Below the pieces are notes generated by a model. It did no database searches and was not told where the DNA came from. It saw nothing but the letters and a program-made list of their open reading frames with translations. This document shows positions 1-64,000 of a stretch of DNA of 64,000 nucleotides, piece after piece; the stretch's first letter is position 1; every line of letters begins with the position of its first letter. The DNA is from a virus, in IMG/VR virus record IMGVR_UViG_3300042563_003224, positions 1-64,000 of that record, one strand, 5' to 3'. A program made the position numbers and the translations under genes.

Positions 1-199
1 CTGTGGGAGCCAATACCGCTGTGCGAATATCTCTATAGTCTTTGATCAACTCGTTGAGCATACCACTATACGTGTCAGATGCACCCTGGCTGGCCAGACC
101 TATGTTTAATCGCAGGTTATCAACACTGGCCAGTACAGGGTCCAGAAAGAAAGATGCTTTTAGTCTTTCTCTTAGGGAAACAAGTTCACTTAATTTCAT
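1..199 (-). CDS. Unknown protein, N-terminal part (runs off the window)
   Basis: The frame opens with ATG at 199 and stays open to the window edge, giving 66 residues beginning M-K-L-S-E-L-V-S-L-R-E-R-L-K. It starts 7 bases after the stop of the DNA polymerase gene, so the two are probably co-transcribed. The visible part is helical and charged and I do not recognise a family. The C-terminus lies outside the window. Confidence 0.6.
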   Translation of the reverse strand, partial: MKLSELVSLRERLKASFFLDPVLASVDNLRLNIGLASQGASDTYSGMLNELIKDYRDIRTAVLAPT

Positions 200-206
200 A
201 ATTGTA

Positions 207-2870
207 TTACTCAAATGTAAATAGACTATCAAATGTTGATTTGGTGTCAGTGCTAGATAAAATATCCCAATCCAACACACCCAATAGGTTTTCTATCTTT
301 TGATCTACAATACCTGTTTCCATCAAGTTCTGATCAAACGGCAAATCTTTAAACCATTGTGGTATGTGTGTTTCATCTGTGGGATAACCAACGCTGGTAT
401 AACCTAATGGATTATCTTTTAGTTTACACACAACAGTTTTCATTCCATCGATGATTTGCAACGAATAGTTATCCCCGTGCATCCTTCTCAGGTTGTTCCA
501 GTTCATTGCGGCTCTTACATGTCCCGGCATGTTGGCTCGACCTAATCTAGCTTCTTCTGCTGTATATTTGGTTAAATTGTTTACACGCTTGGGAGTACCC
601 TTTTCCCAGGCTGGTCTTTCTTGGAACGCATACTTGAATTCTTTAATTTTTTCAATTACTTTTTCTCTGGCATCATCGCTGGTTAGCACATCCATGAGAA
701 TTTCACTTAGGAACTCTTGTACAATTTTAGGAGTGTCACTGCGTTTCAAATCAAGTCCCATGGCTTTTACTTTGCCCGGTTTACCATTCACATCCAAGCG
801 ATTGTTTTCCATATCGTAGATCAATACAGCATAACGCTTCTTCTTGATAAACAGGCCTTTGCGAGCCACAAGCTCGCGACCACCCATGATGATTGCACCC
901 ATTTCTCGGGGGCAATGGCAGGCCCGTTCCATAAACCCCGGAAACGATTCGTTCACACCATCAGCGATGGTGTCGTACAGTTGTACAGCAATGTCTTTGT
1001 TCCATTCCATTGCACCTGCGGCTACTTCCGCTTGGACCGCTGGCCACGCTGTAAAGTATACCGAGTCTGTGTCGCCATAGATAATGCTCGAACCAACGTG
1101 GTCGTAGTTGCCTGTAATTGCTTGGTTAACTGTGGCGTCCATGTGCTTGGCAATGATCCTACCAGTAAGTGTCGTACTTTGGCCAATTCGTTGGTCAAAG
1201 AACCTGCAATGTGGGTTGAGGATAGCCCCGTAGAGCGAATTAAGATTGATCTTTTTAACGAGTTGGCGTTTATCCCAGAATGCTTTGTCTTCAGTAGCTT
1301 CTGCGGTTTTCTTTTTTGCTTGCATTTCTTGTCTTTCTGCATACCACCTTTCTAGCAGTCCGGGAATAATACCCTTCATGTCATATCTAAATATAGTACC
1401 ATTGGCACTGAGTGTCCACGGCTGATTACCATTGAATATTAATCGCCAAACTTCAGCGGCACTATGAATTGTCTCTTCACCGCTTTCCCAATCTATGGTT
1501 ATTTCTGCGCCAAGTTCATTGGCCATCACGGATTGATATTCCAAGGTACCAAACATGTTTTCCCACGCATCAGCAAAAGATGAACCTGCTGCCATCTTTT
1601 CCTTGATGTAGTGGTCGGTCATTGTGGTCCGGAGTTGACCAACGATGGTTTCTGGGCCCATGTTAAGGGCTCTAATAGCCGAGGGGTAGAGACTGTTGAT
1701 GTCGATTGCGCCAATGTATTCATGGACGCCTTTTTTGGGATAAGCAACATAGGCACCTGCGGCTTGCGTTTCTCTTGGATCATCTTTGCTCTTTCTATTA
1801 GGAACAATCATACCACGCTGGTGAGCTTCATTAATGATAGCCTGCTCTGTTACTGCAACCGCACCCATTGTGGTTGGTAACAACACCGTGTTGTCGTGAG
1901 CAAGTTCATTGGCCAAGTCCAGGAAGCGAAGCTTCTTGTCCAGTTTGGCCAATAGCATGGTATCTTGTCTGTTATAGTCAATGAACTTGGGAAAGTCCTT
2001 GTTGTACAATTGATCCAGGGTGCCTTCGTAAGCAACCTTACTACCACATTCTTCATACTCACCAATTGCGTCTAGACTATAACTGTGTCGTTCCTCGTAG
2101 GTGTACTTGCGGTACAGTTGCATATAATCCATATGCACCCGACCAGCCAAGTCAAAAGTCAAATTTTCAGCACCAAAGCGTTCAAAGGTTCTTTGCTTGG
2201 GTAATTGTCCCCATAGACAAAAGCGTCTTGTATCATCCTTGCTGAGCACACGAGTGATACGCATCACAGTATAGGGAATATCAAAACCTTCCGAGTTCCA
2301 TCCGCTAAGGATATCGGCATCTTCGATCAAGTCAAGGAATGTGTTTAACATATCCTCTTCTCTTTCAAACAAATAGCAATTGTCGTATCTGTTGCAAATC
2401 TCTTCGGCGGTTTCCCACGAATAGCTTTTTGGTGGAACTACAAGTGTTACTAACTTGTCCATCCAATCCAAGTATATAGATATTGCTGTCACAGGATTAA
2501 ATGGGTCTTCGGGCTTTGAAAAGCCACGCTGGGGATCAAAGTCTACCTCAATGTCAAAAAATGCAGTCTGTAACTTGGGACTGTTTACACCCGAGTAGTT
2601 TCCTTCAAGGCAACGAAATATGGGATTGATATCACTTTCCCACAGTCTCTTACCTGAATTAATTTTCAACTCTTTTTGGAATTCTTTGCTGTTACGACTA
2701 CTAAACCTGCTGACAGGGGTATCGTAAATTGTACGGAATTTGCCACGCGGATCATCATAGTAAAAAATATAATCAGCCGGGTACTCACGATATACTCGTT
2801 CTCCGTTGACTCGCTCAACTATGTGTATCCGATCTTTTGCTCTATCAAATAGAGCATCTACATAACTCAT
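207..2870 (-). CDS. 43: Family B DNA polymerase, T4 gp43-like
   Basis: Replicative DNA polymerase with 3'-5' proofreading, 887 residues (T4 gp43 is 898). Exonuclease motifs are visible: Exo I F-F-D-I-E-V-D at 104-110, Exo II around 186-200 (G-W-N-S-E-G-F-D) and Exo III Y-N-R-Q-D at 299-303. Polymerase motifs follow: motif A D-x-N-S-L-Y-P-S from D390, motif B K-K-I-N-L-N-S-L-Y-G at about 539-548 and motif C Y-G-D-T-D-S at 598-603. All catalytic acidic residues are present, so it should be active. The acidic/aromatic C-terminus ending F-D-S-L-F-T-F-E fits a sliding-clamp binding tail. An AAGGACAG ribosome binding site precedes the ATG. The clamp loader large subunit is at 31.3 kb. Confidence 0.97.
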   Translation of the reverse strand: MSYVDALFDRAKDRIHIVERVNGERVYREYPADYIFYYDDPRGKFRTIYDTPVSRFSSRNSKEFQKELKINSGKRLWESDINPIFRCLEGNYSGVNSPKLQTAFFDIEVDFDPQRGFSKPEDPFNPVTAISIYLDWMDKLVTLVVPPKSYSWETAEEICNRYDNCYLFEREEDMLNTFLDLIEDADILSGWNSEGFDIPYTVMRITRVLSKDDTRRFCLWGQLPKQRTFERFGAENLTFDLAGRVHMDYMQLYRKYTYEERHSYSLDAIGEYEECGSKVAYEGTLDQLYNKDFPKFIDYNRQDTMLLAKLDKKLRFLDLANELAHDNTVLLPTTMGAVAVTEQAIINEAHQRGMIVPNRKSKDDPRETQAAGAYVAYPKKGVHEYIGAIDINSLYPSAIRALNMGPETIVGQLRTTMTDHYIKEKMAAGSSFADAWENMFGTLEYQSVMANELGAEITIDWESGEETIHSAAEVWRLIFNGNQPWTLSANGTIFRYDMKGIIPGLLERWYAERQEMQAKKKTAEATEDKAFWDKRQLVKKINLNSLYGAILNPHCRFFDQRIGQSTTLTGRIIAKHMDATVNQAITGNYDHVGSSIIYGDTDSVYFTAWPAVQAEVAAGAMEWNKDIAVQLYDTIADGVNESFPGFMERACHCPREMGAIIMGGRELVARKGLFIKKKRYAVLIYDMENNRLDVNGKPGKVKAMGLDLKRSDTPKIVQEFLSEILMDVLTSDDAREKVIEKIKEFKYAFQERPAWEKGTPKRVNNLTKYTAEEARLGRANMPGHVRAAMNWNNLRRMHGDNYSLQIIDGMKTVVCKLKDNPLGYTSVGYPTDETHIPQWFKDLPFDQNLMETGIVDQKIENLLGVLDWDILSSTDTKSTFDSLFTFE

Positions 2871-2897
2871 TCATCTGTCCTTTGTGTAACTTTGAGC

Positions 2898-2957
2898 TTA
2901 CACAACTCTGCATGCCGTTTCAAGTCCGGCGAGACTAGTAACAATATTTATCTTCAT
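2898..2957 (-). CDS. Possible 19-residue ORF upstream of DNA polymerase
   Basis: The ATG at 2957 overlaps the TGA of the preceding membrane-protein gene (CAATGAAG) and the frame runs 19 codons to TAA at 2898. A late-promoter-like TAAATA lies inside it. It may be a translationally coupled mini-ORF or simply the polymerase leader. There is no independent evidence that it makes a protein. Confidence 0.22.
   Translation of the reverse strand: MKINIVTSLAGLETACRVV
2945..2950 (-). promoter_or_regulatory. Late-promoter-like TAAATA upstream of DNA polymerase
   Basis: The minus strand reads G-A-TAAATA-TTG about 75 bases before the polymerase start. The same hexamer recurs ahead of many transcription units here and resembles the T4 late promoter core TATAAATA. 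A late promoter for a replication gene would be odd, so this could be chance. Confidence 0.3.
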
Positions 2958-3244
2958 TGAGTGAGCATACGCACAAGTCCAACGGTGTCGATAGTGACTA
3001 GCAGGATATAATTAGCCAGCATACCAAAGGAACGACGACTATAAGCGCACCAAGCATATATAGCACAACCTGTAATCCAAATTGGGTACATGGTGAGAAG
3101 GGGAGGATTAGGCACGGTGAGTGCCATGGTGATACTACACCCAATAGATATAGCCCAAGCTAAAACCTCAAAACAAAAACGAAGTCTATCGCTTTTATAA
3201 TCTTCTCGGATCCAGTTAGCGGTTCCACTAAGGATGGCATTCAT
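2954..3244 (-). CDS. Small membrane protein, unknown
   Basis: A 96-residue protein with three likely membrane segments at about 25-45, 47-67 and 75-93. Its ATG overlaps the stop of the upstream DsbA-like gene in a TAATG junction, so translation is probably coupled. No catalytic motif is visible and I do not recognise the family. The position just ahead of the polymerase does not define a role. Confidence 0.7.
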   Translation of the reverse strand: MNAILSGTANWIREDYKSDRLRFCFEVLAWAISIGCSITMALTVPNPPLLTMYPIWITGCAIYAWCAYSRRSFGMLANYILLVTIDTVGLVRMLTQ

Positions 3245-3510
3245 TACAGCCTTTTGCCAGCAACTTCAAGAATAGTGTTTAGTTCATCGTGATCACGATT
3301 TGTTTCGCCGAGCTTGGCCTTATGTGCAATACGGATTGCCTTCTTTAGTGTGGCCGGTTTGATTTCTAATTCTTCACCAATGGCCTTGATAGTTTCACTA
3401 AGACCAGTGTTGAGATCTTCAACTTCTTGCATGACCTGCATGCCTTCATTGATCAATTGTGTGAGTTTGATTTTGGCCTCGCCGTTGAAGCTACGATTAT
3501 AGTCTGACAT
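3244..3510 (-). CDS. DsbA-like late-transcription DNA-binding protein (tentative)
   Basis: An 88-residue helical, highly charged protein. Its C-terminal half (E-L-E-I-K-P-A-T-L-K-K-A-I-R-I-A-H-K, then a D-E-L-N-T-I-L-E tail) has the layout of T4 DsbA, a small dsDNA-binding protein linked to late transcription. That assignment rests on pattern memory and is tentative. The start has an AGGAG ribosome binding site (3514-3520), and a TATAAT -10 lies at 3533-3538. Confidence 0.45.
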   Translation of the reverse strand: MSDYNRSFNGEAKIKLTQLINEGMQVMQEVEDLNTGLSETIKAIGEELEIKPATLKKAIRIAHKAKLGETNRDHDELNTILEVAGKRL

Positions 3511-3532
3511 GTTTTCTCCTGATTAAAAAGTT

Positions 3533-3538
3533 ATTATA
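3533..3538 (-). promoter_or_regulatory. Sigma70-type -10 box for the DsbA-like/membrane-protein operon
   Basis: TATAAT on the minus strand, 22 bases upstream of the ATG at 3510, followed by AGGAG. The -35 region (GTTGCA at 17-bp spacing) is a weak match, so this is a partial promoter. Confidence 0.5.
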
Positions 3539-3566
3539 CACTAATTGCTAACAAATGCAACAAGTG

Positions 3567-4748
3567 TTATCCCCTAAATTTTTCTAATTGTAAAATACAA
3601 GACTCGGTTAGATCTGGATATTCGCTATGATATCCAATCCAATCTTTATCCCACAACAACGGTCTTTTAGTCGAAACATATGCGTTATCATCGTACACTG
3701 GTACACTTTCAATTTTAGTTTTATGAGTTCGGTATGTATCGTTACCATCTAGGTCGTAGATGTAATCTTTGGCCTGTTTTTTATGATTCTTCCTATCATT
3801 TCCGACATGATATGGTAAGTTACTGTAGCTCCATTGCTGAAATCGAGCTGTGTTAAAGAATGAATTTTCACAATAACTTTGTATATTTTCTCTAGTGGTT
3901 GCTGCCAATTCAGATCCATTGGTCTTTCTTCTAAAAAACGGACGCATAAGACTATATTGCCATTTAAAGTTTATGTAATGCCACCACCACCAATCGGCCA
4001 CATTCTTAATACCGTCGGGGGCTACTTCTTCTAGATTAGCAGTAATTCTTTCCGAATACCATTTACCTATTCCGGGAACATTAAATTGAAGAACTGCTTC
4101 CTTGTTTCTTTCTTCGATTGTTTTTGCAATATAATCTAAATGATTTTTATATGATTCAAGGTGCTTACGATCATGCATTAATGATTCGTACATAGATATG
4201 CTAGGACCGAATAAACAATCTCCAGGATCTCCGTGTAGTATAATATTTTTTTCGAAAAACTCATTTGTAAAATTAACTGTTAACCAAGACACACAATTTA
4301 TTTTTTTAGAAATTTGAGTTTGGAAAAAATTATAATTTTCCATAATGCTGTTTAATGTAAGAACCACTGTGACATTTTGTAAATCAGCGGCACTAAGATT
4401 TTTAATAAACGAAGACACAACTAAGGTACTATCAATACCACCCGACCACATGATCAGTATGCGTTTGTTTTGATCTTTGGCAATTTGATTTAATTCTATT
4501 GCTCTATGATCTACAATATCACTTAGACTATCTGTGATATGAATCAATGGTGGTAATTTAAATAATGGATCAGTTGGTGTATGCCATGGTGTTTCGAATG
4601 TGCCGGACCTGGCTCGTAAATCTGACACGGCCATTACAATATATCGTTGTGCCACCCAAAATCTACCCTTTGGGTTTCTAATTTTGGTATTGGGTTTTAT
4701 CATGATACAGGAGTTATTCTTTATTAATTCAGTAACATCTACGGTCAT
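3567..4748 (-). CDS. PP-loop ATPase, asparagine-synthase-like domain
   Basis: A 393-residue protein with an adenine-nucleotide alpha-hydrolase P-loop S-G-G-I-D-S at 102-107. A second loop at 172-181 (H-G-D-P-G-D-C-L-F-G) resembles the G-E-G-A-D-E-L-F-G loop of asparagine synthetase. The N-terminal glutaminase domain is absent: no Cys-2 nucleophile, only about 90 unrelated residues. It is therefore an ammonia-dependent or non-canonical amidating/adenylating enzyme, and the substrate is unknown. The start overlaps the previous stop by ATGA, with AAGGA upstream. It forms an operon with the 180-residue gene before it. Confidence 0.7.
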   Translation of the reverse strand: MTVDVTELIKNNSCIMIKPNTKIRNPKGRFWVAQRYIVMAVSDLRARSGTFETPWHTPTDPLFKLPPLIHITDSLSDIVDHRAIELNQIAKDQNKRILIMWSGGIDSTLVVSSFIKNLSAADLQNVTVVLTLNSIMENYNFFQTQISKKINCVSWLTVNFTNEFFEKNIILHGDPGDCLFGPSISMYESLMHDRKHLESYKNHLDYIAKTIEERNKEAVLQFNVPGIGKWYSERITANLEEVAPDGIKNVADWWWWHYINFKWQYSLMRPFFRRKTNGSELAATTRENIQSYCENSFFNTARFQQWSYSNLPYHVGNDRKNHKKQAKDYIYDLDGNDTYRTHKTKIESVPVYDDNAYVSTKRPLLWDKDWIGYHSEYPDLTESCILQLEKFRG

Positions 4749-5287
4749 AATTTTTCCTTTACCAACTCAGCGGTTAGATGATATGCTGTGGTAGAATAAT
4801 CAATGGGATATTGATCTAACTCGTTAAAAAACCAATCGCTTATCTCTTCTACAGATTTGGTGTAGTTTGCGCTTAGTAATTTATTGAAAACAAATGATTT
4901 GTGTGCCTGACAACTGGGTATATGGTTAGTTAAACTATCAAACTCGAGTTTATACAATTCTTCAACAATCAAATTGTTACAACCAACTGTGTCTAAGAAA
5001 TCTTTAGTGATTGTTAATAAGTCCAATTGGAAGTTTGTTAATTCTTTTTTCTCCATTAGAATTTTGATACTAAGCAATTCAGCTTCTACTATATTAAGAA
5101 TCCATTGTAGTTTTCTTTCTATATCTGTGCCCATAGGCCTATGAGTTCTATCAAGCGGACGAACTTCAAACAAAAAATACCGACTTATCAATAGTTGTGT
5201 AAACTTTAATGCTTCTAAATTGGGTGAAGCCAATAGAATTTTGTTAGAAGCCTGGGCCGATAGCCCCCATTTTCGATTATCATTCAT
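4745..5287 (-). CDS. Unknown protein paired with the asparagine-synthase-like gene
   Basis: A 180-residue protein starting M-N-D-N-R-K-W-G-L. I chose the ATG at 5287 over upstream alternatives because a TATAAT box ends 6 bases before it, so the transcript should begin at or next to this codon; there is no Shine-Dalgarno sequence. It is helical, with a conserved-looking segment F-D-S-L-T-N-H-I-P-S-C near 145-155. It overlaps the downstream PP-loop gene by 4 bases, suggesting a shared function, but no family is recognised. Confidence 0.65.
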   Translation of the reverse strand: MNDNRKWGLSAQASNKILLASPNLEALKFTQLLISRYFLFEVRPLDRTHRPMGTDIERKLQWILNIVEAELLSIKILMEKKELTNFQLDLLTITKDFLDTVGCNNLIVEELYKLEFDSLTNHIPSCQAHKSFVFNKLLSANYTKSVEEISDWFFNELDQYPIDYSTTAYHLTAELVKEKL

Positions 5288-5418
5288 AGATGTATTATAA
5301 CATAGTTTAAGTTGAAAAGCAAGATTAAAAATGCTCACTTCACCAAATGCTTGATGGGGCACGACTCCCACATTTGGAACCCAGCAGCCGGGTCACCCAC
5401 GCAACCTAAGTCGCGGTC
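5288..5418 (-). promoter_or_regulatory. Structured intergenic region with promoter (unidentified RNA element?)
   Basis: 131 bases between the desaturase stop and the next gene. Reading the minus strand: CGCGAC-TTAG-GTTGCG hairpin, ACCC-N7-GGGT hairpin, then CCAAATG...CATTTGG (perfect 7-bp inverted repeat) enclosing GGG-N7-CCC. These are followed by a short T-run (ATTTTTAAT) and a TATAAT at 5294-5299 for the next gene. It could be a terminator/attenuator or a small structured RNA. It is not a recognisable tRNA. Confidence 0.4.
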
Positions 5419-6066
5419 CTAAGGGTGTTCTTTTAACTTGACTAGGCCAAGCGATTTAAAAATATTTATATACATCCAGCCTATATCAAATTCATACCAG
5501 TTCTTAGAGAGGCGGGCACTCGCTGGGTCCAGGTGGTGGTTGTTGTGCAACTCTTCACCGCCAATAACAATACCCCAAGGCACAATATTACGACTATGAT
5601 CTTTAGTTTCGCCATTTCTATATCCTATCCAATGACCCACACCGTTTATGACTCCTGCCGCCCAGAACGGAATCCATATCATTTGGATGCCCCACATCAC
5701 GATGCCCCACCCGCCAAATATCAAGGTGTTTAACACAAGGAGAGTGCCAATGCCAAGTCTAGAGTGACGAGTGTATATGTTGTGCTCCATCCAATCAGCA
5801 GGAGTACCAGCACCGTATGTATTAACCATGTCCTTATCTTTGCTTGCTTCATGATATAATACTGCTCCTTTGAAGAATACTTGTCCAATTCCGTAAACAT
5901 GGGGACTATGTGGGTCACCCTCTTGCTCAGTGAATCTATGATGCTTGCGGTGTACTGCCACCCATTGTTTTGTGACCATTCCGGTTGTTAGCCAAAGTGA
6001 CTGAGTATGGGATGAAATATCAATCCTCGATGTGCTTGTCCACGATGTAGGAAAACTGTGACACAT
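5419..6066 (-). pseudogene. Fatty acid desaturase, C-terminal part (frame disrupted)
   Basis: This frame holds most of an acyl-CoA/acyl-lipid delta-9 desaturase. It has histidine box 2 H-R-K-H-H at about 39-43, box 3 H-N-N-H-H in the last quarter, and hydrophobic segments between. It would add a double bond to acyl chains in the membrane. The first box, H-R-G-Q-A-H, is encoded upstream in a different frame (6113 down to about 6000). That frame stops soon after reading H-P-I-L-S-H-F-G, just where this frame starts to read W-L-T-T-G-M. About 13 bases seem to be missing at about 5993-6003. It is a recent pseudogene, an assembly error, or a frameshifted gene. Confidence 0.75.
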
Positions 6067-6113
6067 ATGATAGTGATATGTGTCATCACTAGAACATATA
6101 TTGTTTCAATCAT
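5990..6113 (-). pseudogene. Fatty acid desaturase, N-terminal fragment in another frame
   Basis: The ATG at 6113 overlaps the TGA of a 27-residue ORF (GTATGATT). The frame encodes a membrane segment and then the first desaturase histidine box, H-R-G-Q-A-H, before terminating at a TAA near 5990. The match to the usual desaturase N-terminus continues up to S-H-F. Together with the next feature it would reconstitute a complete enzyme if a small deletion were repaired. Confidence 0.7.
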
Positions 6114-6193
6114 ACCGGACTGTATGGATTACGAAATCTATCATATCCATTGTCTTCCGGATATACTGGGTACTCGTTATTTCTTTCACTCAT
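6110..6193 (-). CDS. 27-residue ORF coupled to the desaturase
   Basis: M-S-E-R-N-N-E-Y-P-V-Y-P and so on, ending N-P-Y-S-P-V. It is rich in Asn, Tyr and Pro. Its stop overlaps the desaturase ATG, so it could act as a coupling leader peptide. It lies between the Dps gene and the desaturase fragments. Coding status is not proven. Confidence 0.4.
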   Translation of the reverse strand: MSERNNEYPVYPEDNGYDRFRNPYSPV

Positions 6194-6229
6194 AATATGC
6201 CATGACCTATGTTGTTATGATGGATACCA

Positions 6230-6661
6230 TTATTTTAGACTTGCTCTCAACATCCAACCGTGCTTGCGGTGTGCATCCAGGCGCTCGGCCAAGAAGTTTG
6301 AAAATCCATGCTCACCGGCTTGTTCGGCTGCATCATATGCCATCTTTAGTACCAACAGCATTTTTTCATTGTCTTGCGACAATTCATGCAACATGGCACC
6401 GGGACTGAGTATGTCGGTCTCGTCGCCGATTTGACTCAGTTGACTGAATCTGGTGTAGCTGGCTGGCACATAACTGCCAATGCCGCGAATCTTTTCCGCA
6501 AAGTCATCAATGGCACCGTATACTTCTTCGTAGATCATGCCAAACAATTGATGATGCTCTAGGAAGTCAGCACCTTCCACATTCCAGTGAAAGTTGTGCG
6601 CTTTCAAGTAGAAGGTGTATTCGCTGGCAAATGCTATTTTTGTAGTTTCTGATAGTGTCAT
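6230..6661 (-). CDS. Dps/ferritin-like protein
   Basis: A 143-residue four-helix ferritin-like protein of the Dps family, which oxidises Fe(II) with peroxide, stores iron and can bind DNA. The Dps signature is at residues 22-57: H-N-F-H-W-N-V-E-G, then F-x-x-x-H and D-D-F-A-E-K-I. This supplies the intersubunit ferroxidase ligands (His22/25/37, Asp52/53, Glu56). It lacks the long basic N-terminal tail of E. coli Dps, so DNA binding is uncertain. The start overlaps the stop of the large repeat protein by ATGA. Superoxide dismutase and an Fe-S carrier are also encoded in the window. Confidence 0.85.
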   Translation of the reverse strand: MTLSETTKIAFASEYTFYLKAHNFHWNVEGADFLEHHQLFGMIYEEVYGAIDDFAEKIRGIGSYVPASYTRFSQLSQIGDETDILSPGAMLHELSQDNEKMLLVLKMAYDAAEQAGEHGFSNFLAERLDAHRKHGWMLRASLK

Positions 6662-9600
6662 AGATCGTATCCTGCCTTACGCATCATATTTAAACGAGTT
6701 TCCATCACATCGTTTTCTTTTTCTGCGTGTCTGCGAGCATCATTATCACCTTGGCGAACAGTTGCTCGGTTGATTTTTTTAAAGTATTCGTGACCTTTAT
6801 CAAAGTTGCCTGCTCGATCTGCGGCACTAGCACGGATACCTAGTTCTTTTTTGTAACGACCCAACAACTCATTGCTGAGTTCGCTGAGTTCAACATCATC
6901 ATGCACCACACGCATGTGATTGGGATTCTTTGGAAGATCGTTAGTTCTTACATATTTTGCAACTTTTTCATCTTCTTGTTTGCTCATGTCTCGTATCTGA
7001 CTCAATGTAAACTTGGGCTTTTTAACCGCAGGCTTGTCTGGTTCGTTTGACATAAAACCAAATACACCGGCTTCCTCTACTGATTCAGGATACCAAATGC
7101 GTCCCAGGCCAAATGCACGGTCAGCAGTCTGCTGTGCATGTCTGTTGCCTGTACGCAAATACCACTTGCCTGCACGAGTTTGTTTGAGTCCTAGTTGTTG
7201 TGCTAGTTCGGCGTCGTCAACCTTGTAGAAGATCATGCCAGTTTGTCTACGCTGGCGATCATCAAATTCAGGATTGCCTTCGTCATCTTTTCTACGACTG
7301 CCACCTAGACTGGGTGCTGTAGGATCTGCGAAACCATGTTGGTAGCCACCCTCCGTCATGCCTTTTTTGTCTTTTTGTGCTTTTCTTTCAGCGGCTCTGC
7401 GGGCAGTTTCTTGCGGCGTCACTTTTGAACCGTCGGCGTAATACTTGGCACCGGCACCGTCTTTGGCTTTGTTGATAGCACTTTGTGCTTTTAAGCCTGC
7501 TATGGCGTTTTTGAACTGTCTGGTTGTTTCTATATCATCAGTATAGCCCTCCGCCACACCTTGCTCTTGCCAAGTGTTATTTTTGATTCGTTGATTTTTG
7601 ATTCTTTCGTAATTCATTAAAGAACCACGAATACGATGCTGGTCACCGGTATTTCCTGATAAGAGATGTTTCTTATAATAGTCAATCTGACTTTGAACAA
7701 ACTTGTTTGAGTAACTATCTTCTTCGGAGCCTTCCGCCATGCCTTGTTGCTTTTGCTGATACGCAAGTTCAGTATTGTTGGCCATCTGTTGTTTAAAGTT
7801 GTCTACTGCACCGCCATCGCCAGAAATTGGGGCGCCTTCCGCCACACCTTGTTCTTTGGTTAAACGATTAACTGCTTTTTCAACACCTTTGATGCGATTT
7901 TTAAATTCATGTTTCACGGATTTAACAATAGCTGGCGAATCTTTATATTTGCCCGGTCTTGCTTTTATGTCACCTAGCCCATATCCCAACGTACCAACAT
8001 CTTTATTTGCTTTATTGATATATGATCCAAGAGTTTTTGGACTTAGTTCATTCAATGATCCTGGATCAAACCACTGGTGCTCACCAATGTTTACACCTTG
8101 TGAAGGATGGAACGGATCGGTGATCTGTCTTTCATCATCCTGTTTAGATTTGCTTTTTGATTTTTCTGTGTAATCGTAATCGCTTTTCATCTTATTAACC
8201 ATGGCTCTCATTGGATCAGTTTTTTCCAACTCTTTCTGAGCCCGTAGTTTGTCCATATGGCGATCAAATGCTGCGGAATCAAAGTCGGAGCCTTCCTCCA
8301 CACCTTGCTCTTTCTTTGCTTTTTCTATAGCGTCCCACTCGGCACCGGTCTTTTCGCCACGCTTTTTCTTTGCTGGTGGCTTTGATGTGCGAACACCAGT
8401 GTGACTGTTTTGGTAATCACCGCTTGGTAGTTTAGTCCAGCCTTCCGCCATGCCTTGCTTATTTTCTGATGTGCTTTTAGTTTTTAACTCTTTTGTATCA
8501 TGCGTTTTGGGATGATATATTTCTACTCCGATATTACCATCATGATCCTGTTTAAGACCAGCAAGTTCATATCCTGGATATTTTTTATCAACTATACCTT
8601 TAATTCTCATGTAATCACTGTCAGAAATGTCAGCAACATCGGAGTTATCGTCCTCCGCCACACCTTGTTCTTTACTATTGTCTTTGATAGTGCCACCAAA
8701 TTTAGCAGCATAGTCTTTGGCCTTTGCCACTGAATCAAAACTCTTTGTCACTTTGCCGTTCTTAACAACAGAATATCTTTGACCTTCTGAGCCTTCCGCC
8801 ACACCTTGCTCTTTAACTGGCTCTGCTGGCGAAGCCAGCGTCATCTTGTTCATGCCTATTCCAGACTGTCGCCATACCTTGTACATCTTACCATCAGCAC
8901 CCTTTAGCACCATAGCATTGCCGGGAATACGACTGGAATCATATTGCACAATCATAGCATTTTGTCCACCAACTTGCACATGAGGTTTTTGGCGATCATA
9001 GTGTTGAGCACCGACTGCCATAGCACCTGCTATTACCGGAACGCCAAGCAAGGTTGCAGTATCTTTCCAGCCTTCCTCCACACCTTGCTTGTTAATCAAA
9101 TCAATATTACCAAACTGTCGAAGATGTTTTATCGTGTTACCGAGATGATGGTGATAATCTGGATCGTCTTTATTGACACCATTTTGTGCTAATAATTTTT
9201 CAGCATGACGATGTAGTGGCATTTCTTTCTTCAATAGTTCCGGTGCGCCTTCCGCCACACCTTGCTCGCCATGTCTAATGCTGCCATCCTTCATCAACTT
9301 CAAGTTGAGATTGTATTGTTTATTGTCGTGATTGACTTTATTCATACGACCTTCTTTGAAGCCTTTAGCAAAGTATTGTTTATACATGCCACCATGCTGA
9401 CTATGCCAGTGGTTAATGGTCATTGCTCGTTCTAGTGTTGCGCCATCAGCGAGGCTTACACCTTTAGTGAAACCATCTTCTTGTGCCATCTTGGCAATTT
9501 CTGGACTGAATCCTTCATCGTCATCACCACCGTTAAATCCGTCTGGTGCAAATTCGTTCAAGCCTTCCGCCACACCTTCATCTGTTCCTTTTCTTGAGTC

Positions 9601-10395
9601 TGGCATATTCATTTGACGATATTCATCAGGCCAATCAAATACAATTTCTTCGTAGCATCTAAAAACCTTCATTAGTTCTGCTGCCTTGGGATCGTGCTTG
9701 GCTGCATCTTCTAGTTCTTCTGCCGCTGGTCTTCCAAAAGGATCTACAAAGTCTTTTGGTCCCCATGGATTGGAGGGATCGACATTGTCGCCAAACCATA
9801 CCAAGGCATCATTTACATTTGTAAATTTATTTCTTCTAGCCCATTGAGCAAAATACTCATGGTAGGGTTTGTTGTTTCTACCTGCCCACTGTATCAATTC
9901 AGAGACGCTTGTGGGCGGCATATCCTGATCAGGATACTTTGGTTCAGCAGTCATTTGGCTCATCATTGAGTCAAACTTTTGATCGCCTGTGGCTTCATCC
10001 AGTTGATCATCTGAGAACTCCATATGGTCATATGGCCCCCATTTTTGTCCTGTGCGACTGTCTATGGTGTCATCGTGATCACCATGTTCATAGTAGTCAT
10101 CACTAAAGATTTCCACACCGTTAAAGTCACTATTGTAATCAATATGCAGTTTACGGGTAACACCATCAGGACAAACAATACCACGATTCAACAAGCGTTC
10201 TACATCTTGTTGGCTTTTAATGCCTTTTTCGAGACTGCCAGTGTCAAAGGTGCCATTGTACCAGGCACTGGCCAAGGCTTGGAAATAATTACCTGAGTCA
10301 CCACCGCCGTCAGCGGCAAATTCAGCCAGGCGGCTTTCCATGGCTAGTTGTTGTTTTTTCTTTTTGCTAGGTTGAGATAGGTCGTATAAGTTCAT
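6658..10395 (-). CDS. Giant protein punctuated by Q-G-V-A-E-G motifs (candidate prohead-processed polyprotein)
   Basis: 1245 residues. I chose the ATG at 10395 (M-N-L-Y-D-L-S-Q-P-S) because it starts 2 bases after the previous stop; the longer frame runs into that gene. The chain consists of unrelated hydrophilic segments joined by about eleven copies of (K)-E-Q-G-V-A-E-G or variants (M-A-E-G, V-E-E-G, V-A-E-D, M-T-E-G). Encoding copies lie at 7349, 7547, 7730, 7835, 8291, 8441, 8651, 8792, 9071, 9248 and 9563. The V/M-x-E-G pattern resembles the L/I-x-E|A/G sites cut by the T4 prohead protease gp21, so I infer a polyprotein of internal head peptides. No enzyme motif is visible. It sits between two helical proteins that may also be head-related and the Dps gene. 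Confidence 0.6.
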   Translation of the reverse strand: MNLYDLSQPSKKKKQQLAMESRLAEFAADGGGDSGNYFQALASAWYNGTFDTGSLEKGIKSQQDVERLLNRGIVCPDGVTRKLHIDYNSDFNGVEIFSDDYYEHGDHDDTIDSRTGQKWGPYDHMEFSDDQLDEATGDQKFDSMMSQMTAEPKYPDQDMPPTSVSELIQWAGRNNKPYHEYFAQWARRNKFTNVNDALVWFGDNVDPSNPWGPKDFVDPFGRPAAEELEDAAKHDPKAAELMKVFRCYEEIVFDWPDEYRQMNMPDSRKGTDEGVAEGLNEFAPDGFNGGDDDEGFSPEIAKMAQEDGFTKGVSLADGATLERAMTINHWHSQHGGMYKQYFAKGFKEGRMNKVNHDNKQYNLNLKLMKDGSIRHGEQGVAEGAPELLKKEMPLHRHAEKLLAQNGVNKDDPDYHHHLGNTIKHLRQFGNIDLINKQGVEEGWKDTATLLGVPVIAGAMAVGAQHYDRQKPHVQVGGQNAMIVQYDSSRIPGNAMVLKGADGKMYKVWRQSGIGMNKMTLASPAEPVKEQGVAEGSEGQRYSVVKNGKVTKSFDSVAKAKDYAAKFGGTIKDNSKEQGVAEDDNSDVADISDSDYMRIKGIVDKKYPGYELAGLKQDHDGNIGVEIYHPKTHDTKELKTKSTSENKQGMAEGWTKLPSGDYQNSHTGVRTSKPPAKKKRGEKTGAEWDAIEKAKKEQGVEEGSDFDSAAFDRHMDKLRAQKELEKTDPMRAMVNKMKSDYDYTEKSKSKSKQDDERQITDPFHPSQGVNIGEHQWFDPGSLNELSPKTLGSYINKANKDVGTLGYGLGDIKARPGKYKDSPAIVKSVKHEFKNRIKGVEKAVNRLTKEQGVAEGAPISGDGGAVDNFKQQMANNTELAYQQKQQGMAEGSEEDSYSNKFVQSQIDYYKKHLLSGNTGDQHRIRGSLMNYERIKNQRIKNNTWQEQGVAEGYTDDIETTRQFKNAIAGLKAQSAINKAKDGAGAKYYADGSKVTPQETARRAAERKAQKDKKGMTEGGYQHGFADPTAPSLGGSRRKDDEGNPEFDDRQRRQTGMIFYKVDDAELAQQLGLKQTRAGKWYLRTGNRHAQQTADRAFGLGRIWYPESVEEAGVFGFMSNEPDKPAVKKPKFTLSQIRDMSKQEDEKVAKYVRTNDLPKNPNHMRVVHDDVELSELSNELLGRYKKELGIRASAADRAGNFDKGHEYFKKINRATVRQGDNDARRHAEKENDVMETRLNMMRKAGYDL
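7349..7368 (-). repeat. VAEG repeat copy 1 (G-M-T-E-G, divergent)
   Basis: In-frame copy of the dispersed 20-bp unit; the plus strand reads ccctccgtcatgcc followed by a T-run. The most diverged copy. Confidence 0.6.
7547..7566 (-). repeat. VAEG repeat copy 2 (E-Q-G-V-A-E-G)
   Basis: The plus strand reads CCCTCCGCCACACCTTGCTC, one base from the commonest unit. Confidence 0.85.
7730..7749 (-). repeat. VAEG repeat copy 3 (Q-G-M-A-E-G)
   Basis: Unit with GTG changed to ATG (plus strand CCTTCCGCCATGCCTTGTTG). Confidence 0.85.
7835..7856 (-). repeat. VAEG repeat copy 4 (K-E-Q-G-V-A-E-G)
   Basis: The plus strand begins CCTTCCGCCACACCTTGTTC, identical to the copy at 63961 over this stretch. Confidence 0.9.
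8291..8310 (-). repeat. VAEG repeat copy 5 (E-Q-G-V-E-E-G)
   Basis: The plus strand reads CCTTCCTCCACACCTTGCTC, with a single base change giving Val-Glu-Glu-Gly. Confidence 0.85.
8441..8460 (-). repeat. VAEG repeat copy 6 (K-Q-G-M-A-E-G)
   Basis: The plus strand reads CCTTCCGCCATGCCTTGCTT. Confidence 0.85.
8651..8670 (-). repeat. VAEG repeat copy 7 (E-Q-G-V-A-E-D)
   Basis: The plus strand reads TCCTCCGCCACACCTTGTTC; Gly is replaced by Asp at the position after Glu. Confidence 0.8.
8792..8811 (-). repeat. VAEG repeat copy 8 (E-Q-G-V-A-E-G)
   Basis: The plus strand reads CCTTCCGCCACACCTTGCTC, the commonest form; identical to copy 10. Confidence 0.9.
9071..9090 (-). repeat. VAEG repeat copy 9 (K-Q-G-V-E-E-G)
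   Basis: The plus strand reads CCTTCCTCCACACCTTGCTT. Confidence 0.85.
9248..9267 (-). repeat. VAEG repeat copy 10 (E-Q-G-V-A-E-G)
   Basis: Identical over 20 bases to copy 8. Confidence 0.9.
9563..9578 (-). repeat. VAEG repeat copy 11 (D-E-G-V-A-E-G)
   Basis: The plus strand reads CCTTCCGCCACACCTT; the upstream half of the unit has diverged. Confidence 0.85.
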
Positions 10396-10396
10396 A

Positions 10397-11023
10397 TTAT
10401 TTCTGTCCTGGAACTGGTGCGCCAACAGCACCTGCGGGCACGGCAGTCTGTTGTGCTTGTTGTTGTTTCTTTTGCTCGGCATTGGCCTGTTTGATTAATT
10501 CTTGGAATTTGCCTTGTAGCTGTGGGTTGCTCATGATGGGTGCTAATACCGGCGCTAGATCATTGTTTTTGTCATTCATGGTCTGCATGTCAACATCAGC
10601 ACCAGCTGATTTTAATTTAGAGATACCTTGTTGCAATGCGGCATCTTGTTTTGTTTTTTGTTGTTGTGCAAGTTTGGCCTGTGCGGCTAAAATTGCTGGA
10701 TCTTGATTTGGTTGATTGAGATTGGGATTTTGCTGTTGACCTGCTGGCGCGGGCATCGGAGGAACAGGAGCCTCGTTAACAAAATCTCTATACTCACGCA
10801 TCAAGTCTCTGGCGGGTGTTTCGTGTAGTGCGGCTTCTAAATCACGCAGAATGCTTTCACCACCAACCAGGCGGTTTTGAAATGGATGTTGACCTTTTTT
10901 ACCCACAGCCCGATCTGTACCACGAACTTGATCACCGGGCCGTTGTTTGGGCTCGCCAGCAAACTTGACCTTGGAACCTTCTTCCAGTGCCGACAGCTGT
11001 CTTAGTAGGTCACGCATACTCAT
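10397..11023 (-). CDS. Helical Gln/Pro-rich protein, possible scaffold or head-core protein
   Basis: A 208-residue protein with a helical N-terminus (M-S-M-R-D-L-L-R-Q-L-S), a Pro/Ala/Gln linker at about 92-115 and a Gln-rich helical C-terminus. A F-V-N-E-A-P sequence before the linker fits an x-E|A prohead-protease site. It is sandwiched between the 162-residue gene (TAATG overlap) and the VAEG polyprotein (2-base gap), which implies one operon and perhaps one structure. I do not recognise a family. Confidence 0.45.
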   Translation of the reverse strand: MSMRDLLRQLSALEEGSKVKFAGEPKQRPGDQVRGTDRAVGKKGQHPFQNRLVGGESILRDLEAALHETPARDLMREYRDFVNEAPVPPMPAPAGQQQNPNLNQPNQDPAILAAQAKLAQQQKTKQDAALQQGISKLKSAGADVDMQTMNDKNNDLAPVLAPIMSNPQLQGKFQELIKQANAEQKKQQQAQQTAVPAGAVGAPVPGQK

Positions 11024-11511
11024 TAATAAACGCCTTTACCAATCTTTGGCTGTTTTGTTTTCATTGCATTACCATATTTTTTAACAGCGGCTGATTCTTG
11101 TTTGATACGGCGTTGCACAGGAGTTGTGGATCCTATTGCACCGATGGCCATACCACCTGCGGTACTGGCACCAACACTGGCAGACTCTGCTACAACTTCT
11201 TCGAATCGACGATCAGCAGATTCATAAGCAAACGCAGGCATTGCGCCCGATTCTTGTTCTTTATGCTCGTAACTCAAATACTCATAAACAGTACGCAAGT
11301 AATCATTGGCCAGGGTGATCTTTTCACTAACCCATCCTTCCAGTTGTCCTGTCTCTTTTATACCTTGCAAAATTTTGTGCAGTTTGATGGCATAGTCTGC
11401 GGCATTGTAGCAGTCAGCACGGGCCATTTGTACTTCATGGTCGCCATGCATTTCATTGGCATCTTGTGCTATAAATGGGTTGTGTTCTACAATAAAATCT
11501 GTTGGTTTCAT
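11023..11511 (-). CDS. Unknown phage protein, possible head-associated
   Basis: A 162-residue protein. The N-terminal two-thirds are helical (residues 25-95). Then comes F-E-E-V-V-A-E-S, a possible V-A-E|S processing site, followed by a Gly/Ala-rich low-complexity stretch and a basic C-terminus (K-T-K-Q-P-K-I-G-K-G). That layout, a helical domain with a basic tail after a protease-like site, is typical of internal head proteins, but this is inference. It is the first gene of the polyprotein operon, with a TAAATA element at 11533. Confidence 0.45.
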   Translation of the reverse strand: MKPTDFIVEHNPFIAQDANEMHGDHEVQMARADCYNAADYAIKLHKILQGIKETGQLEGWVSEKITLANDYLRTVYEYLSYEHKEQESGAMPAFAYESADRRFEEVVAESASVGASTAGGMAIGAIGSTTPVQRRIKQESAAVKKYGNAMKTKQPKIGKGVY

Positions 11512-11532
11512 ATCCTGATCCTGGTTATGCTA

Positions 11533-11538
11533 TATTTA
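11533..11538 (-). promoter_or_regulatory. Late-promoter-like TAAATA for the polyprotein operon
   Basis: The minus strand reads ACATAAATATAGC, 22 bases before the ATG at 11511, with an intervening CAGGATCAGG that could serve as the ribosome binding site. It would drive three genes through the VAEG polyprotein, consistent with late expression of head proteins. Confidence 0.5.
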
Positions 11539-11540
11539 TG

Positions 11541-11822
11541 TTATACTATTTCGAATACTGTATTCCCAGCAGGGGTAACCCCGTCTACCATTATACGATC
11601 CACAGTAAATGTACCTAAATGCGGATCTATATTTTCTATCCGTAATTTATGAGTTCCAACCGGTGCTTCTATTATAACTGTTTCTTCAATGTATTGATCT
11701 TCTCGCCAAACAAATGTTCGCTCTGTCATTAAATCATCATCAACATATACTCTATATCTAGGACTTTGATTATCGTAATAGCAATGAACATCAAATTTTA
11801 ATTCGGCATAGCGTAATAACAT
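11541..11822 (-). CDS. Beta-sandwich protein resembling carbohydrate-binding modules
   Basis: A 93-residue, strand-rich protein. Y-R-V-Y-V-D-D-D-L is followed by a W-R-E-D-Q-Y-I-E-E-T-V segment and a G-T-H-K-L-R-I-E-N motif. This resembles the pattern of small calcium-dependent carbohydrate-binding modules (CBM36/60 style). The 157-residue protein at 12477 has a similar plan. It ends 3 bases from the downstream gene. It may decorate the particle surface. Confidence in the fold is low. Confidence 0.4.
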   Translation of the reverse strand: MLLRYAELKFDVHCYYDNQSPRYRVYVDDDLMTERTFVWREDQYIEETVIIEAPVGTHKLRIENIDPHLGTFTVDRIMVDGVTPAGNTVFEIV

Positions 11823-11825
11823 ATA

Positions 11826-12431
11826 TTATCCTAGGTATTTGTCTAGTATTTGATGTGCGGCCCGGGGATTCTTTGGATATAGATCGTTGACAATTTGAGA
11901 TTTTTGTTCCGGACTTGCTTTGGGCCACATTGTACGAATTTGCGTAGCACTAGTAACGCCACTGGGACCTGCAGGGAATTCCACTGTGGGCAAGTAGGCC
12001 ATATAACCATGCTGACTCATTGGAGCAGGTGTTTTGCTGTAAGGTTGGAGGTATGCTGGATTACCATCCTTCTTAACACCACCGGCGTATGGTGGTTCAT
12101 CCTGGTCTTTAACACTACGGGCAAATACTAATACAGTTGTAGCCGGATCGTAATTGGCGGTAATTTCTTTGGCCTGGAATGGACTTTTAACTTGTACAAA
12201 TCGTCCTGCAGGAACACCGGCAATTTGTGCTAGCCGTGCCTTATCTGCAATATCAAATGGTCTGTTGGCTTTGTCATTGGTGGCCGCATAGTAAATATCA
12301 GCACCAGGGAACATCTTCTGTGCAGAAGTGTACAGGCTTAGATGCCCGGGATGAAAGGGATGGAACCCACCGGGTAATATAACCACAGTCTTTTCGGCTG
12401 GTTTTGCTTCAAACAGTTCAAAAATTAACAT
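11826..12431 (-). CDS. Cytidylyltransferase-like nucleotidyltransferase
   Basis: A 201-residue HxGH-class nucleotidyltransferase. The nucleotide-binding motif G-G-F-H-P-F-H-P-G-H is at 21-30, and S-A-T-Q-I-R near residue 165 matches the S-x-T-x-I-R motif. These families (NMNAT, PPAT, glycerol-phosphate cytidylyltransferase) transfer NMP to a phosphorylated substrate; the substrate here is unknown. I place the start at 12431 because the -10-like TAAATA ends 7 bases upstream and the longer frame would begin with TTG inside a terminator T-run. Confidence 0.75.
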   Translation of the reverse strand: MLIFELFEAKPAEKTVVILPGGFHPFHPGHLSLYTSAQKMFPGADIYYAATNDKANRPFDIADKARLAQIAGVPAGRFVQVKSPFQAKEITANYDPATTVLVFARSVKDQDEPPYAGGVKKDGNPAYLQPYSKTPAPMSQHGYMAYLPTVEFPAGPSGVTSATQIRTMWPKASPEQKSQIVNDLYPKNPRAAHQILDKYLG

Positions 12432-12438
12432 AGTATTA

Positions 12439-12444
12439 TATTTA
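12439..12444 (-). promoter_or_regulatory. Late-promoter-like TAAATA, 7 bases before a start codon
   Basis: The minus strand reads GCTAAATATAATACT and then ATG. No Shine-Dalgarno sequence lies between, so the transcript would be leaderless or nearly so. Confidence 0.55.
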
Positions 12445-12453
12445 GCAGGAAAC

Positions 12454-12473
12454 AAAAAAGGCCCTTGCGGGCC
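12454..12473 (-). terminator. Rho-independent terminator after the 157-residue gene
   Basis: The minus strand reads GGCCCGCAAGGGCC followed by TTTTTT, starting 3 bases after the stop at 12477. Confidence 0.85.
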
Positions 12474-12476
12474 AAT

Positions 12477-12950
12477 TTAAATGTTTTCCAATAGCCAAAT
12501 GTAAAATGGACTACTAAAAGGCAGTTCGTAAGTACCGTTAAAACCAAGATTTATACAGTTGGCCCATTCTGTGCTATTGGGCTCAGGCCAATCATGCGGA
12601 GTATCGTACTTGAAGGTGCTTTTCATTTGCACCAAGGTGCCCAGTTCAATGTCATCTACTTCAATTTCCTCAATGTTTAACAACATGTCCTTGACAATCA
12701 CATGATTATCGGGATCTGATATATCTGTGACAGTATCGGTTACTTGTTTGTTATCAAGTCTGATACGCAATACATGGGCGGCGTCTTCGTTGATTTCGCA
12801 ATCAAATTCTACATACTCCGATTTTCCACTGTCCTTGGAAATTTCAGCATTGATATACTCCGTATCATCAATGCTGATAGTGTAGTGGGGTCGCTTGTCC
12901 CAATAAGTACCGCTTAATTTGATTTTAAAGTGTATTTTTTCTGTAGACAT
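12477..12950 (-). CDS. Beta-rich protein, unknown
   Basis: A 157-residue acidic, strand-rich protein: H-F-K-I-K-L-S-G-T-Y-W-D near the start and H-V-L-R-I-R-L-D-N-K mid-chain. The plan resembles the 93-residue gene at 11541 (Y-x-I-x-I-D-D, then V-L-R-I), so it may be a diverged carbohydrate-binding-type sandwich. An AAGGTGATC ribosome binding site precedes the ATG. A clear terminator follows. Confidence 0.5.
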   Translation of the reverse strand: MSTEKIHFKIKLSGTYWDKRPHYTISIDDTEYINAEISKDSGKSEYVEFDCEINEDAAHVLRIRLDNKQVTDTVTDISDPDNHVIVKDMLLNIEEIEVDDIELGTLVQMKSTFKYDTPHDWPEPNSTEWANCINLGFNGTYELPFSSPFYIWLLENI

Positions 12951-12959
12951 TTGATCACC

Positions 12960-13865
12960 TTATGTTGCAGTTGCAGTTTCAACTTTTTGGTTGCCTTTGG
13001 CAGCCATGTCAATGGCGTCTCGTAGTGCGGCAGGTGCTCCACCTGGCAATGCGCTACTGGCTTCATTGCCAAATTTTGGCATCTTGCTCAAGTCTCCGGC
13101 AAACTCGTAGTGTCCGATGTGGTTCAACAACACTTTACCGTGTGCCCAAATCTCGCCACCAATGGCAGCCCAGCGTCTGCAGAACAACCAATCTTCACTT
13201 AGATAGTGTCCGCGAGCATCAATATTACAATCAAAGATACTATACATCATTGGCTCGTATTGTTTGCCCAAGCCAACATCATCTACATACTTGCACTCTG
13301 GGTGAGCCTCAATTAGTTTCTCGTATACATGACGCTTGAACAACAAGAAGCCTGTACCCATTGTATCAACTGTAAAGATGTCACCTTGAATCTTAGTTTC
13401 TGGACGCAAGTTAATCACATAGTTAACTGGCAGGGCCTTCTTAGGATACAGGCCACCAATGACATCCTTGTCACAGGCAATCATTTTAAGAATAGCATCT
13501 GGTTCAAAGCGAATGTCTGCGTCAATAAACAAGAAATGTGTGGCTTCTTTGTTGGTCATCATCTTGGCCATCAGGTTGTTACGAGCGCGAGTAACCAAGC
13601 TCTCATTAACCATAGTGTCTAAGCTCCAATTTAAGCCTGCCTGTTGTGCCAACAAGATAAAACGCAAAAAGCTGGTCATGGTAGGTTCACTGACCATACC
13701 GCCGTAGCAGGGAATGCCAATGTGCAAATGTGTTTTACTAAAATCAAACGGTGCACCCGGACCTTGTTGTACAGGTGCTTGTGTTTGTTGCTGTGCCCTA
13801 GCGGCCGCGGCTTTTTTGATCAACTCTACAGCGGCAGATTGATTAATCTTTTTTTCTTTACTCAT
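12960..13865 (-). CDS. Glycosyltransferase, GT-A fold (phage type)
   Basis: A 301-residue protein with an Ala/Gln-rich N-terminal tail (residues 8-36) and then a GT-A-like domain. It has H-I-G-I-P-C-Y-G-G at 48-56, the nucleotide-sugar/metal motif D-A-D at 115-117 within F-L-F-I-D-A-D-I-R-F, G-G-L-Y-P-K-K, and a late E-D-W-L-F-C motif. Many large phages carry such enzymes, thought to glycosylate DNA, virion or host surface targets; the acceptor here is unknown. It overlaps no neighbour and begins an operon with the gene at 12477. Confidence 0.75.
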   Translation of the reverse strand: MSKEKKINQSAAVELIKKAAAARAQQQTQAPVQQGPGAPFDFSKTHLHIGIPCYGGMVSEPTMTSFLRFILLAQQAGLNWSLDTMVNESLVTRARNNLMAKMMTNKEATHFLFIDADIRFEPDAILKMIACDKDVIGGLYPKKALPVNYVINLRPETKIQGDIFTVDTMGTGFLLFKRHVYEKLIEAHPECKYVDDVGLGKQYEPMMYSIFDCNIDARGHYLSEDWLFCRRWAAIGGEIWAHGKVLLNHIGHYEFAGDLSKMPKFGNEASSALPGGAPAALRDAIDMAAKGNQKVETATAT

Positions 13866-13886
13866 TGATTACTTTCTTAGGTTTGT

Positions 13887-14051
13887 TTATGCTTTGCTAA
13901 CTTCAACTACCACGCCCGTGCCCAACAGCTCTTCGGCTACTGATGCTAGTGCTACAAGTGTATCTGTATCTACAATATCTTGTGTTTGTTCATCGTTTTT
14001 TACTAATCGACTAACTGTAATGACGATTGCTTCTTCTTGAATTTTAGCCAT
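13887..14051 (-). CDS. Small acidic protein, 54 residues
   Basis: M-A-K-I-Q-E-E-A-I-V-I-T-V-S and so on, ending V-V-V-E-V-S-K-A. It has a strong ribosome binding site (AAGGAGAA, 8 bases from the ATG) and a TAAATA late element upstream at 14075. It has two strands flanking a helix (L-V-A-L-A-S-V-A-E-E-L-L) and resembles small conserved T4-like phage proteins, but I cannot name it. Confidence 0.7.
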   Translation of the reverse strand: MAKIQEEAIVITVSRLVKNDEQTQDIVDTDTLVALASVAEELLGTGVVVEVSKA

Positions 14052-14074
14052 TGGGCTTCTCCTTGATATGCAAG

Positions 14075-14080
14075 TATTTA
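14075..14080 (-). promoter_or_regulatory. Late-promoter-like TAAATA overlapping a stop codon
   Basis: The minus strand reads GCC-TAAATAAATACTTG, where the first TAA is the stop of the upstream 236-residue gene. It lies 24 bases before the small gene's ATG. Confidence 0.5.
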
Positions 14081-14081
14081 T

Positions 14082-14792
14082 TTAGGCAATGACCACTGGA
14101 TGAATATTTAATACGCAACCCGGATGTATCAGTTCCAAAAAGGTAGTTATCCGCGTATCGTTGGCATAAAACCAAATACTCCAAAAACCATTATATTTTG
14201 AATCTAACATTCGTTTAACACCCGGAGAAACTTTAACTTCGTCTGTGCCCATACTCTCTAAATAGTTAAGAATTTGTTGTTTAGTAGCAACATCACAGCG
14301 ACCGTCGCGCAGTACAACTTTATATTGATACCCAAATTCTTTCTTGCGTATAATTACACCGTTTTTAAGCAATTCTTGTGTGGCATCATCAGCAGGACCC
14401 GACACAGATAATAATATAGTTGAGTACTTTGTTTCAATTTGGTCAACCATGTCTTTTAACTCGGTTTCAGTTTCTGTATAAAACTGTACTTCGGGTTCTT
14501 CAATACGCATCTTAATGTGCGGATTGGCATCTTTTAATTCACGAATAATGTGTAGTAATTCTACATCTATAATATCGTTTAAAGAAGCACCCTTGCCCCA
14601 ATAACCTCCGGGATTGAATTGCCGGAAATGCCGTCTTGATTCAACAGCTTCAGCATAGTCTCTGTTTTCGTATATAATACGCCCGCCAGGCACAGACAAT
14701 TTTATTCGATATAGATATTTTCCAAAAAACTGTTTGGTAGTTTCTTCGAATTGAATCGAATAGTTTTTATTTTTCCAGTACAATATATCCAT
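14082..14792 (-). CDS. Unknown protein downstream of the Clp ATPase
   Basis: A 236-residue protein reading M-D-I-L-Y-W-K-N-K-N-Y-S from the ATG at 14792; other starts nearby are possible. It overlaps the end of the ClpA-like gene by 26 bases, so translation is probably coupled. It is strand-rich with a central R-H-F-R-Q-F-N-P-G-G-Y-W motif at about 54-65. The tight overlap suggests it may be an adaptor or substrate of the unfoldase. There is no recognised family. Confidence 0.5.
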   Translation of the reverse strand: MDILYWKNKNYSIQFEETTKQFFGKYLYRIKLSVPGGRIIYENRDYAEAVESRRHFRQFNPGGYWGKGASLNDIIDVELLHIIRELKDANPHIKMRIEEPEVQFYTETETELKDMVDQIETKYSTILLSVSGPADDATQELLKNGVIIRKKEFGYQYKVVLRDGRCDVATKQQILNYLESMGTDEVKVSPGVKRMLDSKYNGFWSIWFYANDTRITTFLELIHPGCVLNIHPVVIA

Positions 14793-17061
14793 GCTCATCC
14801 ACAATAGGGGGTGCTTCGATTACCAGTCTGCTGTCAAAGGTAAATTCTGTTTTGTTCCAGTCTACTGTAATGCTACTGTTGGCAGGCACACGCTCAAACA
14901 AGATCTTTTTACTCAGTGGCACTTTGATCAAATCGTTGATTTTCCTTGCAATAGGTCTAGCACCCATTTTATCATCATATCCAATTTCACTCAGATAGTT
15001 GATTGCATTTTCTGTAAGTCGTATACGGATATGTTTGTCTTCAAGTAGTTCATTGACTTCGTTAATAAACTTTGCCACCACTTTCTTAATGCTTAACTTA
15101 TCTAGTTTATTAAATTTACAGATAGCATCTAGACGATTGCGGAACTCAGGTTTGAAGAAATCTTTAACAGCCTTGTCGTCTTCGTCTGTTTTATCAACAC
15201 TACCAAAACCAATTGATTTGCGTTCGTTGTCAGCGGCACCCAAATTACTAGTCAGTATAACAATGCTGTTACGGGCGTCTGCTTTTTTACCGTTACTACT
15301 GGTTACATTACCCTCGTCCATTAATTGTAATAATATATTACTGACATCTGGGTGTGCTTTTTCAATTTCGTCAAACAAAATAACAGCATTGGGACTCTTT
15401 TCTAAATCACTAATTAGCAGTCCGCCACCCAAGTTACTGTCCTCGTAGCCTACATACCCCGGGGGTGCACCGATCAGTTTACTGGCCGAATGCCGTTCTT
15501 GGTACTCACTCATGTCGTATCTTAATAGTTTCATCCCAAGGTTCTCAGCTAACAGTTTAGCAAATTCAGTTTTACCTGTGCCTGTTGGTCCCAGAAATAA
15601 GAAGCTACCAATTGGTTTATTAATGGCTTTTAATCCTGCACGACTGACATAGATTCTTTCTAACACAGAATCTACTACATTATCTTGTCCGTATAGTTTG
15701 GTTTTTACATTGCCTTCTAAGTTATCTAGACTCTTAACTGTCTCTGCACCAATTTGATCTGCTGGTATTTTTGTAAACTTACTAATGGTGTTAATAATAT
15801 CAGCTCTAGTAATAGTCCAATCGTTTTTAATTAATTTAATAGATGCACAGGCAGTATCTATTAAGTCGATTGCTTTATCAGGCAGTTTTTTATCTGTTTG
15901 ATATCTAACACTTAGATCAACAGCACTATCTATTGCAGAAGCGTCAATGGTACCACCATGAAACTCTTCAAAGTATTCTTTTAGTCCACGCAAAATATCT
16001 TTGGCAACCGCAGGGGTCGGTTCTTCAACTGTTAATCGATAGAAACGACGCATCAATGCACGATCCTTTTCAAAGCTCTGTGTATATTCAGCCCAAGTTG
16101 TGCTGGCAATAACTTTTAATTGTCCTTTGCCCAATGCAGGTTTGATCATGTTGCTAAAATCTACTGAACTTTGTGATCCAGATCCTGCGCCTTGCATTTG
16201 ATGAGCTTCGTCAATGAACAAAATACATCGACCTTCTTCAATTAAGGCATCAATGACTTCTCGTACTTTTTCTTCAAACTCGCCGCGGTACTTACTACCC
16301 GCTAGAATAGTTCCTATATCTAGATTATATACTGAATAGTCTTTGAGATAGTTGGGCACTTCACCGTTAACAATGTTTCTTGCCAGTCCCTCGGCTATTG
16401 CAGTTTTACCAACACCAGCATCACCCACCAATAATACATTGCTTTTATTTCGTTTGGCCAATACTTGAGCTATTTCATCTAATTCAAATTCACGGCCAAT
16501 GACAGGATCAATTTTGCCCAACTTTGCCAACTCAGTTAAGTTTGTACAATACTCGGCTAATACTCCATTTGATTTAATTTTCCTAGCCGCTTTCTTCCCA
16601 TGTGTTTCTTTATAATTTTCGTTATAGAACTCTACTAATGCGTTTCGATCTAAGCCATACTTGATCATAAAATATGCGGCATGGCTATTTGTTTCAGTGG
16701 TCATACTTAAAAATATGTCTACTACTTGTATATGTGTACGACCGCTAAACAATACTTGAGTGAGTGCATGATTAAACATACGCTCTAGAGCATGTGTTTT
16801 TTTAGGCTCACATCCATGTTCTCTACTTATTAGATATTTTTGTGTTTCTAGATAGTTGCCAATATCATCCAGCATTGCATCTATATCACAGCCAAATGCC
16901 ACTAGTAAATCATAAAATGGTTTAAAAGATACCATGCCTTTGAGCAGGTGTTCTAAAGTGACATACTCGTGATTATGTTCTTTGGCAGAACTAATTGCAG
17001 AATTAACAATTACTTCAATTTCGGGATTGGGTTGTATGGTCATCTTGTCGTTGTGAATCAT
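14767..17061 (-). CDS. clpA-like: ClpA-type AAA+ unfoldase
   Basis: 764 residues with Clp N-domain repeats (about 10-150), AAA1 Walker A G-D-A-G-V-G-K-T at 213-220, Walker B D-E-A-H at 284-287, AAA2 Walker A G-P-T-G-T-G-K-T at 491-498 and Walker B D-E-I-E at 564-567. There is no ClpB-type middle coiled coil. At 617-619 it has I-G-F in the position of the ClpA I-G-L loop that docks on ClpP, so it may feed substrates to host ClpP. E. coli ClpA is 758 residues. A sigma70 promoter places the transcript start within a few bases of the ATG. It could recognise the L-A-A-ending tags made by the phage tmRNA. Confidence 0.9.
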   Translation of the reverse strand: MIHNDKMTIQPNPEIEVIVNSAISSAKEHNHEYVTLEHLLKGMVSFKPFYDLLVAFGCDIDAMLDDIGNYLETQKYLISREHGCEPKKTHALERMFNHALTQVLFSGRTHIQVVDIFLSMTTETNSHAAYFMIKYGLDRNALVEFYNENYKETHGKKAARKIKSNGVLAEYCTNLTELAKLGKIDPVIGREFELDEIAQVLAKRNKSNVLLVGDAGVGKTAIAEGLARNIVNGEVPNYLKDYSVYNLDIGTILAGSKYRGEFEEKVREVIDALIEEGRCILFIDEAHQMQGAGSGSQSSVDFSNMIKPALGKGQLKVIASTTWAEYTQSFEKDRALMRRFYRLTVEEPTPAVAKDILRGLKEYFEEFHGGTIDASAIDSAVDLSVRYQTDKKLPDKAIDLIDTACASIKLIKNDWTITRADIINTISKFTKIPADQIGAETVKSLDNLEGNVKTKLYGQDNVVDSVLERIYVSRAGLKAINKPIGSFLFLGPTGTGKTEFAKLLAENLGMKLLRYDMSEYQERHSASKLIGAPPGYVGYEDSNLGGGLLISDLEKSPNAVILFDEIEKAHPDVSNILLQLMDEGNVTSSNGKKADARNSIVILTSNLGAADNERKSIGFGSVDKTDEDDKAVKDFFKPEFRNRLDAICKFNKLDKLSIKKVVAKFINEVNELLEDKHIRIRLTENAINYLSEIGYDDKMGARPIARKINDLIKVPLSKKILFERVPANSSITVDWNKTEFTFDSRLVIEAPPIVDEHGYIVLEK

Positions 17062-17070
17062 TGTAACGCA

Positions 17071-17099
17071 ATTATATAGTGTAACCTACATAATTGCAA
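17071..17099 (-). promoter_or_regulatory. Sigma70 promoter for the ClpA-like gene
   Basis: TTGCAA-N17-TATAAT on the minus strand; only 9 bases separate the -10 box from the ATG at 17061, with no Shine-Dalgarno sequence. A TAAATA element (17109-17114) overlaps the TAA of dnaJ just upstream. Confidence 0.75.
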
Positions 17100-17108
17100 C
17101 CTTTAAAA

Positions 17109-17114
17109 TATTTA
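17109..17114 (-). promoter_or_regulatory. Late-promoter-like TAAATA at the dnaJ stop codon
   Basis: The minus strand reads CAA-TAAATA-TTTT, where TAA is the dnaJ stop. It could provide late transcription of the Clp ATPase in addition to its sigma70 promoter. Confidence 0.4.
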
Positions 17115-17966
17115 TTGGTTAAGTTGAATTTGTCGGATTAAATCCAACTGCTGATTTGTTAGAGTCTGTGGTATACTAACCGTAATTTCTACAAGTAAGT
17201 TGCCCCGTATCGTTTGTCCAAGATGATATAGCCCTTGGTCACGCACACGCATCATAGTACCAGGTTGTGTTCCGGCTGGTATTTGTAGTTCAAACACACG
17301 ACCATCTAATCCAGTGATTTCAGTAACTCCACCTGTTATGGCATCTAGGCAGTTAATACTAACCTTTGAAATTAAATCAATACCGTCAATTCTGAATCTA
17401 GGATCAGGTGTTACATTAAACACAACATAAAGGTCTCCGCGTTGTAATGTATTAAACATGTTATCGCCAAGTCCTGCATATTTTATTTGTGCTCCGTGGT
17501 GTATGCCACGCGGCACTGTTACCTCTACTGTTTCTCTATGCCCTGTTGTTGTTTGTACACTGAGTGTTTTCTTTTGCTCTTGCAATGCCTCTATCAACGG
17601 TATATGCAACTCAACTCTTAGATCTTTGTTCTTTCTAGGATGCCGTTGCCCAAACGGACTACCCTGCCCAAATGCTCCACCAGGAAAACCAAAGTTTTTT
17701 AGTATGTCTTCCATGCCGGGTGGCATACCATTGAAGTCTTGACCGTTAACAGTAAACCTCATGCCTCCAGGATTACGACGCTCTTGATCATACTGTGCCC
17801 GCCGGTTGGGATCTTCCAGCACAGCGTATGCGGCCTGTATTTCTTGGAACCGTTGTGTATCGCCACCTTTGTCTGGGTGATGCTTGCTCGCGAGACCGCG
17901 ATATGCTCGTTTGATTTCGTCAGCGGTTGCTGTTTCGGCAACACCTAATGTGGCATAATGAGTCAT
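17112..17966 (-). CDS. dnaJ-like: DnaJ/CbpA-type J-domain co-chaperone
   Basis: 284 residues. The N-terminal J domain has the H-P-D motif at 30-32 (K-H-H-P-D-K-G-G-D), followed by a Gly/Phe-rich linker (about 66-110) and the C-terminal substrate-binding beta domains. There is no Cys-rich zinc finger, so the architecture matches CbpA (type II). It would stimulate host DnaK. It precedes the ClpA-like gene in the same direction. The ATG lies 6 bases after a TATAAT box with no Shine-Dalgarno sequence, so its mRNA is probably leaderless. Confidence 0.93.
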   Translation of the reverse strand: MTHYATLGVAETATADEIKRAYRGLASKHHPDKGGDTQRFQEIQAAYAVLEDPNRRAQYDQERRNPGGMRFTVNGQDFNGMPPGMEDILKNFGFPGGAFGQGSPFGQRHPRKNKDLRVELHIPLIEALQEQKKTLSVQTTTGHRETVEVTVPRGIHHGAQIKYAGLGDNMFNTLQRGDLYVVFNVTPDPRFRIDGIDLISKVSINCLDAITGGVTEITGLDGRVFELQIPAGTQPGTMMRVRDQGLYHLGQTIRGNLLVEITVSIPQTLTNQQLDLIRQIQLNQ

Positions 17967-17972
17967 TGATAT

Positions 17973-18001
17973 ATTATAAACGAGAAACCGGACGGAGTCA
18001 A
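17973..18001 (-). promoter_or_regulatory. Sigma70 promoter for dnaJ (leaderless)
   Basis: TTGACT-N17-TATAAT, then ATATCA and the ATG. The expected transcription start coincides with the initiation codon. Confidence 0.85.
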
Positions 18002-18028
18002 CCGGTCCGGTTCGGGCATAGTTCCAAT

Positions 18029-18232
18029 TTACTTGGCAGGAACTTTTTCGCCTTCAACCTTTTTGTGCACCTTGATGGTTTTACAGGTCTGTTGTGGCTT
18101 GCCGTCTTTGCCTGTTATGACTTTACCGGCTTTGTCTTTTTTGTCTTCACATACTTTTTTTTCTTCTCCGCCAGCATATGCAGTTGATGCCACCGCTAAA
18201 CATAATCCTGCTACAAATATATAATTTTTCAT
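18029..18232 (-). CDS. Small secreted, Lys-rich protein
   Basis: 67 residues starting M-K-N-Y-I-F-V-A-G-L. A Sec signal peptide (about 1-19, ending T-A-Y-A) precedes a mature part of about 48 residues rich in Lys with two Cys, which might form a disulfide in the periplasm. An AAGGAAATTGAT ribosome binding site decides this start over an upstream alternative. It lies 10 bases after the two-TM holin-like gene and is the last gene of the lysis region. Confidence 0.7.
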   Translation of the reverse strand: MKNYIFVAGLCLAVASTAYAGGEEKKVCEDKKDKAGKVITGKDGKPQQTCKTIKVHKKVEGEKVPAK

Positions 18233-18242
18233 ATCAATTTCC

Positions 18243-18455
18243 TTATTTGGCCGCAAACCGTTCGCTGGCTGTGAATCCTAGGCCACCAATGACCATGTAC
18301 ATAAGACTGTTGAACAATCCTGCGTCTATCTTTGTGTCAAACCATGAGTTGCTGATAAACCCAGCCGCGCACAATAAAAATGACAAGAATGTAATTGTGC
18401 GTTTACTACTAATTGCACCAGTTTCGTCGCCTAACATACTCTTTAATGCATTCAT
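18243..18455 (-). CDS. Two-TM membrane protein, holin candidate
   Basis: 70 residues starting M-N-A-L-K-S-M-L-G-D. It has a hydrophilic N-terminus and two membrane segments at about 21-41 and 46-64, with a short basic tail (S-E-R-F-A-A-K). Size and topology fit class II holins or their antiholins. GGAGATAATT precedes the ATG. It lies in the lysis cassette with the GH19 endolysin and spanin-like genes. Confidence 0.6.
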   Translation of the reverse strand: MNALKSMLGDETGAISSKRTITFLSFLLCAAGFISNSWFDTKIDAGLFNSLMYMVIGGLGFTASERFAAK

Positions 18456-18457
18456 AA

Positions 18458-18601
18458 TTATCTCCAAAAGAACAATATTGTTTTTAACTTGTCGATGTAC
18501 TTTTGCAAGTACCGGGTTTGTATGCTTTTTGCAAACTCAGGTTGTGGGAAATTCCATCCTACAAATGCTCCTACTGCTATCCAAAATAATGTTTCTAACA
18601 T
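18458..18601 (-). CDS. Single-TM small protein, 47 residues
   Basis: M-L-E-T-L-F-W-I-A-V-G-A-F-V-G-W and so on, ending T-I-L-F-F-W-R. There is one hydrophobic N-terminal segment and an amphipathic basic C-terminus. The ribosome binding site AAGGAAACACA is well placed, and the stop ends 2 bases before the next start. It is a lysis-region membrane peptide, perhaps an antiholin or pinholin accessory. Confidence 0.65.
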   Translation of the reverse strand: MLETLFWIAVGAFVGWNFPQPEFAKSIQTRYLQKYIDKLKTILFFWR

Positions 18602-18610
18602 TGTGTTTCC

Positions 18611-19174
18611 TTAAATTAATGGTTGATCAAATCCAGGAACTATTTTTTTTCCCGAAGCTGTTGTTGCAGGTGCGCTTCCAAAGCTGCCTGAGTCAAAGCC
18701 GCCTGGTGCGGATCCAAACGATGCCGCTCCAGTGCTTGGACTGCTGTTAAAGCCTCCTGTTGCAGGTGCGCTAGGCGCTGTAAATCCGCTGGGTGTGTTG
18801 GTTGTTGCATTTGTTGTTCCTCCAAATCCTGAACCAGCAACAGGTGCTGGTGGTGTATAACTTGTGCCTGCTCCTAGGTTAATGCCACCGTTGTTGGCAC
18901 CGCCTAGTTTTTCTTGTGTACGACCGTATGCCGCTAGTCCCAGTACTGCACCCATTGCTATGTGAAATAATCCTGCACCTTGTAGAGTTAAGGGTTGCCA
19001 CTGTACATTTACAGCACCCTTGCTCATGGCCTGTAGCAGACTCCATAGCACAGGAAAGCCAACAAAGTCCATGGTACACACCAGCATGTACATCCAACCC
19101 ATCATGGGACGCCACTTGCTGTTCATCCAATCTTCTTTTTTCTGTTCGCTTGCGCTTTTTACTTCTTCACTCAT
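18611..19174 (-). CDS. Holin, three-TM type
   Basis: 187 residues. The N-terminal half has W-R-P-M-M-G-W-M-Y-M at about 21-30 and two to three membrane segments (about 24-48 and 65-85), as in three-TM phage holins. The C-terminal 100 residues are a low-complexity Gly/Ser/Ala/Thr/Pro tail, unusual for a holin and possibly periplasmic. It would form the membrane lesion that releases the GH19 endolysin. A TAAATA element lies at 19198. Confidence 0.65.
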   Translation of the reverse strand: MSEEVKSASEQKKEDWMNSKWRPMMGWMYMLVCTMDFVGFPVLWSLLQAMSKGAVNVQWQPLTLQGAGLFHIAMGAVLGLAAYGRTQEKLGGANNGGINLGAGTSYTPPAPVAGSGFGGTTNATTNTPSGFTAPSAPATGGFNSSPSTGAASFGSAPGGFDSGSFGSAPATTASGKKIVPGFDQPLI

Positions 19175-19197
19175 GTCTGGCTCCTAAATGATATTGA

Positions 19198-19203
19198 TAT
19201 TTA
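19198..19203 (-). promoter_or_regulatory. Late-promoter-like TAAATA for the holin genes
   Basis: The minus strand reads AGG-TAAATA-TCAATATC, 23 bases before the holin ATG, with AGGAG between. Confidence 0.5.
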
Positions 19204-19206
19204 CCT

Positions 19207-19770
19207 TTAAAACCACAAATATAACCCATTGGCTGACAATAGAATTCCTATGGCCGCTACTGCAAAACTGCCCCAAAACATTGGCATACTAACTGCAAGA
19301 ATACTTGCAGATAACACAACAATGGCTAATTGGTATGCAGTATTGGCATAAGCAATCCATGGTGATCCTTTTTTGGCTTCTTCACGGACAGCTTCCATGG
19401 CTTTTGCTTTAGTAGCAAGTTCTTTCTTGTCATAGTCCATGCGTTCTTTCTCTGCTATGAACTCTGCTTTAATTTTTGGATCACTTGCTGTCTTAGCGGC
19501 AATCTCATAGCTAACACCACGACCTGCTTTGGCTTGATACTGTGCCCATGTGTTATTAGCACCTAGTGTATTGTTTAATACTGTGCTGGATAGTTTGCCA
19601 CCATACCAAGAATTTACTGCCAATAACAGTGCAAACACAGAAATAACCATACCTGCTCGGTCTTTGATCCGTGCTTCACGCTCGGATCTAGATCCCATTA
19701 CAGGCTTGGGTGCGTCTGGGTCTTTGGGTGTTTTGTTTACTAAATTTAATACTGAATCGATTAATGCCAT
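19207..19770 (-). CDS. DUF4337-like membrane protein
   Basis: 187 residues with an N-terminal membrane segment (about 40-58), the W-Y-G-G-K-x-S-S motif and N-x-W-A-Q-Y-Q-A-K typical of the DUF4337 family, a long charged helix, then two C-terminal membrane segments (about 140-160 and 165-185). The function of the family is unknown. Its place inside the lysis cassette suggests a membrane role in lysis or superinfection control. Confidence 0.65.
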   Translation of the reverse strand: MALIDSVLNLVNKTPKDPDAPKPVMGSRSEREARIKDRAGMVISVFALLLAVNSWYGGKLSSTVLNNTLGANNTWAQYQAKAGRGVSYEIAAKTASDPKIKAEFIAEKERMDYDKKELATKAKAMEAVREEAKKGSPWIAYANTAYQLAIVVLSASILAVSMPMFWGSFAVAAIGILLSANGLYLWF

Positions 19771-19958
19771 TATATTACTCCTATTGCTACATTACAGGCC
19801 TGTACTATATATCTAAATAGTTGTTCATTTTCAGCACAACTTATGCCGGCCTTGACATCTTTAATTTCGGTTAATAAGTAATCGCGCTCTTCTGTGCTGA
19901 TATTGCCTAGTTGACATTGTTCTACGATTGCTTGTATTTCTTGTTCTAGTGGATGCAT
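19770..19958 (-). CDS. Small acidic protein, 62 residues
   Basis: M-H-P-L-E-Q-E-I-Q-A-I-V-E-Q-C and so on. Helical, with three Cys. Good ribosome binding site (AAGGAAGATAAT). The stop shares a base with the next start. It lies among lysis genes; no family recognised. Confidence 0.6.
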   Translation of the reverse strand: MHPLEQEIQAIVEQCQLGNISTEERDYLLTEIKDVKAGISCAENEQLFRYIVQACNVAIGVI

Positions 19959-19959
19959 A

Positions 19960-20319
19960 TTATCTTCCTTGCCATGCGGTCCGTGCCGCTTCTATTCTCT
20001 GTGTGGCAGTTTTCTTGCCTAACTCACAAAATGTTTTACTGCCACCCTGTGCCATACGCTTGGTATGTGCCGCAAGGCCCTTCATGTTTTCGGTTTGTGG
20101 ATCTCGACGCCATTCCGCATACTGTGCCAGTACTTCTGCATTACGATGTGCTGAGGTCCAGTCTGGCCGTTCACAGTCTATGTGCTTGACGGCTATGTCG
20201 GTGGTCACAAGATGATTGAACATGACAGGATCGTGGTCTCTAGGCCAATATGTTGACAGGTCTTTTATAGTTGAACAACCTGTTAATAATACAACTGCAA
20301 TTAGAGTGAACTTTTTCAT
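19960..20319 (-). CDS. Outer-membrane lipoprotein of the lysis region
   Basis: 119 residues with a lipoprotein signal peptide and lipobox L-L-T-G-C at about 11-15. The mature part is helical and basic. It overlaps the preceding lipoprotein gene by 4 bases. It may be a second o-spanin-like component; ordinary o-spanins are shorter, so this is uncertain. Confidence 0.65.
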   Translation of the reverse strand: MKKFTLIAVVLLTGCSTIKDLSTYWPRDHDPVMFNHLVTTDIAVKHIDCERPDWTSAHRNAEVLAQYAEWRRDPQTENMKGLAAHTKRMAQGGSKTFCELGKKTATQRIEAARTAWQGR

Positions 20320-20585
20320 TTCCCAATATCCTCATGTATCTTCTTTTGTATTTGATACCATTCCTGCCATGCATCAACCTTGACAGCACATTCGTAATAT
20401 GTATTATAGTTCATGGTAACTGTCCGAGTTAGTTCACTGAGTTTTACCCCGTTCTCTACTAGAGTCAGCTGTGGACATTTAACCATAGCGGCTTTGCCCG
20501 GTTCGTCGGGGAATTTCGCAACAACTGGTACAGTAGTGCCACATGCCGATAATACTAGTACCATTGCAATTGATAGATATTTCAT
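20316..20585 (-). CDS. Lipoprotein, o-spanin (Rz1-like) candidate
   Basis: 89 residues with lipobox L-S-A-C at about 12-15 (Cys15 lipidated) and a small mature domain with a helical end. It directly follows the i-spanin-like gene with a 4-base overlap. An outer-membrane lipoprotein paired with an inner-membrane coiled-coil protein is the usual Gram-negative two-component spanin arrangement. Confidence 0.65.
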   Translation of the reverse strand: MKYLSIAMVLVLSACGTTVPVVAKFPDEPGKAAMVKCPQLTLVENGVKLSELTRTVTMNYNTYYECAVKVDAWQEWYQIQKKIHEDIGK

Positions 20586-21028
20586 TTGATAGCCTCGTTC
20601 CGAGCCGCGGCATTGTGTGCGTTAACTACCGCGTCGGGGATTTTACAAGTTTCGTCATATTTGACCACTTCACGGTCAATGTACTGTCGTACAATGGTGG
20701 CATTTTTGTATATCACACGCACACGCTCTTGTGACTGAGTTTCTATTTTATCATTGGCTGTCTTGCTGGCCGTTTCGATTCGAGCAACTCTTGCTTCCGC
20801 TTCAGCAACACGACTGCGCCAGGCCGCTTCGGTGTCGTAACTGCCATAAAAGTATACACCGGCAACAGCAAGTATGGTGCCCAAGACTCTAATAGGTTCT
20901 TTAAACGGGATTAGTGGGGGTACAAAAGCAGTAAAGTAACTGAATATGTACAGCGCCGCACCCGAAGCCAGTACACCATATACTGTTAAAATTAACAACG
21001 AGTCAGGAACAAAACTCAACATCCACAT
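20582..21028 (-). CDS. i-spanin (Rz-like) candidate
   Basis: 148 residues: N-terminal membrane segments (about 8-32 and 45-62), then a coiled-coil periplasmic domain rich in Ala/Glu/Arg (70-110). A conserved-looking tail reads V-R-Q-Y-I-D-R-E-V-V-K-Y-D then C-K-I-P, similar to tails of phage spanin-like proteins. It would link inner and outer membranes with the following lipoprotein. It follows a TM-plus-coiled-coil gene (gap 2 bases). Confidence 0.65.
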   Translation of the reverse strand: MWMLSFVPDSLLILTVYGVLASGAALYIFSYFTAFVPPLIPFKEPIRVLGTILAVAGVYFYGSYDTEAAWRSRVAEAEARVARIETASKTANDKIETQSQERVRVIYKNATIVRQYIDREVVKYDETCKIPDAVVNAHNAAARNEAIK

Positions 21029-21030
21029 GA

Positions 21031-21408
21031 TTACTTCTTCCCACCATTGTATAATTGTCTGTCTTTGAATTTTTCTAACTCTGTAACACGAAACTGCAAG
21101 GTGTCAATGATGGCACGGTTTGCGGCTGCACGGGTCACTGCTTCTGTGTTGGCCTGCATCAAGTCTTGGCGCAGTTTTTCACGGGCCAGTTCAGCACCCA
21201 TGTTTGGTGCTTGTTTGTTATCCGATGTTACAACCAACTGCATTTTACTTTCGAGAATGGTGAGTTGATGATTGGCATTACTCAGCGCATTCATCAAGTA
21301 TACCACACAGGCAAACATGATGGGTAGCACAGCAAATGTCACCTTTTCGATCAGTGCGCCCTTGGCTTCGCCAGCACTCATCTTTTCTTTGATTTGTTCC
21401 AATTCCAT
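21031..21408 (-). CDS. TM plus coiled-coil protein of the lysis cassette
   Basis: 125 residues with one membrane segment (about 24-43) followed by a long helical region (45-115). It lies 1 base after the endolysin stop. It could be another spanin-like or anti-lysis component. No family named. Confidence 0.55.
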   Translation of the reverse strand: MELEQIKEKMSAGEAKGALIEKVTFAVLPIMFACVVYLMNALSNANHQLTILESKMQLVVTSDNKQAPNMGAELAREKLRQDLMQANTEAVTRAAANRAIIDTLQFRVTELEKFKDRQLYNGGKK

Positions 21409-21409
21409 G

Positions 21410-22036
21410 TTATGCTCCTAACACATGTAAGGCATGTGCATAATGTTTTTTACGATCTTCTAAGCCAATTGTGCCACCGTTGATGCGTTTGGTCATGGTT
21501 AAGATGTCACCTGAGTCTGCGTACTGATTCAAGTTGTTGGCTTCCCAGAACCAGGCCGCACTTTGTACACAACCTTCAAATGTGGTCAAATGTTCGCTGG
21601 CTTCTTCCACAGTTTGCTCTGTGCTTTGAGCATAACGAGTGTAGTTGTCTTTACCGGTTAGCTGAATTAATCCGCGTCCGCAGTAACGATATCCGTCGCC
21701 GCTGGACTCAGGACCGTTGCCCATTCTGTTAGCATATATCTTGTTGGCAATTGCCGCCTGCTTGTCAGACATGGCGCAGTAACGCTCTGCTGTGGGCAGG
21801 TCAAAGTATTTTTTAAACAAGGTAACCAGGGTTGCTGGTTTGTAGTTTAAGTTTTCTTTAATTGCTCGAAACCCACCCGACTCATGAGCACATTGTGCTA
21901 GGAACGCAGCCACACGCTCAGGGGTGTCAATGTCATAATCGGGCAATATTTCACACAAGGCTTCGTGCCAGTGTTCGATGTGCGGATTACCGGGAACAAT
22001 TTGTCGTAATTGGTCTAAGGTGAGAGTGAACGCCAT
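21410..22036 (-). CDS. Endolysin, glycoside hydrolase family 19
   Basis: 208 residues. A chitinase/lysozyme GH19 fold that cuts peptidoglycan glycan strands. The catalytic Glu is in A-H-E-S-G-G-F (E52), and the family motif Y-C-G-R-G-L-I-Q-L-T-G is near the middle. No signal peptide is visible, so it needs a holin for release. It is the first gene of the lysis cassette, with a TAAATA late element at 22058 and an AGGAG-type ribosome binding site. Confidence 0.9.
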   Translation of the reverse strand: MAFTLTLDQLRQIVPGNPHIEHWHEALCEILPDYDIDTPERVAAFLAQCAHESGGFRAIKENLNYKPATLVTLFKKYFDLPTAERYCAMSDKQAAIANKIYANRMGNGPESSGDGYRYCGRGLIQLTGKDNYTRYAQSTEQTVEEASEHLTTFEGCVQSAAWFWEANNLNQYADSGDILTMTKRINGGTIGLEDRKKHYAHALHVLGA

Positions 22037-22057
22037 TGAAAATCTCCTATGCTAGAG

Positions 22058-22063
22058 TATTTA
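22058..22063 (-). promoter_or_regulatory. Late-promoter-like TAAATA for the lysis cassette
   Basis: The minus strand reads GC-TAAATA-CTCTAGC, 21 bases upstream of the endolysin ATG. Confidence 0.6.
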
Positions 22064-22095
22064 GCAGAATAGCAGATTCAATGTATTACAACTTT

Positions 22096-22674
22096 TTAAC
22101 GAATTCCGGCGGCTATTCGCAGACTTTCGGTATATTCGTTCTTGGGTGCCTTGGTTTTAACTTTGATCCCAGCCGCAGTACGCATATCATCTAGGTCTCG
22201 ATCGTCACCTTTTTCTTCAGACTTTTTATCTTTGTGACCAAATTTGCGTTGATATTCTTCTGCGGTACCGGGAATCAACTTACGCAAACTATCTACATCT
22301 AAGTTATGATCTTCTTGCCCGGTATAATAACGAACTCGCCATTCTTCAGCTGTTTGTTCAGTGATGTTCATGATATCCTCCATCATTTCAACCAGCTCTT
22401 GTGCCAACCTGGGAGTACGATCACATTCAATGAACACAATGAAATCGCCGTCATCCATCTCACCCGAACTAACATCGGCATCGATTACCCACTCGTAACC
22501 TTTTTCAATGAAGTTGACCAGGTCTTGTGCAGGTTCTTTGCCTCGAACTTTGAAACTGATGACCACAGTATCTTCATCTGCACCCAGCTTGCTTTTGAAC
22601 TCGTCAATGTGCAGTTCTGTGTGTATTAGTCTCTTTAAGTCGCCGTGTTCCAGGCCTTCGAATAATTGTTTCAT
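22096..22674 (-). CDS. Conserved T4-like virion structural protein
   Basis: 192 residues. The core I-H-x-E-L-H-I-D-E-F-K-S-K-L-G then E-K-G-Y-E-W-V-I-D-A-D-V-S resembles a structural protein conserved in T4-like cyanomyoviruses; this is from memory. The C-terminal third is charged, with a repeated M-R-T-A-A-G-I-K / L-R-I-A-A-G-I-R motif. It lies 1 base downstream of another structural gene. Confidence 0.55.
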   Translation of the reverse strand: MKQLFEGLEHGDLKRLIHTELHIDEFKSKLGADEDTVVISFKVRGKEPAQDLVNFIEKGYEWVIDADVSSGEMDDGDFIVFIECDRTPRLAQELVEMMEDIMNITEQTAEEWRVRYYTGQEDHNLDVDSLRKLIPGTAEEYQRKFGHKDKKSEEKGDDRDLDDMRTAAGIKVKTKAPKNEYTESLRIAAGIR

Positions 22675-22675
22675 A

Positions 22676-23245
22676 TCATGCTACCGGTGCTGGTGCAGGA
22701 ATTCCTGCGGATGCTGGTACAGCTGGAGCCGCTGCCATTGTGTCTTGACCTTGCGCTTCCAAGTTATCTGCACCTGTTTCGTATGCCGATTCAATATCTT
22801 CGGCGTCAATGCTTTCGTTTTCTAATTCCAAGCTGCCTCGTTCAATTTCAAACATTAGTTTCTTAGGCATAGTAATTTCTACCAGCCATACAGGTAGTTT
22901 ACCTAATTTTGGTACTCGTGTGCCGGGTCTATAGTCATTGGGATTTTTGACTTTAATGGGGTATTCAAGAATATCTTTGCGCCATTTAATTTCGCAGTCA
23001 TATTCCATCAAACGATCTGCTCCGCGTGGATCAGGCATCAGCTGATGGGGCCACATGAATGTACAGGTTACAAAGTATTTTTCGTACACTGGACCAACTA
23101 CTAGTTCACCTGCTTTCCAGTTCTTAAACACATACATGTCAAGCTCGTCAAGTACTCGCTCAAAATCCATGAGTATACTCAAAGCACTATTACTCAGGTA
23201 GATTTCTTTGGTATTTTCAATTACATCTTTAATATGGTTGGCCAT
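22676..23245 (-). CDS. Conserved T4-like virion structural protein
   Basis: 189 residues. L-x-M-D-F-E-R-V-L-D-x-L-D-M-Y-V-F-K-N-W at about 24-43 and E-K-Y-F-V-T-C-T-F-M-W-P are features I associate with a tail or baseplate-region protein of T4-like cyanophages. The C-terminus is Ala/Pro-rich. A late element TATAAATA lies 22 bases upstream, the best match to the T4 consensus in the window. Confidence 0.6.
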   Translation of the reverse strand: MANHIKDVIENTKEIYLSNSALSILMDFERVLDELDMYVFKNWKAGELVVGPVYEKYFVTCTFMWPHQLMPDPRGADRLMEYDCEIKWRKDILEYPIKVKNPNDYRPGTRVPKLGKLPVWLVEITMPKKLMFEIERGSLELENESIDAEDIESAYETGADNLEAQGQDTMAAAPAVPASAGIPAPAPVA

Positions 23246-23266
23246 TGTGATAAATCCGGTATAGTG

Positions 23267-23272
23267 TATTTA
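23267..23272 (-). promoter_or_regulatory. Late promoter (TATAAATA)
   Basis: The minus strand reads AG-TATAAATA-CACTATACC, a full match to the T4 late promoter octamer, upstream of the two virion structural genes. Confidence 0.7.
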
Positions 23273-23280
23273 TACTTGGA

Positions 23281-24249
23281 TTATTGTTCTGGTGGAAGAG
23301 ACTTTATCACAGGTATCCACTGTTTTCTTAACTGTTCCATGCTATTCTTAAATCCTATTGGAGTTAGTTCGGCGTCTACAGAAAACATTAGATTATTTGC
23401 AAAGAATTGCTGTGCTTCTGCACTTTTGATGATGCCAGCAAAGTTTTTAACATACCAGTTTATGATGTCGCTGGGTGTGTTCTTGGGCAATATAATGCCC
23501 CATGCCGCATACACACTGGCTCCGGGTATGTATTGTTGCATGAGTGGAATACTGGGAATTTGTGAAAGTCTTTGTTCGCTAAACAAGCCCAGTATTCTGA
23601 CACGCCCGCTTTGGGCCAGGGTGTGTGCAATAGCAACAGGAACAATACCAAACTCAACTTCATGCGCTGCCACTGCTGTAACTGCTTGTGCTGGACCTTT
23701 GTAACTGATTAACTTGATCAAGTTGTTGTCTAGTTTTAGTTCTTTTGCTATGTAATTATAGGCCAGCTTATGTGCTCCTGATCCTGCCGCTATGTTAACA
23801 GGTTGAGTGGTATGTCGCAATTGATTGATAAATGCGGGTATAGTGGTGATAGAACTATTGCCGGACACTACCAATGCCAGTGGACTTTTTGCAATAGTGA
23901 CCACATATTCAAAATCGTTGAGGGTATATCGCACAGCACTTTGATTAAAGTATTCAGCAGTTACCCAGATGCCTTGATGACTTGGTATATACACATGATA
24001 GCCATCGGCAGGCCTATTAATAAACTCGTTCATGGCCACCACTCCATCGGCCCCTGGGCGATTGGTAATTACAAAATTGATATTTTTATTTTGTTTTTCA
24101 AGCAATGATGACACACCTCTGAAACTGACTTCGTTGCCCGAGCCCGGTGCAAAGCCAATATAAACATTGACAGGTCGTGTGGGTTCCCATGCCAGTGCCG
24201 CCAAGGGCAATAGCATCAACGCAATAAAGTTACTAATATATCTGACCAT
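23281..24249 (-). CDS. Bug/TctC-family periplasmic solute-binding protein
   Basis: 322 residues with a signal peptide (about 1-20, ending L-A-A-L-A). It is a tripartite tricarboxylate transporter receptor: P-T-R-P-V-N-V-Y-I-G-F-A-P-G-S-G at about 23-38, N-R-P-G-A-D-G-V-V-A-M at 63-73, and full family length. These bind carboxylates in the periplasm for TctAB permeases and are greatly expanded in Burkholderiales. It is probably host-derived and unusual for a phage. It overlaps the upstream sulfotransferase-like gene by 34 bases. Confidence 0.85.
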   Translation of the reverse strand: MVRYISNFIALMLLPLAALAWEPTRPVNVYIGFAPGSGNEVSFRGVSSLLEKQNKNINFVITNRPGADGVVAMNEFINRPADGYHVYIPSHQGIWVTAEYFNQSAVRYTLNDFEYVVTIAKSPLALVVSGNSSITTIPAFINQLRHTTQPVNIAAGSGAHKLAYNYIAKELKLDNNLIKLISYKGPAQAVTAVAAHEVEFGIVPVAIAHTLAQSGRVRILGLFSEQRLSQIPSIPLMQQYIPGASVYAAWGIILPKNTPSDIINWYVKNFAGIIKSAEAQQFFANNLMFSVDAELTPIGFKNSMEQLRKQWIPVIKSLPPEQ

Positions 24250-24794
24250 GATTTCTTAATCTCCATTGTATAATTGAAATTTTCTGCAATCCATTCACTG
24301 GTAAAATAATTCCAGGTGACATTGTGACTGTGTGCATACTCTAGTATGAGTTTATTTTGTTCTGCAATTTTATCCAACATAACTGAGCTGTTTTGATACC
24401 AATCGTAACAGGGATATTTTATATCAAAACCACCTGCTTCGTGCCACCAAGCAAAACTGGGCATGTCGGGACGATACACCAACATGATCCAGTCGTTGGG
24501 AAATTGTTGTTTAATATCTGCTAATTGGTACGCCCATTCATGACTTTTAACTATTCGTGTACCAGTGTTTTCAGTCCAGGCTTGATCGATGTGTACAGAA
24601 TTTAAAATTGGAGCTAGTTCCATACCGGTGCCAAAGTATGCACCTGTATGTCCGGCAAATTGATTGTGTGTGTATTCTCTTACGGCAGTGCGATCACTGA
24701 TGTTAAATCCCGGCATGGATTCTAGTATTTGTGCAATACCACTCCAACGGCTACCAGGAACTCCGGTTAAGAATATTCGATTGGGCAAGGTCAT
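24216..24794 (-). CDS. Sulfotransferase-like P-loop protein
   Basis: 192 residues. An N-terminal F-L-T-G-V-P-G-S-R-W-S-G at about 8-19 resembles the PAPS-binding 5'-phosphosulfate loop. I-V-K-S-H-E-W-A then W-I-M-L-V-Y-R-P fits the 3'-phosphate-binding R-x-P/Y-R motif of the fold. It may sulfate a surface glycan or small molecule. It is divergently arranged with the methyltransferase across a 35-base promoter gap. Confidence 0.6.
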   Translation of the reverse strand: MTLPNRIFLTGVPGSRWSGIAQILESMPGFNISDRTAVREYTHNQFAGHTGAYFGTGMELAPILNSVHIDQAWTENTGTRIVKSHEWAYQLADIKQQFPNDWIMLVYRPDMPSFAWWHEAGGFDIKYPCYDWYQNSSVMLDKIAEQNKLILEYAHSHNVTWNYFTSEWIAENFNYTMEIKKSWSDILVTLLR

Positions 24795-24798
24795 TGAG

Positions 24799-24804
24799 TA
24801 AATA
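24799..24804 (+). promoter_or_regulatory. Late-promoter-like TAAATA on the plus strand
   Basis: GAG-TAAATA-TCTTAAAC, 25 bases before the methyltransferase ATG, in the divergent gap. Confidence 0.5.
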
Positions 24805-24829
24805 TCTTAAACTACTATTTAAGGAAAAC

Positions 24830-25366
24830 ATGTCTGTTGATCAAAATTATCTAAATCACTACTTCGGTAACATATGGCATACCAATAGTAATCCTGTAAC
24901 CAAGTTTGAAAAGTCCGGGTTAGCATTGGTTGACAAAATTGCACCCAATGAAACGGTATTAGATGTTGGATGTGGTACAAATCCATTTAAAAAATTAATA
25001 CCTAACCTGGTGGGAATAGATCCTGCATTTGAACAAGCCGATCATCAATGCACCATAGAAGACTTTGAAACTGATCAACGGTTTGATGTTGCATTTTGTT
25101 TGGGCAGTATTAACTTTGGAACTCGAGAAGATGTACTGCCACAGATTGCCAAAGTCGTATCGTTATTAAAACCCGGAGGTAGAATCTATTGGAGATGCAA
25201 TCCTGGAGAACAAGACCACCCCGATGATGCTTGTAAAAAAATTACATTCTATCCCTGGAGTATTGTTGAGCATGTTAAACTATCAAATCTTTTTAATGCC
25301 AAGTTAATTGAATGTGCTTGGGAACCCACTGGTAATAGGTTATACGCTGAGTGGGGGTTAGCCTAA
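24830..25366 (+). CDS. Class I SAM-dependent methyltransferase
   Basis: 178 residues. Motif I V-L-D-V-G-C-G-T-N-P at 43-52 binds SAM; V-G-I-D-P and F-D-V-A-F-C-L-G-S-I supply motifs II and IV. It is short and lacks a recognition domain, so the target is unknown; the closest type is small metabolite or sugar methyltransferases. I chose the ATG at 24830 because AAGGAAAAC precedes it; the longer frame runs back into the divergent gene. One of the few plus-strand genes. Confidence 0.8.
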   Translation: MSVDQNYLNHYFGNIWHTNSNPVTKFEKSGLALVDKIAPNETVLDVGCGTNPFKKLIPNLVGIDPAFEQADHQCTIEDFETDQRFDVAFCLGSINFGTREDVLPQIAKVVSLLKPGGRIYWRCNPGEQDHPDDACKKITFYPWSIVEHVKLSNLFNAKLIECAWEPTGNRLYAEWGLA

Positions 25367-25511
25367 TACTTATGCCAGTTTAGTAGATTTAAACATGCCG
25401 TTAATTGGCGTTGCCGCCACTCCTTAAATATCTTTGTAGCCAGTATCAACTGCTGGTTGCACAAAGATGCAAAGTTCAAACATTTTCAGCGTTAATCACA
25501 AGGAGAAACAT
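25367..25511 (+). promoter_or_regulatory. Intergenic leader of phoH with late-promoter-like TAAATA
   Basis: 145 bases. It contains TTAAATATC (25424-25432) as a likely late promoter and a long leader ending in AAGGAGAAACA before the TTG start. A GCCGTTAATTGGC imperfect palindrome lies at about 25397. No other gene is seen. Confidence 0.45.
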
Positions 25512-26264
25512 TTGTCTAAACGGCGTAATAACCGAGCTCTGGCTCAGCAATTCCAAGATCCCCTGCCAACTGTAGTAAACAAACCACTTCAACTAGATAA
25601 TTACAGAAAGCAACCGCGTAAAGTTCATTTAATACCTAGAACTCGTACACAAGAAGATTACATAGAGTTACTTGACAACCCCGATAAATTAATAGTATTT
25701 GCTACTGGCCCTGCTGGTACTGGCAAAACAATGATGGCTGTATTGGCCGCGTTGAAAGCCTACCAAACAGGCGAGTGTACAAAGATCGTTGTTACCCGTC
25801 CGGCTGTGGGCGTGGATGACGAAGAGCATGGATTCCTTCCGGGGGATCTTAATGCCAAAATGGCACCATGGACTAGACCCATAATGGACTACATTGCAGA
25901 ATATTATAGGCCTCAGGACATCAATGCTATGCTAGAAGACCAGTTGATTGAGATTTCTCCCCTAGCATACATGCGTGGACGGACATTTAAAAATGCGTGG
26001 ATCATAGCTGACGAAATGCAGAATGCTACGCCAAACCAAATGAAAATGCTGTTGACACGACTTGGTGAAGGAAGCAAGCTGATAGTAACAGGAGATACTC
26101 AACAAACCGACCGCCGCGAGAGCGAAAACGGATTACTAGATTTTAAGAGGCTAGTAAAAGAGTATGAGTCCTGTCATTATGTTGCAGGTATAGAGTTTGC
26201 AGGTCGCGATATTCAGCGCCACCCTGCTGTATTAGAAATTTTAAAGATTTACAAGGAGATCTAG
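25512..26264 (+). CDS. phoH: PhoH-like P-loop ATPase
   Basis: 250 residues from TTG at 25512, preferred over the ATG at 25467 because AAGGAG sits 7 bases before it. The Walker A G-P-A-G-T-G-K-T is at 66-73, then V-T-R-P-A-V-G-V, W-I-I-A-D-E-M-Q-N (Walker B) and T-G-D-T-Q-Q-T-D. PhoH-type proteins are very common in T4-like aquatic phages; the biochemical role (probably an RNA-directed helicase/ATPase) is not settled. It is plus-strand and ends convergently with a 4-base overlap against the HAD gene. Confidence 0.93.
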   Translation: MSKRRNNRALAQQFQDPLPTVVNKPLQLDNYRKQPRKVHLIPRTRTQEDYIELLDNPDKLIVFATGPAGTGKTMMAVLAALKAYQTGECTKIVVTRPAVGVDDEEHGFLPGDLNAKMAPWTRPIMDYIAEYYRPQDINAMLEDQLIEISPLAYMRGRTFKNAWIIADEMQNATPNQMKMLLTRLGEGSKLIVTGDTQQTDRRESENGLLDFKRLVKEYESCHYVAGIEFAGRDIQRHPAVLEILKIYKEI

Positions 26265-26848
26265 TTACTAGTAATAAGTTCAAACACTTGTTTCCAATTT
26301 TTTGTCATGGGAATATCGGCGTGATAAAAATGCATATTGTGTCCGTGCTCGATTAGTATACTACGCAAGCCCAAGTTATGGCCAACCATGGCATTTTCGG
26401 GCTTGTCCTCTACCCACCAGCATCCTGTATCTCTGTATGGCTCAAGTGCAGAGTCTTTGTCGGCTCCGGTGTCCAGGCACACAACCTTTTCAAATGCAGT
26501 TTTGCCAAACAGTTTAGCAAGATTCATTTCACGCAGTTTGCCTGCGGCAGGATCTAGACTCAAACTAGTGATGCAGTGAAACACATAGCCGTGTTCTTCG
26601 TGCAGGCGTTTAACATAGTACATGGCATCGCGCAAGGGCGGCAAGAAACCAATTGCGGCACTTTCATTGAAGATCTTGATCAGTTTACGACCCTGCTCGT
26701 GTCCTATGCTGTAGCGTTCTCCGATGTTGTAATTGAAATCACTGCCGGGTACCTTGGCAAATCCATGTGTGTCCATCCACACAGCAAATGCATACTCCCA
26801 ATTGAGTATAACTCCGTCACAATCAACTAATATAACTCGATCTTTCAT
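26261..26848 (-). CDS. HAD-superfamily phosphatase
   Basis: 195 residues with the HAD motif I V-D-C-D-G-V at 8-13 (nucleophile Asp9, general acid Asp11). S-L in C-I-T-S-L provides motif II, and W-W-V-E-D-K-P-E-N motif III/IV. The cap insertion is small. The size fits 5'-nucleotidase or polynucleotide 3'-phosphatase-like enzymes; the substrate is unknown. The stop overlaps phoH convergently. Confidence 0.75.
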   Translation of the reverse strand: MKDRVILVDCDGVILNWEYAFAVWMDTHGFAKVPGSDFNYNIGERYSIGHEQGRKLIKIFNESAAIGFLPPLRDAMYYVKRLHEEHGYVFHCITSLSLDPAAGKLREMNLAKLFGKTAFEKVVCLDTGADKDSALEPYRDTGCWWVEDKPENAMVGHNLGLRSILIEHGHNMHFYHADIPMTKNWKQVFELITSN

Positions 26849-27039
26849 TTTAGCATGTCCTTAAACATTGTTCGTCGACCTGATTCTCCAATGTGGAGAT
26901 CAAATAGGTCCTTGGCCGCTATCAACATGGCACTGGCCATCATCAATTGATCTTTACGATCATCGCACATCAAGATCTGTTGGTGTATGGGTTGCATGAG
27001 TTCAGCCATGCGTTGCCGAACACGATCATTTTCTTCCAT
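26845..27039 (-). CDS. Small helical protein, 64 residues
   Basis: M-E-E-N-D-R-V-R-Q-R and so on. Helical and charged. The ATG at 27039 has AAAAGG upstream, preferred over a TTG 15 bases earlier. It overlaps the HAD gene by 4 bases. Unknown. Confidence 0.55.
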   Translation of the reverse strand: MEENDRVRQRMAELMQPIHQQILMCDDRKDQLMMASAMLIAAKDLFDLHIGESGRRTMFKDMLK

Positions 27040-27062
27040 ATCGGGCCTTTTCAACTTGATCT

Positions 27063-27305
27063 TCAGTCACCCATGACCACCAATCGTTTGATATCTCGAA
27101 GTCGGGGAGAGATGATATTGTGTACGGTACCTTCGTGCTTGATGGGTAAGTCAACTTGTACCATAACCAAGGGTGCTATCTCACGCACCACACTTCCAAC
27201 AAAAGGAATCCGATTCCAATGTCCAAACACTCTGTCTCCGGAGTTGTATTTAGGGTTAGGTAAATCTGCATCTCTGCGCTCAAAGTATTGTGTCAGACTA
27301 CTCAT
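27063..27305 (-). CDS. Small SH3-like protein, unknown
   Basis: 80 residues from the ATG at 27305, overlapping the previous stop. The pattern Y-N-S-G-D-R-V-F-G-H-W then V-G-S-V-V-R-E-I and M-V-Q-V-D-L looks like a small SH3/KOW-type beta barrel. No function is inferred. Confidence 0.5.
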   Translation of the reverse strand: MSSLTQYFERRDADLPNPKYNSGDRVFGHWNRIPFVGSVVREIAPLVMVQVDLPIKHEGTVHNIISPRLRDIKRLVVMGD

Positions 27306-27525
27306 CTGCATCTACTCCGCCTGCAAAGTATGCTAGAGCCAAATCACGGGCTTGTTCCACACTTGACGCAGGTACAGTGACCAATGCAACTCGATCAATG
27401 ATGTGCATGTAGTAGGGTACAGTTCCATAAAAGGCAAAATTTTCGGGTACGGTAACTTGTACTTCAAATTCTGTCAAACCCTTCATGCCAATTTCAATAT
27501 CGTTGATAAAATCTCGTGCATCCAT
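27298..27525 (-). CDS. Small protein, 75 residues, unknown
   Basis: An alternating strand/helix pattern ends in A-R-D-L-A-L-A-Y-F-A-G-G. It is part of a run of small overlapping genes (26.8-31.3 kb) typical of phage early regions. Confidence 0.55.
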   Translation of the reverse strand: MDARDFINDIEIGMKGLTEFEVQVTVPENFAFYGTVPYYMHIIDRVALVTVPASSVEQARDLALAYFAGGVDADE

Positions 27526-27526
27526 A

Positions 27527-27787
27527 TTAAATCCTTTTTAAATAAACAAAGAAGTTGCTTTTGCTACGGGGTTGCCAAGACTTGGCAGACTTGCCACATA
27601 CTTCTTCTCGCACACGGGCAACATTGCAACTTTCATAACGACCTTTGCTGGTTGTTCCATTAACTGGGTTGTACTCGGGTTCTCTCCAAGTCAACTTACA
27701 GTTCCAGAAATAATAATTGGTATTAAGCCATCGATCCAACCATGTGGCTGTGTTATTGACACAATCTCTACAAGTCACTTCACTCAT
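27527..27787 (-). CDS. Cys-rich small protein, possible zinc ribbon
   Basis: 86 residues with C-R-D-C at 6-9 and further Cys near 30, 54 and 64. The basic C-terminus suggests nucleic-acid contact. The start at 27787 has AAGGAG six bases upstream, so the longer frame is rejected. It overlaps the previous gene by 8 bases. Confidence 0.6.
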   Translation of the reverse strand: MSEVTCRDCVNNTATWLDRWLNTNYYFWNCKLTWREPEYNPVNGTTSKGRYESCNVARVREEVCGKSAKSWQPRSKSNFFVYLKRI

Positions 27788-28241
27788 TTTTTTGCTCCTT
27801 TGTAAGCATACACACCAACTGAAAATGATCAAATGCCTGACGAACACTTTCGTGTGTCATCAATTGATCTGCTTCTGTTTGCAAGGCACGGATGCCTGCT
27901 TCAGCAATGTCACGACTACTTGCCCAGCTTAAACATCTGGCATCTTCACCAAATACCCGGATCAGTCGATTCCAGGCGTTGCGTTGTTCCGGCGTAAGAG
28001 CTCTAGTTGTTGGTCGAATTTCACTGGCATCGTGCAGAGCCCGGCACATGGCATCTTCGGCCACACGGCCGGCCGCAATCAAGGCCGCATGGTTGGGATC
28101 AACATTGTAACGGGTTGATTTACCACCAGGATAGACATCAACAAGATGTGTGCCTTTGGGCAACCCATCTACTAGATTGCTGTCATACTCAGATACAGGA
28201 TAATATCTGCGCCCCCGTTTTTCGTAAAAGATTTTTTTCAT
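27780..28241 (-). CDS. Conserved small phage protein, unknown
   Basis: 153 residues from M-K-K-I-F-Y-E-K-R-G-R-R-Y-Y-P-V-S-E-Y. A strand-rich N-terminus carries H-L-V-D-V-Y-P-G-G-K-S-T, and the C-terminal part is helical. The TAATG overlap with the previous gene decides the start. It resembles hypothetical proteins of T4-like aquatic phages, but I cannot assign a function. Confidence 0.6.
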   Translation of the reverse strand: MKKIFYEKRGRRYYPVSEYDSNLVDGLPKGTHLVDVYPGGKSTRYNVDPNHAALIAAGRVAEDAMCRALHDASEIRPTTRALTPEQRNAWNRLIRVFGEDARCLSWASSRDIAEAGIRALQTEADQLMTHESVRQAFDHFQLVCMLTKEQKNE

Positions 28242-28615
28242 TACCAACTACTATTATAAAACACTTTCAGCCCCAAGAACAACTCTGCTCGGGCCCTTTT
28301 AACGAATGCAAGATCCGTTTCTTTATAATGCTCGTCTGCATCATTGCCAAAAAAGATTCCTGAGGTTTCGGGCAACTTGACTTCATTGATATCCCGTTCC
28401 AGTTCGTCTATGTCCTGCCAATCCAGTTCTAGCTCAATACCGTTAAAGGTGTGCTGATCCGGATCACGATTTTCTGCTTGCATTTTGTATCGCCACAACT
28501 GTTCCATCCAACCATGCAGGTTAGGATGCTTGCGCCAGTAGGCAATTTCCCGCTGTTCTGTTTTGTAGTCTGCCTCTGGCTTGGTGGCAGTGTATGCGTA
28601 CATGTCTAGTCCCAT
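28241..28615 (-). CDS. Conserved phage protein (M-G-L-D-M-Y family)
   Basis: 124 residues beginning M-G-L-D-M-Y-A-Y, a signature shared by many phage hypothetical proteins, with E-I-A-Y-W-R-K-H-P-N-L-H-G-W-M at about 23-37 and a C-terminal F-Y-N-S-S-W. Some databases label such proteins phosphoglycerate kinase, which I think is wrong. GGAG upstream supports the start. Unknown function. Confidence 0.7.
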   Translation of the reverse strand: MGLDMYAYTATKPEADYKTEQREIAYWRKHPNLHGWMEQLWRYKMQAENRDPDQHTFNGIELELDWQDIDELERDINEVKLPETSGIFFGNDADEHYKETDLAFVKRARAELFLGLKVFYNSSW

Positions 28616-28618
28616 GTG

Positions 28619-29287
28619 TTACTCCAATTCCTTAACATAATTGAGATAAGTTACCCGGCCATTGTTGTTGTACTTACTGATGCTCTGCGACTTGACACGG
28701 CCCTGTATGCGTCCATTACTGATTGATTTTTTATTTAAAAAGCCAATCAAGTTTCCTGCACCATCGTGTCCCAGGTGCCTGAAGCATTCGTATTCGCGAT
28801 TGTACTTGGCGCTGATCACAGTAAAATCTAATTCAATCTTTTCTTTGACCCGACCCACATACCCACTGGAGATGGCATACTGAGCAATGTCTTCTTGGTT
28901 CGTGCTTTGTTGCACCATGTCGGCATACAACTTGGGTGCCCAAACCACACGGCCCAGGTCAAATTGGTGAACATGTTCTCTACCAACAATGGCATTGATA
29001 TCGGCGATAAAATCACCGATTTCTTTTTGCATCAAGGTGTCCATGATCACTCGTTGCTGTATATAACCAGCAATGGCACTGGCTGTCTCACGATCGGCAT
29101 CAGTCACGGTAATGACTGTGGTATTGTCGAAATGTGCAACAATGCGTTGTTTGCTAGACACTTGTTGTGTCTTGGTCACAAAGTCAAAGTCTCCGCGATT
29201 GATTCGATTGCCCTCAAGTCTGAAGATGGCCTGTGCTACACTCAGCACTTCGAGAGTTTCAAATTTTGGGAAATCTCGCTTGGCCAT
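28619..29287 (-). CDS. Unknown protein, 222 residues
   Basis: Mixed alpha/beta. Features are V-T-V-T-D-A-D-R-E-T-A-S-A-I-A-G and a basic C-terminus (N-N-N-G-R-V-T-Y-L-N-Y). It lies 3 bases upstream of the previous family in the same operon. No catalytic motif recognised. Confidence 0.5.
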   Translation of the reverse strand: MAKRDFPKFETLEVLSVAQAIFRLEGNRINRGDFDFVTKTQQVSSKQRIVAHFDNTTVITVTDADRETASAIAGYIQQRVIMDTLMQKEIGDFIADINAIVGREHVHQFDLGRVVWAPKLYADMVQQSTNQEDIAQYAISSGYVGRVKEKIELDFTVISAKYNREYECFRHLGHDGAGNLIGFLNKKSISNGRIQGRVKSQSISKYNNNGRVTYLNYVKELE

Positions 29288-29289
29288 GA

Positions 29290-29505
29290 TTATACCTCTA
29301 CTGTTATTTCATTCATAAAGATCTGATTGTGGCCCGCAATGGCCTCTGCTTCTGTGGCATAGCGAGCCACAACATCTGAGTTGCCGCTATCTTCAAAAAT
29401 ACAAGTTTCCCATATCTTGGGTTCGTTGTCAAATCTGTACAACAACACAGTAGAGATTTCTTTGTTACCTATACGATTTAATGAAATTTGTACTGACGGA
29501 TTCAT
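29290..29505 (-). CDS. Small protein, 71 residues, unknown
   Basis: From M-N-P-S-V-Q-I-S-L-N-R, chosen because CTGGAGTCTAAA precedes it. It has a three-strand N-terminus and then a helix A-T-E-A-E-A-I-A-G-H-N. It follows a 47-residue gene in the operon driven from 29940. Confidence 0.55.
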   Translation of the reverse strand: MNPSVQISLNRIGNKEISTVLLYRFDNEPKIWETCIFEDSGNSDVVARYATEAEAIAGHNQIFMNEITVEV

Positions 29506-29506
29506 T

Positions 29507-29650
29507 TTAGACTCCAGTATGTAAAGGGTTGCGTCTACGCAGGTGTGCCAGTGCCAATTCTCGAGTATCAAAGCGACCTGAGATTGGGGTTTGGTGTGCG
29601 CCACGCACAATGAACCAACCTGACAATATGCTATTATAGATCACTTTCAT
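29507..29650 (-). CDS. Small protein, 47 residues, unknown
   Basis: M-K-V-I-Y-N-S-I-L-S-G-W-F-I-V-R-G and so on, basic C-terminus. TTGGAGTACTAAA upstream decides the start. The strand-strand-helix plan R-F-D-T-R-E-L-A-L-A-H-L is close to its neighbour's (both are small tracking-helix folds), so they may be related. Confidence 0.5.
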   Translation of the reverse strand: MKVIYNSILSGWFIVRGAHQTPISGRFDTRELALAHLRRRNPLHTGV

Positions 29651-29651
29651 T

Positions 29652-29909
29652 TTAGTACTCCAAAACCAAGTTAGCATCAATGTTGAGCAACTCTTCAGCG
29701 GCACGGCGCAAGAAGCGAGACTTTTGTATCACGGCCTGACCACGGATCTCGCCGTCGCAAGTCAAGTTCTCAGGACTGAGGTCTGACTCCAACATGTCGG
29801 CAATGCGCTGACGATCGCTGGTGGTATTCAATGTCAACACTCGGTTTCCAAAGATTGCATTCCACTCGTTTTTCTGTTTAACATACTGTTCGATTGTGCT
29901 GGTCTTCAT
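29652..29909 (-). CDS. Small helical protein, early gene
   Basis: 85 residues from M-K-T-S-T-I-E-Q-Y-V-K-Q-K. It follows a consensus sigma70 promoter (29940-29968) and an AAAAAGGAGCCC ribosome binding site. Helical; function unknown. First gene of an early operon. Confidence 0.65.
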   Translation of the reverse strand: MKTSTIEQYVKQKNEWNAIFGNRVLTLNTTSDRQRIADMLESDLSPENLTCDGEIRGQAVIQKSRFLRRAAEELLNIDANLVLEY

Positions 29910-29939
29910 TTCGGGCTCCTTTTTACTTACTATGCCACT

Positions 29940-29968
29940 ATTATACAAAAGATTCCATTTGGTGTCAA
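29940..29968 (-). promoter_or_regulatory. Early sigma70 promoter, module copy 1
   Basis: TTGACA-N17-TATAAT (perfect consensus). The spacer ends AATCTTTTG and the downstream sequence reads AGTGGC, then AAAAAGGAGCC. Three other copies share the spacer and leader (30312, 59387, 59722). Confidence 0.92.
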
Positions 29969-30005
29969 CTGGAAGAAGTAGTACTTTTGTAGTACTACTA
30001 TAGTG

Positions 30006-30284
30006 TTACTCTCGCAGGGCGAGTTTGTTGTACACGGCATTGGGCATAGACACTTTGACATTGAGGGCATTAGCACGAACACGCAGAGTTTCTACGACTG
30101 TATCGACTTGGGCTAAAGTGGCTTCTTCGGGGTTTAAATCTACTAAAAACAGGGCTTTGTTGGCAGTAAATTCTGCGAATGTGTGTGCTACAATACGAAG
30201 GGTGTTTATGTCGTTTGAGTACGGTTTACGCTTGAAGTTTACTTTTAAGTACAAAGTACTACTTGGGACTGCATTGAATAACAT
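30006..30284 (-). CDS. Small basic protein, early gene
   Basis: 92 residues starting M-L-F-N-A-V-P-S-S-T-L-Y-L-K. Strand-rich with a helix at 35-45. It has an early promoter (30312-30340) and AAAAAGGAGCC before the ATG. Unknown. Confidence 0.65.
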   Translation of the reverse strand: MLFNAVPSSTLYLKVNFKRKPYSNDINTLRIVAHTFAEFTANKALFLVDLNPEEATLAQVDTVVETLRVRANALNVKVSMPNAVYNKLALRE

Positions 30285-30311
30285 ATGGCTCCTTTTTGTT
30301 ATTAAGCCACT

Positions 30312-30340
30312 ATTATACAAAAGATGCCTTTTCGGGTCAA
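30312..30340 (-). promoter_or_regulatory. Early sigma70 promoter, module copy 2
   Basis: TTGACC-N17-TATAAT. The spacer CGAAAAGGCATCTTTTG closely resembles copies 1 and 3. Confidence 0.9.
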
Positions 30341-30344
30341 CCGG

Positions 30345-30581
30345 TTATTTGTTGCGACTGACTGAGTCGTGCAGGGCCTGCAGGTATTGTGTTTGACTGC
30401 GGGCTTTAGATTCAAGCGATTCGACTCTGGCTGCCATGATTCGTACTTGATTTTCCAATGCTTCAATGGTTTGTTGTGCTGTACGAAGTTTAACTTCGTG
30501 TGTCATCAAGTTTGGACGAGGTGGAGCATTGGGGTCTACTGCCCGCTTCTTCTTGACCTTGTACATGTCTTGTATACTCAT
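30345..30581 (-). CDS. Coiled-coil protein, 78 residues
   Basis: A basic N-terminus (Y-K-V-K-K-K-R-A-V-D-P-N-A-P-P-R-P) is followed by a coiled coil (about 28-70, heptads of A/L/I). It overlaps the cupin stop (CTATGAG), so it is translated by coupling. A GATAAATA lies within the cupin end. Unknown role. Confidence 0.6.
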   Translation of the reverse strand: MSIQDMYKVKKKRAVDPNAPPRPNLMTHEVKLRTAQQTIEALENQVRIMAARVESLESKARSQTQYLQALHDSVSRNK

Positions 30582-30904
30582 AGCATATATTTATCGTCAA
30601 GTGCTCCGGGTACTTTTACTACAAAAGTATCAGTATCTTCCAGATACTCACATTCGGCAACATCACCGGGATAAAAAACTATACCTTGACCTGCGGTGTA
30701 GCTCTCGCCGTTGATTCGAACCAGGCCTCTAGTAATTAGATTGATTTCTGTGGCAACTTTATGATAGTGTGGTTCACTGACCTCACCCTTGTAGTTGGTT
30801 TGAAAAGCCGCCTCGCAGGCGTCTGTTTTGTACACGGCCTTGTCAAAGGCTCCCACAAACCAACCACGGTCTCCTGCTTCACGCAGATGGAATTTCTTGG
30901 GCAT
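30578..30904 (-). CDS. Cupin-fold protein
   Basis: 108 residues. Single cupin domain: E-P-H-Y-H at 44-48 and E53 give three of the four metal ligands (H-x-H...E), with G-x-G-I-V-F-Y-P-G-D at 73-81 as motif 2. The fourth histidine is absent (E-C-E-Y around 84-87), so metal binding may be altered. The substrate is unknown. Confidence 0.65.
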   Translation of the reverse strand: MPKKFHLREAGDRGWFVGAFDKAVYKTDACEAAFQTNYKGEVSEPHYHKVATEINLITRGLVRINGESYTAGQGIVFYPGDVAECEYLEDTDTFVVKVPGALDDKYML

Positions 30905-31268
30905 GTTTATCAGCCTCCGCTTGTTGCATTTCAGCTTCTAGCTCATCTAGTATGCTGGTTAAGTATTCAGGATCTAACTGCTTCATTACTGCGGTGATGT
31001 ATTGGTCGTACCCACCAAAGTAATACTTGAAGAAACTTCGAAAATCTCTGTCGTCATTGAATGTGTTGCGTTCCACAGTCTTTTGACTCAGGTTTAAAAT
31101 CACATTGGCAAGGGCACTGCTTTTTTTATGTCCTCGGGTAATTTCTACTTTTTCATCGTACTGAAGGTTATCTTTATTGTCCATCCAACCTTTCTTAGAT
31201 GTGTTGACACCCTTACGGGGTTTCATGCCGTAAAAGGCCACTAGATAAATGTTGTTTTTATTAAACAT
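30879..31268 (-). CDS. Unknown protein downstream of clamp loader
   Basis: 129 residues. It overlaps the cupin gene by 26 bases and lies 25 bases after the clamp-loader gene. It has a helical C-terminus (I-L-D-E-L-E-A-E-M-Q-Q-A-E-A-D-K) and a charged middle. In T4 this position would hold gp62, the small clamp-loader subunit, but I see no similarity. Confidence 0.45.
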   Translation of the reverse strand: MFNKNNIYLVAFYGMKPRKGVNTSKKGWMDNKDNLQYDEKVEITRGHKKSSALANVILNLSQKTVERNTFNDDRDFRSFFKYYFGGYDQYITAVMKQLDPEYLTSILDELEAEMQQAEADKHAQEIPSA

Positions 31269-31293
31269 TGATTTTGTTTTCTTTCAAGTACAG

Positions 31294-32217
31294 TTATTTG
31301 CTAATTTGGCATAATTCGACTAAACAAGCCGAAAGATTGATCTCCGGATCAGCAACCATTGAATGGTTGACCATTCCTTTGCGTATTGCTAAAATTGCTT
31401 CGTCTTGTCCTTCGGGAGTCTTGCTCCACATCTCAAGGTTGTCGTACATCCAACGGAACATTTCGTTGATGTCTTCCACTGCGGCCTGTGTGCAAATCAC
31501 ACTACGAGCCTGTCGGATAGCACCCATCTTCATAAAGTTGACTGCTTCCAATTTCCAGTCTTTGACACCACGATCATTTTCACTGGGTCGGTTCAATGCA
31601 CCGGTTGTTGTGTTGCTCTGTAATAGATTTAAACATTTACGCAAGTCTGGGTAAGTTGCCTTGACATAGCTATCCAAGGTATCTAGATCAAATTCCTTGC
31701 CTTCTGTGACCAACACAGTTGCGGCTCTGGCAGTAAACTCAGTTACATCGCTTTTGTCAATGTGGAAACTTTGGCAACGACTGTGTAGAGCATCCATGAT
31801 TTTGTGTGGCATGTTACAAGTAAAGATAAAGCGAGCTTGACTTGCGTATGTTTCAAGTAATCCACGCATGATGCCTTGTGCCGGCGGACTCAAATAGTCG
31901 GCCTCATCCATTAGCACAACCTTGAATCGACCAAACGGCATGGTCTGCACAAAGCCTTCAACTGACTTCTTGATAAAGTCTACACCATTGTCACGACTGG
32001 CGTTGATCTGTAGCACATCAAACTCATCAATGCCCAATTCGTTAATCAACACCTTGGCCAGTGTGGTTTTACCTGTGCCTGGGCTACCACTTAACAGTAT
32101 GTGCGGTATAGTACCTTCTTGAACCCACGACTCAACAATTTGTCTTTGATTGGCGTCAGTGAATACATAATCACTGACTGTTTTGGGTCTGTATTTTTCT
32201 GTCCAAAGTTCTTGCAT
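31294..32217 (-). CDS. 44: Sliding-clamp loader large subunit, T4 gp44-like
   Basis: AAA+ ATPase that loads the gp45 clamp, 307 residues (T4 gp44 is 319). Walker A G-S-P-G-T-G-K-T is at 44-51, Walker B D-E-A-D at 104-107 and the clamp-loader S-R-C motif at 146-148. I start at M-Q-E-L-W-T-E-K-Y-R-P because a sigma70 promoter (32243-32271) and a GGAAGAAACAG ribosome binding site lie just upstream. The upstream 65-residue gene overlaps this start in another frame. Confidence 0.92.
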   Translation of the reverse strand: MQELWTEKYRPKTVSDYVFTDANQRQIVESWVQEGTIPHILLSGSPGTGKTTLAKVLINELGIDEFDVLQINASRDNGVDFIKKSVEGFVQTMPFGRFKVVLMDEADYLSPPAQGIMRGLLETYASQARFIFTCNMPHKIMDALHSRCQSFHIDKSDVTEFTARAATVLVTEGKEFDLDTLDSYVKATYPDLRKCLNLLQSNTTTGALNRPSENDRGVKDWKLEAVNFMKMGAIRQARSVICTQAAVEDINEMFRWMYDNLEMWSKTPEGQDEAILAIRKGMVNHSMVADPEINLSACLVELCQISK

Positions 32218-32368
32218 CTGTTTCTTCCACTGTTGAATTGCTATTATACACGCTCTGCGCGGTATCGTCAATGTCTTTGGCTTTATTCTTAGCAAATATA
32301 CGATCAAAATTGTTGCCAAATTCTGTTTGACTTACACTAAATGGCCTTGGGTTAGATCCTTTACTCAT
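32171..32368 (-). CDS. Small protein (M-S-K-G-S-N-P-R-P-F family)
   Basis: 65 residues. The N-terminus M-S-K-G-S-N-P-R-P-F-S-V resembles small conserved proteins of T4-like cyanophages (from memory). Its start overlaps the previous stop. Its last 47 bases overlap the clamp-loader start, and the clamp-loader promoter lies inside it. Confidence 0.55.
   Translation of the reverse strand: MSKGSNPRPFSVSQTEFGNNFDRIFAKNKAKDIDDTAQSVYNSNSTVEETDARTLDRKIQTQNSQ
32243..32271 (-). promoter_or_regulatory. Sigma70 promoter for the clamp loader (inside upstream gene)
   Basis: TTGACG-N17-TATAAT, embedded in the 65-residue gene, 25 bases before the clamp-loader ATG. Confidence 0.8.
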
Positions 32369-32594
32369 CTTTTAATATCCTTACTACTTTTTCTTTTTCT
32401 AGTTCTTCTAGCCATTCCTCTTCACCTGAGAAGGTTGAGGTTTTTGCCAGCATTGCATCTACTGCAAATTTTACACGATATAGGTCTTGTTTACAAGGCC
32501 AATTGACATAACCTGTTACATAGGGATCCGTGGCACCGCGATACATCTTTTGGCATTCGCCGATGACTTGGTTGACATTCCAGTTGATGATCAT
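32361..32594 (-). CDS. Small acidic protein, unknown
   Basis: 77 residues. W-N-V-N-Q-V-I-G-E-C-Q-K-M-Y-R begins a helical domain, ending in a charged E-E-E-W-L-E-E-L-E-K-E-K helix. It overlaps the stop of the CoA-transferase gene by 4 bases. Unknown. Confidence 0.55.
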   Translation of the reverse strand: MIINWNVNQVIGECQKMYRGATDPYVTGYVNWPCKQDLYRVKFAVDAMLAKTSTFSGEEEWLEELEKEKVVRILKDE

Positions 32595-33943
32595 AATAGT
32601 TTTACGCCTGTAATTATTTCTAGTTCATCGTGCGACATTCCGTTATGAATGTCAATGATTTTTAATCCATTTGGTGTAACTTCTAGTGTGGCTAGATCGG
32701 TATATATACGCTTTACTACACCTCGTGCGGTTACAGGATATGTGCAAGTATCCATTATTTTACTTTGACCATTTTTATCTAAATGAGTCATTAGAATATA
32801 GACATTTTTAGCATAGCGAGCCAATTCCATACTAGCGCCAGGCGCAGGCAATCGATCTGGGTCATCAGTAGCCCATCCTGCAAAATCACCATGTGTATCA
32901 ACCTGGAACGCACCTAGTAGCACATAGTCAATGCGTCCACTGGTAATCATATTAAAACTGTCTACAAAGTCAAATGCAGAAGCACCACTGTCCATGGCCA
33001 ACATAGTGCCATTGGCACCACGCCAGTGTGCGTCCGGTTCTGAGTTATCAAGTAATCTAGCTCTACCCAACATGCCTTCGCTATGTACAAGTATTTCTTT
33101 ATCTTGTTGTAGATACCTTACTGCATGCCAGGGCATACCGTAACCTAAATCAACCACACTATTGTCTGGTATATCTCGGGCCACACGCTCTGCAATGGCA
33201 GAACTTACTTCATCGTGTTCCTGTGCTTTAAGACGAACAACAACAGGTTTTTTTGATTGAACTACACTATCAACAAATATGCCGGAAGTATGTATGCTGG
33301 CAGTATCCATGGCGTCAACTATACGATCTGCTTGAACAACTGTGTGACGGGCGGCACAGGCCATATAATGACTGGGACCACGACAGGATATTTTATAACC
33401 GCAGTTACCAAATCGATCAGCAACATCAGCTGAGATAATTGCTACATCTACATGAATAGCTTCTTCGTAGATATATTTAATTCCATTGATAATTTTAAAT
33501 TCTTTTCCTATTGCATAATCAGTATCTGCACCAACGGCTGTGTAAAATCCAGCTATCCCAGCACTGGATGATCGAACTCGTTCAATCATATTTGCTTGCG
33601 GCACAACTTCAATTTCCATTTTGCCGGCAGTATATAGATTTTTTGCTATATTAGTTACCTGAGATGCCTGAGTTGCTGTATCAGTCCCGCGCAGAATTTT
33701 TGAATCGAGTTTTATTTTAGGCAAGGCACAGATAAACTTTTTAACACAGCCATTGGGTACCAGCGCCCCACCGAGTATAATAGTGTTGGCCACTACTGTT
33801 AAATTTTTAACACCTTTGCGAACTATTTCGTTGATTAATTCGTTGGGGTGTCCTATGCCCTGAAACCCCGCAACTAAAATAGTGTCACCATCTTTGATGT
33901 GCTTGAGTGCTTCTCTTGCAGATCTAAAAACCTTGTTTATCAT
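32591..33943 (-). CDS. 3-oxoacid (SCOT-type) CoA-transferase, fused A and B subunits
   Basis: A 450-residue family I CoA-transferase, swapping CoA between succinyl-CoA and a 3-oxoacid or related carboxylates. The N-terminal A half carries the G-F-Q-G-I-G-H-P loop at 26-33; the B half (about 240-450) carries the catalytic Glu in H-S-E-G-M-L-G (E289) and the hallmark L-G-A-F-Q-V-D then G-D-F-A-G-W. It is intact and full length. A metabolic enzyme of this class is unusual in a phage. It is flanked by the GroES-like and small replication-region genes, so it is well embedded. It may redirect host acyl-CoA or ketone-body metabolism. Confidence 0.9.
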   Translation of the reverse strand: MINKVFRSAREALKHIKDGDTILVAGFQGIGHPNELINEIVRKGVKNLTVVANTIILGGALVPNGCVKKFICALPKIKLDSKILRGTDTATQASQVTNIAKNLYTAGKMEIEVVPQANMIERVRSSSAGIAGFYTAVGADTDYAIGKEFKIINGIKYIYEEAIHVDVAIISADVADRFGNCGYKISCRGPSHYMACAARHTVVQADRIVDAMDTASIHTSGIFVDSVVQSKKPVVVRLKAQEHDEVSSAIAERVARDIPDNSVVDLGYGMPWHAVRYLQQDKEILVHSEGMLGRARLLDNSEPDAHWRGANGTMLAMDSGASAFDFVDSFNMITSGRIDYVLLGAFQVDTHGDFAGWATDDPDRLPAPGASMELARYAKNVYILMTHLDKNGQSKIMDTCTYPVTARGVVKRIYTDLATLEVTPNGLKIIDIHNGMSHDELEIITGVKLL

Positions 33944-33961
33944 TGTGCTTGATAATTTATG

Positions 33962-34384
33962 TTACTCAAACTGAGTTCTCGATTTGCGTTCTGCCATTAC
34001 TGCGGTGCTGACAGTATCGTCGATATCAGGCTCGTCGTCGCTGACAAAAATAATACACTTAGGATCTGCTTTACGCAGGGTAAATTCTTCACCATCGATT
34101 TCGACTTCCATGCCGCGGCTCCATCGACCGTGTTCGATAAACACCCATTGATCAACTCGAATATCAGTTTGATCTGGACCAACTGCATAAACTCGAGCCC
34201 ATCGTGGACGAATACCTTCTGTTTTACCATCGTCATTTAATAGGTAAATTCCACTACTAAGTTGGCGACCACCGAAGTTCATGTCGCGTACAATCACATG
34301 ATCATGCAGGGCTCGAATACCAGCAACTTGATTGGTTTGTTTGAATTTATTACTTGCTTGAAATAACGGTTCTTCTATTGGCAT
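33962..34384 (-). CDS. 31: Co-chaperonin, GroES/gp31-like
   Basis: 140 residues, longer than GroES (97). I-R-A-L-H-D-H-V-I-V-R-D-M at about 22-34 matches the GroES start, then S-S-G-I-Y-L-L-N-D-D (mobile-loop region) and G-I-R-P-R-W-A-R-V-Y-A-V-G-P, a pattern I associate with T4-like cyanophage gp31 analogues. T4 gp31 replaces GroES on host GroEL to fold the capsid protein. The C-terminal 25 residues are extra. It starts 1 base after the preceding stop. Confidence 0.8.
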   Translation of the reverse strand: MPIEEPLFQASNKFKQTNQVAGIRALHDHVIVRDMNFGGRQLSSGIYLLNDDGKTEGIRPRWARVYAVGPDQTDIRVDQWVFIEHGRWSRGMEVEIDGEEFTLRKADPKCIIFVSDDEPDIDDTVSTAVMAERKSRTQFE

Positions 34385-34385
34385 A

Positions 34386-34841
34386 TTAGATTCTCGCTGG
34401 TCCAACGGGTTTTCGTGGATCCTTAATTAGTTCTTGTTTGTGTACAGTGGCTGAGGCAATTGATGCGGCCAAACTACCCCGCATTTGTGGAACAGGATCG
34501 GCTGGGTTTACTACAGTTTCAATTACCTGATCGTTGTTTTCTTCGGATTGTGGCTCGGGTTGTGGCTCGGGCATAGGTGCTCCCTGTGACATTCTTGCTC
34601 CAGATTTAATTTGTTGTTGCATAATTTCGGCGGTGTTTATTTCAATTGGCACAGGAGTACTTAATTTATTATATGAATCCTGTGTTTGATTTCTTGTTTC
34701 TTTGATTCGCCCGCCGGCGCCAAGTTTATCTCCGCGGGCATTAACCTTCATATTGCCCACAGCAATAGTTTCTTCGTTGGCCACCCGTAAACTTTCAATA
34801 TCAATTTGTTTGCCTTGTGCCGTTGTGTAAACTCTACTCAT
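34386..34841 (-). CDS. Conserved T4-like protein, possible structural
   Basis: 151 residues. The N-terminus with G-K-x-I-D-I-E-S-L-R-V-A-N-E-E-T-I-A-V-G-N-M-K-V-N-A-R-G-D resembles a family seen in T4-like cyanophages. Residues 85-105 are a Pro/Glu/Gln repeat (P-E-P-Q-P-E-P-Q). It is transcribed with the GroES-like gene. Confidence 0.55.
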   Translation of the reverse strand: MSRVYTTAQGKQIDIESLRVANEETIAVGNMKVNARGDKLGAGGRIKETRNQTQDSYNKLSTPVPIEINTAEIMQQQIKSGARMSQGAPMPEPQPEPQSEENNDQVIETVVNPADPVPQMRGSLAASIASATVHKQELIKDPRKPVGPARI

Positions 34842-34862
34842 ACATTGTTCTCCTGTGTATAC

Positions 34863-35387
34863 TTATCTTAAAAATTCCTCGATGTCTAAATCATAATACA
34901 TGCTGTCTATTTTGTGTACACCAATCAAGTATAACACATAACTGGACACACTACTACCTCTTCCTAGACCCCATACCACAGTATTTTTTCTCATGGTATC
35001 TACAAAATATTTTAAGTATCTTAATAAATTAAATAAATCACGCTCTTGATATAGCATCAACTCTTTGCCAACTCGTTGTAATTTTGGATCATTATCACAT
35101 TGGTCCAGTACCCATTGTGCAATATCCAGTTGTTTATATTCTTCGGGCATGTACCAATTTTGTTGTTGCACATGGTCAAACAACTCCAAAGGCACTTGTT
35201 CTTTGTAATCCATGGGAAGGTATCGTTGTACTATGGGAAAGTCACTGTAAGTGACTTCTCTTGCTTGATTATACTGCCCTGGATCCTCAACTTGAAATCT
35301 ACTGATGTCCAAGTTGGGATTTTCGTACAGCAACTCAAATAATTCCTCAGTATCTGTATAGGCCTGACCAAATTGATTGTACTTCAT
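34863..35387 (-). CDS. Fragment resembling the DNA polymerase III alpha palm (GRGS motif)
   Basis: 174 residues. The C-terminus G-R-G-S-S-V-S-S-Y-V then Y-L-I-G-V-x-K-I-D matches the phosphate-binding palm motif of bacterial C-family polymerases (G-R-G-S-x-x-S-x-V-x-Y-L-L-G-I). The region carrying the catalytic aspartates is absent; the protein ends 25 residues later at E-E-F-L-R. It probably binds nucleotides or DNA but cannot polymerise. It overlaps the next gene by 4 bases. Confidence 0.55.
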   Translation of the reverse strand: MKYNQFGQAYTDTEELFELLYENPNLDISRFQVEDPGQYNQAREVTYSDFPIVQRYLPMDYKEQVPLELFDHVQQQNWYMPEEYKQLDIAQWVLDQCDNDPKLQRVGKELMLYQERDLFNLLRYLKYFVDTMRKNTVVWGLGRGSSVSSYVLYLIGVHKIDSMYYDLDIEEFLR

Positions 35388-35632
35388 GAGATATCAATGA
35401 TGCCTTTGAATCCTTTGCCGTTCTTGTCTGCCCGTGCTTCCATTTCTTTCATCAACTTGTCCTGTCTACGACCAAGTTCATTTTGATAGTCTTGCATGAG
35501 CATTTGGATCTGCGGAATTATTTGGCTTGGTCCAGATCGATAGGCTTGCCCCAATCGTCTGTTGAGATCATTGAATTTTTTTGCAAGCTCATCGTCGGAT
35601 ACTGTTGATAAATCTGGGGCAAGTGGGTGCAT
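35384..35632 (-). CDS. Small helical T4-like protein
   Basis: 82 residues from M-H-P-L-A-P-D-L-S. L-x-K-K-F-N-D-L-N-R-R-L and a second helix Q-M-L-M-Q-D-Y-Q-N-E-L. AGGAG precedes this ATG, so the longer frame is rejected. It has its own consensus promoter (35654-35682). Confidence 0.6.
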   Translation of the reverse strand: MHPLAPDLSTVSDDELAKKFNDLNRRLGQAYRSGPSQIIPQIQMLMQDYQNELGRRQDKLMKEMEARADKNGKGFKGIIDIS

Positions 35633-35653
35633 AGAAAAACTCCTGGTAACATT

Positions 35654-35682
35654 ATTATATAGCAATGTTGGCCAGGAGTCAA
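35654..35682 (-). promoter_or_regulatory. Sigma70 promoter ahead of the 82-residue gene
   Basis: TTGACT-N17-TATAAT, then a 21-base leader with AGGAG. It sits in the 72-base gap after the fibre-gene cluster. Confidence 0.85.
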
Positions 35683-35704
35683 ATGGTTTATACCAATTTG
35701 GCCG

Positions 35705-36811
35705 TTAACTTAGAGTGATGTTTGCCCATTTGGTGCCGTTATACACCTGTACATTACCTGTGGTATAATTGTACACCGTCATACCGCTATTGGTTGGAGC
35801 GATGGCATCGATTTGTGTTGTGGTCAAATTGGCAAACTGTATTGCACTGCTTACTGTTAAAAATCCCGTGATGTTGGTATTACCACTGGCATTGCCTACG
35901 TTGATAGTAGTGGCAGCACCAAATGCATTGACTGTGGTAGCAGTGGCATTGAACAATAATACATTAGAGGATGTAGTAACAATGTTGCCACCATTGGCAT
36001 TAACATTACCAGTGACTGTAATGCCGGTTGCGGCAAGCACAGTAGTGGTAATTAATCCACCAGCAGGAGTGCTGATGTTGCCTGCGGTAATATTTCCGGT
36101 GACATTCAAATTCTGTGATACTGTGCTATTGTTGCTAACTAGTAAATTACCTAATGTCACATTACCAATGGTTACTGTAGTAAATGCACCTGTTCCCGGT
36201 GTAACATTACCAATTGCTGTTGCTTGTAGGCCACCTGTGGTGGCTGTTGTGAATACTGCTGTGCCAGGTGTAACATTACCAATTGCAACTACTTGTAACC
36301 CTGCAACATTAGAAATATTACCACTGACACGGATATTACCATTGGCTGTGATCCAACCGCTACCGTCTGGGTCTAGGCTCAGATTGCCATTGGTCCCTGC
36401 CAGGGTAGTTATGTTGTTTGCCACAATATTACCACTGGTTGTGATATTACCAGCAACAATTTCTTGTTGATTTATAGTTATTGTGCCTGTCTCGTATATG
36501 TTACCAGTGACAATCAAGTTACCTGCAATGGTTACATTGGCTGATGCAGTTACATCTCCCAGTAAACTAGAAGTTTGATTTACAGTAAGATTTCGATCAA
36601 CATTGGCATAGAATGGGGATACATTGCCACTGGTTGAAATAACAAGTCTAATATTGTTTACTGAGTTTTGTACATCAGTTATTTCGCTTGACGCAAAACT
36701 GAAGTTGTTTAAAATATTGGTAAAATTATCTCGAAAGCCTTGACTGTCGTTGTCTTGGCCAGCAACTGGAAAGTTACCATTAATATTATTTGGGTTTATG
36801 TTTGATGACAT
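35705..36811 (-). CDS. Repetitive fibre protein, G-N-I type
   Basis: 368 residues composed of short beta repeats built on G-N-I/V-T (for example N-I-T-T-S-G-N-I-V). This fits a trimeric beta-helix tail-fibre shaft. The C-terminus N-V-Q-V-Y-N-G-T-K-W-A-N-I-T is a cap found on phage adhesins. Its ATG overlaps the stop of the 1359-residue gene by one base. The neighbours have the same repeats, so it forms a fibre cluster. Confidence 0.7.
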   Translation of the reverse strand: MSSNINPNNINGNFPVAGQDNDSQGFRDNFTNILNNFSFASSEITDVQNSVNNIRLVISTSGNVSPFYANVDRNLTVNQTSSLLGDVTASANVTIAGNLIVTGNIYETGTITINQQEIVAGNITTSGNIVANNITTLAGTNGNLSLDPDGSGWITANGNIRVSGNISNVAGLQVVAIGNVTPGTAVFTTATTGGLQATAIGNVTPGTGAFTTVTIGNVTLGNLLVSNNSTVSQNLNVTGNITAGNISTPAGGLITTTVLAATGITVTGNVNANGGNIVTTSSNVLLFNATATTVNAFGAATTINVGNASGNTNITGFLTVSSAIQFANLTTTQIDAIAPTNSGMTVYNYTTGNVQVYNGTKWANITLS

Positions 36812-39800
36812 TAGTTAAATACTCCGATCTTGGGGAACTTAATATATTTATCTCCGGAAACGGGTAACACTTCATACTTTTCCCAGTATCCAGTCTGGAA
36901 TGTCCTAGAGGGTAATACAGGTGTAATTGCTTTGTAGTAATTCCCTTGATACAGTACTTTACTATTAATATCGTATGCTACAGCCTCTACCCATGCAGTT
37001 GGTGCAGATATAATAGTTTCAGCAGGACTGTCCCGTAGATCAAAGAACTTAGTTCCATCGCCGTCAAATCTGGTTCTATTCCCACTATTCCCATTAAAGG
37101 TGATAGTACTAGGAATTCTTCTATACATAGGCACTGTAGCGTCTATGTTGGTAAACGGAATAGTTGGATCATAGGTGTATGAATCATAATCTGGGTCTGT
37201 TGTGTCTCCCCAGTCTTTGTAAAGCAAGAAACTTTGTCCATAGCTTCTACCGTCTAATACTTTGACCCGTGATCGCAATGGCACAGATTGTACAAATCCC
37301 AATCTAACATTTTCTGTGTCCGGATCTATTTGTATTTCCCATATTCCTGCTCTTTGATTTTGCACATAGTAACCTAAATAATCCCCAACTCTGATACTGA
37401 CAGTGAATGAGGAATGACTTTCTAATGTGATGACATTGTTTACTATTCTTGCAATTCTAACCCCGTTGGGTATGCCATATCCAGCAACAACATTTTCAAT
37501 TAGTTTTAATCTATCAGCAATAACTACAGGTAAAGTGTCTGCATCAACAGTGATGGTGTTGTTGGTATAATCAACTGCGGTCACAGTCAGATATGAAGTC
37601 AACTTGACAATATTATTAATTGATCCTGTACCTATTGTGGGTTTGCTAAGTGTCAACTGCAACGATAACCCAGAACCAACACCACTGGCCACAGACTGAC
37701 CTACCACTGTGGTATTATAGTCAATAAAACTATTAGGAACTATGGTTTTACCAATGTAATTGACTGCGGAGTACAGAATATAAATGTTGGTTGTACCCAC
37801 AGAAACAGGTGCCAACAATGTGGGTTCTTTGGCATCAATTAGGTATTCAGAGTACCCCGATACTACATACGAACTGTCATATCCGGTACTGTCGTAATAA
37901 GAAATATCAACAGTATCATTGATGTCTGAATAGTTACCAAGATACAAGTCAGTGTAGTATATCCAGCCATCGTCGGGATAACTTGTATTAAATCCTTCTT
38001 GTTGAGCAAAAATCAATCTATCGCCAGTTTTAAATCCGTTCACATTATCTATGCCGCCGTTGTCAAGTATGTGCTGTACTGATTTATTATTAATGCTGGC
38101 AAATGGCTGTGTGACAGCATAGTTAACTGTGTATACTGGTTTACTAAATTTTATAGCGCCAGCTGGAGTTTGTCCCCAGGCCAGGCTTGATATAGTGATG
38201 GTTGTGTCACTGTCAACAGACACAATGGTTTGTCCGTCGGTAAATCCATTGCCTGTTATTACCATGCCTGTTGATAACCCAACCGTACTGGTTAAAGTTA
38301 AACTGTAGCCGGTTACTCCGCCTGATACATAACTGTAGTAGTAAACATCATTCTGTGATAGGTAATCAAATGTTGTTTCTCTGCTGGGCAAAAATGCCTG
38401 ATTAGTAATGTCGTAATAATTGGATAATGTATTGTCTACTAGGTAACGATCAACAGTGTAGTTGATACCTGCCAATTCAATACCTCGGTCCTGCATACGA
38501 TATGCAATTTTTTTACTCTCCCCGGATTTGGTGTATGCCAGCACCAAAGCTCTTTTAAACCCTAACACACTTTTATCTTCTTGTACACTGGTCATCCAGT
38601 CTGGGATAACACCCTGTGCGCTATAACCTAAATTTTGACTGATTCGAGTTTCCATGTTGTCAAATGTGTTTGGGTTGATAATATAGTGACCCGTTCCCTG
38701 TGGATCATAATATGGATTTGCAACATGATTGATGCCACCTGACAGATTAGTTTCTAGTGTGACATCTAAATTTTCTGGATTAAACGGATCAACCACTTCG
38801 ACATAAACCACTTCATACTTGACTGCATAGTCATTGTCTGGGTCTGTGGCAATGGCCGTCTTAACTGGACCGAAGTTAATAACTTTATTGTAATGATTTT
38901 TTTGTATTGCTGAAATGTATGAACTTAAGGTACTAGGATCAACACCGGGCAATTCTAAGAAACGATATGATGATGCTTTGCCAAAATTTGGATCATCGTG
39001 GCGGTATATAGAATCAATTGGGAATAAACTAGGATCAGCCAATATACTTGTCAACAATCGTCTTTGTTCAATTGGCGGCAGAGCCTGCATGTAAAGATTT
39101 TCATATGGTTTAGCATAAAGATTGTTGATTCTTAATTTGAATGTTTTTGTATCTGCTACAGAATTATCCACCGCAGTGGCTTTGACTGTAAATGTGTATA
39201 TGTTATCAAACTTTGTTTTGTTACCGTCGATTGTGGTTGCATCTGCATCAAGTTGAAAATGTCTAAATGTTGTACGACCTGTAATTCTTCCACTTGATAA
39301 TAACTGTAAACCTTGGGGCAGACTGACTGTGGTAGCAGTCAAGTATTCTGATCCTGTGGCAGCTGATCCATCGTTGAGCGTACCATGCACAAGTTGATAA
39401 GTTACTTCTTTGCCCAGTGAGTTATATGCAACTATGCTCAACTCGCTGACACCACCATTGATGATATTTCCTGCTACAGTAGGAGTGTCCCATACAATCT
39501 GATTGTTGACATCACCCAGTACAGTCAATGAATAGACCATTGGTTCACTGACTAGATTACCACTGAAAGTTAAATTACCAGCTGGTGTACTGTTAGCACT
39601 TGATGTAATAGATACTGTGTTATTTTCTGTGTATACCCTATACACCTGTTGCCCAGTACCAAATCCATTGCCACTTATTTCCATACCAGGGCGAATACCA
39701 GCAGTATTGCTCACAATGACATTGGTATTGGGAGATACACCTCCGGCTACATAATTGGCAGTAATTAAATTAAATTGTGGTACTGTATTGGCAGCTGTCA

Positions 39801-40890
39801 CATAGAATGTGTAGACTTTCCTGTAATCTATTTGTGTGTCTATATGTCCAGACAACCAGCCAGTGGAGGTGTTGATTGATAAATTTGGTAACAAACTGGT
39901 TATATTACTAGCCCAAGTCAATGATGTTCCGTAAAAATCAACAGCTGAAAACCTAAAACTAAAATTGCTATTTTGTCTTACCACAGGCAATGAACTAACA
40001 GTTGTGGTTACTATGGGTGAATACACCTGATCTGCATCAACAGTGATAAAATTATCGTCAACTGTGTTTATATCATTGTCAGTGGACCACGATCCTTTGG
40101 CAATAACTTTAATTGTATAAGTTTGCGTATCGTAATTGGCGCCATCAAATACTTGAACGGTAAATGTATAATTTTTATTTAAACTAGTAGCAGTGGTAAA
40201 GTCATAGGGGAATTCTTCGTACTGCTGTGTATAACCAAATGGTTCTGTTGTTACCAAGGAATATGGATTACCATTGCCGGCAAATGTCTGACTGCTCGGT
40301 ACACTGGTATTGGCAGTGGGAGTAAATGCAGTTTGAACCTGTGTTGGTTGTGCATTATAACCTAGTCTACCACTGGTATCTTCATCTAGTACTCTTCCAA
40401 TAAATCCTCTTAGATAACCATCTTCAGTCAATGTCAGGCCTGGTGGTAACGATTCTGCGTCTGACTTGAGACTCCATACCAAATTGCCTTCACGATTAGT
40501 TTCTAGTGCTTGAAATTTATGTTCGATGGGAGTACCATCAAAGTATTCGCCAATTAGCATTGTTTCGGGAGTGATCTGCGGTGGTACAATGTTACTGACA
40601 GTAAAATTAAATGTACGGTCAACTACCACAACCGGGGTTTGACAACTGGCACGAATTGTAAATTTGTAAGTTCTAGTTTCGTCCTTGGGCCCAGGATCTG
40701 TTACAACCGGTACACCTTGTAGCAGACCAGATCTAACAACTTGTAAACCAGGTGGTAATGTGCCACTTAAAAAAATAAATGTCACAGGCGATCCGGTAGG
40801 ATTGTTGACCTCAAGCGGCAGGCTGTAGAATTCAGCCTCGGGAAACGTTCCTAAGTTGCCTCCGGGAGTAATCCATACCGGTCTTGACAT
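36811..40890 (-). CDS. Giant adhesin with Ig-like (He_PIG type) domains
   Basis: 1359 residues. The N-terminus (R-P-V-W-I-T-P-G-G-N-L-G) is followed by repeated modules of the type S-G-T-L-P-P-G-L-Q-V then G-L-L-Q-G-V-P. These resemble putative-Ig (He_PIG) domains; a similar S-L-P-P-G-L-T-L then Y-L-R-G recurs near residue 150. The middle is beta-rich repeats (S-G-M-V-I-T-G-N-G-F). Probably a long tail-fibre or baseplate adhesin. There is no signal peptide, as expected for a virion protein. Confidence 0.7.
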   Translation of the reverse strand: MSRPVWITPGGNLGTFPEAEFYSLPLEVNNPTGSPVTFIFLSGTLPPGLQVVRSGLLQGVPVVTDPGPKDETRTYKFTIRASCQTPVVVVDRTFNFTVSNIVPPQITPETMLIGEYFDGTPIEHKFQALETNREGNLVWSLKSDAESLPPGLTLTEDGYLRGFIGRVLDEDTSGRLGYNAQPTQVQTAFTPTANTSVPSSQTFAGNGNPYSLVTTEPFGYTQQYEEFPYDFTTATSLNKNYTFTVQVFDGANYDTQTYTIKVIAKGSWSTDNDINTVDDNFITVDADQVYSPIVTTTVSSLPVVRQNSNFSFRFSAVDFYGTSLTWASNITSLLPNLSINTSTGWLSGHIDTQIDYRKVYTFYVTAANTVPQFNLITANYVAGGVSPNTNVIVSNTAGIRPGMEISGNGFGTGQQVYRVYTENNTVSITSSANSTPAGNLTFSGNLVSEPMVYSLTVLGDVNNQIVWDTPTVAGNIINGGVSELSIVAYNSLGKEVTYQLVHGTLNDGSAATGSEYLTATTVSLPQGLQLLSSGRITGRTTFRHFQLDADATTIDGNKTKFDNIYTFTVKATAVDNSVADTKTFKLRINNLYAKPYENLYMQALPPIEQRRLLTSILADPSLFPIDSIYRHDDPNFGKASSYRFLELPGVDPSTLSSYISAIQKNHYNKVINFGPVKTAIATDPDNDYAVKYEVVYVEVVDPFNPENLDVTLETNLSGGINHVANPYYDPQGTGHYIINPNTFDNMETRISQNLGYSAQGVIPDWMTSVQEDKSVLGFKRALVLAYTKSGESKKIAYRMQDRGIELAGINYTVDRYLVDNTLSNYYDITNQAFLPSRETTFDYLSQNDVYYYSYVSGGVTGYSLTLTSTVGLSTGMVITGNGFTDGQTIVSVDSDTTITISSLAWGQTPAGAIKFSKPVYTVNYAVTQPFASINNKSVQHILDNGGIDNVNGFKTGDRLIFAQQEGFNTSYPDDGWIYYTDLYLGNYSDINDTVDISYYDSTGYDSSYVVSGYSEYLIDAKEPTLLAPVSVGTTNIYILYSAVNYIGKTIVPNSFIDYNTTVVGQSVASGVGSGLSLQLTLSKPTIGTGSINNIVKLTSYLTVTAVDYTNNTITVDADTLPVVIADRLKLIENVVAGYGIPNGVRIARIVNNVITLESHSSFTVSIRVGDYLGYYVQNQRAGIWEIQIDPDTENVRLGFVQSVPLRSRVKVLDGRSYGQSFLLYKDWGDTTDPDYDSYTYDPTIPFTNIDATVPMYRRIPSTITFNGNSGNRTRFDGDGTKFFDLRDSPAETIISAPTAWVEAVAYDINSKVLYQGNYYKAITPVLPSRTFQTGYWEKYEVLPVSGDKYIKFPKIGVFN

Positions 40891-40893
40891 AAT

Positions 40894-42462
40894 TTATACT
40901 CTACCTACAACAATTTCTATGATACCAACTTCGTCACTATCATAGTTCTGTAGTGCTTTACCTATCACTGTTCCTATGTGTGGACCAACTGGTGGCATAC
41001 ATGCAGTTGCCACTCCTGGTACATTGCTAGTGACCATCATGTCACCGCGACAAATAGTGCCAACAACACGACAAGGCACACGCCCTTGGAGTGCTACAGC
41101 AACACCGTCAGCCGCACTGTTCATTAGGTAAGCAGGATTGGTAGTAACTATGCCAGCAACACGATTATCCTCATAAACAGTACTGATAGTGACTTCGGTG
41201 TCTGTGCCAAATATCAATACAGTACCAGGTTCGTAGTCCAAGTCGGACTGATATTTCTCTGCCAAGTCAGCATATTGTGCTGTGGTGGCCTTGGCAAAGA
41301 TGGTATTAAATGTATTTGTTGAACTACCAATGTTGCCTGTGCCGGTAGTTCCGTTTTTAGTGATGCTTGGTAAGGTAATGCCAGCAAAAGTGGGGGTAGC
41401 CGCAGTTTGTAAATCTTGTGCAGTATTGATTGTGGCTGTGGAACTACTGATTGTGATGCCTATACCATTACCACTGGCAAATGTCAATGTGCCACCACCT
41501 GCAACAGATCCCGATCCACCGGTTCCTGCCAGGGTAATTGTGGTTGTTGTTGCGGCAATGTTGCCAGTACCGATTGAAATTATACGACCGTATGCATCTG
41601 TCGTTATAACTGGAACCACTGTTGCGCTACCGTAAGTTCCTGCACCTGGTCCTGTTGATGGCAAACTGATTGCATTGCCGCTGATGGTTAAATTACCTGC
41701 ACCCGAACTAGTACTTACCGCACGAATTCCGTTGTCATACAAACCTTGTCCGTATACAGTACTGTTTACAATAGTATTTCCGCTGACTGCTAGTGCAGTT
41801 AATGTTCCGACCGATGTAATCGCAGTTTGTGTGCTGGTAAGAACACTTCCGTACAGATTACTAGATATATTACCAGCGGTTAAGTTTCCAGTAATACTGG
41901 CATTGCCAGTTGTTTGTAATGTTCCCGAGGCTGTCAAGTTGCCCGCTGTTATATTACCAACAAATTGCGCTGTTGTGGCAACAGTTAAACTGGCCACAGT
42001 CAAGCCACTGGAAATATTAAGATTACCTGCTGTTAAGTTGCCGGCAATGCTGACCAGACCGCCTACAAACAAATTACCACCTATACCGGCACCACCTACA
42101 GCTTGCAATGCGCCAGTGGTTGTACTAGTGCTGGGTGTTGTGTTAGAAAAGATTCCAAGGTCGCTAACAGTACCGCCTTGCCAATCACCCGAGAGAGCTG
42201 TTAAAACTTGAGAACCACCGGAATAAACAATATCGCCTCTAATAGCCTGACCATATACTGTACCCGAGTTTGCACTAATGTCGTTGTTTGCTGTGATATA
42301 AGTCACAGGATACGTTGCACTTTGAGTTCGTGTGCCGTTGAGTTGATTGTTTAGTTTGTCTGTGTTTTCGTTGATGATCGTAAATGCGGCTCTGATAGTT
42401 GATCCATCACCTGCATTTGCATCTGATCCAGTGTTAACACTGGTAAATTGGGTAGTTGGCAT
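40894..42462 (-). CDS. Tail-fibre protein with peptidase-G2/IMC-like C-terminus
   Basis: 522 residues. The first 370 are G-N-I/L-T-A-G-N beta repeats. The C-terminal part starts A-Q-Y-A-D-L-A-E-K-Y then Y-E-P-G-T-V-L-I-F-G and R-V-A-G-I-V-T-T-N-P-A-Y-L-M-N. That is the pattern of phage fibre intramolecular-chaperone or G2-peptidase domains, which auto-cleave after trimerisation. A late element lies at 42489. Confidence 0.65.
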   Translation of the reverse strand: MPTTQFTSVNTGSDANAGDGSTIRAAFTIINENTDKLNNQLNGTRTQSATYPVTYITANNDISANSGTVYGQAIRGDIVYSGGSQVLTALSGDWQGGTVSDLGIFSNTTPSTSTTTGALQAVGGAGIGGNLFVGGLVSIAGNLTAGNLNISSGLTVASLTVATTAQFVGNITAGNLTASGTLQTTGNASITGNLTAGNISSNLYGSVLTSTQTAITSVGTLTALAVSGNTIVNSTVYGQGLYDNGIRAVSTSSGAGNLTISGNAISLPSTGPGAGTYGSATVVPVITTDAYGRIISIGTGNIAATTTTITLAGTGGSGSVAGGGTLTFASGNGIGITISSSTATINTAQDLQTAATPTFAGITLPSITKNGTTGTGNIGSSTNTFNTIFAKATTAQYADLAEKYQSDLDYEPGTVLIFGTDTEVTISTVYEDNRVAGIVTTNPAYLMNSAADGVAVALQGRVPCRVVGTICRGDMMVTSNVPGVATACMPPVGPHIGTVIGKALQNYDSDEVGIIEIVVGRV

Positions 42463-42488
42463 ATAGCGAAAATTCCATTATTATAAGT

Positions 42489-42494
42489 TATTTA
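42489..42494 (-). promoter_or_regulatory. Late-promoter-like TAAATA for the fibre operon
   Basis: The minus strand reads GCGA-TAAATA-ACTTATAATAATGG, 26 bases before the fibre ATG. The 100-base gap (42463-42562) contains this element and nothing else I can name. Confidence 0.5.
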
Positions 42495-42562
42495 TCGCTA
42501 TACCAATCTAGACCAAAATTGGATAATGTGCGTAGATTATACTATCGCAGAATTTTCATTTT

Positions 42563-44479
42563 TTAGTTTTCTAATTTCAACATAGTTACAGTAATAGTAA
42601 CATTGGCTGTATCAGCACTGGTTACAGTTGCTTTCAGTGGTATATTGGTATTGGCCGTGTTCTCGTTGTTAAATCCGTATACCGCCGGAGTAAAAAATTG
42701 TGTAATATTTCCCACATTAATAGTTTGGGCAATGATGCCTGTTCCTGTTGGTGGCGTTTCTCCAACCAGTCTGGAATAGTCTGTTACTCGTGCCGCAAGA
42801 TTGGAATATATTGTTACCCAAACATTGGCCGTTGTATTGGCTGAAGTTCCTATGCTGTATAATGCATAACCTTTAAAACCAGTTATGTTGATGTTGCCAC
42901 CCACATTAGATGTTAACACAGTTGGTGTAGCAATCACGGCTGTTCGGGAAACAGTCAACGCAGTAATAGCATCTGCTTGAACACCTGCATTACTAGTCCA
43001 TGCAGTTGTGACGGTGCTGTTTTGTGCATCAACATATGACTTCATTGAGGTGTTTGCTGTGACAATAGCGGCATTGGCACCAATTATAGAATTGTGTTGC
43101 GCTAATGCATTACCAGTCAATGCAGTAATGGCATCTGCTTGTACACCGGCATTGCTGGTCAATGCAACTATAGAATTGTGTTGCGTGGCCGCATTGGCCG
43201 CAACGTTTGCAATAAGAACATGTGTAATTGCAACAATGTTGCCTTGTAGTATGCTAATGGCATCTGATTGTACACCGGCATTGCTTTGTAGACTAGAAAT
43301 GGCATCTGCCTGCACCCCGGCATTGCTGGCCAATGCAGTAATCAATCCCGCTTGACTTGCGGCATTGCTTTGTAGACTAGAAATGGCATCTGCCTGCACC
43401 CCGGCATTGCTGGCCAATGCAGTAATCAATCCCGCCTGACTTGCGGCGTTGGCAGTCCAGGCAGTGGTAACGGCTGAATCCTGTGCATCCACATAACTTT
43501 TCATTGCTGTATTGGCTAACACAATTGCGGCGTTGGCACCTGTGACCCAACTTTGTGTGGTTGATATTTGTTCGTCAGCATATGACTTTAGAGCAGTATT
43601 GGCTGTGACAATGGCCGAATTACTGCCAGTAATCTTACTTTCTAAATTGCCCAACCAGGTTACCATTACACCACCAAAACTAGCATTGTTGCTCAATGCT
43701 GTGCCAATTTCAAGCAGGGTGTCTAGTGCAGTAGAAGCACCACCGGTTAGTGTGGTAAACCGTGTGTCCACATAACTGGTCAATGTTGTACTGGCCGTGG
43801 TTATTTGGTAGTCGGTGTAGGCTTTTAATGCTGTGTTGCCTGCTTCCCACCCATAGGTTCCTGCATCAACATAATTCTTCATTGCTGTGTTGGCAGTAAT
43901 AATTGCCGCATTGGCCCCTGCTATCTGATTTGCTTGAGCACCTGCGTTTGCAGTCCATGCTGTGGAAATTGCAGAAGTTTGTGCATCAACATAGCTCTTC
44001 ATTGCTGTGTTGGCTGACACAACAACAGCGTTACCAGCACTGACTCTGCTGGTTAATAATATGTTGCCCAGTTGCAAGTTGTCTACATCTACATCTCTAC
44101 TGTATTGACTAGATTGTAGTGAGCTAATTTGTCCACGAATGGAAGCGAGATCTTCGGCAGCAATGGCAGTTGAAATTTGTGTACCAATTGCAGTAACATT
44201 AGGCAATAAACTGTTGACATAAGTTAAATTGGCATAATTAGTCAAGTTGTTTTGTACAATGGTGCTGACATTGCCAATGCTGACAGCGCCGGGTATATCA
44301 TTGATGGTCAAAGTGACATTGCCTGACCGAGCATTTATGCTGTATACTCCAGCAGTCAAGTTGCCGCCGACCAGTGAAACTTGGTAGAAGTTTCGATTTA
44401 CCTTATCAAATGCAACACGCAATGAATCACCAGAGTGATCTCCTGCGGTTACACCTAAATTAATGTTAGCAAAGCTCAT
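42563..44479 (-). CDS. Coiled-coil/Asn-Thr repeat fibre protein
   Basis: 638 residues made of about 28-residue repeats with the pattern T-A-N-T-A-M-K-S-Y-V-D-A then Q-A-D-A-I-S/T-A-L/S-L. It is predicted to form a long trimeric coiled-coil fibre, like whisker (wac) or side-tail-fibre shafts. It includes an 84-bp near-perfect tandem duplication (43278-43445). The C-terminus is a beta cap. A late promoter lies upstream at 44504. Confidence 0.7.
   Translation of the reverse strand: MSFANINLGVTAGDHSGDSLRVAFDKVNRNFYQVSLVGGNLTAGVYSINARSGNVTLTINDIPGAVSIGNVSTIVQNNLTNYANLTYVNSLLPNVTAIGTQISTAIAAEDLASIRGQISSLQSSQYSRDVDVDNLQLGNILLTSRVSAGNAVVVSANTAMKSYVDAQTSAISTAWTANAGAQANQIAGANAAIITANTAMKNYVDAGTYGWEAGNTALKAYTDYQITTASTTLTSYVDTRFTTLTGGASTALDTLLEIGTALSNNASFGGVMVTWLGNLESKITGSNSAIVTANTALKSYADEQISTTQSWVTGANAAIVLANTAMKSYVDAQDSAVTTAWTANAASQAGLITALASNAGVQADAISSLQSNAASQAGLITALASNAGVQADAISSLQSNAGVQSDAISILQGNIVAITHVLIANVAANAATQHNSIVALTSNAGVQADAITALTGNALAQHNSIIGANAAIVTANTSMKSYVDAQNSTVTTAWTSNAGVQADAITALTVSRTAVIATPTVLTSNVGGNINITGFKGYALYSIGTSANTTANVWVTIYSNLAARVTDYSRLVGETPPTGTGIIAQTINVGNITQFFTPAVYGFNNENTANTNIPLKATVTSADTANVTITVTMLKLEN
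43278..43445 (-). repeat. 84-bp tandem duplication in the fibre gene
   Basis: Two adjacent 84-bp units (28 codons each) that I find differ at a single base (plus-strand ATCCCGCT versus ATCCCGCC). The encoded unit is S-N-A-G-V-Q-A-D-A-I-S-S-L-Q and so on. It is in frame, so fibre length changes without a frameshift. Confidence 0.85.
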
Positions 44480-44503
44480 GTGAGAAACCTATCGTTTATG
44501 CAG

Positions 44504-44509
44504 TATTTA
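44504..44509 (-). promoter_or_regulatory. Late-promoter-like TAAATA for the coiled-coil fibre
   Basis: The minus strand reads TTTTGC-TAAATA-CTGC, 24 bases before the ATG at 44479. Confidence 0.55.
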
Positions 44510-44541
44510 GCAAAACGAGCAGGTTACTCTACCGGGTGTGT

Positions 44542-44868
44542 TTAGGCTGGACTAAAACTGCTTCCGCAACCGCAGGTTGTTTGTGCGTTAGGATTTTCGA
44601 TGGCAAATTGACTGCCCATCAGGTCTTCTTTGTAGTTGATTTTGGCTCCCTGCAGGTATTGACTGCTCATCGAGTCCACCAGCAAGTGTACACCATTGAT
44701 ATCCAAATCAAAGTCATCTTCGTTGGCTATTTCGTCAAAGGTAAAGCCATAGCTCATGCCCGAACATCCGCCACCCTGCACAAATATGCGTAGTTTAAGA
44801 TCCGGGTTGTTTTCTTCTGCGATCAAATCGCGTATTTTGTCTGTTGCTGAGTCTGTTAGTGTAATCAT
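44542..44868 (-). CDS. A-type Fe-S cluster carrier (IscA/ErpA)
   Basis: 108 residues from M-I-T-L-T-D-S-A. The three conserved Cys are present: C35 in G-G-G-C-S-G-M-S-Y and the C-G-C pair at 99-101 near the C-terminus. Such proteins receive [2Fe-2S]/[4Fe-4S] clusters and deliver them to apoproteins. They occur in some aquatic phages. The ATGA overlap with superoxide dismutase makes an oxidative-stress pair. Confidence 0.92.
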
Positions 44869-45416
44869 TGGGTTCCTGATAGTCTGTGGTTTATGATGTT
44901 CCAATCAATGATGCGCCACAGCCCATCAATGTATTTGCCTTTGTTTGAGCCATAGTCATTGACCCAGGCATGTTCCCACCAATCAATCAACAGAGCAATG
45001 TCTGTGCGTTTGGCGTGATTGCTGATGGTTTTGATAGTACCGGCTCGGCTCAGGTAAATCCAATTGCTACCCTGTAATTTCATTGCTTGGTCTTTGAGCT
45101 CTCGTTTAAAGTCATCAAACGAACCAAACTTTCTTGTAATTAGTGCATCAATGGTGCCAGTGGGTCGATTGCCTGTGCGTGGACTGCGGAATTGTGTGAA
45201 CCAGATGTTGTGCAAAAACGCACCTGCTTCGTTGAAATTGCGATCACCTTCTCGATTGTTGTAACGGTCAACATAACCTCGGTATAATTTTCCATAATGT
45301 AGATCTATGGTGGTCTTGCTCATCACCGGACTCAATGCACCGGTACCGTAGGGCAGTTTGACCTGTGCCAAGTCCTGTCCGCTTTTGTCTTCAATCAAGT
45401 CAATAATTTCACGCAT
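44865..45416 (-). CDS. sod: Fe/Mn superoxide dismutase
   Basis: 183 residues (typical about 190-200). Metal ligands in the usual places: H40 (D-L-H-Y), H69 (A-F-L-H-N), D145 and H149 in the D-W-W-E-H-A-W signature. [10 protein letters not shown] is at the N-terminus. It dismutates superoxide in the cytosol. The TAAATACTAG late element ends 4 bases before the ATG, with no Shine-Dalgarno sequence, so the message is probably leaderless. The TAA inside that element is the stop of the upstream gene. Confidence 0.93.
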
Positions 45417-45420
45417 CTAG

Positions 45421-45426
45421 TATTTA
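45421..45426 (-). promoter_or_regulatory. Late-promoter-like TAAATA, 4 bases before sod
   Basis: CCA-TAAATA-CTAG-ATG on the minus strand; the TAA is the preceding gene's stop codon. Confidence 0.6.
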
Positions 45427-46089
45427 TGGTTGCAATTGCCATAAATCATCGGCTACTTTTTTCCAAGATAATGCATCGTTAACATAATCATCATCTGTGC
45501 AAACTCTGAGTATTTGTTTTCTACCTGAAAACATGCTGTCGATTGGATCAATGATATCGGTGTTCTGATGCCAGGCGGCAGTACAGCTGGGAATAGAATA
45601 CACTTGCAACCATGGTTGATTTTCTCTAATCATTTCTAGTAGATAGTTGAATCCTAGATTCTTGGTATGTGTACACAACGGCCATGTGCTGCCAACTATA
45701 ACTAATTTATGTAATCCTGTTTGTCTCATGTATTCTTCAAGTCCGCGAATTGTTGGAATAAAAATAGAGTTACTGCCATTGGCCAATTCATGCAACTGAA
45801 TACATAATGTTTCAGTGCCTAGCATGGAGACATAATCTTGTACGCTTTGTTGTTGTTCTGCCAATGTAGTTGCTTGTGCCACCTGGGACTTGAAATAATG
45901 CACAACATCTTGTGTTATGATATCCAAACTTAAAAATGTTGTGTGGAATATAAATTGATCAAAGTCAAATTTGGCCAGGGTTTTGATCATGTTGTCATAA
46001 AAATTAACACCAGGCTCTAGTCCGACCCAGTTTATATGATTGAACTGGTCCCAACAATCAATAAAAACCACATAAGTTTTTTCGTTCAT
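45424..46089 (-). CDS. Unknown alpha/beta protein (cysteine-hydrolase-like?)
   Basis: 221 residues. F-I-D-C-W-D-Q-F at 9-16 and [21 protein letters not shown] in the C-terminal half recall the Asp...Cys layout of isochorismatase-like hydrolases. The helical middle and poor match around the lysine make this tentative. It overlaps infA by 4 bases and lies directly before sod. Confidence 0.4.
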
Positions 46090-46304
46090 TTGTTTCGATA
46101 CACTACTCGTCCTCGAGTTAGATCGTAAGGACTCATTTCTACTTCAACACTGTCGCCTAGTAGTATGCGTATGTTATTTTGTCGCAGTCTACCGCTGATG
46201 GTGGCAGTGATGCTGTGACTTTCGTTGATTCTGATCCTGAACATGGCATTGGGCAACACATCCTCTACTTTGCCCTCTAACCTAATTAGATCCTCTTTAC
46301 TCAT
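46086..46304 (-). CDS. infA: Translation initiation factor IF-1
   Basis: 72 residues, the exact usual length of bacterial IF-1. Single S1/OB domain: D[18 protein letters not shown] at about 5-23 (E-G in E. coli is at the same place), then [22 protein letters not shown], closely matching IF-1. It binds the 30S A site. It overlaps its neighbours on both sides, so it belongs to the sod/iscA operon. A phage-encoded IF-1 is rare but has been reported in large phages. Confidence 0.95.
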
Positions 46305-46932
46305 GATAACTTAACATGATTCCATGCCTTTCTTTCAATTTTAAAAACTCCTCTGCTGAAAAACTAATACTCAATTGCATCCTGGGACTGGTTAGACCCA
46401 CCACACCATGTATAACTTTGCCAAAAAGCATGGTCCAAGATTTAACAGGAAAAATCTCTGTATGAACAACATTCAAATTACTGTTGTCTGGCCATTGCAT
46501 TGCATCACCTTCTCTGTAAAGGTTGTATCCGGGTTGTTGATACCAACGTGTTTCAACTTGTTCGCCACCGGTGTCTATGAGATAATTTAATATATAACGC
46601 CTAGGACCACCATCTGTGTGCGGGAAAAATGCATCTCCGTTACGCATGACTTGACTGCCCATTTGTGAATACTCAGATGCAATATTATCACGAATCCATT
46701 CGTCTGTTAATTTTCCTAGATTATATCGTCGATACATTGCACGGCTATATTTTTCTTTGCCAACAAAGAAATGACTAGAGTTGTGTATGACTTTTAGTTG
46801 TCGATCTGTAATAGTTTTTCTAATGGTAAATTGTGGATCGTTGTCGTTTTTTATAGATGCCACAATCTCTGCCACTACACCAGCTGGTGGCAACGGCATA
46901 TCACAAATACAAAAGAAATCGTTGGCGATCAT
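46297..46932 (-). CDS. 2OG-Fe(II) oxygenase-like protein (double-stranded beta-helix)
   Basis: 211 residues. The H-T-D pair (105-107) in F-F-P-H-T-D-G-G, then H175 in K-V-I-H-G-V-V-G-L and R184 fit the H-x-D...H...R facial triad and co-substrate Arg of prolyl-hydroxylase-type 2-oxoglutarate dioxygenases. The substrate is unknown; T4-like phages use related enzymes for peptide, lipid or nucleobase oxidation. It overlaps infA by 8 bases. Confidence 0.65.
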
Positions 46933-47459
46933 TGATTTCTATATGCCAATAGGTAATCACGCACTTGTTGATAAGTGGCATCTGCAATAGGAACTCGTAA
47001 TAAGTATCTTGGTTCTCGACTTAGATTAATAACACAATGTTCAACTGTGCTATCAAATACTGTGGGTCTGAACTGTTCATAGTCGCATTGATATATGTTG
47101 TATTGTAAAGGAATATTTGTTTTAGTTCTAAAAAGCGTTATGCATTTGTCAGGGCTAGACAGTAAAATGTTTATGCCAGTTGTTACTCCACCTTTATCTG
47201 TATGCCAATCATATAACCCTTCTGGATCAGTCTTGGCATATACTGCGCCCAATACTCCGGGAAATGTTTTTTTTAGCATGATATAAAATGGATGCAACAT
47301 AAAATGCATCTTAAAGTCTTTGCCAGTCTTACTATTCAAATTGAGTTTTGTAAATGAACCATGCTCAATGGGGGTTTCGTAATTGAGTTGTTCTGCATGT
47401 TCTAAAAACTTGGCGGGTATCAATGGAAGGTGTGTTAAATGACAGAAAAAGTCGTTCAT
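46929..47459 (-). CDS. 2OG-Fe(II) oxygenase-like protein, paralogue A
   Basis: 176 residues. H86-T-D88 in W-H-T-D-K-G-G, then G-I-N-I-L-L-S, H141 in V-E-H-C-V-I-N-L and R148/R151 complete the facial-triad pattern. The same order (H-x-D, G-I-N-V-L-L-S, V-E-H-x-V-L-x-L, R) occurs in the gene at 62059, so the two are paralogues. The start overlaps the previous stop. Confidence 0.65.
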   Translation of the reverse strand: MNDFFCHLTHLPLIPAKFLEHAEQLNYETPIEHGSFTKLNLNSKTGKDFKMHFMLHPFYIMLKKTFPGVLGAVYAKTDPEGLYDWHTDKGGVTTGINILLSSPDKCITLFRTKTNIPLQYNIYQCDYEQFRPTVFDSTVEHCVINLSREPRYLLRVPIADATYQQVRDYLLAYRNQ

Positions 47460-47462
47460 AAA

Positions 47463-47855
47463 TTATCTACGCATATTACTTATAGCCACAGCTTCATCAT
47501 CACTAAAAATAGGAACAGCATTTGATTTGTGCATGGTACCAATGCCTAGCATTTTGGTACCTGTGTATTGTGGGATTTTTTTACTGCTGATAGGTCCTGC
47601 GTGTCCTGTATCCCTACTAGGGATATGTGCAGTACTACGGTCTGTTGGAGTATTTAGTCGATATACCAAAGGTTCGGCCTTCATTGCTCGCTTGCGACGC
47701 TTTTCGTCAGCATCAATTTCCCACTTCTTTTGCAGTTGTTTCCACAATTCATCTAGTTCGCGGGCCTTGCGAGCTTCTTCGGCATTGCGAAATTTTACTC
47801 GGCCTTTTTTCTTGCCGTTGAGACTAAGGCTGGGGTGATGTAGGTGCATGGTCAT
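47463..47855 (-). CDS. Basic T4-like protein, unknown
   Basis: 130 residues from M-T-M-H-L-H-H-P-S-L-S-L-N-G. A Lys/Arg/Glu-rich helix (about 35-65) is followed by a disordered tail. The N-terminus resembles a small family in T4-like aquatic phages. The start is fixed by the ATGA overlap with the preceding gene; the upstream frame lacks a ribosome binding site. Confidence 0.55.
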   Translation of the reverse strand: MTMHLHHPSLSLNGKKKGRVKFRNAEEARKARELDELWKQLQKKWEIDADEKRRKRAMKAEPLVYRLNTPTDRSTAHIPSRDTGHAGPISSKKIPQYTGTKMLGIGTMHKSNAVPIFSDDEAVAISNMRR

Positions 47856-48184
47856 ATTGTTTGCTTCTGTTTGAAAGGAAAGGAATGCTGTGTGTTTTCG
47901 GGCTGTTTGCAAATGCCACTTCGATCTGGCAACATTGATCTATCGGTGCAGATACCTTTTGCAGTACACATCAAATCGTCTGTGACACTGGGTTTCTCTA
48001 GTCTTGACTGCGGCGGGCATTGTTTGTTCTTTTCTTTGGGATCAAAGAACTTTACGCAATAACCTCTGTTGCTCCAGTGTAGCCCCATGGGGCATGCCAC
48101 TCGTTCTGCACTGATTGGGATCATGTCGTTGGCTGTCACTGCCGATGAGCACAGTAACAATCCAACAAGAAGATCCTTAATCAT
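47852..48184 (-). CDS. Secreted Cys-rich protein
   Basis: 110 residues. Signal peptide about 1-18 (ending A-V-T-A-N). The mature part has six Cys (C-P-M-G-L-H-W and so on), consistent with disulfides in the periplasm. No family. First gene of the 48-44.5 kb operon leading to sod and iscA. Confidence 0.65.
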   Translation of the reverse strand: MIKDLLVGLLLCSSAVTANDMIPISAERVACPMGLHWSNRGYCVKFFDPKEKNKQCPPQSRLEKPSVTDDLMCTAKGICTDRSMLPDRSGICKQPENTQHSFPFKQKQTI

Positions 48185-48201
48185 GCCATTATTGTAACAA
48201 A

Positions 48202-48525
48202 TTATTCTTTATTTGTCAAATCCAAAACGGCTGTCTTCAGCGTTTCTGCGTAATTGAGTGCTTGTTGTTGGGTCATAATAATACTGGCCTCGTATTCCAC
48301 ATAACCTCGTGTCAACAAGTGCCATGCGGTGATCCAACGGTTCTGTTCCCAAAATTTGGATTTTTGTTTGGTATATGTGGTCACTGTGATTGAATTGCTG
48401 TCAGTTTCAACCCATACCGTGTGGGTATGATCATCGGCGCCACACTCACACACAACTTGGTATGTTTTTGCATCTTCAAATTCTTTTAGTTTTAGGATGC
48501 CTTCTGCTGGTGTTTCGGGTGTCAT
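48202..48525 (-). CDS. Conserved phage protein, unknown
   Basis: 107 residues. Y-Q-V-V-C-E-C-G then H-x-H and strand repeats (V-W-V-E-T-D-S-N) resemble hypothetical proteins of large phages. The C-E-C/H-T-H could bind metal. Its stop codon follows a helix N-Y-A-E-T-L-K-T-A-V. It starts in a 4-base overlap with the previous gene. Confidence 0.55.
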   Translation of the reverse strand: MTPETPAEGILKLKEFEDAKTYQVVCECGADDHTHTVWVETDSNSITVTTYTKQKSKFWEQNRWITAWHLLTRGYVEYEASIIMTQQQALNYAETLKTAVLDLTNKE

Positions 48526-48899
48526 GGTATTTCTTTGATGGTATATTTAACTTCGTGAACCCCATCGTATTTGACCAATTTCCAATCGGTATTGGCTGTT
48601 ACAACTTCTTCGGTGGGCAACAAGAATATATGTTCGGGGAATCGATATTTTAGAACTTCTATTATATCTTCTACAGTTTGACCTTGTCCCAAAAATGCAT
48701 GATCATCTTCGTCAAACCAGTAAGTAACTCCGTTGACATCTTCTATTTTAACTCGATGTATAACACTATCCAAGTATTGTTTCATAGCCGTATATCGCTG
48801 TTCTTTGTTTTCAGCCACAGATTGTGCCACAGATTGTGCCACTCTAAAAATAAAATAGTAAAATACTGTCCATCCCAAAAATTCTATAATACCGTCCAT
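48522..48899 (-). CDS. Single-TM protein with SH3-like C-terminus
   Basis: 125 residues: an N-terminal membrane anchor (about 4-20) then A-Q-S-V-A-Q-S-V-A from a 12-bp duplication, then a strand-rich domain ending W-K-L-V-K-Y-D-G. Unknown role. Confidence 0.55.
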   Translation of the reverse strand: MDGIIEFLGWTVFYYFIFRVAQSVAQSVAENKEQRYTAMKQYLDSVIHRVKIEDVNGVTYWFDEDDHAFLGQGQTVEDIIEVLKYRFPEHIFLLPTEEVVTANTDWKLVKYDGVHEVKYTIKEIP

Positions 48900-48915
48900 T
48901 TTGATCTCCCTTTAC

Positions 48916-48921
48916 TATTTA
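48916..48921 (-). promoter_or_regulatory. Late-promoter-like TAAATA for the 48.9-kb gene
   Basis: The minus strand reads TG-TAAATA-GTAAAGGGAGATC, with GGGAG 8 bases before the ATG at 48899. Confidence 0.4.
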
Positions 48922-48925
48922 CACA

Positions 48926-49753
48926 TTAAGTCCAAAGACCACGCCGGATCTTAACCAACCGAATCATCATTGCCTCATCTTCCTGATGTCTTGCTTCTTC
49001 GATTTCATGCACACGACCATATATGGCTCTTTTTTCTTTGCGCTCCTGTGCAGTCAGATGTTTCTCGTCGGGATCAAAATCCATTTTGCCATACTTGGCT
49101 GCCATGCGATCATGGAATTCCTTAAACCCTGATTCTTCGTATTCGTCTCTGCGGGTTGCTCTAATATCTTTCCACCAGGTGTACAAGGTCAGCACCTCGC
49201 GGGCATGTTCTGCTTGACTGAGATTACGGTCCTGCACTGGCAAGGCTGGATCATCTAGGGTCATGCACCATTTCAAATAGTCAATGCCGGCCGCGGGACA
49301 ACGCCACTCGCGCCAGTAAACCAACCAATTGTCTCTCCACCAGGGCATGTTGTGTTTTTTGCGGGCTTTTTCGTCCCATACACAAGTATGCCAGGCCTGT
49401 TCCACTTCAACAAAATCTACTAATTCTGTAAACATGCCGTGCAAGATGCGAGTTTCGTATTCGTGCCAAACACCGTGTTCCAGATCTGTGCGAACCATGT
49501 GTGTTTGTCTGACAAATCGATTACGCAAGTAATAAGACACATTGTAAATTGGATCAACAATCCACTGTGCAGGTTTTTCCAACCAGTCGGGTAGTATTTC
49601 TGTCACGAAGTATGCAACAGGGCGCGAAGCCTTTAGTTCGTCTTCCCATTTGGCCCATCCGCCCCAGGCTAGGGCACGAGGCTTTTCAATTCGGAAAACA
49701 GATCGTCTCAGCCAAATAAATAGCCAACTGTCTTGATAGTTTCTTGATTGCAT
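48926..49753 (-). CDS. Conserved phage protein, unknown (275 residues)
   Basis: Aromatic- and Trp-rich (W-L-F-I-W-L-R-R, P-W-W-R-D-N-W) with charged helices and a basic C-terminus. It resembles hypothetical proteins shared by large T4-like phages. It shares its stop/start base with the upstream gene. No domain recognised. Confidence 0.55.
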   Translation of the reverse strand: MQSRNYQDSWLFIWLRRSVFRIEKPRALAWGGWAKWEDELKASRPVAYFVTEILPDWLEKPAQWIVDPIYNVSYYLRNRFVRQTHMVRTDLEHGVWHEYETRILHGMFTELVDFVEVEQAWHTCVWDEKARKKHNMPWWRDNWLVYWREWRCPAAGIDYLKWCMTLDDPALPVQDRNLSQAEHAREVLTLYTWWKDIRATRRDEYEESGFKEFHDRMAAKYGKMDFDPDEKHLTAQERKEKRAIYGRVHEIEEARHQEDEAMMIRLVKIRRGLWT

Positions 49754-50031
49754 TAGGTGTTCTTTAGTATATCCATTACACTACCAATTTTAAACTCAAC
49801 GCGAGTTGTTGTCAACTGTTTTGGTTTATAATGCACATGGTCACGCAGATGGAATGTGGCAAAAACCTCAAATCCTCCCCACATGCTGTTCCATTTTTCG
49901 GGATTGCCAGGATAGGTTTCGGTACCATCTATGATTAGGTAGTACTTGTCCTTCCGTAATTCGACTGTGAGTTTTACCCGCATAGGTTTTACTCGTTCTT
50001 GAACTATATCAACAAATGGTATTTCAATCAT
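49753..50031 (-). CDS. Small beta-rich protein, unknown
   Basis: 92 residues. Two beta hairpins (V-K-L-T-V-E-L-R, Y-L-I-I-D-G-T-E) and a W-G-G-F-E-V-F strand. It overlaps the quinone oxidoreductase gene by 4 bases, which suggests coupling but not function. Confidence 0.5.
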   Translation of the reverse strand: MIEIPFVDIVQERVKPMRVKLTVELRKDKYYLIIDGTETYPGNPEKWNSMWGGFEVFATFHLRDHVHYKPKQLTTTRVEFKIGSVMDILKNT

Positions 50032-51017
50032 TTTAATTCTGGGTTTATATCAATCATAACTTTACCTGTAGATTTCCTACTGGAAGCAAACTGTAGTGCA
50101 TCGGTCGCTTGATCTAAAGGATATCGAGCAGTAATCTTCGGTAACAGTTTACCTTGTGCCAACCAATTTAATAGTATACCATAGTTAACATGTATTTCTT
50201 GTAGCCCGGCTTTGATAGAAGCTATGTTGTATACTCCAATTATGCTTCGTTCTTTCAATAACGCCAAGTTCAATGGGATCCTGGGAATTTCACCGGCGGC
50301 AAATCCAACACTCAGATATTTGCCTCTAAAAGCCAAACTACGGAAAGCAGGTTCTGCATATCGATCGCCCACTGTGTCAAATACAAAATTAACTCCGGCA
50401 CCTCCGGTGAACTCCTCAACTTGTTCTTGCAAGTTTTCTGTGTTGTAGTTGATACACCAATCGGCTCCTATATCGCGACAGTATTGTAATTTTTCCTCTG
50501 ACCCAGCGGCGGCAATAACTCGTGCGCCCATGACTTTGGCTATTTCAACAGCGGCACTACCAGTACCACCACTGGCTCCCAACACCAATACTGTATTGCC
50601 TTCTTGTAATTGTCCTAAGTCCTTTAAACCGTGTAGTGCTGTAGAGTATGTGACACTTAGACAGGCCGCATGATCTAGTCTAGTATTAGGTGACAATTTT
50701 TTAATTGCTTTTTCGTGTACCATTGCCTGTTGAACTATTGCACCTGTACCACATCCAACAAATACTCGATCACCCACCTTGCACGATTTGACAGCGACTC
50801 CAACCTTGGATACTATTCCGGAAAATTCATGCCCGGGTACAAACGGTAGCGGTGGCCGGACTTGATATAGTCCTTGCACAATCAACACATCGGGCCACGA
50901 CACCGGTGCATAGGCAACATCAACTACTACTTCGGTAGGACCTGGTTTTGGTTCTGGTATGGAACGGACACGCATGGTGTCGATGGGTCCGTATTTGTGG
51001 CAAATTAATGCTTTCAT
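50028..51017 (-). CDS. NADPH:quinone oxidoreductase-like MDR protein (zinc-independent)
   Basis: 329 residues. N-terminal GroES-like domain with P-G-H-E-F-S-G-I-V at 61-69 (the catalytic Zn ligand Cys is absent, as in QOR). The Rossmann motif G-A-S-G-G-T-G is at 147-153, then V-F-D-T-V-G. It reduces quinones or enoyl substrates with NAD(P)H. It is intact, probably host-derived, and unusual in phages. Start and stop overlap its neighbours. Confidence 0.85.
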   Translation of the reverse strand: MKALICHKYGPIDTMRVRSIPEPKPGPTEVVVDVAYAPVSWPDVLIVQGLYQVRPPLPFVPGHEFSGIVSKVGVAVKSCKVGDRVFVGCGTGAIVQQAMVHEKAIKKLSPNTRLDHAACLSVTYSTALHGLKDLGQLQEGNTVLVLGASGGTGSAAVEIAKVMGARVIAAAGSEEKLQYCRDIGADWCINYNTENLQEQVEEFTGGAGVNFVFDTVGDRYAEPAFRSLAFRGKYLSVGFAAGEIPRIPLNLALLKERSIIGVYNIASIKAGLQEIHVNYGILLNWLAQGKLLPKITARYPLDQATDALQFASSRKSTGKVMIDINPELK

Positions 51018-51253
51018 AAGTATTTCATCCTAAAAAATGTTTCTGCGGCATCATCATAAAAGTCCAAGTACATGGTTATCCTGTATCCTGATCCCAGGTC
51101 ACCATCGTTGACCCAGTGTTGGTGCAATCGCGTAGTAAATCCCAGTTCACGCCGCATGGTTTCTCTAATCAACAACACACTGGGTTTCCAACCGTATTCT
51201 GTTTTGAGCTGTTTACGGATTCGGGTCCATTGGTCTTCAGTCAGTGTGATCAT
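51014..51253 (-). CDS. Small array protein 1 (W-x-F-x-F family)
   Basis: 79 residues from M-I-T-L-T-E-D-Q-W, start set by the ATGA overlap. C-terminus Y-R-I-T-M-Y-L-D-F-Y-D-D-A-A-E-T-F-F-R-M. One of six consecutive genes sharing a C-terminal pattern F/I-T-x-x...D-A-x-x-F-x-L-x-W. Confidence 0.6.
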   Translation of the reverse strand: MITLTEDQWTRIRKQLKTEYGWKPSVLLIRETMRRELGFTTRLHQHWVNDGDLGSGYRITMYLDFYDDAAETFFRMKYL

Positions 51254-51498
51254 TTGCTGTACTTCAATTTCCAAAAGGTATAATCTTTTTCTTCAAGTTC
51301 GCCAACCACAGTAATACGGTATCCCCAGTTATCATTGTCTGCGTTGACATAAAAAGTCGGAGATTCTACACAATGCGCCATACAGTATTGTCCTGCTTCG
51401 GTTTGTTGCCATTCCCACAAAGGTTGTGACGCATACAGTTCTGGATCCTCTACATCACCCATGCGAAATTCATGCAGTAATGTTTTAACTACAGCCAT
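51250..51498 (-). CDS. Small array protein 2
   Basis: 82 residues. W-G-Y-R-I-T-V-V-G-E-L-E, then Y-T-F-W-K-L-K-Y-S-K. Same overlapping array. N-terminal L-L-H-E-F-R-M. Confidence 0.6.
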   Translation of the reverse strand: MAVVKTLLHEFRMGDVEDPELYASQPLWEWQQTEAGQYCMAHCVESPTFYVNADNDNWGYRITVVGELEEKDYTFWKLKYSK

Positions 51499-51734
51499 TG
51501 GGCAACATGTTCTACTGTGGTTTCTTCCATGGTGCGTCTATGTCCGGCTGACTTTAATTGAAACATAAGTGCATCATGTTCGTCGTCAAATGTAAAGTCC
51601 ATGAATTCTGCTGTGGGGTGAAACTGCATACGTTCGCCGGGTAGGCCAAATGTTTCTACACACCAGGCCAACAGCTCATTCCATGCATCACCGTGATTAT
51701 ATGGATCTTGCCAAGGTACCCTAATAGTTATCAT
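51489..51734 (-). CDS. Small array protein 3
   Basis: 81 residues: L-L-A-W-C-V-E-T-F-G (W-C motif), then F-M-D-F-T-F-D-D-E-H-D-A-L-M-F-Q-L. It has an extra C-terminal segment beyond the shared core. Confidence 0.6.
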   Translation of the reverse strand: MITIRVPWQDPYNHGDAWNELLAWCVETFGLPGERMQFHPTAEFMDFTFDDEHDALMFQLKSAGHRRTMEETTVEHVAQWL

Positions 51735-51737
51735 ATA

Positions 51738-51950
51738 TTAACTCCACTTCAGTAAAAATGCTGACATGTCTTCTTCTCGGTCAAATCGAAATGTATCAAA
51801 TGCTGTGCGTCGTACTGTGGGCATGGTGTTCCAACACCAATGTTGTATAGGATCCATTAGGGCTTCGTTTAGGATATAGCCGGGGTTACTGTAGTCACTG
51901 GTAATAGTATCAGCTATTTTCAACTCCATGCCATCTCTAATCCATTTCAT
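51738..51950 (-). CDS. Small array protein 4
   Basis: 70 residues from M-K-W-I-R-D-G-M. I-Q-H-W-C-W then F-D-T-F-R-F-D-R-E-E-D-M-S-A-F-L-L-K-W. Start fixed by ATGA overlap. Confidence 0.6.
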   Translation of the reverse strand: MKWIRDGMELKIADTITSDYSNPGYILNEALMDPIQHWCWNTMPTVRRTAFDTFRFDREEDMSAFLLKWS

Positions 51951-52159
51951 GTCCACACCAATGCAAATGCTGTTGCATCTCTGTCATGTTTGAATGTAAA
52001 AGTTGTTTCTCCAAACATGCTCCATACAGCCCAGGTTCGTTTATCCCAGTCGCCAGGATCGGCATACACATGCCCGCCATGGCCAATATGGTCATAGCAC
52101 CAAGCGGACATTTCTCTGTTGAGATGATATTGTTGTTTACCAATTTTGATTTCGGTCAT
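51947..52159 (-). CDS. Small array protein 5
   Basis: 70 residues from M-T-E-I-K-I-G-K-Q-Q-Y-H. M-S-A-W-C-Y-D-H then T-T-F-T-F-K-H-D-R-D-A-T-A-F-A-L-V-W. CAATGACC overlap decides the start. Confidence 0.6.
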   Translation of the reverse strand: MTEIKIGKQQYHLNREMSAWCYDHIGHGGHVYADPGDWDKRTWAVWSMFGETTFTFKHDRDATAFALVWT

Positions 52160-52332
52160 TGCCATCGTAAACAAAATAAGGTTGCACCCTCCGGAGTGGG
52201 CATTCGAAAAGTCCATACGTGGCTGGGGAATCCACTGCTGAAACTCCAGGCATCTATGCCAATTTCTCGTTCACACCAATCAATGATATCGTAGATATCT
52301 TTATCTTTACAATCTAAGGTTATGGAAGTCAT
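52156..52332 (-). CDS. Small array protein 6
   Basis: 58 residues from M-T-S-I-T-L-D-C-K-D-K-D. I-I-D-W-C-E-R-E-I-G then V-W-T-F-R-M-P-T-P-E-G-A-T-L-F-C-L-R-W. An ATG 15 bases upstream (52347) is an alternative. First gene of the array. Confidence 0.55.
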   Translation of the reverse strand: MTSITLDCKDKDIYDIIDWCEREIGIDAWSFSSGFPSHVWTFRMPTPEGATLFCLRWQ

Positions 52333-52355
52333 ATCACATTGTAACATTGTTGTCT

Positions 52356-52754
52356 TTATAGGTCTTGTTTTTTGAGCGTGTCCCATACTTCTTTTTGCTC
52401 TCGGAACTTGTCGCGTAGTCGTCTATATTGGATGCCGGCTTCTTTGAGTTCGTCAAATTCTTTTTCCAATGCAGAGTCCATCTTCATTACACCCAGCATT
52501 TCCTGTATGCTCACCAATGTCTCTGTCAAACTCACGCCGTTTATTTTAAGGTCTGCGTTCTTGCCATTTAGCTCCAAGGTGCCGCTTTGTTTTAGTGTGG
52601 CGGCGGTATTGTTGACCGCATAGCCTGGGTTGGCCCAAGTTCCGTTGGTGCCCGAGCTGGTGTACACATAGCCATTTTGTCCCATTGGCGGGACGGTGAC
52701 AGTTACATTACCATATGTGTATGGTGATGCGGTTGTATTCATTGTGTATGACAT
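52356..52754 (-). CDS. Virion-like protein with beta N-terminus and coiled coil
   Basis: 132 residues from M-S-Y-T-M-N-T-T-A-S-P. A Gly/Thr/Asn strand-rich N-terminus (as in small fibre tips) is followed by a charged coiled coil (about 85-130). A fully consensus sigma70 promoter (52761-52789) ends 6 bases before this ATG with no Shine-Dalgarno sequence, so it is probably leaderless. The two upstream alternatives lie within the promoter. Confidence 0.6.
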   Translation of the reverse strand: MSYTMNTTASPYTYGNVTVTVPPMGQNGYVYTSSGTNGTWANPGYAVNNTAATLKQSGTLELNGKNADLKINGVSLTETLVSIQEMLGVMKMDSALEKEFDELKEAGIQYRRLRDKFREQKEVWDTLKKQDL

Positions 52755-52760
52755 AATAGC

Positions 52761-52789
52761 ATTATATATCTTTAGCACCAAGATGTCAA
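52761..52789 (-). promoter_or_regulatory. Consensus sigma70 promoter (leaderless), divergent
   Basis: TTGACA-N17-TATAAT, then GCTATT and the ATG. A plus-strand TAAATA (52792-52797) begins three bases past its -35 box. Confidence 0.92.
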
Positions 52790-52791
52790 AC

Positions 52792-52797
52792 TAAATA
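52792..52797 (+). promoter_or_regulatory. Late-promoter-like TAAATA, 5 bases before an ATG
   Basis: Plus strand AAC-TAAATA-TTTCC-ATG, no Shine-Dalgarno sequence. Back to back with the sigma70 promoter of the leftward gene. Confidence 0.55.
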
Positions 52798-52802
52798 TTT
52801 CC

Positions 52803-53159
52803 ATGTTAGCACTTAAATATGAATCTTACCGACCAGACCTTTCTGTACCATGGGTATCGGAACTACTTACAACAACACAAGATCCTGCATTGCAATCGTT
52901 GAGTCAGAGCTATAATCGTTGGCTAGACCTATCACAGGGACAACATGGGTGGCGTATGCAGATCGTACACGGCAATGATCCACACGTGGGCATACACATA
53001 CACGACTTTGGTCCAACCACTACCGAAGAAAGTATATATCACTTGTACGATCTTTATCTATATCGCTTCTTGCCAGAGTACCAAGAATGGTACCACTGGC
53101 TAAGAAACTATGTGCAACAACATAATTGGCGTATCACTAGAACCATCATAGAGATTTAG
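52803..53159 (+). CDS. Small plus-strand protein, unknown
   Basis: 118 residues. A His/Trp-rich core (H-V-G-I-H-I-H-D-F-G) could bind metal. Helical C-terminus. It ends with a 4-base convergent overlap against the metallophosphoesterase. No family recognised. Confidence 0.6.
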   Translation: MLALKYESYRPDLSVPWVSELLTTTQDPALQSLSQSYNRWLDLSQGQHGWRMQIVHGNDPHVGIHIHDFGPTTTEESIYHLYDLYLYRFLPEYQEWYHWLRNYVQQHNWRITRTIIEI

Positions 53160-54010
53160 ATATCAAATCCAAAATTGGGATCAAAGTGTTCTGCTGATTC
53201 CTCGTAACCTTTATAGCCACGCGGATTGCATACCACACGACACTCTCCGATCATGTAGTCAAATTGATCATGTGTGTGTCCATGCGTCCATACTTTGATT
53301 TCTGGATAATCCAACATAAACTCACTGAGATCACTGCTGTAAGCACCATTCATAATGGTGTCATTTAAGTAGCGTGGTTTGATACTGACCTTGCTTGGAG
53401 CATGGTGAGTGCAGATCACAACCGGACTTGTCTTGCCTTCTGCACGACGATTTGACATCACTGACTTGAGATAACCCACAGTTTTATAATGATCTGTCAT
53501 GGTTTTTTCTGGCTGTAGCCTATGATATGCATTCTTGGTTTCGTTAAACATGGTGATTTGACGATAGTCGTTCATCATTGATTTCATATGAAACAAGGTC
53601 AACTCGTCACCTCGGTTCATATCGGTCCAAAGCGTAGCACCTAAGAATGTAACACCATCGATGTCAATACACTCATTTTCCAACAGTTGCACATTGTCGG
53701 GCATCTGTTCTTTTAAATGTGAGTAAGTCTTGTGGTACTGGAATCCATAATGCTCGTGGTTACCCATGACATAGATCACCTGCCTGTACTTGGGACATTC
53801 TTCAAGAAAGAAACGGATATACCGATCTTCGCGTTTTCCATTAAACACCTGTTCTGTTAACACCTGATTCAATATGTGGTTTTCTCTGTAACGTTCACGC
53901 TTGACATTCTTGGCCTCACAGATGTCTCCAGACAGGATTAGGACATCGCCGCCTGGCAACTCGAGATCTGCAAACTCAAGGTGTAAATCACTCATAACAT
54001 TAACACGCAT
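53156..54010 (-). CDS. Metallophosphoesterase (calcineurin-like)
   Basis: 284 residues. The five MPE motifs are present: D8-x-H10, G-D29, G-N-H-E at 93-96, T-H-H near 201, and G-H-T-H near 248. It binds a dinuclear metal. Phage members are often exonuclease (SbcD/Mre11-like) or nucleotide phosphatases; the shape without a capping domain leaves the substrate open. GGAG precedes the start. Confidence 0.8.
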   Translation of the reverse strand: MRVNVMSDLHLEFADLELPGGDVLILSGDICEAKNVKRERYRENHILNQVLTEQVFNGKREDRYIRFFLEECPKYRQVIYVMGNHEHYGFQYHKTYSHLKEQMPDNVQLLENECIDIDGVTFLGATLWTDMNRGDELTLFHMKSMMNDYRQITMFNETKNAYHRLQPEKTMTDHYKTVGYLKSVMSNRRAEGKTSPVVICTHHAPSKVSIKPRYLNDTIMNGAYSSDLSEFMLDYPEIKVWTHGHTHDQFDYMIGECRVVCNPRGYKGYEESAEHFDPNFGFDI

Positions 54011-54061
54011 CTTCTTCTCCTATAATAGTAATTATACTATCAATTCCGTTATTGCACAAAT

Positions 54062-54082
54062 AAAAAAAGGCCCCTCGGGGCC
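54062..54082 (-). terminator. Rho-independent terminator after the HTH gene
   Basis: The minus strand reads GGCCCCGAGGGGCC followed by TTTTTTT, downstream of the stop at 54102. Confidence 0.9.
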
Positions 54083-54101
54083 TTTTGGGTCGCGCCAGGG
54101 A

Positions 54102-54368
54102 TTAAACCAAACCCATTGCCAATGCTTTGTAACCAGCGGCTACAACTTTGCGGCTTGGTTTGCCATGCACATACTCAGTAACAGTAACACCGTTACCAGC
54201 TTTGCGGCTGTTTGCATAAATTGCAAAACCAGCTTGACGAATACGACTGGCTTCAGCACTCAAGTTGCCAATGCCAAAACGCTTACGAGCTTCGCTTGCA
54301 GTCAATTTCTCACCATTGAGAACCATGGCTTTAAAAGCCTTACCAGTTTTAGTTTCTAGATTAATCAT
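54102..54368 (-). CDS. Winged-helix/HTH DNA-binding protein
   Basis: 88 residues. A-S-E-A-R-K-R-F-G-I-G then S-A-E-A-S-R-I-R-Q-A-G-F-A-I-Y is the helix-turn-helix plus wing signature of small T4-like phage proteins (binding a motif ahead of an I-Y strand). It is monocistronic with its own promoter (54415-54443) and terminator, as expected for a regulator. Confidence 0.7.
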   Translation of the reverse strand: MINLETKTGKAFKAMVLNGEKLTASEARKRFGIGNLSAEASRIRQAGFAIYANSRKAGNGVTVTEYVHGKPSRKVVAAGYKALAMGLV

Positions 54369-54414
54369 CTTTTTTCCTTTAAAAGTATTTGCAGTAATTT
54401 CAACTGCTGATGCT

Positions 54415-54443
54415 AGTATAGCAAAATTATTACACTAGGTCAA
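54415..54443 (-). promoter_or_regulatory. Sigma70 promoter for the HTH gene
   Basis: TTGACC-N17-TATACT. The 46-base leader contains an AAAGG ribosome binding site before the ATG at 54368. Confidence 0.8.
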
Positions 54444-54452
54444 CAACTAGTT

Positions 54453-54671
54453 TTACCGTTTGTAATATGTTTGCCCATAATATATCTTGCGACACACTTC
54501 TTGACCTTGGAGCAGTCGATATGTAACGCAATCTTGATGGTAATGGTCACTTAGGGCATGACTGGCAACCGTTTTTCCAGTTGTGGCGGCCACACCCAAA
54601 TCCATAACTGTAGTCACGGCACAACCTTGAAGGGTGACCAATAACACCATTAACCACTTATAGGTTATCAT
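54453..54671 (-). CDS. Small lipoprotein
   Basis: 72 residues with a signal peptide and lipobox L-Q-G-C (Cys17). The mature part is small with C-V-T-Y-R-L-L and two further Cys. It overlaps the 124-residue gene by 14 bases. Possibly an outer-membrane exclusion factor. Confidence 0.6.
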   Translation of the reverse strand: MITYKWLMVLLVTLQGCAVTTVMDLGVAATTGKTVASHALSDHYHQDCVTYRLLQGQEVCRKIYYGQTYYKR

Positions 54672-55032
54672 ATGAAATAGGCATCCATCCTAGTTGTCGT
54701 AGGTCTGTTTCAATTTCTTCGGTTACTTGCCCTTCGGGCACAAATCCTTCGCCTGTGCGACAACCAAGACCAAATCCTTCTTCTTCGGATCCAATGCCCG
54801 AGCAGTACCAATCTATGTAATTACCTTGCTGTCTAATGGTGGCAATGATGCCTCCGGCATAGCGCCAACTGCAATGCCACAGTTGTTTTTTCAATATGGC
54901 CATGACTTCTAGTCGTTGCCACTGCATATTACACAAGGCCGCATAGAGGTTTTGTGCATAGGTGTCATTGGCCCTGACCTTGTCACAGATCCAGGTGGTA
55001 TTTTTTAGATCGGTTTCTAAATTATGATCCAT
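54658..55032 (-). CDS. Conserved small protein, unknown
   Basis: 124 residues. W-Q-R-L-E-V-M-A-I-L-K-K-Q, then W-R-Y-A-G-G and I-D-W-Y-C-S-G-I. It has several Cys and Trp. Its ATG lies 5 bases after a consensus TATAAT with only AAGGT between (a very short leader). No family named. Confidence 0.6.
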   Translation of the reverse strand: MDHNLETDLKNTTWICDKVRANDTYAQNLYAALCNMQWQRLEVMAILKKQLWHCSWRYAGGIIATIRQQGNYIDWYCSGIGSEEEGFGLGCRTGEGFVPEGQVTEEIETDLRQLGWMPISYDNL

Positions 55033-55037
55033 ACCTT

Positions 55038-55066
55038 ATTATAAACTATTTTAAATTTTGTGTCAA
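55038..55066 (-). promoter_or_regulatory. Consensus sigma70 promoter, start codon 5 bases after -10
   Basis: TTGACA-N17-TATAAT-AAGGT-ATG on the minus strand. Confidence 0.9.
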
Positions 55067-55112
55067 CTAAAAAGTGGTCTACGGCGTTGTATATATGTAA
55101 CATAAAAAACAA

Positions 55113-55457
55113 ATGAAATTACTTGCCATTTTAATTGCTGTATCAGTATTTGCGGTAGAACCTGCTGGCGCGGTAGTAACGGTCACACCAAAAACGGCCA
55201 AAGCGCATCTACCACGAGTGCCTAGAGTCAAACTGCTTCGTAGTAATCCACACAGGTTTACTGCCATTCGGTTGCAGGGTACCAATCCGTATGATGCACC
55301 AGATGATGATTTCCTTTGTGTCAGTAGTGCTCGCAAACCAAAAGTTATCAATCCCAATCTTGTGGATGACGATGAAGAACTTTCGGAATATGTGACCATA
55401 CGATTGATGGTGGCCCGTGCCAGAGCCATGCAAAAGTACAGAGAAGTCCGTGCATAA
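55113..55457 (+). CDS. Secreted small basic protein (plus strand)
   Basis: 114 residues. Signal peptide about 1-19 (ending P-A-G-A), a basic middle (P-R-V-P-R-V-K-L-L-R-S-N-P-H-R), acidic D-D-D-E-E-L patch, and basic C-terminus. No family. It ends at a bidirectional terminator. Confidence 0.65.
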   Translation: MKLLAILIAVSVFAVEPAGAVVTVTPKTAKAHLPRVPRVKLLRSNPHRFTAIRLQGTNPYDAPDDDFLCVSSARKPKVINPNLVDDDEELSEYVTIRLMVARARAMQKYREVRA

Positions 55458-55481
55458 AAAAAGGCCCTAAGGGGCCTTTTT
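55456..55481. terminator. Bidirectional rho-independent terminator
   Basis: A-run, GGCCCTAAGGGGCC palindrome, T-run. It serves the plus-strand secreted-protein gene and overlaps the stop codon (TAG at 55467-55469) of the convergent gene. Confidence 0.9.
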
Positions 55482-55688
55482 GGTTAATGTAACTTGCCGG
55501 GTGCGTTCATCAATGCCCCAAGTCAGCTCATCACCGATTCGCCAACCATTGGCCTCCAATGCGTCTGGGGGCAAGGGCATAACAATGTCGCCAGTTTCGG
55601 GATCCTCCTCCAACTCAACCGTCCAAGTTGTGGCAGATTGGCGAGTAATCCGGGCATCTAGCACACTTGCCTCAATCTGACTTTTCAT
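55467..55688 (-). CDS. AbrB/SpoVT-like small protein
   Basis: 73 residues. P-L-P-P-D-A-L-E-A-N-G-W-R-I-G-D-E-L-T-W then Q-V-T-L-T-K-K resembles a swapped-hairpin AbrB-like domain seen in T4-like phages (DNA binding or antitoxin-like). The start overlaps the previous gene by 17 bases. Confidence 0.55.
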   Translation of the reverse strand: MKSQIEASVLDARITRQSATTWTVELEEDPETGDIVMPLPPDALEANGWRIGDELTWGIDERTRQVTLTKKAP

Positions 55689-55977
55689 TTATAATCCTAA
55701 CATCAGTTACATTCATCACACGAAATGATCTCCATTCGTTTTTGTCTAGACAGAATACGCTAAGTGTTTCGGGTTTGTATAAACGAGTTTGGTGATGTTC
55801 GTTTACGGCCCGAGCAGGCATTGCCGCCGCTCTAAGGGTGCAAGGCATGGTGCGTACAGAGCCATCTACCTTGGTAAAAGTAATTTCGCAATCGTGTTCA
55901 CTTAACAGATTACGGATATAACGATTGCGACTATCAGCATCACCTGCTAATTCTAGTACTATTTCAGTGTCGGTCAT
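55672..55977 (-). CDS. DUF2693-like phage protein
   Basis: 101 residues. F-T-K-V-D-G-S-V-R-T-M-P-C-T-L-R then L-S-V-F-C-L-D-K-N-E-W-R-S-F-R-V matches a family common in T4-like phages (from memory: DUF2693). Function unknown. Confidence 0.65.
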   Translation of the reverse strand: MTDTEIVLELAGDADSRNRYIRNLLSEHDCEITFTKVDGSVRTMPCTLRAAAMPARAVNEHHQTRLYKPETLSVFCLDKNEWRSFRVMNVTDVRIINEKSD

Positions 55978-56144
55978 TTGTCGCCCTTGTTACGACTAGT
56001 GCGTTGTCTAGAACCGTCTTGTTCGATTACAACATAACTACGCACAAAGGCACCACGAGTATGGTTGTCTAAAATCAGTGACGCGGCACGTTTTACACTC
56101 TTGCTGATCTTAACAGCTTTTGGATCATATCCTCTACAGGTCAT
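55974..56144 (-). CDS. Small basic protein, 56 residues
   Basis: M-T-C-R-G-Y-D-P-K-A-V-K-I-S-K and so on, ending N-K-G-D-K. The stop overlaps the next ATG (AAATGACC) and the start overlaps the previous gene by 11 bases. A basic helix plus two strands. Unknown, possibly nucleic-acid binding. Confidence 0.6.
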   Translation of the reverse strand: MTCRGYDPKAVKISKSVKRAASLILDNHTRGAFVRSYVVIEQDGSRQRTSRNKGDK

Positions 56145-56385
56145 TTTGTGTTTCCTTTTTAAATTGTTTACGACAGGCTCGTTTCATAGCAGGAGTAAAG
56201 TCTGGATGTATCTCTGCTACACTGCAATTATACACATGATCTCTATCGTTGAGCAAGAGCTTTTGAACAATATTAATGCCAAGCCAAATCAAACCAAACA
56301 ATGCAATCACAATGACTACATCTAATACCATAACTGTTAGTTTAAATAATTTTGTGTTTTCTTTGCTGGTGATTACAAATTTCAC
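56134..56385 (-). CDS. Single-TM small protein
   Basis: 83 residues with one membrane segment (about 16-36) and a basic C-terminus (M-K-R-A-C-R-K-Q-F-K-K-E). It overlaps its neighbours on both sides. Unknown. Confidence 0.6.
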   Translation of the reverse strand: MKFVITSKENTKLFKLTVMVLDVVIVIALFGLIWLGINIVQKLLLNDRDHVYNCSVAEIHPDFTPAMKRACRKQFKKETQNDL

Positions 56386-56576
56386 GCCAATGTGTCTACC
56401 TTTGTTCCTAACCCTCGACTTTTACCACCGATATCAAGTCGCCTTAGACGCATACGCTCGTTATCAATGATGTCTGCGTTAATCTTTAATGATTGATGTT
56501 TGAGTTCCATTATGTGCTGATCTAACTGCTGGAGTTCCATTTGTTTCTGGTAAGATTGGACTACATCAATTCTCAT
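56382..56576 (-). CDS. Coiled-coil small protein
   Basis: 64 residues. A helical N-terminal half (M-E-L-Q-Q-L-D-Q-H-I-M-E-L) and a basic tail. It overlaps the DNA ligase stop by 4 bases. Confidence 0.6.
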   Translation of the reverse strand: MRIDVVQSYQKQMELQQLDQHIMELKHQSLKINADIIDNERMRLRRLDIGGKSRGLGTKVDTLA

Positions 56577-57874
56577 AATTTCTCTCCTATTTCAAAGCCA
56601 CGGAATCGAAGGAACCTAGGAAAGCGCAAACTGTAAGTACCATCTTGGTTCTGTGTTATGGCATCGGCTCGCACTTCGACCACCTGGCCTGCACACTTGG
56701 CGCGATCCTGCCAAAAGTCTTCTCGCTGTTGGTCACTGAGTCCTGAACCTACATTGACTTGAATGGCTCGTTCATCGTCAACACCTTCACATACCAGGGC
56801 ACCTAACTTGCCCACATTGCGTCCTGTACCTTCTTCTGTATTTACGACAGTTAGGCTAACTTCAATAAAGGGTTTTTGTTTTAACCATGCGGTGCTTCTT
56901 TTACATTCGTAAACTGCATAAGGATCTTTGATCATAATGCCTTCGTATCCGCCTGCAATGGCATCTGCATTGATTTGGGTAAAACGATCGGCACCCTCAT
57001 CGGTATCTAGGTTCACAAGTTCCTGTCCCACAACTGACACATTGGGCATATGGTCTGCAATTGGCAAGTACCAGGCCAATAATTGCTCACTGCGTTTGTG
57101 CTGTGGACAACTGCTGACGCCTGATTGAAATTCCTTCAGTGGTAAGATGTCAAACAGGTTCAGCACCGCATCGTCGGTTCGGGCATCACCTTTGCGATGA
57201 ATCTGCCGCATCAAGTCTTGAAAGTTTCCCGACATGATCTCACCATCTAACACTATTGGCTCTCGAAGAAACACCGCATGTTTGGCAATCTGTCGTTTAA
57301 CTTCTTCAAAGTTCACCAGTTCTTTGCCATTGCGACTGTACTGATCAACTTGACCATTTGGGTACACAATGGTAATCACACGCACACCATCAAGTTTGAC
57401 TTCGATGACTTTTTCGCCAGAAACTTTACCTTCATGCTTGGCACCATCAAATGCCAATTGGCACTCAAACACCGGCACATGAAACTTGGGATCTGCATGT
57501 TTGTTAATAGTACTATCACTAGTGCCACAACGCATGTCTTTGATCAAGATGCGTCGATACCACAGATTCCATTCTGCTTCACGGGCATTCATACGCAGAT
57601 AGTTCACTGCGGTAACGGCAGTATTGCCAGTGATACGGCGGTCGGCCAAGTCCTGTGCTGTTTTCCAAAACACTTCGCTAGTAAGTCCTTTGCCATCACC
57701 TGTTTTCTCGTCGACTTTTTTAACACCAAATGTGATCATGGCATCATATGCCGCACGGAATCCGCGGAACAATTCGGCATTGTCTGCCGCACTCTCTCGA
57801 CGAATGATGGCTTCTTTTACTAGACGACTGTTGTCGGCTTCCAGCTCGGCAACAACTTCCCAGGGTTTGTTCAT
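56573..57874 (-). CDS. 30: ATP-dependent DNA ligase
   Basis: 433 residues (T4 gp30 is 487). The adenylation motif E-V-K-L-D-G at 158-163 gives nucleophile Lys160. Motifs III-V are present (D-G-E-I-M then G-I-M-I-K and W-L-K-Q-K). The N-terminal helical domain (1-140) and OB domain are both visible. It seals nicks after replication and repair. The gene order with the coiled-coil and small proteins is compact. Confidence 0.93.
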   Translation of the reverse strand: MNKPWEVVAELEADNSRLVKEAIIRRESAADNAELFRGFRAAYDAMITFGVKKVDEKTGDGKGLTSEVFWKTAQDLADRRITGNTAVTAVNYLRMNAREAEWNLWYRRILIKDMRCGTSDSTINKHADPKFHVPVFECQLAFDGAKHEGKVSGEKVIEVKLDGVRVITIVYPNGQVDQYSRNGKELVNFEEVKRQIAKHAVFLREPIVLDGEIMSGNFQDLMRQIHRKGDARTDDAVLNLFDILPLKEFQSGVSSCPQHKRSEQLLAWYLPIADHMPNVSVVGQELVNLDTDEGADRFTQINADAIAGGYEGIMIKDPYAVYECKRSTAWLKQKPFIEVSLTVVNTEEGTGRNVGKLGALVCEGVDDERAIQVNVGSGLSDQQREDFWQDRAKCAGQVVEVRADAITQNQDGTYSLRFPRFLRFRGFEIGEKL

Positions 57875-58116
57875 TTTGTTTCTCCATAGTGGATTGATTG
57901 GCCGGGCTTGATGCCCAAATAGTTCATGGCCATGATCAACATGAAATTGGCATGTTCTTTATTTTTGGGCAGTACAACTCTTTCACCTTCATTCAGTTGG
58001 CGTAGTTCTTCTTTGAGTTGTTCAAGTTCAAACACCAGGGGTCGAACTTCTAACCTCATAACTTCACGGGCTATGGCTTCAGCTTGACTTCTAGTAACTG
58101 GTACGGTATCTATCAT
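57871..58116 (-). CDS. Small helical protein, unknown
   Basis: 81 residues from M-I-D-T-V-P-V-T-R-S-Q. A coiled-coil helix (E-L-E-Q-L-K-E-E-L-R-Q-L). The GAGGAACAATT ribosome binding site and ATGA overlap set the start. It precedes DNA ligase in the operon. Confidence 0.6.
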   Translation of the reverse strand: MIDTVPVTRSQAEAIAREVMRLEVRPLVFELEQLKEELRQLNEGERVVLPKNKEHANFMLIMAMNYLGIKPGQSIHYGETK

Positions 58117-58484
58117 AATTGTTCCTCTTGTAGGGTTTCCCACATCATTCGCTTTTCACACTCGGCGCGAAACTGCTCGCGAAGCTCAGGGCTTTTACAC
58201 CAGGCCTTGATGTTGGCATAACTGCCCTGTGCCTTGTTAGGTACATTTTCTCGTATCCACATGGCAGTGGCCCAAAACACCGTACGGCTCTGCCTGTCTG
58301 TGTTAAACAGGGCCCGTTCATATTCATGTGCCAACATGGCCTCCATGTGTCCACCGGGCAACAAGCCATCAAACAAGTAACGGTCCATTGCGGCCATTTG
58401 GTTGTCACTCCAACGCATGCCAACATATCGGGCATCGTGGTACATGCTACGATTATAATCAATTGCGTTGGGCTTGTAAATCAT
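58113..58484 (-). CDS. Unknown protein, 123 residues
   Basis: From M-I-Y-K-P-N-A-I-D-Y-N-R. Helical, with A-M-W-I-R-E-N-V and M-M-W-E-T-L-Q. It overlaps the SWIM-type gene's stop by 4 bases. No family. Confidence 0.55.
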   Translation of the reverse strand: MIYKPNAIDYNRSMYHDARYVGMRWSDNQMAAMDRYLFDGLLPGGHMEAMLAHEYERALFNTDRQSRTVFWATAMWIRENVPNKAQGSYANIKAWCKSPELREQFRAECEKRMMWETLQEEQL

Positions 58485-58834
58485 TTTGCACTTTCGAATT
58501 CTTTGACATGTCGACAAGCACCGCGGAATTGGAATCCGCTACAAGTGCAATTATACACATTTTCTTCTAAGGTCACAATGTATATATCACCTTTTGAACC
58601 TGTGACTTCCCAACGATTGGGATTTGTAGTAACTTCAATCTCAAAGTTAGGTTGATTTTTTAATGCAACAAATTTACGACCGCGGAGATCAATGCGTATG
58701 GCCGTTTTGAATGTTTTGATTTCTGTTGAGCCGGGTTTAATGTATGCATACATTTTGGTCTTGGAGTCATCCAACAAGTAAACACCGTTGCCAAATGGAT
58801 CAGCCCATGTAGTAGTTTCTTGATAAAATTTCAT
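58481..58834 (-). CDS. SWIM zinc-finger-like protein
   Basis: 117 residues. C96-x-C98 then C107-x-H109 (C-T-C-S-G-F, then G-A-C-R-H) is the SWIM CxC...CxH metal site. The N-terminal 90 residues are beta-rich. SWIM domains bind DNA or protein. It may help recombination or repair near DNA ligase. Confidence 0.65.
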   Translation of the reverse strand: MKFYQETTTWADPFGNGVYLLDDSKTKMYAYIKPGSTEIKTFKTAIRIDLRGRKFVALKNQPNFEIEVTTNPNRWEVTGSKGDIYIVTLEENVYNCTCSGFQFRGACRHVKEFESAK

Positions 58835-59037
58835 CGTGTCTCCTCAACCATACGCATGAATGCCCGCATCATGGTCTGTGCCTGTGCCAGGTTCTGCTCG
58901 GGTGTCTGCTGTTGCACACAGGCCGCTGTCACCTGCTGACGATGAAACTGTGCCAGGTTTGCTTGACAAGCGGTTTGTTCTGCATAGGTGCCAACTGTGG
59001 TGATACCTGTTGCAAGGATGATAATTAGATTGTACAT
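58831..59037 (-). CDS. Small secreted protein
   Basis: 68 residues from M-Y-N-L-I-I-I-L-A-T-G-I-T. A signal-like hydrophobic N-terminus (1-18) then a Gln-rich helix. Two Cys could pair. Unknown. Confidence 0.5.
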   Translation of the reverse strand: MYNLIIILATGITTVGTYAEQTACQANLAQFHRQQVTAACVQQQTPEQNLAQAQTMMRAFMRMVEETR

Positions 59038-59038
59038 G

Positions 59039-59356
59039 TTAGTCGGCTCTTGAGCAGGCATACGCATTCAGGCCTGCCTTACGCAGAACTTCGGCAAACG
59101 CATGAGCACCGGCTTCTTTGATGTCCATACTCTGTGTGAACGAACCACCGGGGTTCCAAACACTCAGGCATTTTGGTTTGTAATCTTTCTTGAAACCTGC
59201 CGCAATCAATTCCTTGGCCTCTTTGGAGTTGGTACGATCCACAAACACATCAACCCAGGCAAAACCACAGTAGCCAGGTTCACCATGACGAGCACGAAAG
59301 TCTGCTTCGGCTTGGCGGGCGGCTTCGAAAGCTTCTTGGACAATTTGATTCAACAT
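59039..59356 (-). CDS. Conserved small phage protein, unknown
   Basis: 105 residues. D-F-R-A-R-H-G-E-P-G-Y-C-G-F-A-W-V-D-V at about 20-38. C-terminal helix. Early-promoter module copy 3 upstream (59387) and AAAAAGGAGTC ribosome binding site. Confidence 0.6.
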   Translation of the reverse strand: MLNQIVQEAFEAARQAEADFRARHGEPGYCGFAWVDVFVDRTNSKEAKELIAAGFKKDYKPKCLSVWNPGGSFTQSMDIKEAGAHAFAEVLRKAGLNAYACSRAD

Positions 59357-59386
59357 GTCTGACTCCTTTTTAATTACAATACAACA

Positions 59387-59415
59387 ATTATACAAAAGAT
59401 CGCCTTTTCGGGCAA
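59387..59415 (-). promoter_or_regulatory. Early sigma70 promoter, module copy 3
   Basis: TTGCCC-N17-TATAAT; the spacer contains GATCTTTTG as in copies 1 and 2. Confidence 0.8.
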
Positions 59416-59416
59416 A

Positions 59417-59692
59417 TCACATGCTCCAAAAAGTTTCACTAGCAGGCGAGCAACAATTTGGGGTGTTGACATCTTCTTCAAATGTTTTGCCCGACATCAA
59501 ATTTGTGCGGGTGACCATCTTGGGCTTGTAGTGTTTGGTGTCAATGATGTTGAGTTGATCAACTGTATAACCTGCCTTGTTGCACAAGCGGGTTCTTGTT
59601 GCACGAGCTGACCCAAAAGTTTTGTAGGCTCTAGTACGATTTGGACCGTCTGTAACAATAAGTCCGGTACCTCTAGCGACAATATAAAACAT
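59417..59692 (-). CDS. Conserved small phage protein, unknown
   Basis: 91 residues. Y-K-P-K-M-V-T-R-T-N-L-M-S-G-K-T-F-E-E is followed by N-C-C-S-P-A-S-E-T-F-W-S-M, a C-terminus I recall from other large-phage proteins. AAAAAGGAG precedes the start. Confidence 0.6.
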   Translation of the reverse strand: MFYIVARGTGLIVTDGPNRTRAYKTFGSARATRTRLCNKAGYTVDQLNIIDTKHYKPKMVTRTNLMSGKTFEEDVNTPNCCSPASETFWSM

Positions 59693-59721
59693 CTCAACTC
59701 CTTTTTAGCTTCAATACATGT

Positions 59722-59750
59722 ATTGTATAATAGATGCCATTCGGAGTCAA
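59722..59750 (-). promoter_or_regulatory. Early sigma70 promoter, module copy 4
   Basis: TTGACT-N17-TACAAT; the spacer begins CCGAATGGCATCT, shared with the other modules. Confidence 0.75.
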
Positions 59751-59784
59751 ATTTTGGGCAAATTGGGTGTTGTAAATGAGCCAC

Positions 59785-59812
59785 AAAAAAGCCCCGCAAA
59801 TCTTGCAGGGCT
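59785..59812 (-). terminator. Rho-independent terminator after the porin
   Basis: The minus strand reads AGCCCTGCAA-GAT-TTGCGGGGCT and then TTTTT, 45 bases after the porin stop. Confidence 0.9.
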
Positions 59813-59857
59813 TTTGTAGTACTTTAGTATTACTTTTTGATCAGTAATACTTTGGTA

Positions 59858-60955
59858 TTAGAACGTGTGACGCAAGCCAACTGCGGTGCGCTTTGTTACA
59901 CCAGCGGTGGCTGTGGCACCTGCGGTGTTGGTGTCAGCATCACGAGTGTCAAAACGTGCATACAAGTTGGTTCTCTTGCTGAGTTCATGATCCACACCGT
60001 AACCAAGAATTTTCTTGTCTACATTGGCTGTGCTCTTTTCATTGCTGGAACCAGTTGACCACATGACGCTGGTAGCACCAACGGTGTACTTGGCACCAAA
60101 CATTTGTCCAGTCTGGTCGATAGCGGTGGCTGTGTTTTGTTTTTCTGTCCAACGACCACCATACACAGTTGCGGCACCAATCTTGTAGTTGGCAGACAAC
60201 ATGCTGAGAGTGTTGTTGGTACCATCAGTCAAGGCCTGTGAACCAGTGGCAATGAATGATGCAGTGGTAGTGGCCAAAGTGCCTGACTGCTCAATGCGTT
60301 GAGCGGCATACTGCACACTCACGGGACCATTGGCATATTTTACACCATAGTCAACCACACTCTGAGCATTGACGCTGGCACTTGGTGGCACATACAAATA
60401 AGAACCACTTACACCTGCCACTGCTGGAGACTCATAACGAATGGCTCCATTGAAGCGAGTAGGTGCAGATTGTGCTGTGTGAGTTGCTGTGGCACTGTAA
60501 CGAGTAAAGATGTTACCGTTTGATCCATAACCTGAACCAATGGCTGTACCAAACACAGATCCGTTGCCCCAGGCATCTAGGATGTTGGAATTCACACGAC
60601 CAAGTTTCACAGTGCCCCAATTGGCTTCTGTGCCTATAAAGGCTTCTTGACCCACACCCACAGTGCCTGCTGTGGTTGAGTTGTATGTGGTGCCTTCAAC
60701 TCCGGCACCATTGATGAAATCAGGTGTTAGTTGTAGTTTGAAATTGGCACGGAGTCCGCCGCCTAGATCATCTGTACCGGCAATGTTCAGCACCGTAGTG
60801 GCTGAATTATTGGCTGCAAGACCTTTGGTGTTGACACCAGTGGCTGCATTGGTAAACAACAGGCCGGTATCAACCAGGCCAGTGATATTGACAGCACTTT
60901 GAGCAAACACAGAGGTGGCCGCAAGTGCAATCATGATTGCGAAGATTTTCTTCAT
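59858..60955 (-). CDS. Gram-negative general porin (Burkholderiales type)
   Basis: 365 residues from M-K-K-I-F-A-I-M-I-A-L. Signal peptide about 1-19 (ending S-V-F-A). The mature barrel starts with S-A-V-N-I-T-G-L-V-D-T-G-L and ends with the aromatic C-terminus G-L-R-H-T-F required for BAM assembly. Gly/Asp/Asn-rich loops and the plan of 16-strand trimeric porins (Omp38-like) fit. It has its own promoter and terminator. A phage carrying a complete porin is unusual; it might replace or mask the host receptor. Confidence 0.92.
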   Translation of the reverse strand: MKKIFAIMIALAATSVFAQSAVNITGLVDTGLLFTNAATGVNTKGLAANNSATTVLNIAGTDDLGGGLRANFKLQLTPDFINGAGVEGTTYNSTTAGTVGVGQEAFIGTEANWGTVKLGRVNSNILDAWGNGSVFGTAIGSGYGSNGNIFTRYSATATHTAQSAPTRFNGAIRYESPAVAGVSGSYLYVPPSASVNAQSVVDYGVKYANGPVSVQYAAQRIEQSGTLATTTASFIATGSQALTDGTNNTLSMLSANYKIGAATVYGGRWTEKQNTATAIDQTGQMFGAKYTVGATSVMWSTGSSNEKSTANVDKKILGYGVDHELSKRTNLYARFDTRDADTNTAGATATAGVTKRTAVGLRHTF

Positions 60956-61002
60956 TGAGTTTTCCTTTTTAATAAAAATCATGGTCTTTCGATCCATGTG
61001 TT

Positions 61003-61031
61003 ATTATATAGCCTTCTGAACTGAAGAGCAA
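61003..61031 (-). promoter_or_regulatory. Sigma70 promoter for the porin
   Basis: TTGCTC-N17-TATAAT, with a leader of about 40 bases and AAAAAGGAAAACTC before the ATG. Confidence 0.75.
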
Positions 61032-61061
61032 TATATTCTGTTAATTTTGGCTAAATTTCTG

Positions 61062-61601
61062 CTATTTGCCAAAAATCTTCTTTAGTCTACCAAAAGTCAC
61101 ATTGTCTTTTTTAACCGGATCGGTAATAACCATGCTGTAACACCAGCGTTCTTCACCGGGGTTTACTATATTGTGTGGTATTCCCACTTGTACCAAACTG
61201 GGGTTCTTAATTGTTGCTGTATGCAGTAGTTGAACTTCGGTTGGATCAAATATGGTATACTTGCTACCCACTGGTGTTTCTAACATAGCCTTTGGCAAAC
61301 TGTTTGTAATTCTATACCAATGCATGGTAGACCCTTTGCCACCGAACACCCAGTTAATTTTACCCCTATCACCGGGTCCGTTGTCAATATGAATACCTAG
61401 CGTGTACGGAGTCTCAGGCGGGCCATAAAATAGCTCTAGTCGTTCAAACAATAACCCGTGCCCTTTTAACAGTTTAATCCAGGCCGGATTAACTGCATTA
61501 GAATCTGCATCTATATGACAGCGTTGACTATAATGGGGGTGTTCATAGTCTGGAACAAACAGTGGAGGTTGTAAGCCTAGCGGTATACAAAATAAACTCA
61601 T
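61062..61601 (-). CDS. 2OG-Fe(II) oxygenase-like protein, family C
   Basis: 179 residues from M-S-L-F-C-I-P-L-G. H71-x-D73 in L-G-I-H-I-D-N-G, then H143 in I-P-H-N-I-V-N and R152 fit the facial triad. The ATG at 61601 is 4 bases after TAAATA with no Shine-Dalgarno sequence. The longer frame (61631) runs over the promoter, so I reject it. Confidence 0.55.
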   Translation of the reverse strand: MSLFCIPLGLQPPLFVPDYEHPHYSQRCHIDADSNAVNPAWIKLLKGHGLLFERLELFYGPPETPYTLGIHIDNGPGDRGKINWVFGGKGSTMHWYRITNSLPKAMLETPVGSKYTIFDPTEVQLLHTATIKNPSLVQVGIPHNIVNPGEERWCYSMVITDPVKKDNVTFGRLKKIFGK

Positions 61602-61605
61602 AAAG

Positions 61606-61611
61606 TATTTA
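61606..61611 (-). promoter_or_regulatory. Late-promoter-like TAAATA, 4 bases before a start codon
   Basis: CAA-TAAATA-CTTT-ATG on the minus strand. Confidence 0.6.
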
Positions 61612-61645
61612 TTGCTGGTCGTGCCTGGCAATATTATTAAAATAC

Positions 61646-61792
61646 TTACTTGCTTTTCTCTACTTGCTTTTCTTCCGTTTTCTCCACTTTCTTTTCGATG
61701 GGTGGTGGGAAATGCGGTTCAATCACATAGTGTGTGGCACCCCACCAACCAAATGCTGAGATAAAACCGTATAAAAATATTTCAATTACCAT
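61646..61792 (-). CDS. Single-TM small protein
   Basis: 48 residues from M-V-I-E-I-F-L-Y-G-F. One membrane segment (about 2-20), then a charged C-terminal tail (E-K-K-V-E-K-T-E-E-K). A sigma70 promoter ends 7 bases before the ATG; the longer frame (61885) includes the promoter and is rejected. Possibly an anti-receptor or lysis-associated peptide. Confidence 0.55.
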   Translation of the reverse strand: MVIEIFLYGFISAFGWWGATHYVIEPHFPPPIEKKVEKTEEKQVEKSK

Positions 61793-61799
61793 AGCCTGT

Positions 61800-61827
61800 A
61801 TTATACAAGCAAGTAAATTTTTGTCAA
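61800..61827 (-). promoter_or_regulatory. Sigma70 promoter (leaderless) for the 48-residue gene
   Basis: TTGACA-N16-TATAAT, then ACAGGCT and the ATG. Confidence 0.8.
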
Positions 61828-61991
61828 TGTTTTCGGGTAAGATTGCAAGCAGGATCTTTACAAGCTGTAATTCGTTTACGATCACAGTCCGGGCAGTTTT
61901 TAATAACTCTGCCTAAGTTGACAGGCATAAATCTTACTATTTCATTTTTACCTGGTTTATCCCAACTGTCACATTTAGTAGCATGTATCAT
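61824..61991 (-). CDS. Cys-rich zinc-ribbon-like small protein
   Basis: 55 residues from M-I-H-A-T-K-C-D. C-P-D-C then C-x4-C, and a Lys-rich tail. A strong AAGGAG ribosome binding site is 8 bases before the ATG. Zinc ribbons of this size often bind nucleic acid. Confidence 0.65.
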   Translation of the reverse strand: MIHATKCDSWDKPGKNEIVRFMPVNLGRVIKNCPDCDRKRITACKDPACNLTRKH

Positions 61992-62058
61992 CGATGTCTC
62001 CTTGACATACATATACAACGCCTTAGCCTGCAAAAGGGTTTACACACTTGGTAATATG

Positions 62059-62601
62059 TTAATAATGCGAAGGATCCATTGGTCCAAGTTGATTTAGATA
62101 AGCCAGCATATCCTCATAAGTTTGGTCGTACACGGTGATTGCCAGTGTGTATCTATTTGTGGTTCCCAAAGTCAACACTGAATGTTCTACCTGTGTATTA
62201 AACAATATTGGTTGATATCTTATGTACTCAACCGGCTTGACCATAAACATGGACGAATTCTGTTCGCCCACCTTGAATAAAGTGGTGGCATCAGGGCTAT
62301 CACTTAGTAGTACATTTATTCCGCATAATCTTGTTCCGCGGGAATTAATTAAATCTTTGTGAAATTTGTAATATGTTCCTGGACTAAATCTCATATAGTC
62401 AAATGCCACATTCTTAAATTCACGCATTAATTTTTTCCCAAAGAGACTGCGTTCAAATCGCATACAGCGAGCTGTGGTTATTTTTGTTGGCATCTTGTGT
62501 TGGGTTGGATTACGGTAAGCCGCTTGTAATGCGTCATAGTAGTAAGAGATTGGTATCGGGGGTAAACCAGTTGATTGATAACAGTCGTTGATATTGATCA
62601 T
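62059..62601 (-). CDS. 2OG-Fe(II) oxygenase-like protein, paralogue B
   Basis: 180 residues. H81-x-D83 in F-H-K-D-L, G-I-N-V-L-L-S at 94-100, H140 in V-E-H-S-V-L-T-L and R150. It matches the paralogue at 46929 in order and spacing. The ATG lies 4 bases after TAAATACTGT, without a Shine-Dalgarno sequence. Confidence 0.65.
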   Translation of the reverse strand: MININDCYQSTGLPPIPISYYYDALQAAYRNPTQHKMPTKITTARCMRFERSLFGKKLMREFKNVAFDYMRFSPGTYYKFHKDLINSRGTRLCGINVLLSDSPDATTLFKVGEQNSSMFMVKPVEYIRYQPILFNTQVEHSVLTLGTTNRYTLAITVYDQTYEDMLAYLNQLGPMDPSHY

Positions 62602-62605
62602 ACAG

Positions 62606-62611
62606 TATTTA
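62606..62611 (-). promoter_or_regulatory. Late-promoter-like TAAATA, 4 bases before a start codon
   Basis: GTT-TAAATA-CTGT-ATG in effect (minus strand AAGTTAAATACTGTATG), between the tmRNA terminator and the oxygenase-like gene. Confidence 0.6.
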
Positions 62612-62620
62612 ACTTAAGAG

Positions 62621-62640
62621 AAACCCGCCGAAGCGGGTTT
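62621..62640 (-). terminator. Hairpin after the tmRNA coding piece
   Basis: AAACCCGC-TTCG-GCGGGTTT on the minus strand (UUCG tetraloop), followed by CTCTT. It is 42 bases after the tag stop codon and likely ends the tmRNA precursor. Confidence 0.75.
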
Positions 62641-62800
62641 CCTGAGTTTCTGTTACGAGGTATGTCTTACCCTAGGCTACTTTACGCGGCCAATGCGAAC
62701 TGTGAGTCGTTAGCGTTTACTTTTTTTGCTTGATTAACGGTCATCGCCTACCGAGCGCCATTACTTGTACTCTTGACCCAATCGATCCTGTGTCAGGCCC
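62641..62800 (-). ncRNA. tmRNA coding piece
   Basis: It starts with GGGCCTGACACAGG, matching the usual tmRNA 5' end (GGGGCUGAUUCUGG in E. coli) with the same 17-base distance from acceptor stem to GGG. Downstream comes a pseudoknot region and the tag ORF; the sequence then leads into the terminator hairpin. Confidence 0.88.
62682..62714 (-). other. tmRNA tag reading frame
   Basis: GCT-AAC-GAC-TCA-CAG-TTC-GCA-TTG-GCC-GCG-TAA encodes A-N-D-S-Q-F-A-L-A-A then stop. With the alanine from the charged tRNA-like domain, the tag ends L-A-A, as recognised by ClpXP/ClpAP. The upstream sequence is A-rich (GCAAAAAAAGTAAAC), like the resume site. Confidence 0.92.
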
Positions 62801-62801
62801 A

Positions 62802-63014
62802 TCATAAGAAAACTTCTTCACCGTGTTCATCGCATAAACTAATATAGTGTTTGTTAGGACCAACAAACTTATACATCAAGTGACCTTGCTCTTTGTCCCG
62901 CTTGGTAAGAACCAAGTAATGCACTTGACCAAATTGGTTGGGCACTTCTTGAAACTTCTCGCCGTGGAATACAGGCAATATCTCTCCGTCACTTGTTTTT
63001 ACACAAATCTTCAC
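62802..63014 (-). CDS. 70-residue protein encoded inside the tmRNA spacer
   Basis: GTG start at 63014 (V-K-I-C-V-K-T-S-D-G-E-I), preceded by AAGGA six bases upstream, which begins two bases after the CCA of the acceptor piece. The TGA at 62804-62802 leaves one base before the 5' end of the coding piece. The frame continues upstream to an earlier GTG (63044) inside the T-arm, which I reject for lack of a ribosome binding site. Sequence: strand-rich with H-G-E-K-F-Q-E-V-P, K-R-D-K-E-Q-G-H and a C-terminal C-D-E-H-G-E. No family recognised. It may be a factor acting on the tmRNA. Confidence 0.65.
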   Translation of the reverse strand: MKICVKTSDGEILPVFHGEKFQEVPNQFGQVHYLVLTKRDKEQGHLMYKFVGPNKHYISLCDEHGEEVFL

Positions 63015-63025
63015 AAACTTCCTTA

Positions 63026-63090
63026 TGGTGGACCTGGGCGGCACTGCCCCGCCGTCTTGAATCCTTTTCTCAGTAACAGTTTACGCTGTT
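63026..63090 (-). ncRNA. tmRNA acceptor piece
   Basis: It ends with a T-arm GGCGG-GGCAGTG-CCGCC (5-bp stem, 7-base loop of unusual sequence), then CAGGTCC, discriminator A and genomically encoded CCA. Upstream AACAG...CTGTT, then GAGAAAAGGATTCAAGAC. The 5' end is estimated from the promoter. Confidence 0.8.
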
Positions 63091-63096
63091 CTTGTT

Positions 63097-63125
63097 ATTA
63101 TATATTTATTTTGATTGCGTGTCAA
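63097..63125 (-). promoter_or_regulatory. Perfect sigma70 promoter of the tmRNA locus
   Basis: TTGACA-N17-TATAAT; predicted start about 63090. A perfect consensus indicates strong, host-RNA-polymerase-dependent (early) transcription. Confidence 0.95.
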
Positions 63126-63142
63126 CCTATTTGGTACTTGGG

Positions 63143-63226
63143 TTACATCTGGCTACTATTTTTTTGTTTTGAGCCCGGTATTCTTCTTGCTTTTGGGACC
63201 TGGCCTGCTCTATTTCCGTCACTCAT
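63143..63226 (-). CDS. 27-residue ORF
   Basis: M-S-D-G-N-R-A-G-Q-V-P-K-A-R-R and so on. GGAG lies 7 bases upstream. The start overlaps the preceding 19-codon ORF (ATGAGTGA). Basic. Could be a small antagonist or just a chain artefact. Confidence 0.35.
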   Translation of the reverse strand: MSDGNRAGQVPKARRIPGSKQKNSSQM

Positions 63227-63278
63227 TCTTCAACTCCAATGGACGCCAGACTGGATCGTAGGGTAAAGTCACTGTCAT
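63219..63278 (-). CDS. 19-residue ORF
   Basis: M-T-V-T-L-P-Y-D-P-V-W-R-P-L-E-L-K-N-E. Its ATG overlaps the stop of the 82-residue gene (TTCATGACA), so it may be coupled. Confidence 0.3.
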   Translation of the reverse strand: MTVTLPYDPVWRPLELKNE

Positions 63279-63523
63279 GAACTCCACCTCAACGCAAACC
63301 ATGTGGCCAACTTGGGATCTTTGACTGTGATGGTGGGCACATATTTTGGTGCCAGGTTAAACCCTTCAAACGCTTCATGTCCTTGTGGATACACACGCTC
63401 ACGCCGGTAGAACCAAGCATACTCGTCACTGTCTTTGATATCAGTCATATTGCCTCGGCCCACATGCTGGTACAGCCATTCAACGCAACCTTCAGGCACA
63501 CCTTGATTGAACTCTACTCTCAT
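63275..63523 (-). CDS. Small protein sharing the array C-terminal pattern
   Basis: 82 residues. C-terminal L-A-P-K-Y-V-P-T-I-T-V-K-D-P-K-L-A-T-W-F-A-L-R-W-S-S resembles the six-gene array at 51-52.3 kb (V-x-D...A-x-x-F-x-L-x-W). Start overlaps the previous stop. A dispersed relative. Confidence 0.6.
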   Translation of the reverse strand: MRVEFNQGVPEGCVEWLYQHVGRGNMTDIKDSDEYAWFYRRERVYPQGHEAFEGFNLAPKYVPTITVKDPKLATWFALRWSS

Positions 63524-63798
63524 TCAACTCCGAAATGTTGCTCAATATATGCCGCGGCTTTTAGTTGCCCGTTATACAATTCATCGTTCATACCACGATT
63601 ATAGCATTGATCCAAACATTCCCGCACAATCAGTTCGGCGAACTTTGACTCATATGCCTCCGACCAAAAACTCTCACCCTTGAAGTTATAGTCGGCATAC
63701 TTTTCAGCCTGTTCAGCAAGTTGTTTAATTCGTTCGTTCATTTCAGTTTCCAATTTGGGGAAGTCAACAGGATTGTTAGTGTTTGATTTATGTGTCAT
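63520..63798 (-). CDS. Conserved small phage protein, unknown
   Basis: 92 residues. M-N-E-R-I-K-Q-L-A-E-Q-A-E then F-A-E-L-I-V-R-E-C-L-D, a pattern seen in many T4-like phage proteins. GAGTTGAAGA precedes the ATG. Confidence 0.65.
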   Translation of the reverse strand: MTHKSNTNNPVDFPKLETEMNERIKQLAEQAEKYADYNFKGESFWSEAYESKFAELIVRECLDQCYNRGMNDELYNGQLKAAAYIEQHFGVE

Positions 63799-63847
63799 TC
63801 TTCAACTCTACATTGCGCGGTAATAAGACACACGGTGGCTTTATGGT

Positions 63848-63883
63848 TACGCAGGGTTAAGCACCCCCGGGTCTTGAATCCAT
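63848..63883 (-). other. Possible degenerate tmRNA-acceptor-like element
   Basis: GGATTCAAGAC followed after 23 bases by ACCATAA on the minus strand. The true acceptor piece has GGATTCAAGAC, 24 bases, ACCATAA. A CGGGG...CCCTG stem sits where the T-arm would be. It is a possible relic of a second acceptor piece, or a coincidence. Confidence 0.3.
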
Positions 63884-63908
63884 TTTTATCTGCTTCATAC
63901 AGCAATAA

Positions 63909-64000
63909 TCATTTGTCTCTAAAAAGGCTTTCAACCTTAGAGACAGCATCTGGTGTTGACCCTTCCGCCACACCTTGTTCTTTATCCTTCTTTGCTTTCT
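63909..64000 (-). CDS. Second VAEG-motif protein, C-terminus (runs off the window)
   Basis: Open from the right edge to TGA at 63909. It reads K-A-K-K-D-K-E-Q-G-V-A-E-G, then S-T-P-D-A-V-S-K-V-E-S-L-F-R-D-K. The 22 bases at 63961-63982 match the repeat unit of the large protein at 6658. If cleaved at A-E|G, the product ends in a short helix. Confidence 0.65.
   Translation of the reverse strand, partial: KAKKDKEQGVAEGSTPDAVSKVESLFRDK
63961..63982 (-). repeat. VAEG repeat copy 12, distant from the others
   Basis: The plus strand begins CCTTCCGCCACACCTTGTTC, as in copy 4, although 56 kb away. Confidence 0.9.

Follow-up and report, generated by a model that had tools for sequence, protein, structure and literature searches.

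A predicted outer-membrane porin gene exchanged as a cassette between diverged large phages

Introduction

In Gram-negative cells, porins have a classic double role as doors and as receptors. Is a porin gene found on a viral contig a true phage gene, and if so, what would a phage gain from it? This question is raised by a stretch of 64,000 nucleotides (the window; positions 1 to 64,000 of IMG/VR record IMGVR_UViG_3300042563_003224), in which a sequence-only reading had identified a complete porin gene with its own promoter and terminator. That reading called a phage-borne porin notable, a view that holds for this phage group but not in general, as phage-borne porins as such are already known. 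The proteins lc of phage PA-2 and NmpC (OmpD) of lambdoid phages and of prophage DLP12 are also intact trimeric-type porins, encoded in a separate transcription unit of a tailed phage. They are however OmpC-type enterobacterial porins of temperate lambdoid phages, whereas the window porin belongs to the Porin_4 family and is carried by a jumbo-phage relative.

Results

The porin ORF (Table 1) starts with a signal peptide, MKKIFAIMIALAATSVFA, whose cleavage before Q was read from the sequence, and ends in GLRHTF, the last Phe being the BAM signal. Its product matches Pfam Porin_4 (PF13609) over positions 4-309 of the 310 of the profile (108.3 bits for a cut-off of 27, E 9e-31). The AlphaFold2 model (pLDDT 78.6, pTM 0.80; low confidence in the long loops L2 and L5) shows 16 barrel strands and a helix (residues 124-132) within the in-folded loop 3. 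A Foldseek search with this model gave as top match Omp32 of Comamonas (Delftia) acidovorans (1e54, E 9.6e-21, TM 0.74/0.81), and the malate-bound form of Omp32 (2fgq) was also among the best matches. By sequence, the closest solved structures are Omp32 and PorB. Omp32 shares fold and family with the window porin and is about 24% identical to it, but it is the major porin of a host chromosome and is not phage-borne. The ORF, the Pfam match and the model thus bear out that the outer-membrane porin is complete, with signal peptide, barrel and C-terminal Phe intact. The pore-constricting loop L3 is retained, with a length of 44 aa, and the mature protein has a net charge of +3 to +4. We predict from its sequence that the protein belongs to the Omp32-like Porin_4 family of betaproteobacteria and acts as a diffusion porin, either general or of anion type.

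Table 1. Positions of the porin locus and of other genes mentioned in the text; positions refer to the window unless another contig (L or G) is named
Feature	Position	Strand	Basis or remark
Porin ORF, 365 aa	59858..60955	-	ATG to TAA; translation, Pfam, model
Parts of the porin ORF	signal peptide 1-18; 16-strand barrel; loop L3 123-166; C-terminal Phe		residue numbers
Mobile cassette	59781..60969	-	88-96% DNA identity to ten viral contigs; flanks differ
Putative sigma-70 promoter, TTGCTC-17-TATAAT	61003..61031	-	sequence; equivalent site in sister cassettes
5'-UTR hairpin, CATGGATCGAAAGACCATG	60980..60998	-	just past expected transcription start
Ribosome binding site, AAGGA	60963..60967	-	DNA common to cassettes begins about here (60969)
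Rho-independent terminator	59785..59815	-	-18.9 kcal/mol, z -5.1; shared DNA ends here
Upstream neighbour, 189 aa	61062..61631	-	no Pfam match; 68% identical homologue flanks L284 site
Downstream neighbour, 91 aa	59417..59692	-	no Pfam match; weak L284 homologue, 54% over 37 aa
TctC-family periplasmic solute-binding protein, 322 aa, exported	23281..24249	-	Pfam PF03401, E 6.5e-26
Protein with fatty acid desaturase domain	5422-6066	-	
Exported protein with autotransporter beta-domain, 698 aa	L100:14599-16692 (G000, about 97.6-99.7 kb)		same phage as window
Exported DNA/RNA non-specific endonuclease	L099:13002-13820 (G000, about 76.0-76.8 kb)		same phage as window; signal peptide; PF01223, E 3e-38
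OmpA-family proteins directly after porin	L103:11179-11718; L107:11168-11707; L110:11104-11652; L123:11228-11800		PF00691
Gene resembling the porin-adjoining OmpA-family gene	L105:11102-11641		judged by its start
Rubrerythrin genes near porin	L103:11937-12386; L107:11882-12316		
Small exported proteins, 182-183 aa	L370:1459-2010, 2072-2623; L371:1297-1845		C-terminal Phe

Ten further viral contigs encode the same porin with 92-99% amino-acid identity, one of them as a 320-aa fragment; an eleventh holds only a 96-aa end fragment, 93% identical in DNA. The signal peptide and the C-terminal Phe are retained in 10 phage copies. Likeness to the window DNA at the porin site extends from 60969, just before the ribosome binding site, to 59781-59807 in the terminator, and no further. 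By these alignment limits, the unit that moves between phages consists of ribosome binding site, ORF and terminator (60969 to about 59785). The neighbouring genes and their counterparts in the cassette-bearing contigs are about 26-89% alike (45% for the DNA ligase). Among 36 ORF pairs common to the window phage and two cassette-bearing phages, the porin pair ranks first in likeness (96%), the next reaching 89%. As the porin is more alike than the genes of the backbone, it has been exchanged recently between diverged phage backbones. Its dN/dS of 0.04-0.14, at dS 0.16-0.50, shows purifying selection on the protein. What is exchanged is thus an intact, selected, terminator-bounded porin gene.

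The site itself can hold other genes. In phage contig L284, homologues of both genes flanking the window porin enclose a non-porin gene, dioxygenase-like and with its own terminator, and we read the porin locus from this arrangement as a plug-in site. Like a moron, a self-contained piece of phage cargo, the porin gene has its own terminator and is present independently of the backbone, as seen from the diverged backbones that carry it, the relatives that lack it and L284.

Does the gene then belong to the phage at all? It might stem from host contamination or an assembly chimera, or be a host gene carried passively without phage function. The GC content of the cassette (0.49) lies above that of the neighbours compared (0.38-0.47), and its flanks in the window are unlike those of its relatives, as such an origin would allow. 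The full or nearly full gene is however found in at least 10 other viral contigs, mostly beside phage genes, its dN/dS is low, and no bacterial genome searched holds a full-length porin match above 38%. A host contaminant, which the sequence-only reading had named as the finding that would overturn it, or a chimera is ruled out: in many contigs, independent of each other and differently flanked, the cassette is surrounded by phage genes. L284, where a different gene with a terminator of its own occupies the site, also speaks against such an origin. We therefore consider this whole family of explanations highly improbable, and the window gene almost certainly a phage-encoded porin cassette.

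The expression signals of the cassette are unequal in quality. The terminator is strong (Table 1), and its stem is kept in the sister cassettes with alternative sequences. Upstream, the -10 box TATAAT (61008-61003) is perfect and the spacing is 17 nt, but the -35 box TTGCTC (61031-61026) matches the consensus at only 3/6 positions, which is why this promoter is absent from the list of the consensus scan. The promoter of the window is therefore plausible rather than certain. At the equivalent place, the sister cassettes have TTGACT-17-TATAAT, a better promoter, which lends support to the claim that the porin has its own. The window promoter falls outside the DNA common to the sister cassettes. 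Likewise, where the window has its 5' hairpin (-7.2 kcal/mol, z -1.7), the sister cassettes have a different one, which reaches -9.4 kcal/mol (z -3.4): the sister contigs have one promoter and one 5' hairpin in common, unlike those of the window. Of the two signals first proposed, the terminator thus stands and the promoter is a plausible candidate; the description of an intact phage-borne porin in an autonomous expression unit is supported to that extent.

To which phage does the cassette belong? The window is part of a virus record of 105,163 bases (G000), which holds one porin of the Porin_4 kind along with genes for a B-family DNA polymerase, an ATP-dependent ligase, a clamp loader, an endolysin and ClpA-type proteins. 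By polymerase and Clp, the nearest isolates are Sinorhizobium phage Phosso and Agrobacterium phage Atu_ph07 (469 and 490 kb), and we therefore take the record to be part of a jumbo-type phage genome. Its host is probably betaproteobacterial and Comamonadaceae-like. The same phage also encodes an exported endonuclease, and the window a desaturase-domain protein (Table 1).

More distant porins occur in the same phage group. A scan with the family alignment found 22 more porin loci in 21 contigs, 24-36% identical to the window porin, and nearly all of these contigs have further genes in common with the window phage. Many of the distant porins lie near the ligase or adjoin a metallophosphatase homologue. 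Four more porins were found among 29 relatives (contigs of up to 356,865 bases), the other 25/29 having no Porin_4 match above the cut-off, which brings the distant porins (24-36%) to about 25 other contigs in total. None of 16 sister contigs picked by their polymerase had a Porin_4 match above the cut-off.

One of the 21 contigs bears a porin gene at both of its inverted ends. In this contig (IMGVR_UViG_3300032288_004815, 117,666 bases; L102/L113), the two terminal stretches of 18.6 kb carry one and the same set of genes, inverted relative to each other, and further in a TctC gene also occurs twice. The doubling reflects either a long inverted repeat or an error of assembly.

The sequence-only reading had called for a phylogeny against host porins. 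When the phage porins were put in a quick tree together with 89 bacterial ones, they came out at several points. A single phage clade, as expected from one capture, was rejected by an AU test, also on quick trees (p 1.4e-14); by this tree evidence, the family was captured from betaproteobacterial hosts more than once. The cassette clade is nested in the betaproteobacterial set (SH-aLRT 95) on a long branch of about 0.9 changes per column from its bacterial relatives. The best bacterial matches of the cassette porin are 36-38% identical and come mainly from one Comamonadaceae genus (G039, G488, G452; also G654). These porins share with the phage cassette the loop-3 motif FGTAIGSG(Y/F), seen in L213 and L214; the one context checked, that of L214, is chromosomal. 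In the bacterial genomes searched, no gene was closer than 38% to the cassette porin, and a search of bacterial genome contigs with the window porin alone, which reaches close relatives only, gave no match. The tree and the dN/dS values together describe a host-derived gene under selection in phages.

A second exported protein of the window phage may be a functional partner of the porin. The TctC-family protein (Table 1), encoded 36 kb from the porin, could serve in organic-acid capture. TctC matches were found in 24/49 records of the phage group, the window phage included, with three copies each in contigs of 374 kb and 357 kb; the collection of named phages gave one match. A TctC-like gene, with a weak TctC score, directly follows the porin in L118 and L121 (8-nt gap), and in L108 one lies a single ORF away from the porin. 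Across contigs of at least 60 kb, no association between porin and TctC was seen (9/13 vs 12/22, Fisher p 0.49).

Discussion

Since the cassette is traded nearly unchanged and porins have been captured repeatedly, the porin probably alters either the uptake of the cell or the entry of rival viruses. Our preferred prediction, which we hold at somewhat less than even chances, is that it raises the uptake of small solutes during infection. The sigma-70-like promoter would be read early by host RNA polymerase, the message would be stabilised by its 5' hairpin, and the porin would be inserted by Sec and BAM, forming a trimer in the outer membrane of the host. The extra pores would raise the entry of small solutes, probably organic anions, into the infected cell, where the phage TctC proteins could capture such substrates and pass them to the TctAB permease of the host itself. 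The presence of TctC in the window phage and about half of its relatives tilts the balance toward this role, and the net charge of the mature porin agrees weakly with a preference for anions. On the other side stand the lack of association between porin and TctC, the weak -35 box of the window and the charges of the other phage porins, which range from -6 to +6 and thus indicate no common selectivity. It also weighs against uptake that porins are stable proteins, so that the need for new ones in a lytic infection is questionable.

The main alternative is superinfection exclusion, in which the phage porin would displace or outnumber the major receptor porin of the host and fewer phages would adsorb. 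It has its precedents: 42 records of the phage collection carry porin genes (lc of PA-2, NmpC of 434 and relatives), in which they form units of their own, distinct from the lysis genes and oppositely oriented. Lysogeny by PA-2 lowers OmpC and thereby blocks superinfection. Frequent exchange and the repeated capture of different porins are consistent with an arms race. The phage porin is at most 38% identical to any host porin found, so receptor sites would differ, and its loop L4 is short (7 aa for a median of 19 in related host porins). The other external loops are however not shortened, and variable positions are no more frequent in the external loops (10/85) than in the strands (22/196; Fisher p 1.0). 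The short L4 excepted, the hypervariable or trimmed external loops expected of receptor evasion are thus absent. Loop L3 varies somewhat more than the remainder (10/44, p 0.046), a difference too weak for use. Moreover, a closed barrel would suffice for exclusion, yet the pore loop is retained. We consider exclusion possible but rather unlikely, and favour uptake over it as the predicted role.

The porin might also be one of a set of exported barrel or anchor proteins that maintain outer-membrane integrity, or ready the membrane for lysis, during a long infection. An exported OmpA-family protein (PF00691, 179-190 aa) directly follows the porin in L103, L107, L110 and L123, the window phage encodes the autotransporter beta-domain protein, and some relatives have small barrel-like proteins of 182-183 aa. 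The cassette of the window is however without such a partner gene, and an open pore of 16 strands would be an odd reinforcement. We consider envelope maintenance or remodelling an unlikely role, less probable than exclusion. Rubrerythrin genes also occur near two of the porins with OmpA-type neighbours (Table 1).

Returning to uptake, a broader and more speculative version, which we hold with somewhat less confidence than the uptake role itself, is that the large phages of this group are equipped with a modular kit for uptake through the envelope. Swappable porins, sometimes OmpA-type anchors, and one to three TctC proteins would let the phage choose the organic anions taken up by the infected betaproteobacterium. 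The recurrent TctC proteins make the uptake version concrete and testable. More generally, a porin cassette that is traded and repeatedly captured offers a direct way of testing whether large phages control entry into the infected cell, be it of nutrients, drugs or rival phages.

Movement from backbone to backbone within its phage group distinguishes the window cassette from lc and NmpC. In a tblastn search of the phage collection, the window porin did not match the lc records, whereas an NmpC query did. Automatic 'porin' labels are already attached in UniProt to proteins of uncultured phages. Two BFVD entries from 'uncultured Caudovirales phage' (A0A6J5L4P1 and A0A6J5LP82), automatically labelled 'OmpC porin', have a similar predicted fold (E 6e-21) and are 18% identical to the window porin; our literature search found no paper on them. 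Transport genes including tctA were reported on SUP05 viral contigs (PMC4164917). That report concerns a single tctA domain match and leaves porins unmentioned, whereas here TctC recurs across a phage group. This tctA match on a viral contig was the only related record in the literature searched, which held neither a phage TctC nor a jumbo-phage porin. Relative to that literature, the new elements are Porin_4 in a jumbo-phage group, the precise exchange of the cassette, the repeated capture of porins, and the accompanying TctC and OmpA-type genes.

The small barrel-like proteins of the relatives (Table 1) occur in phages without a full porin, and one of them matches the C-terminal half of Porin_4. 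No overlap between porins and these barrels of about 180 aa was seen, in a small number of cases. In the 374-kb phage they adjoin the metallophosphatase homologue, in the slot that holds the porin in other phages.
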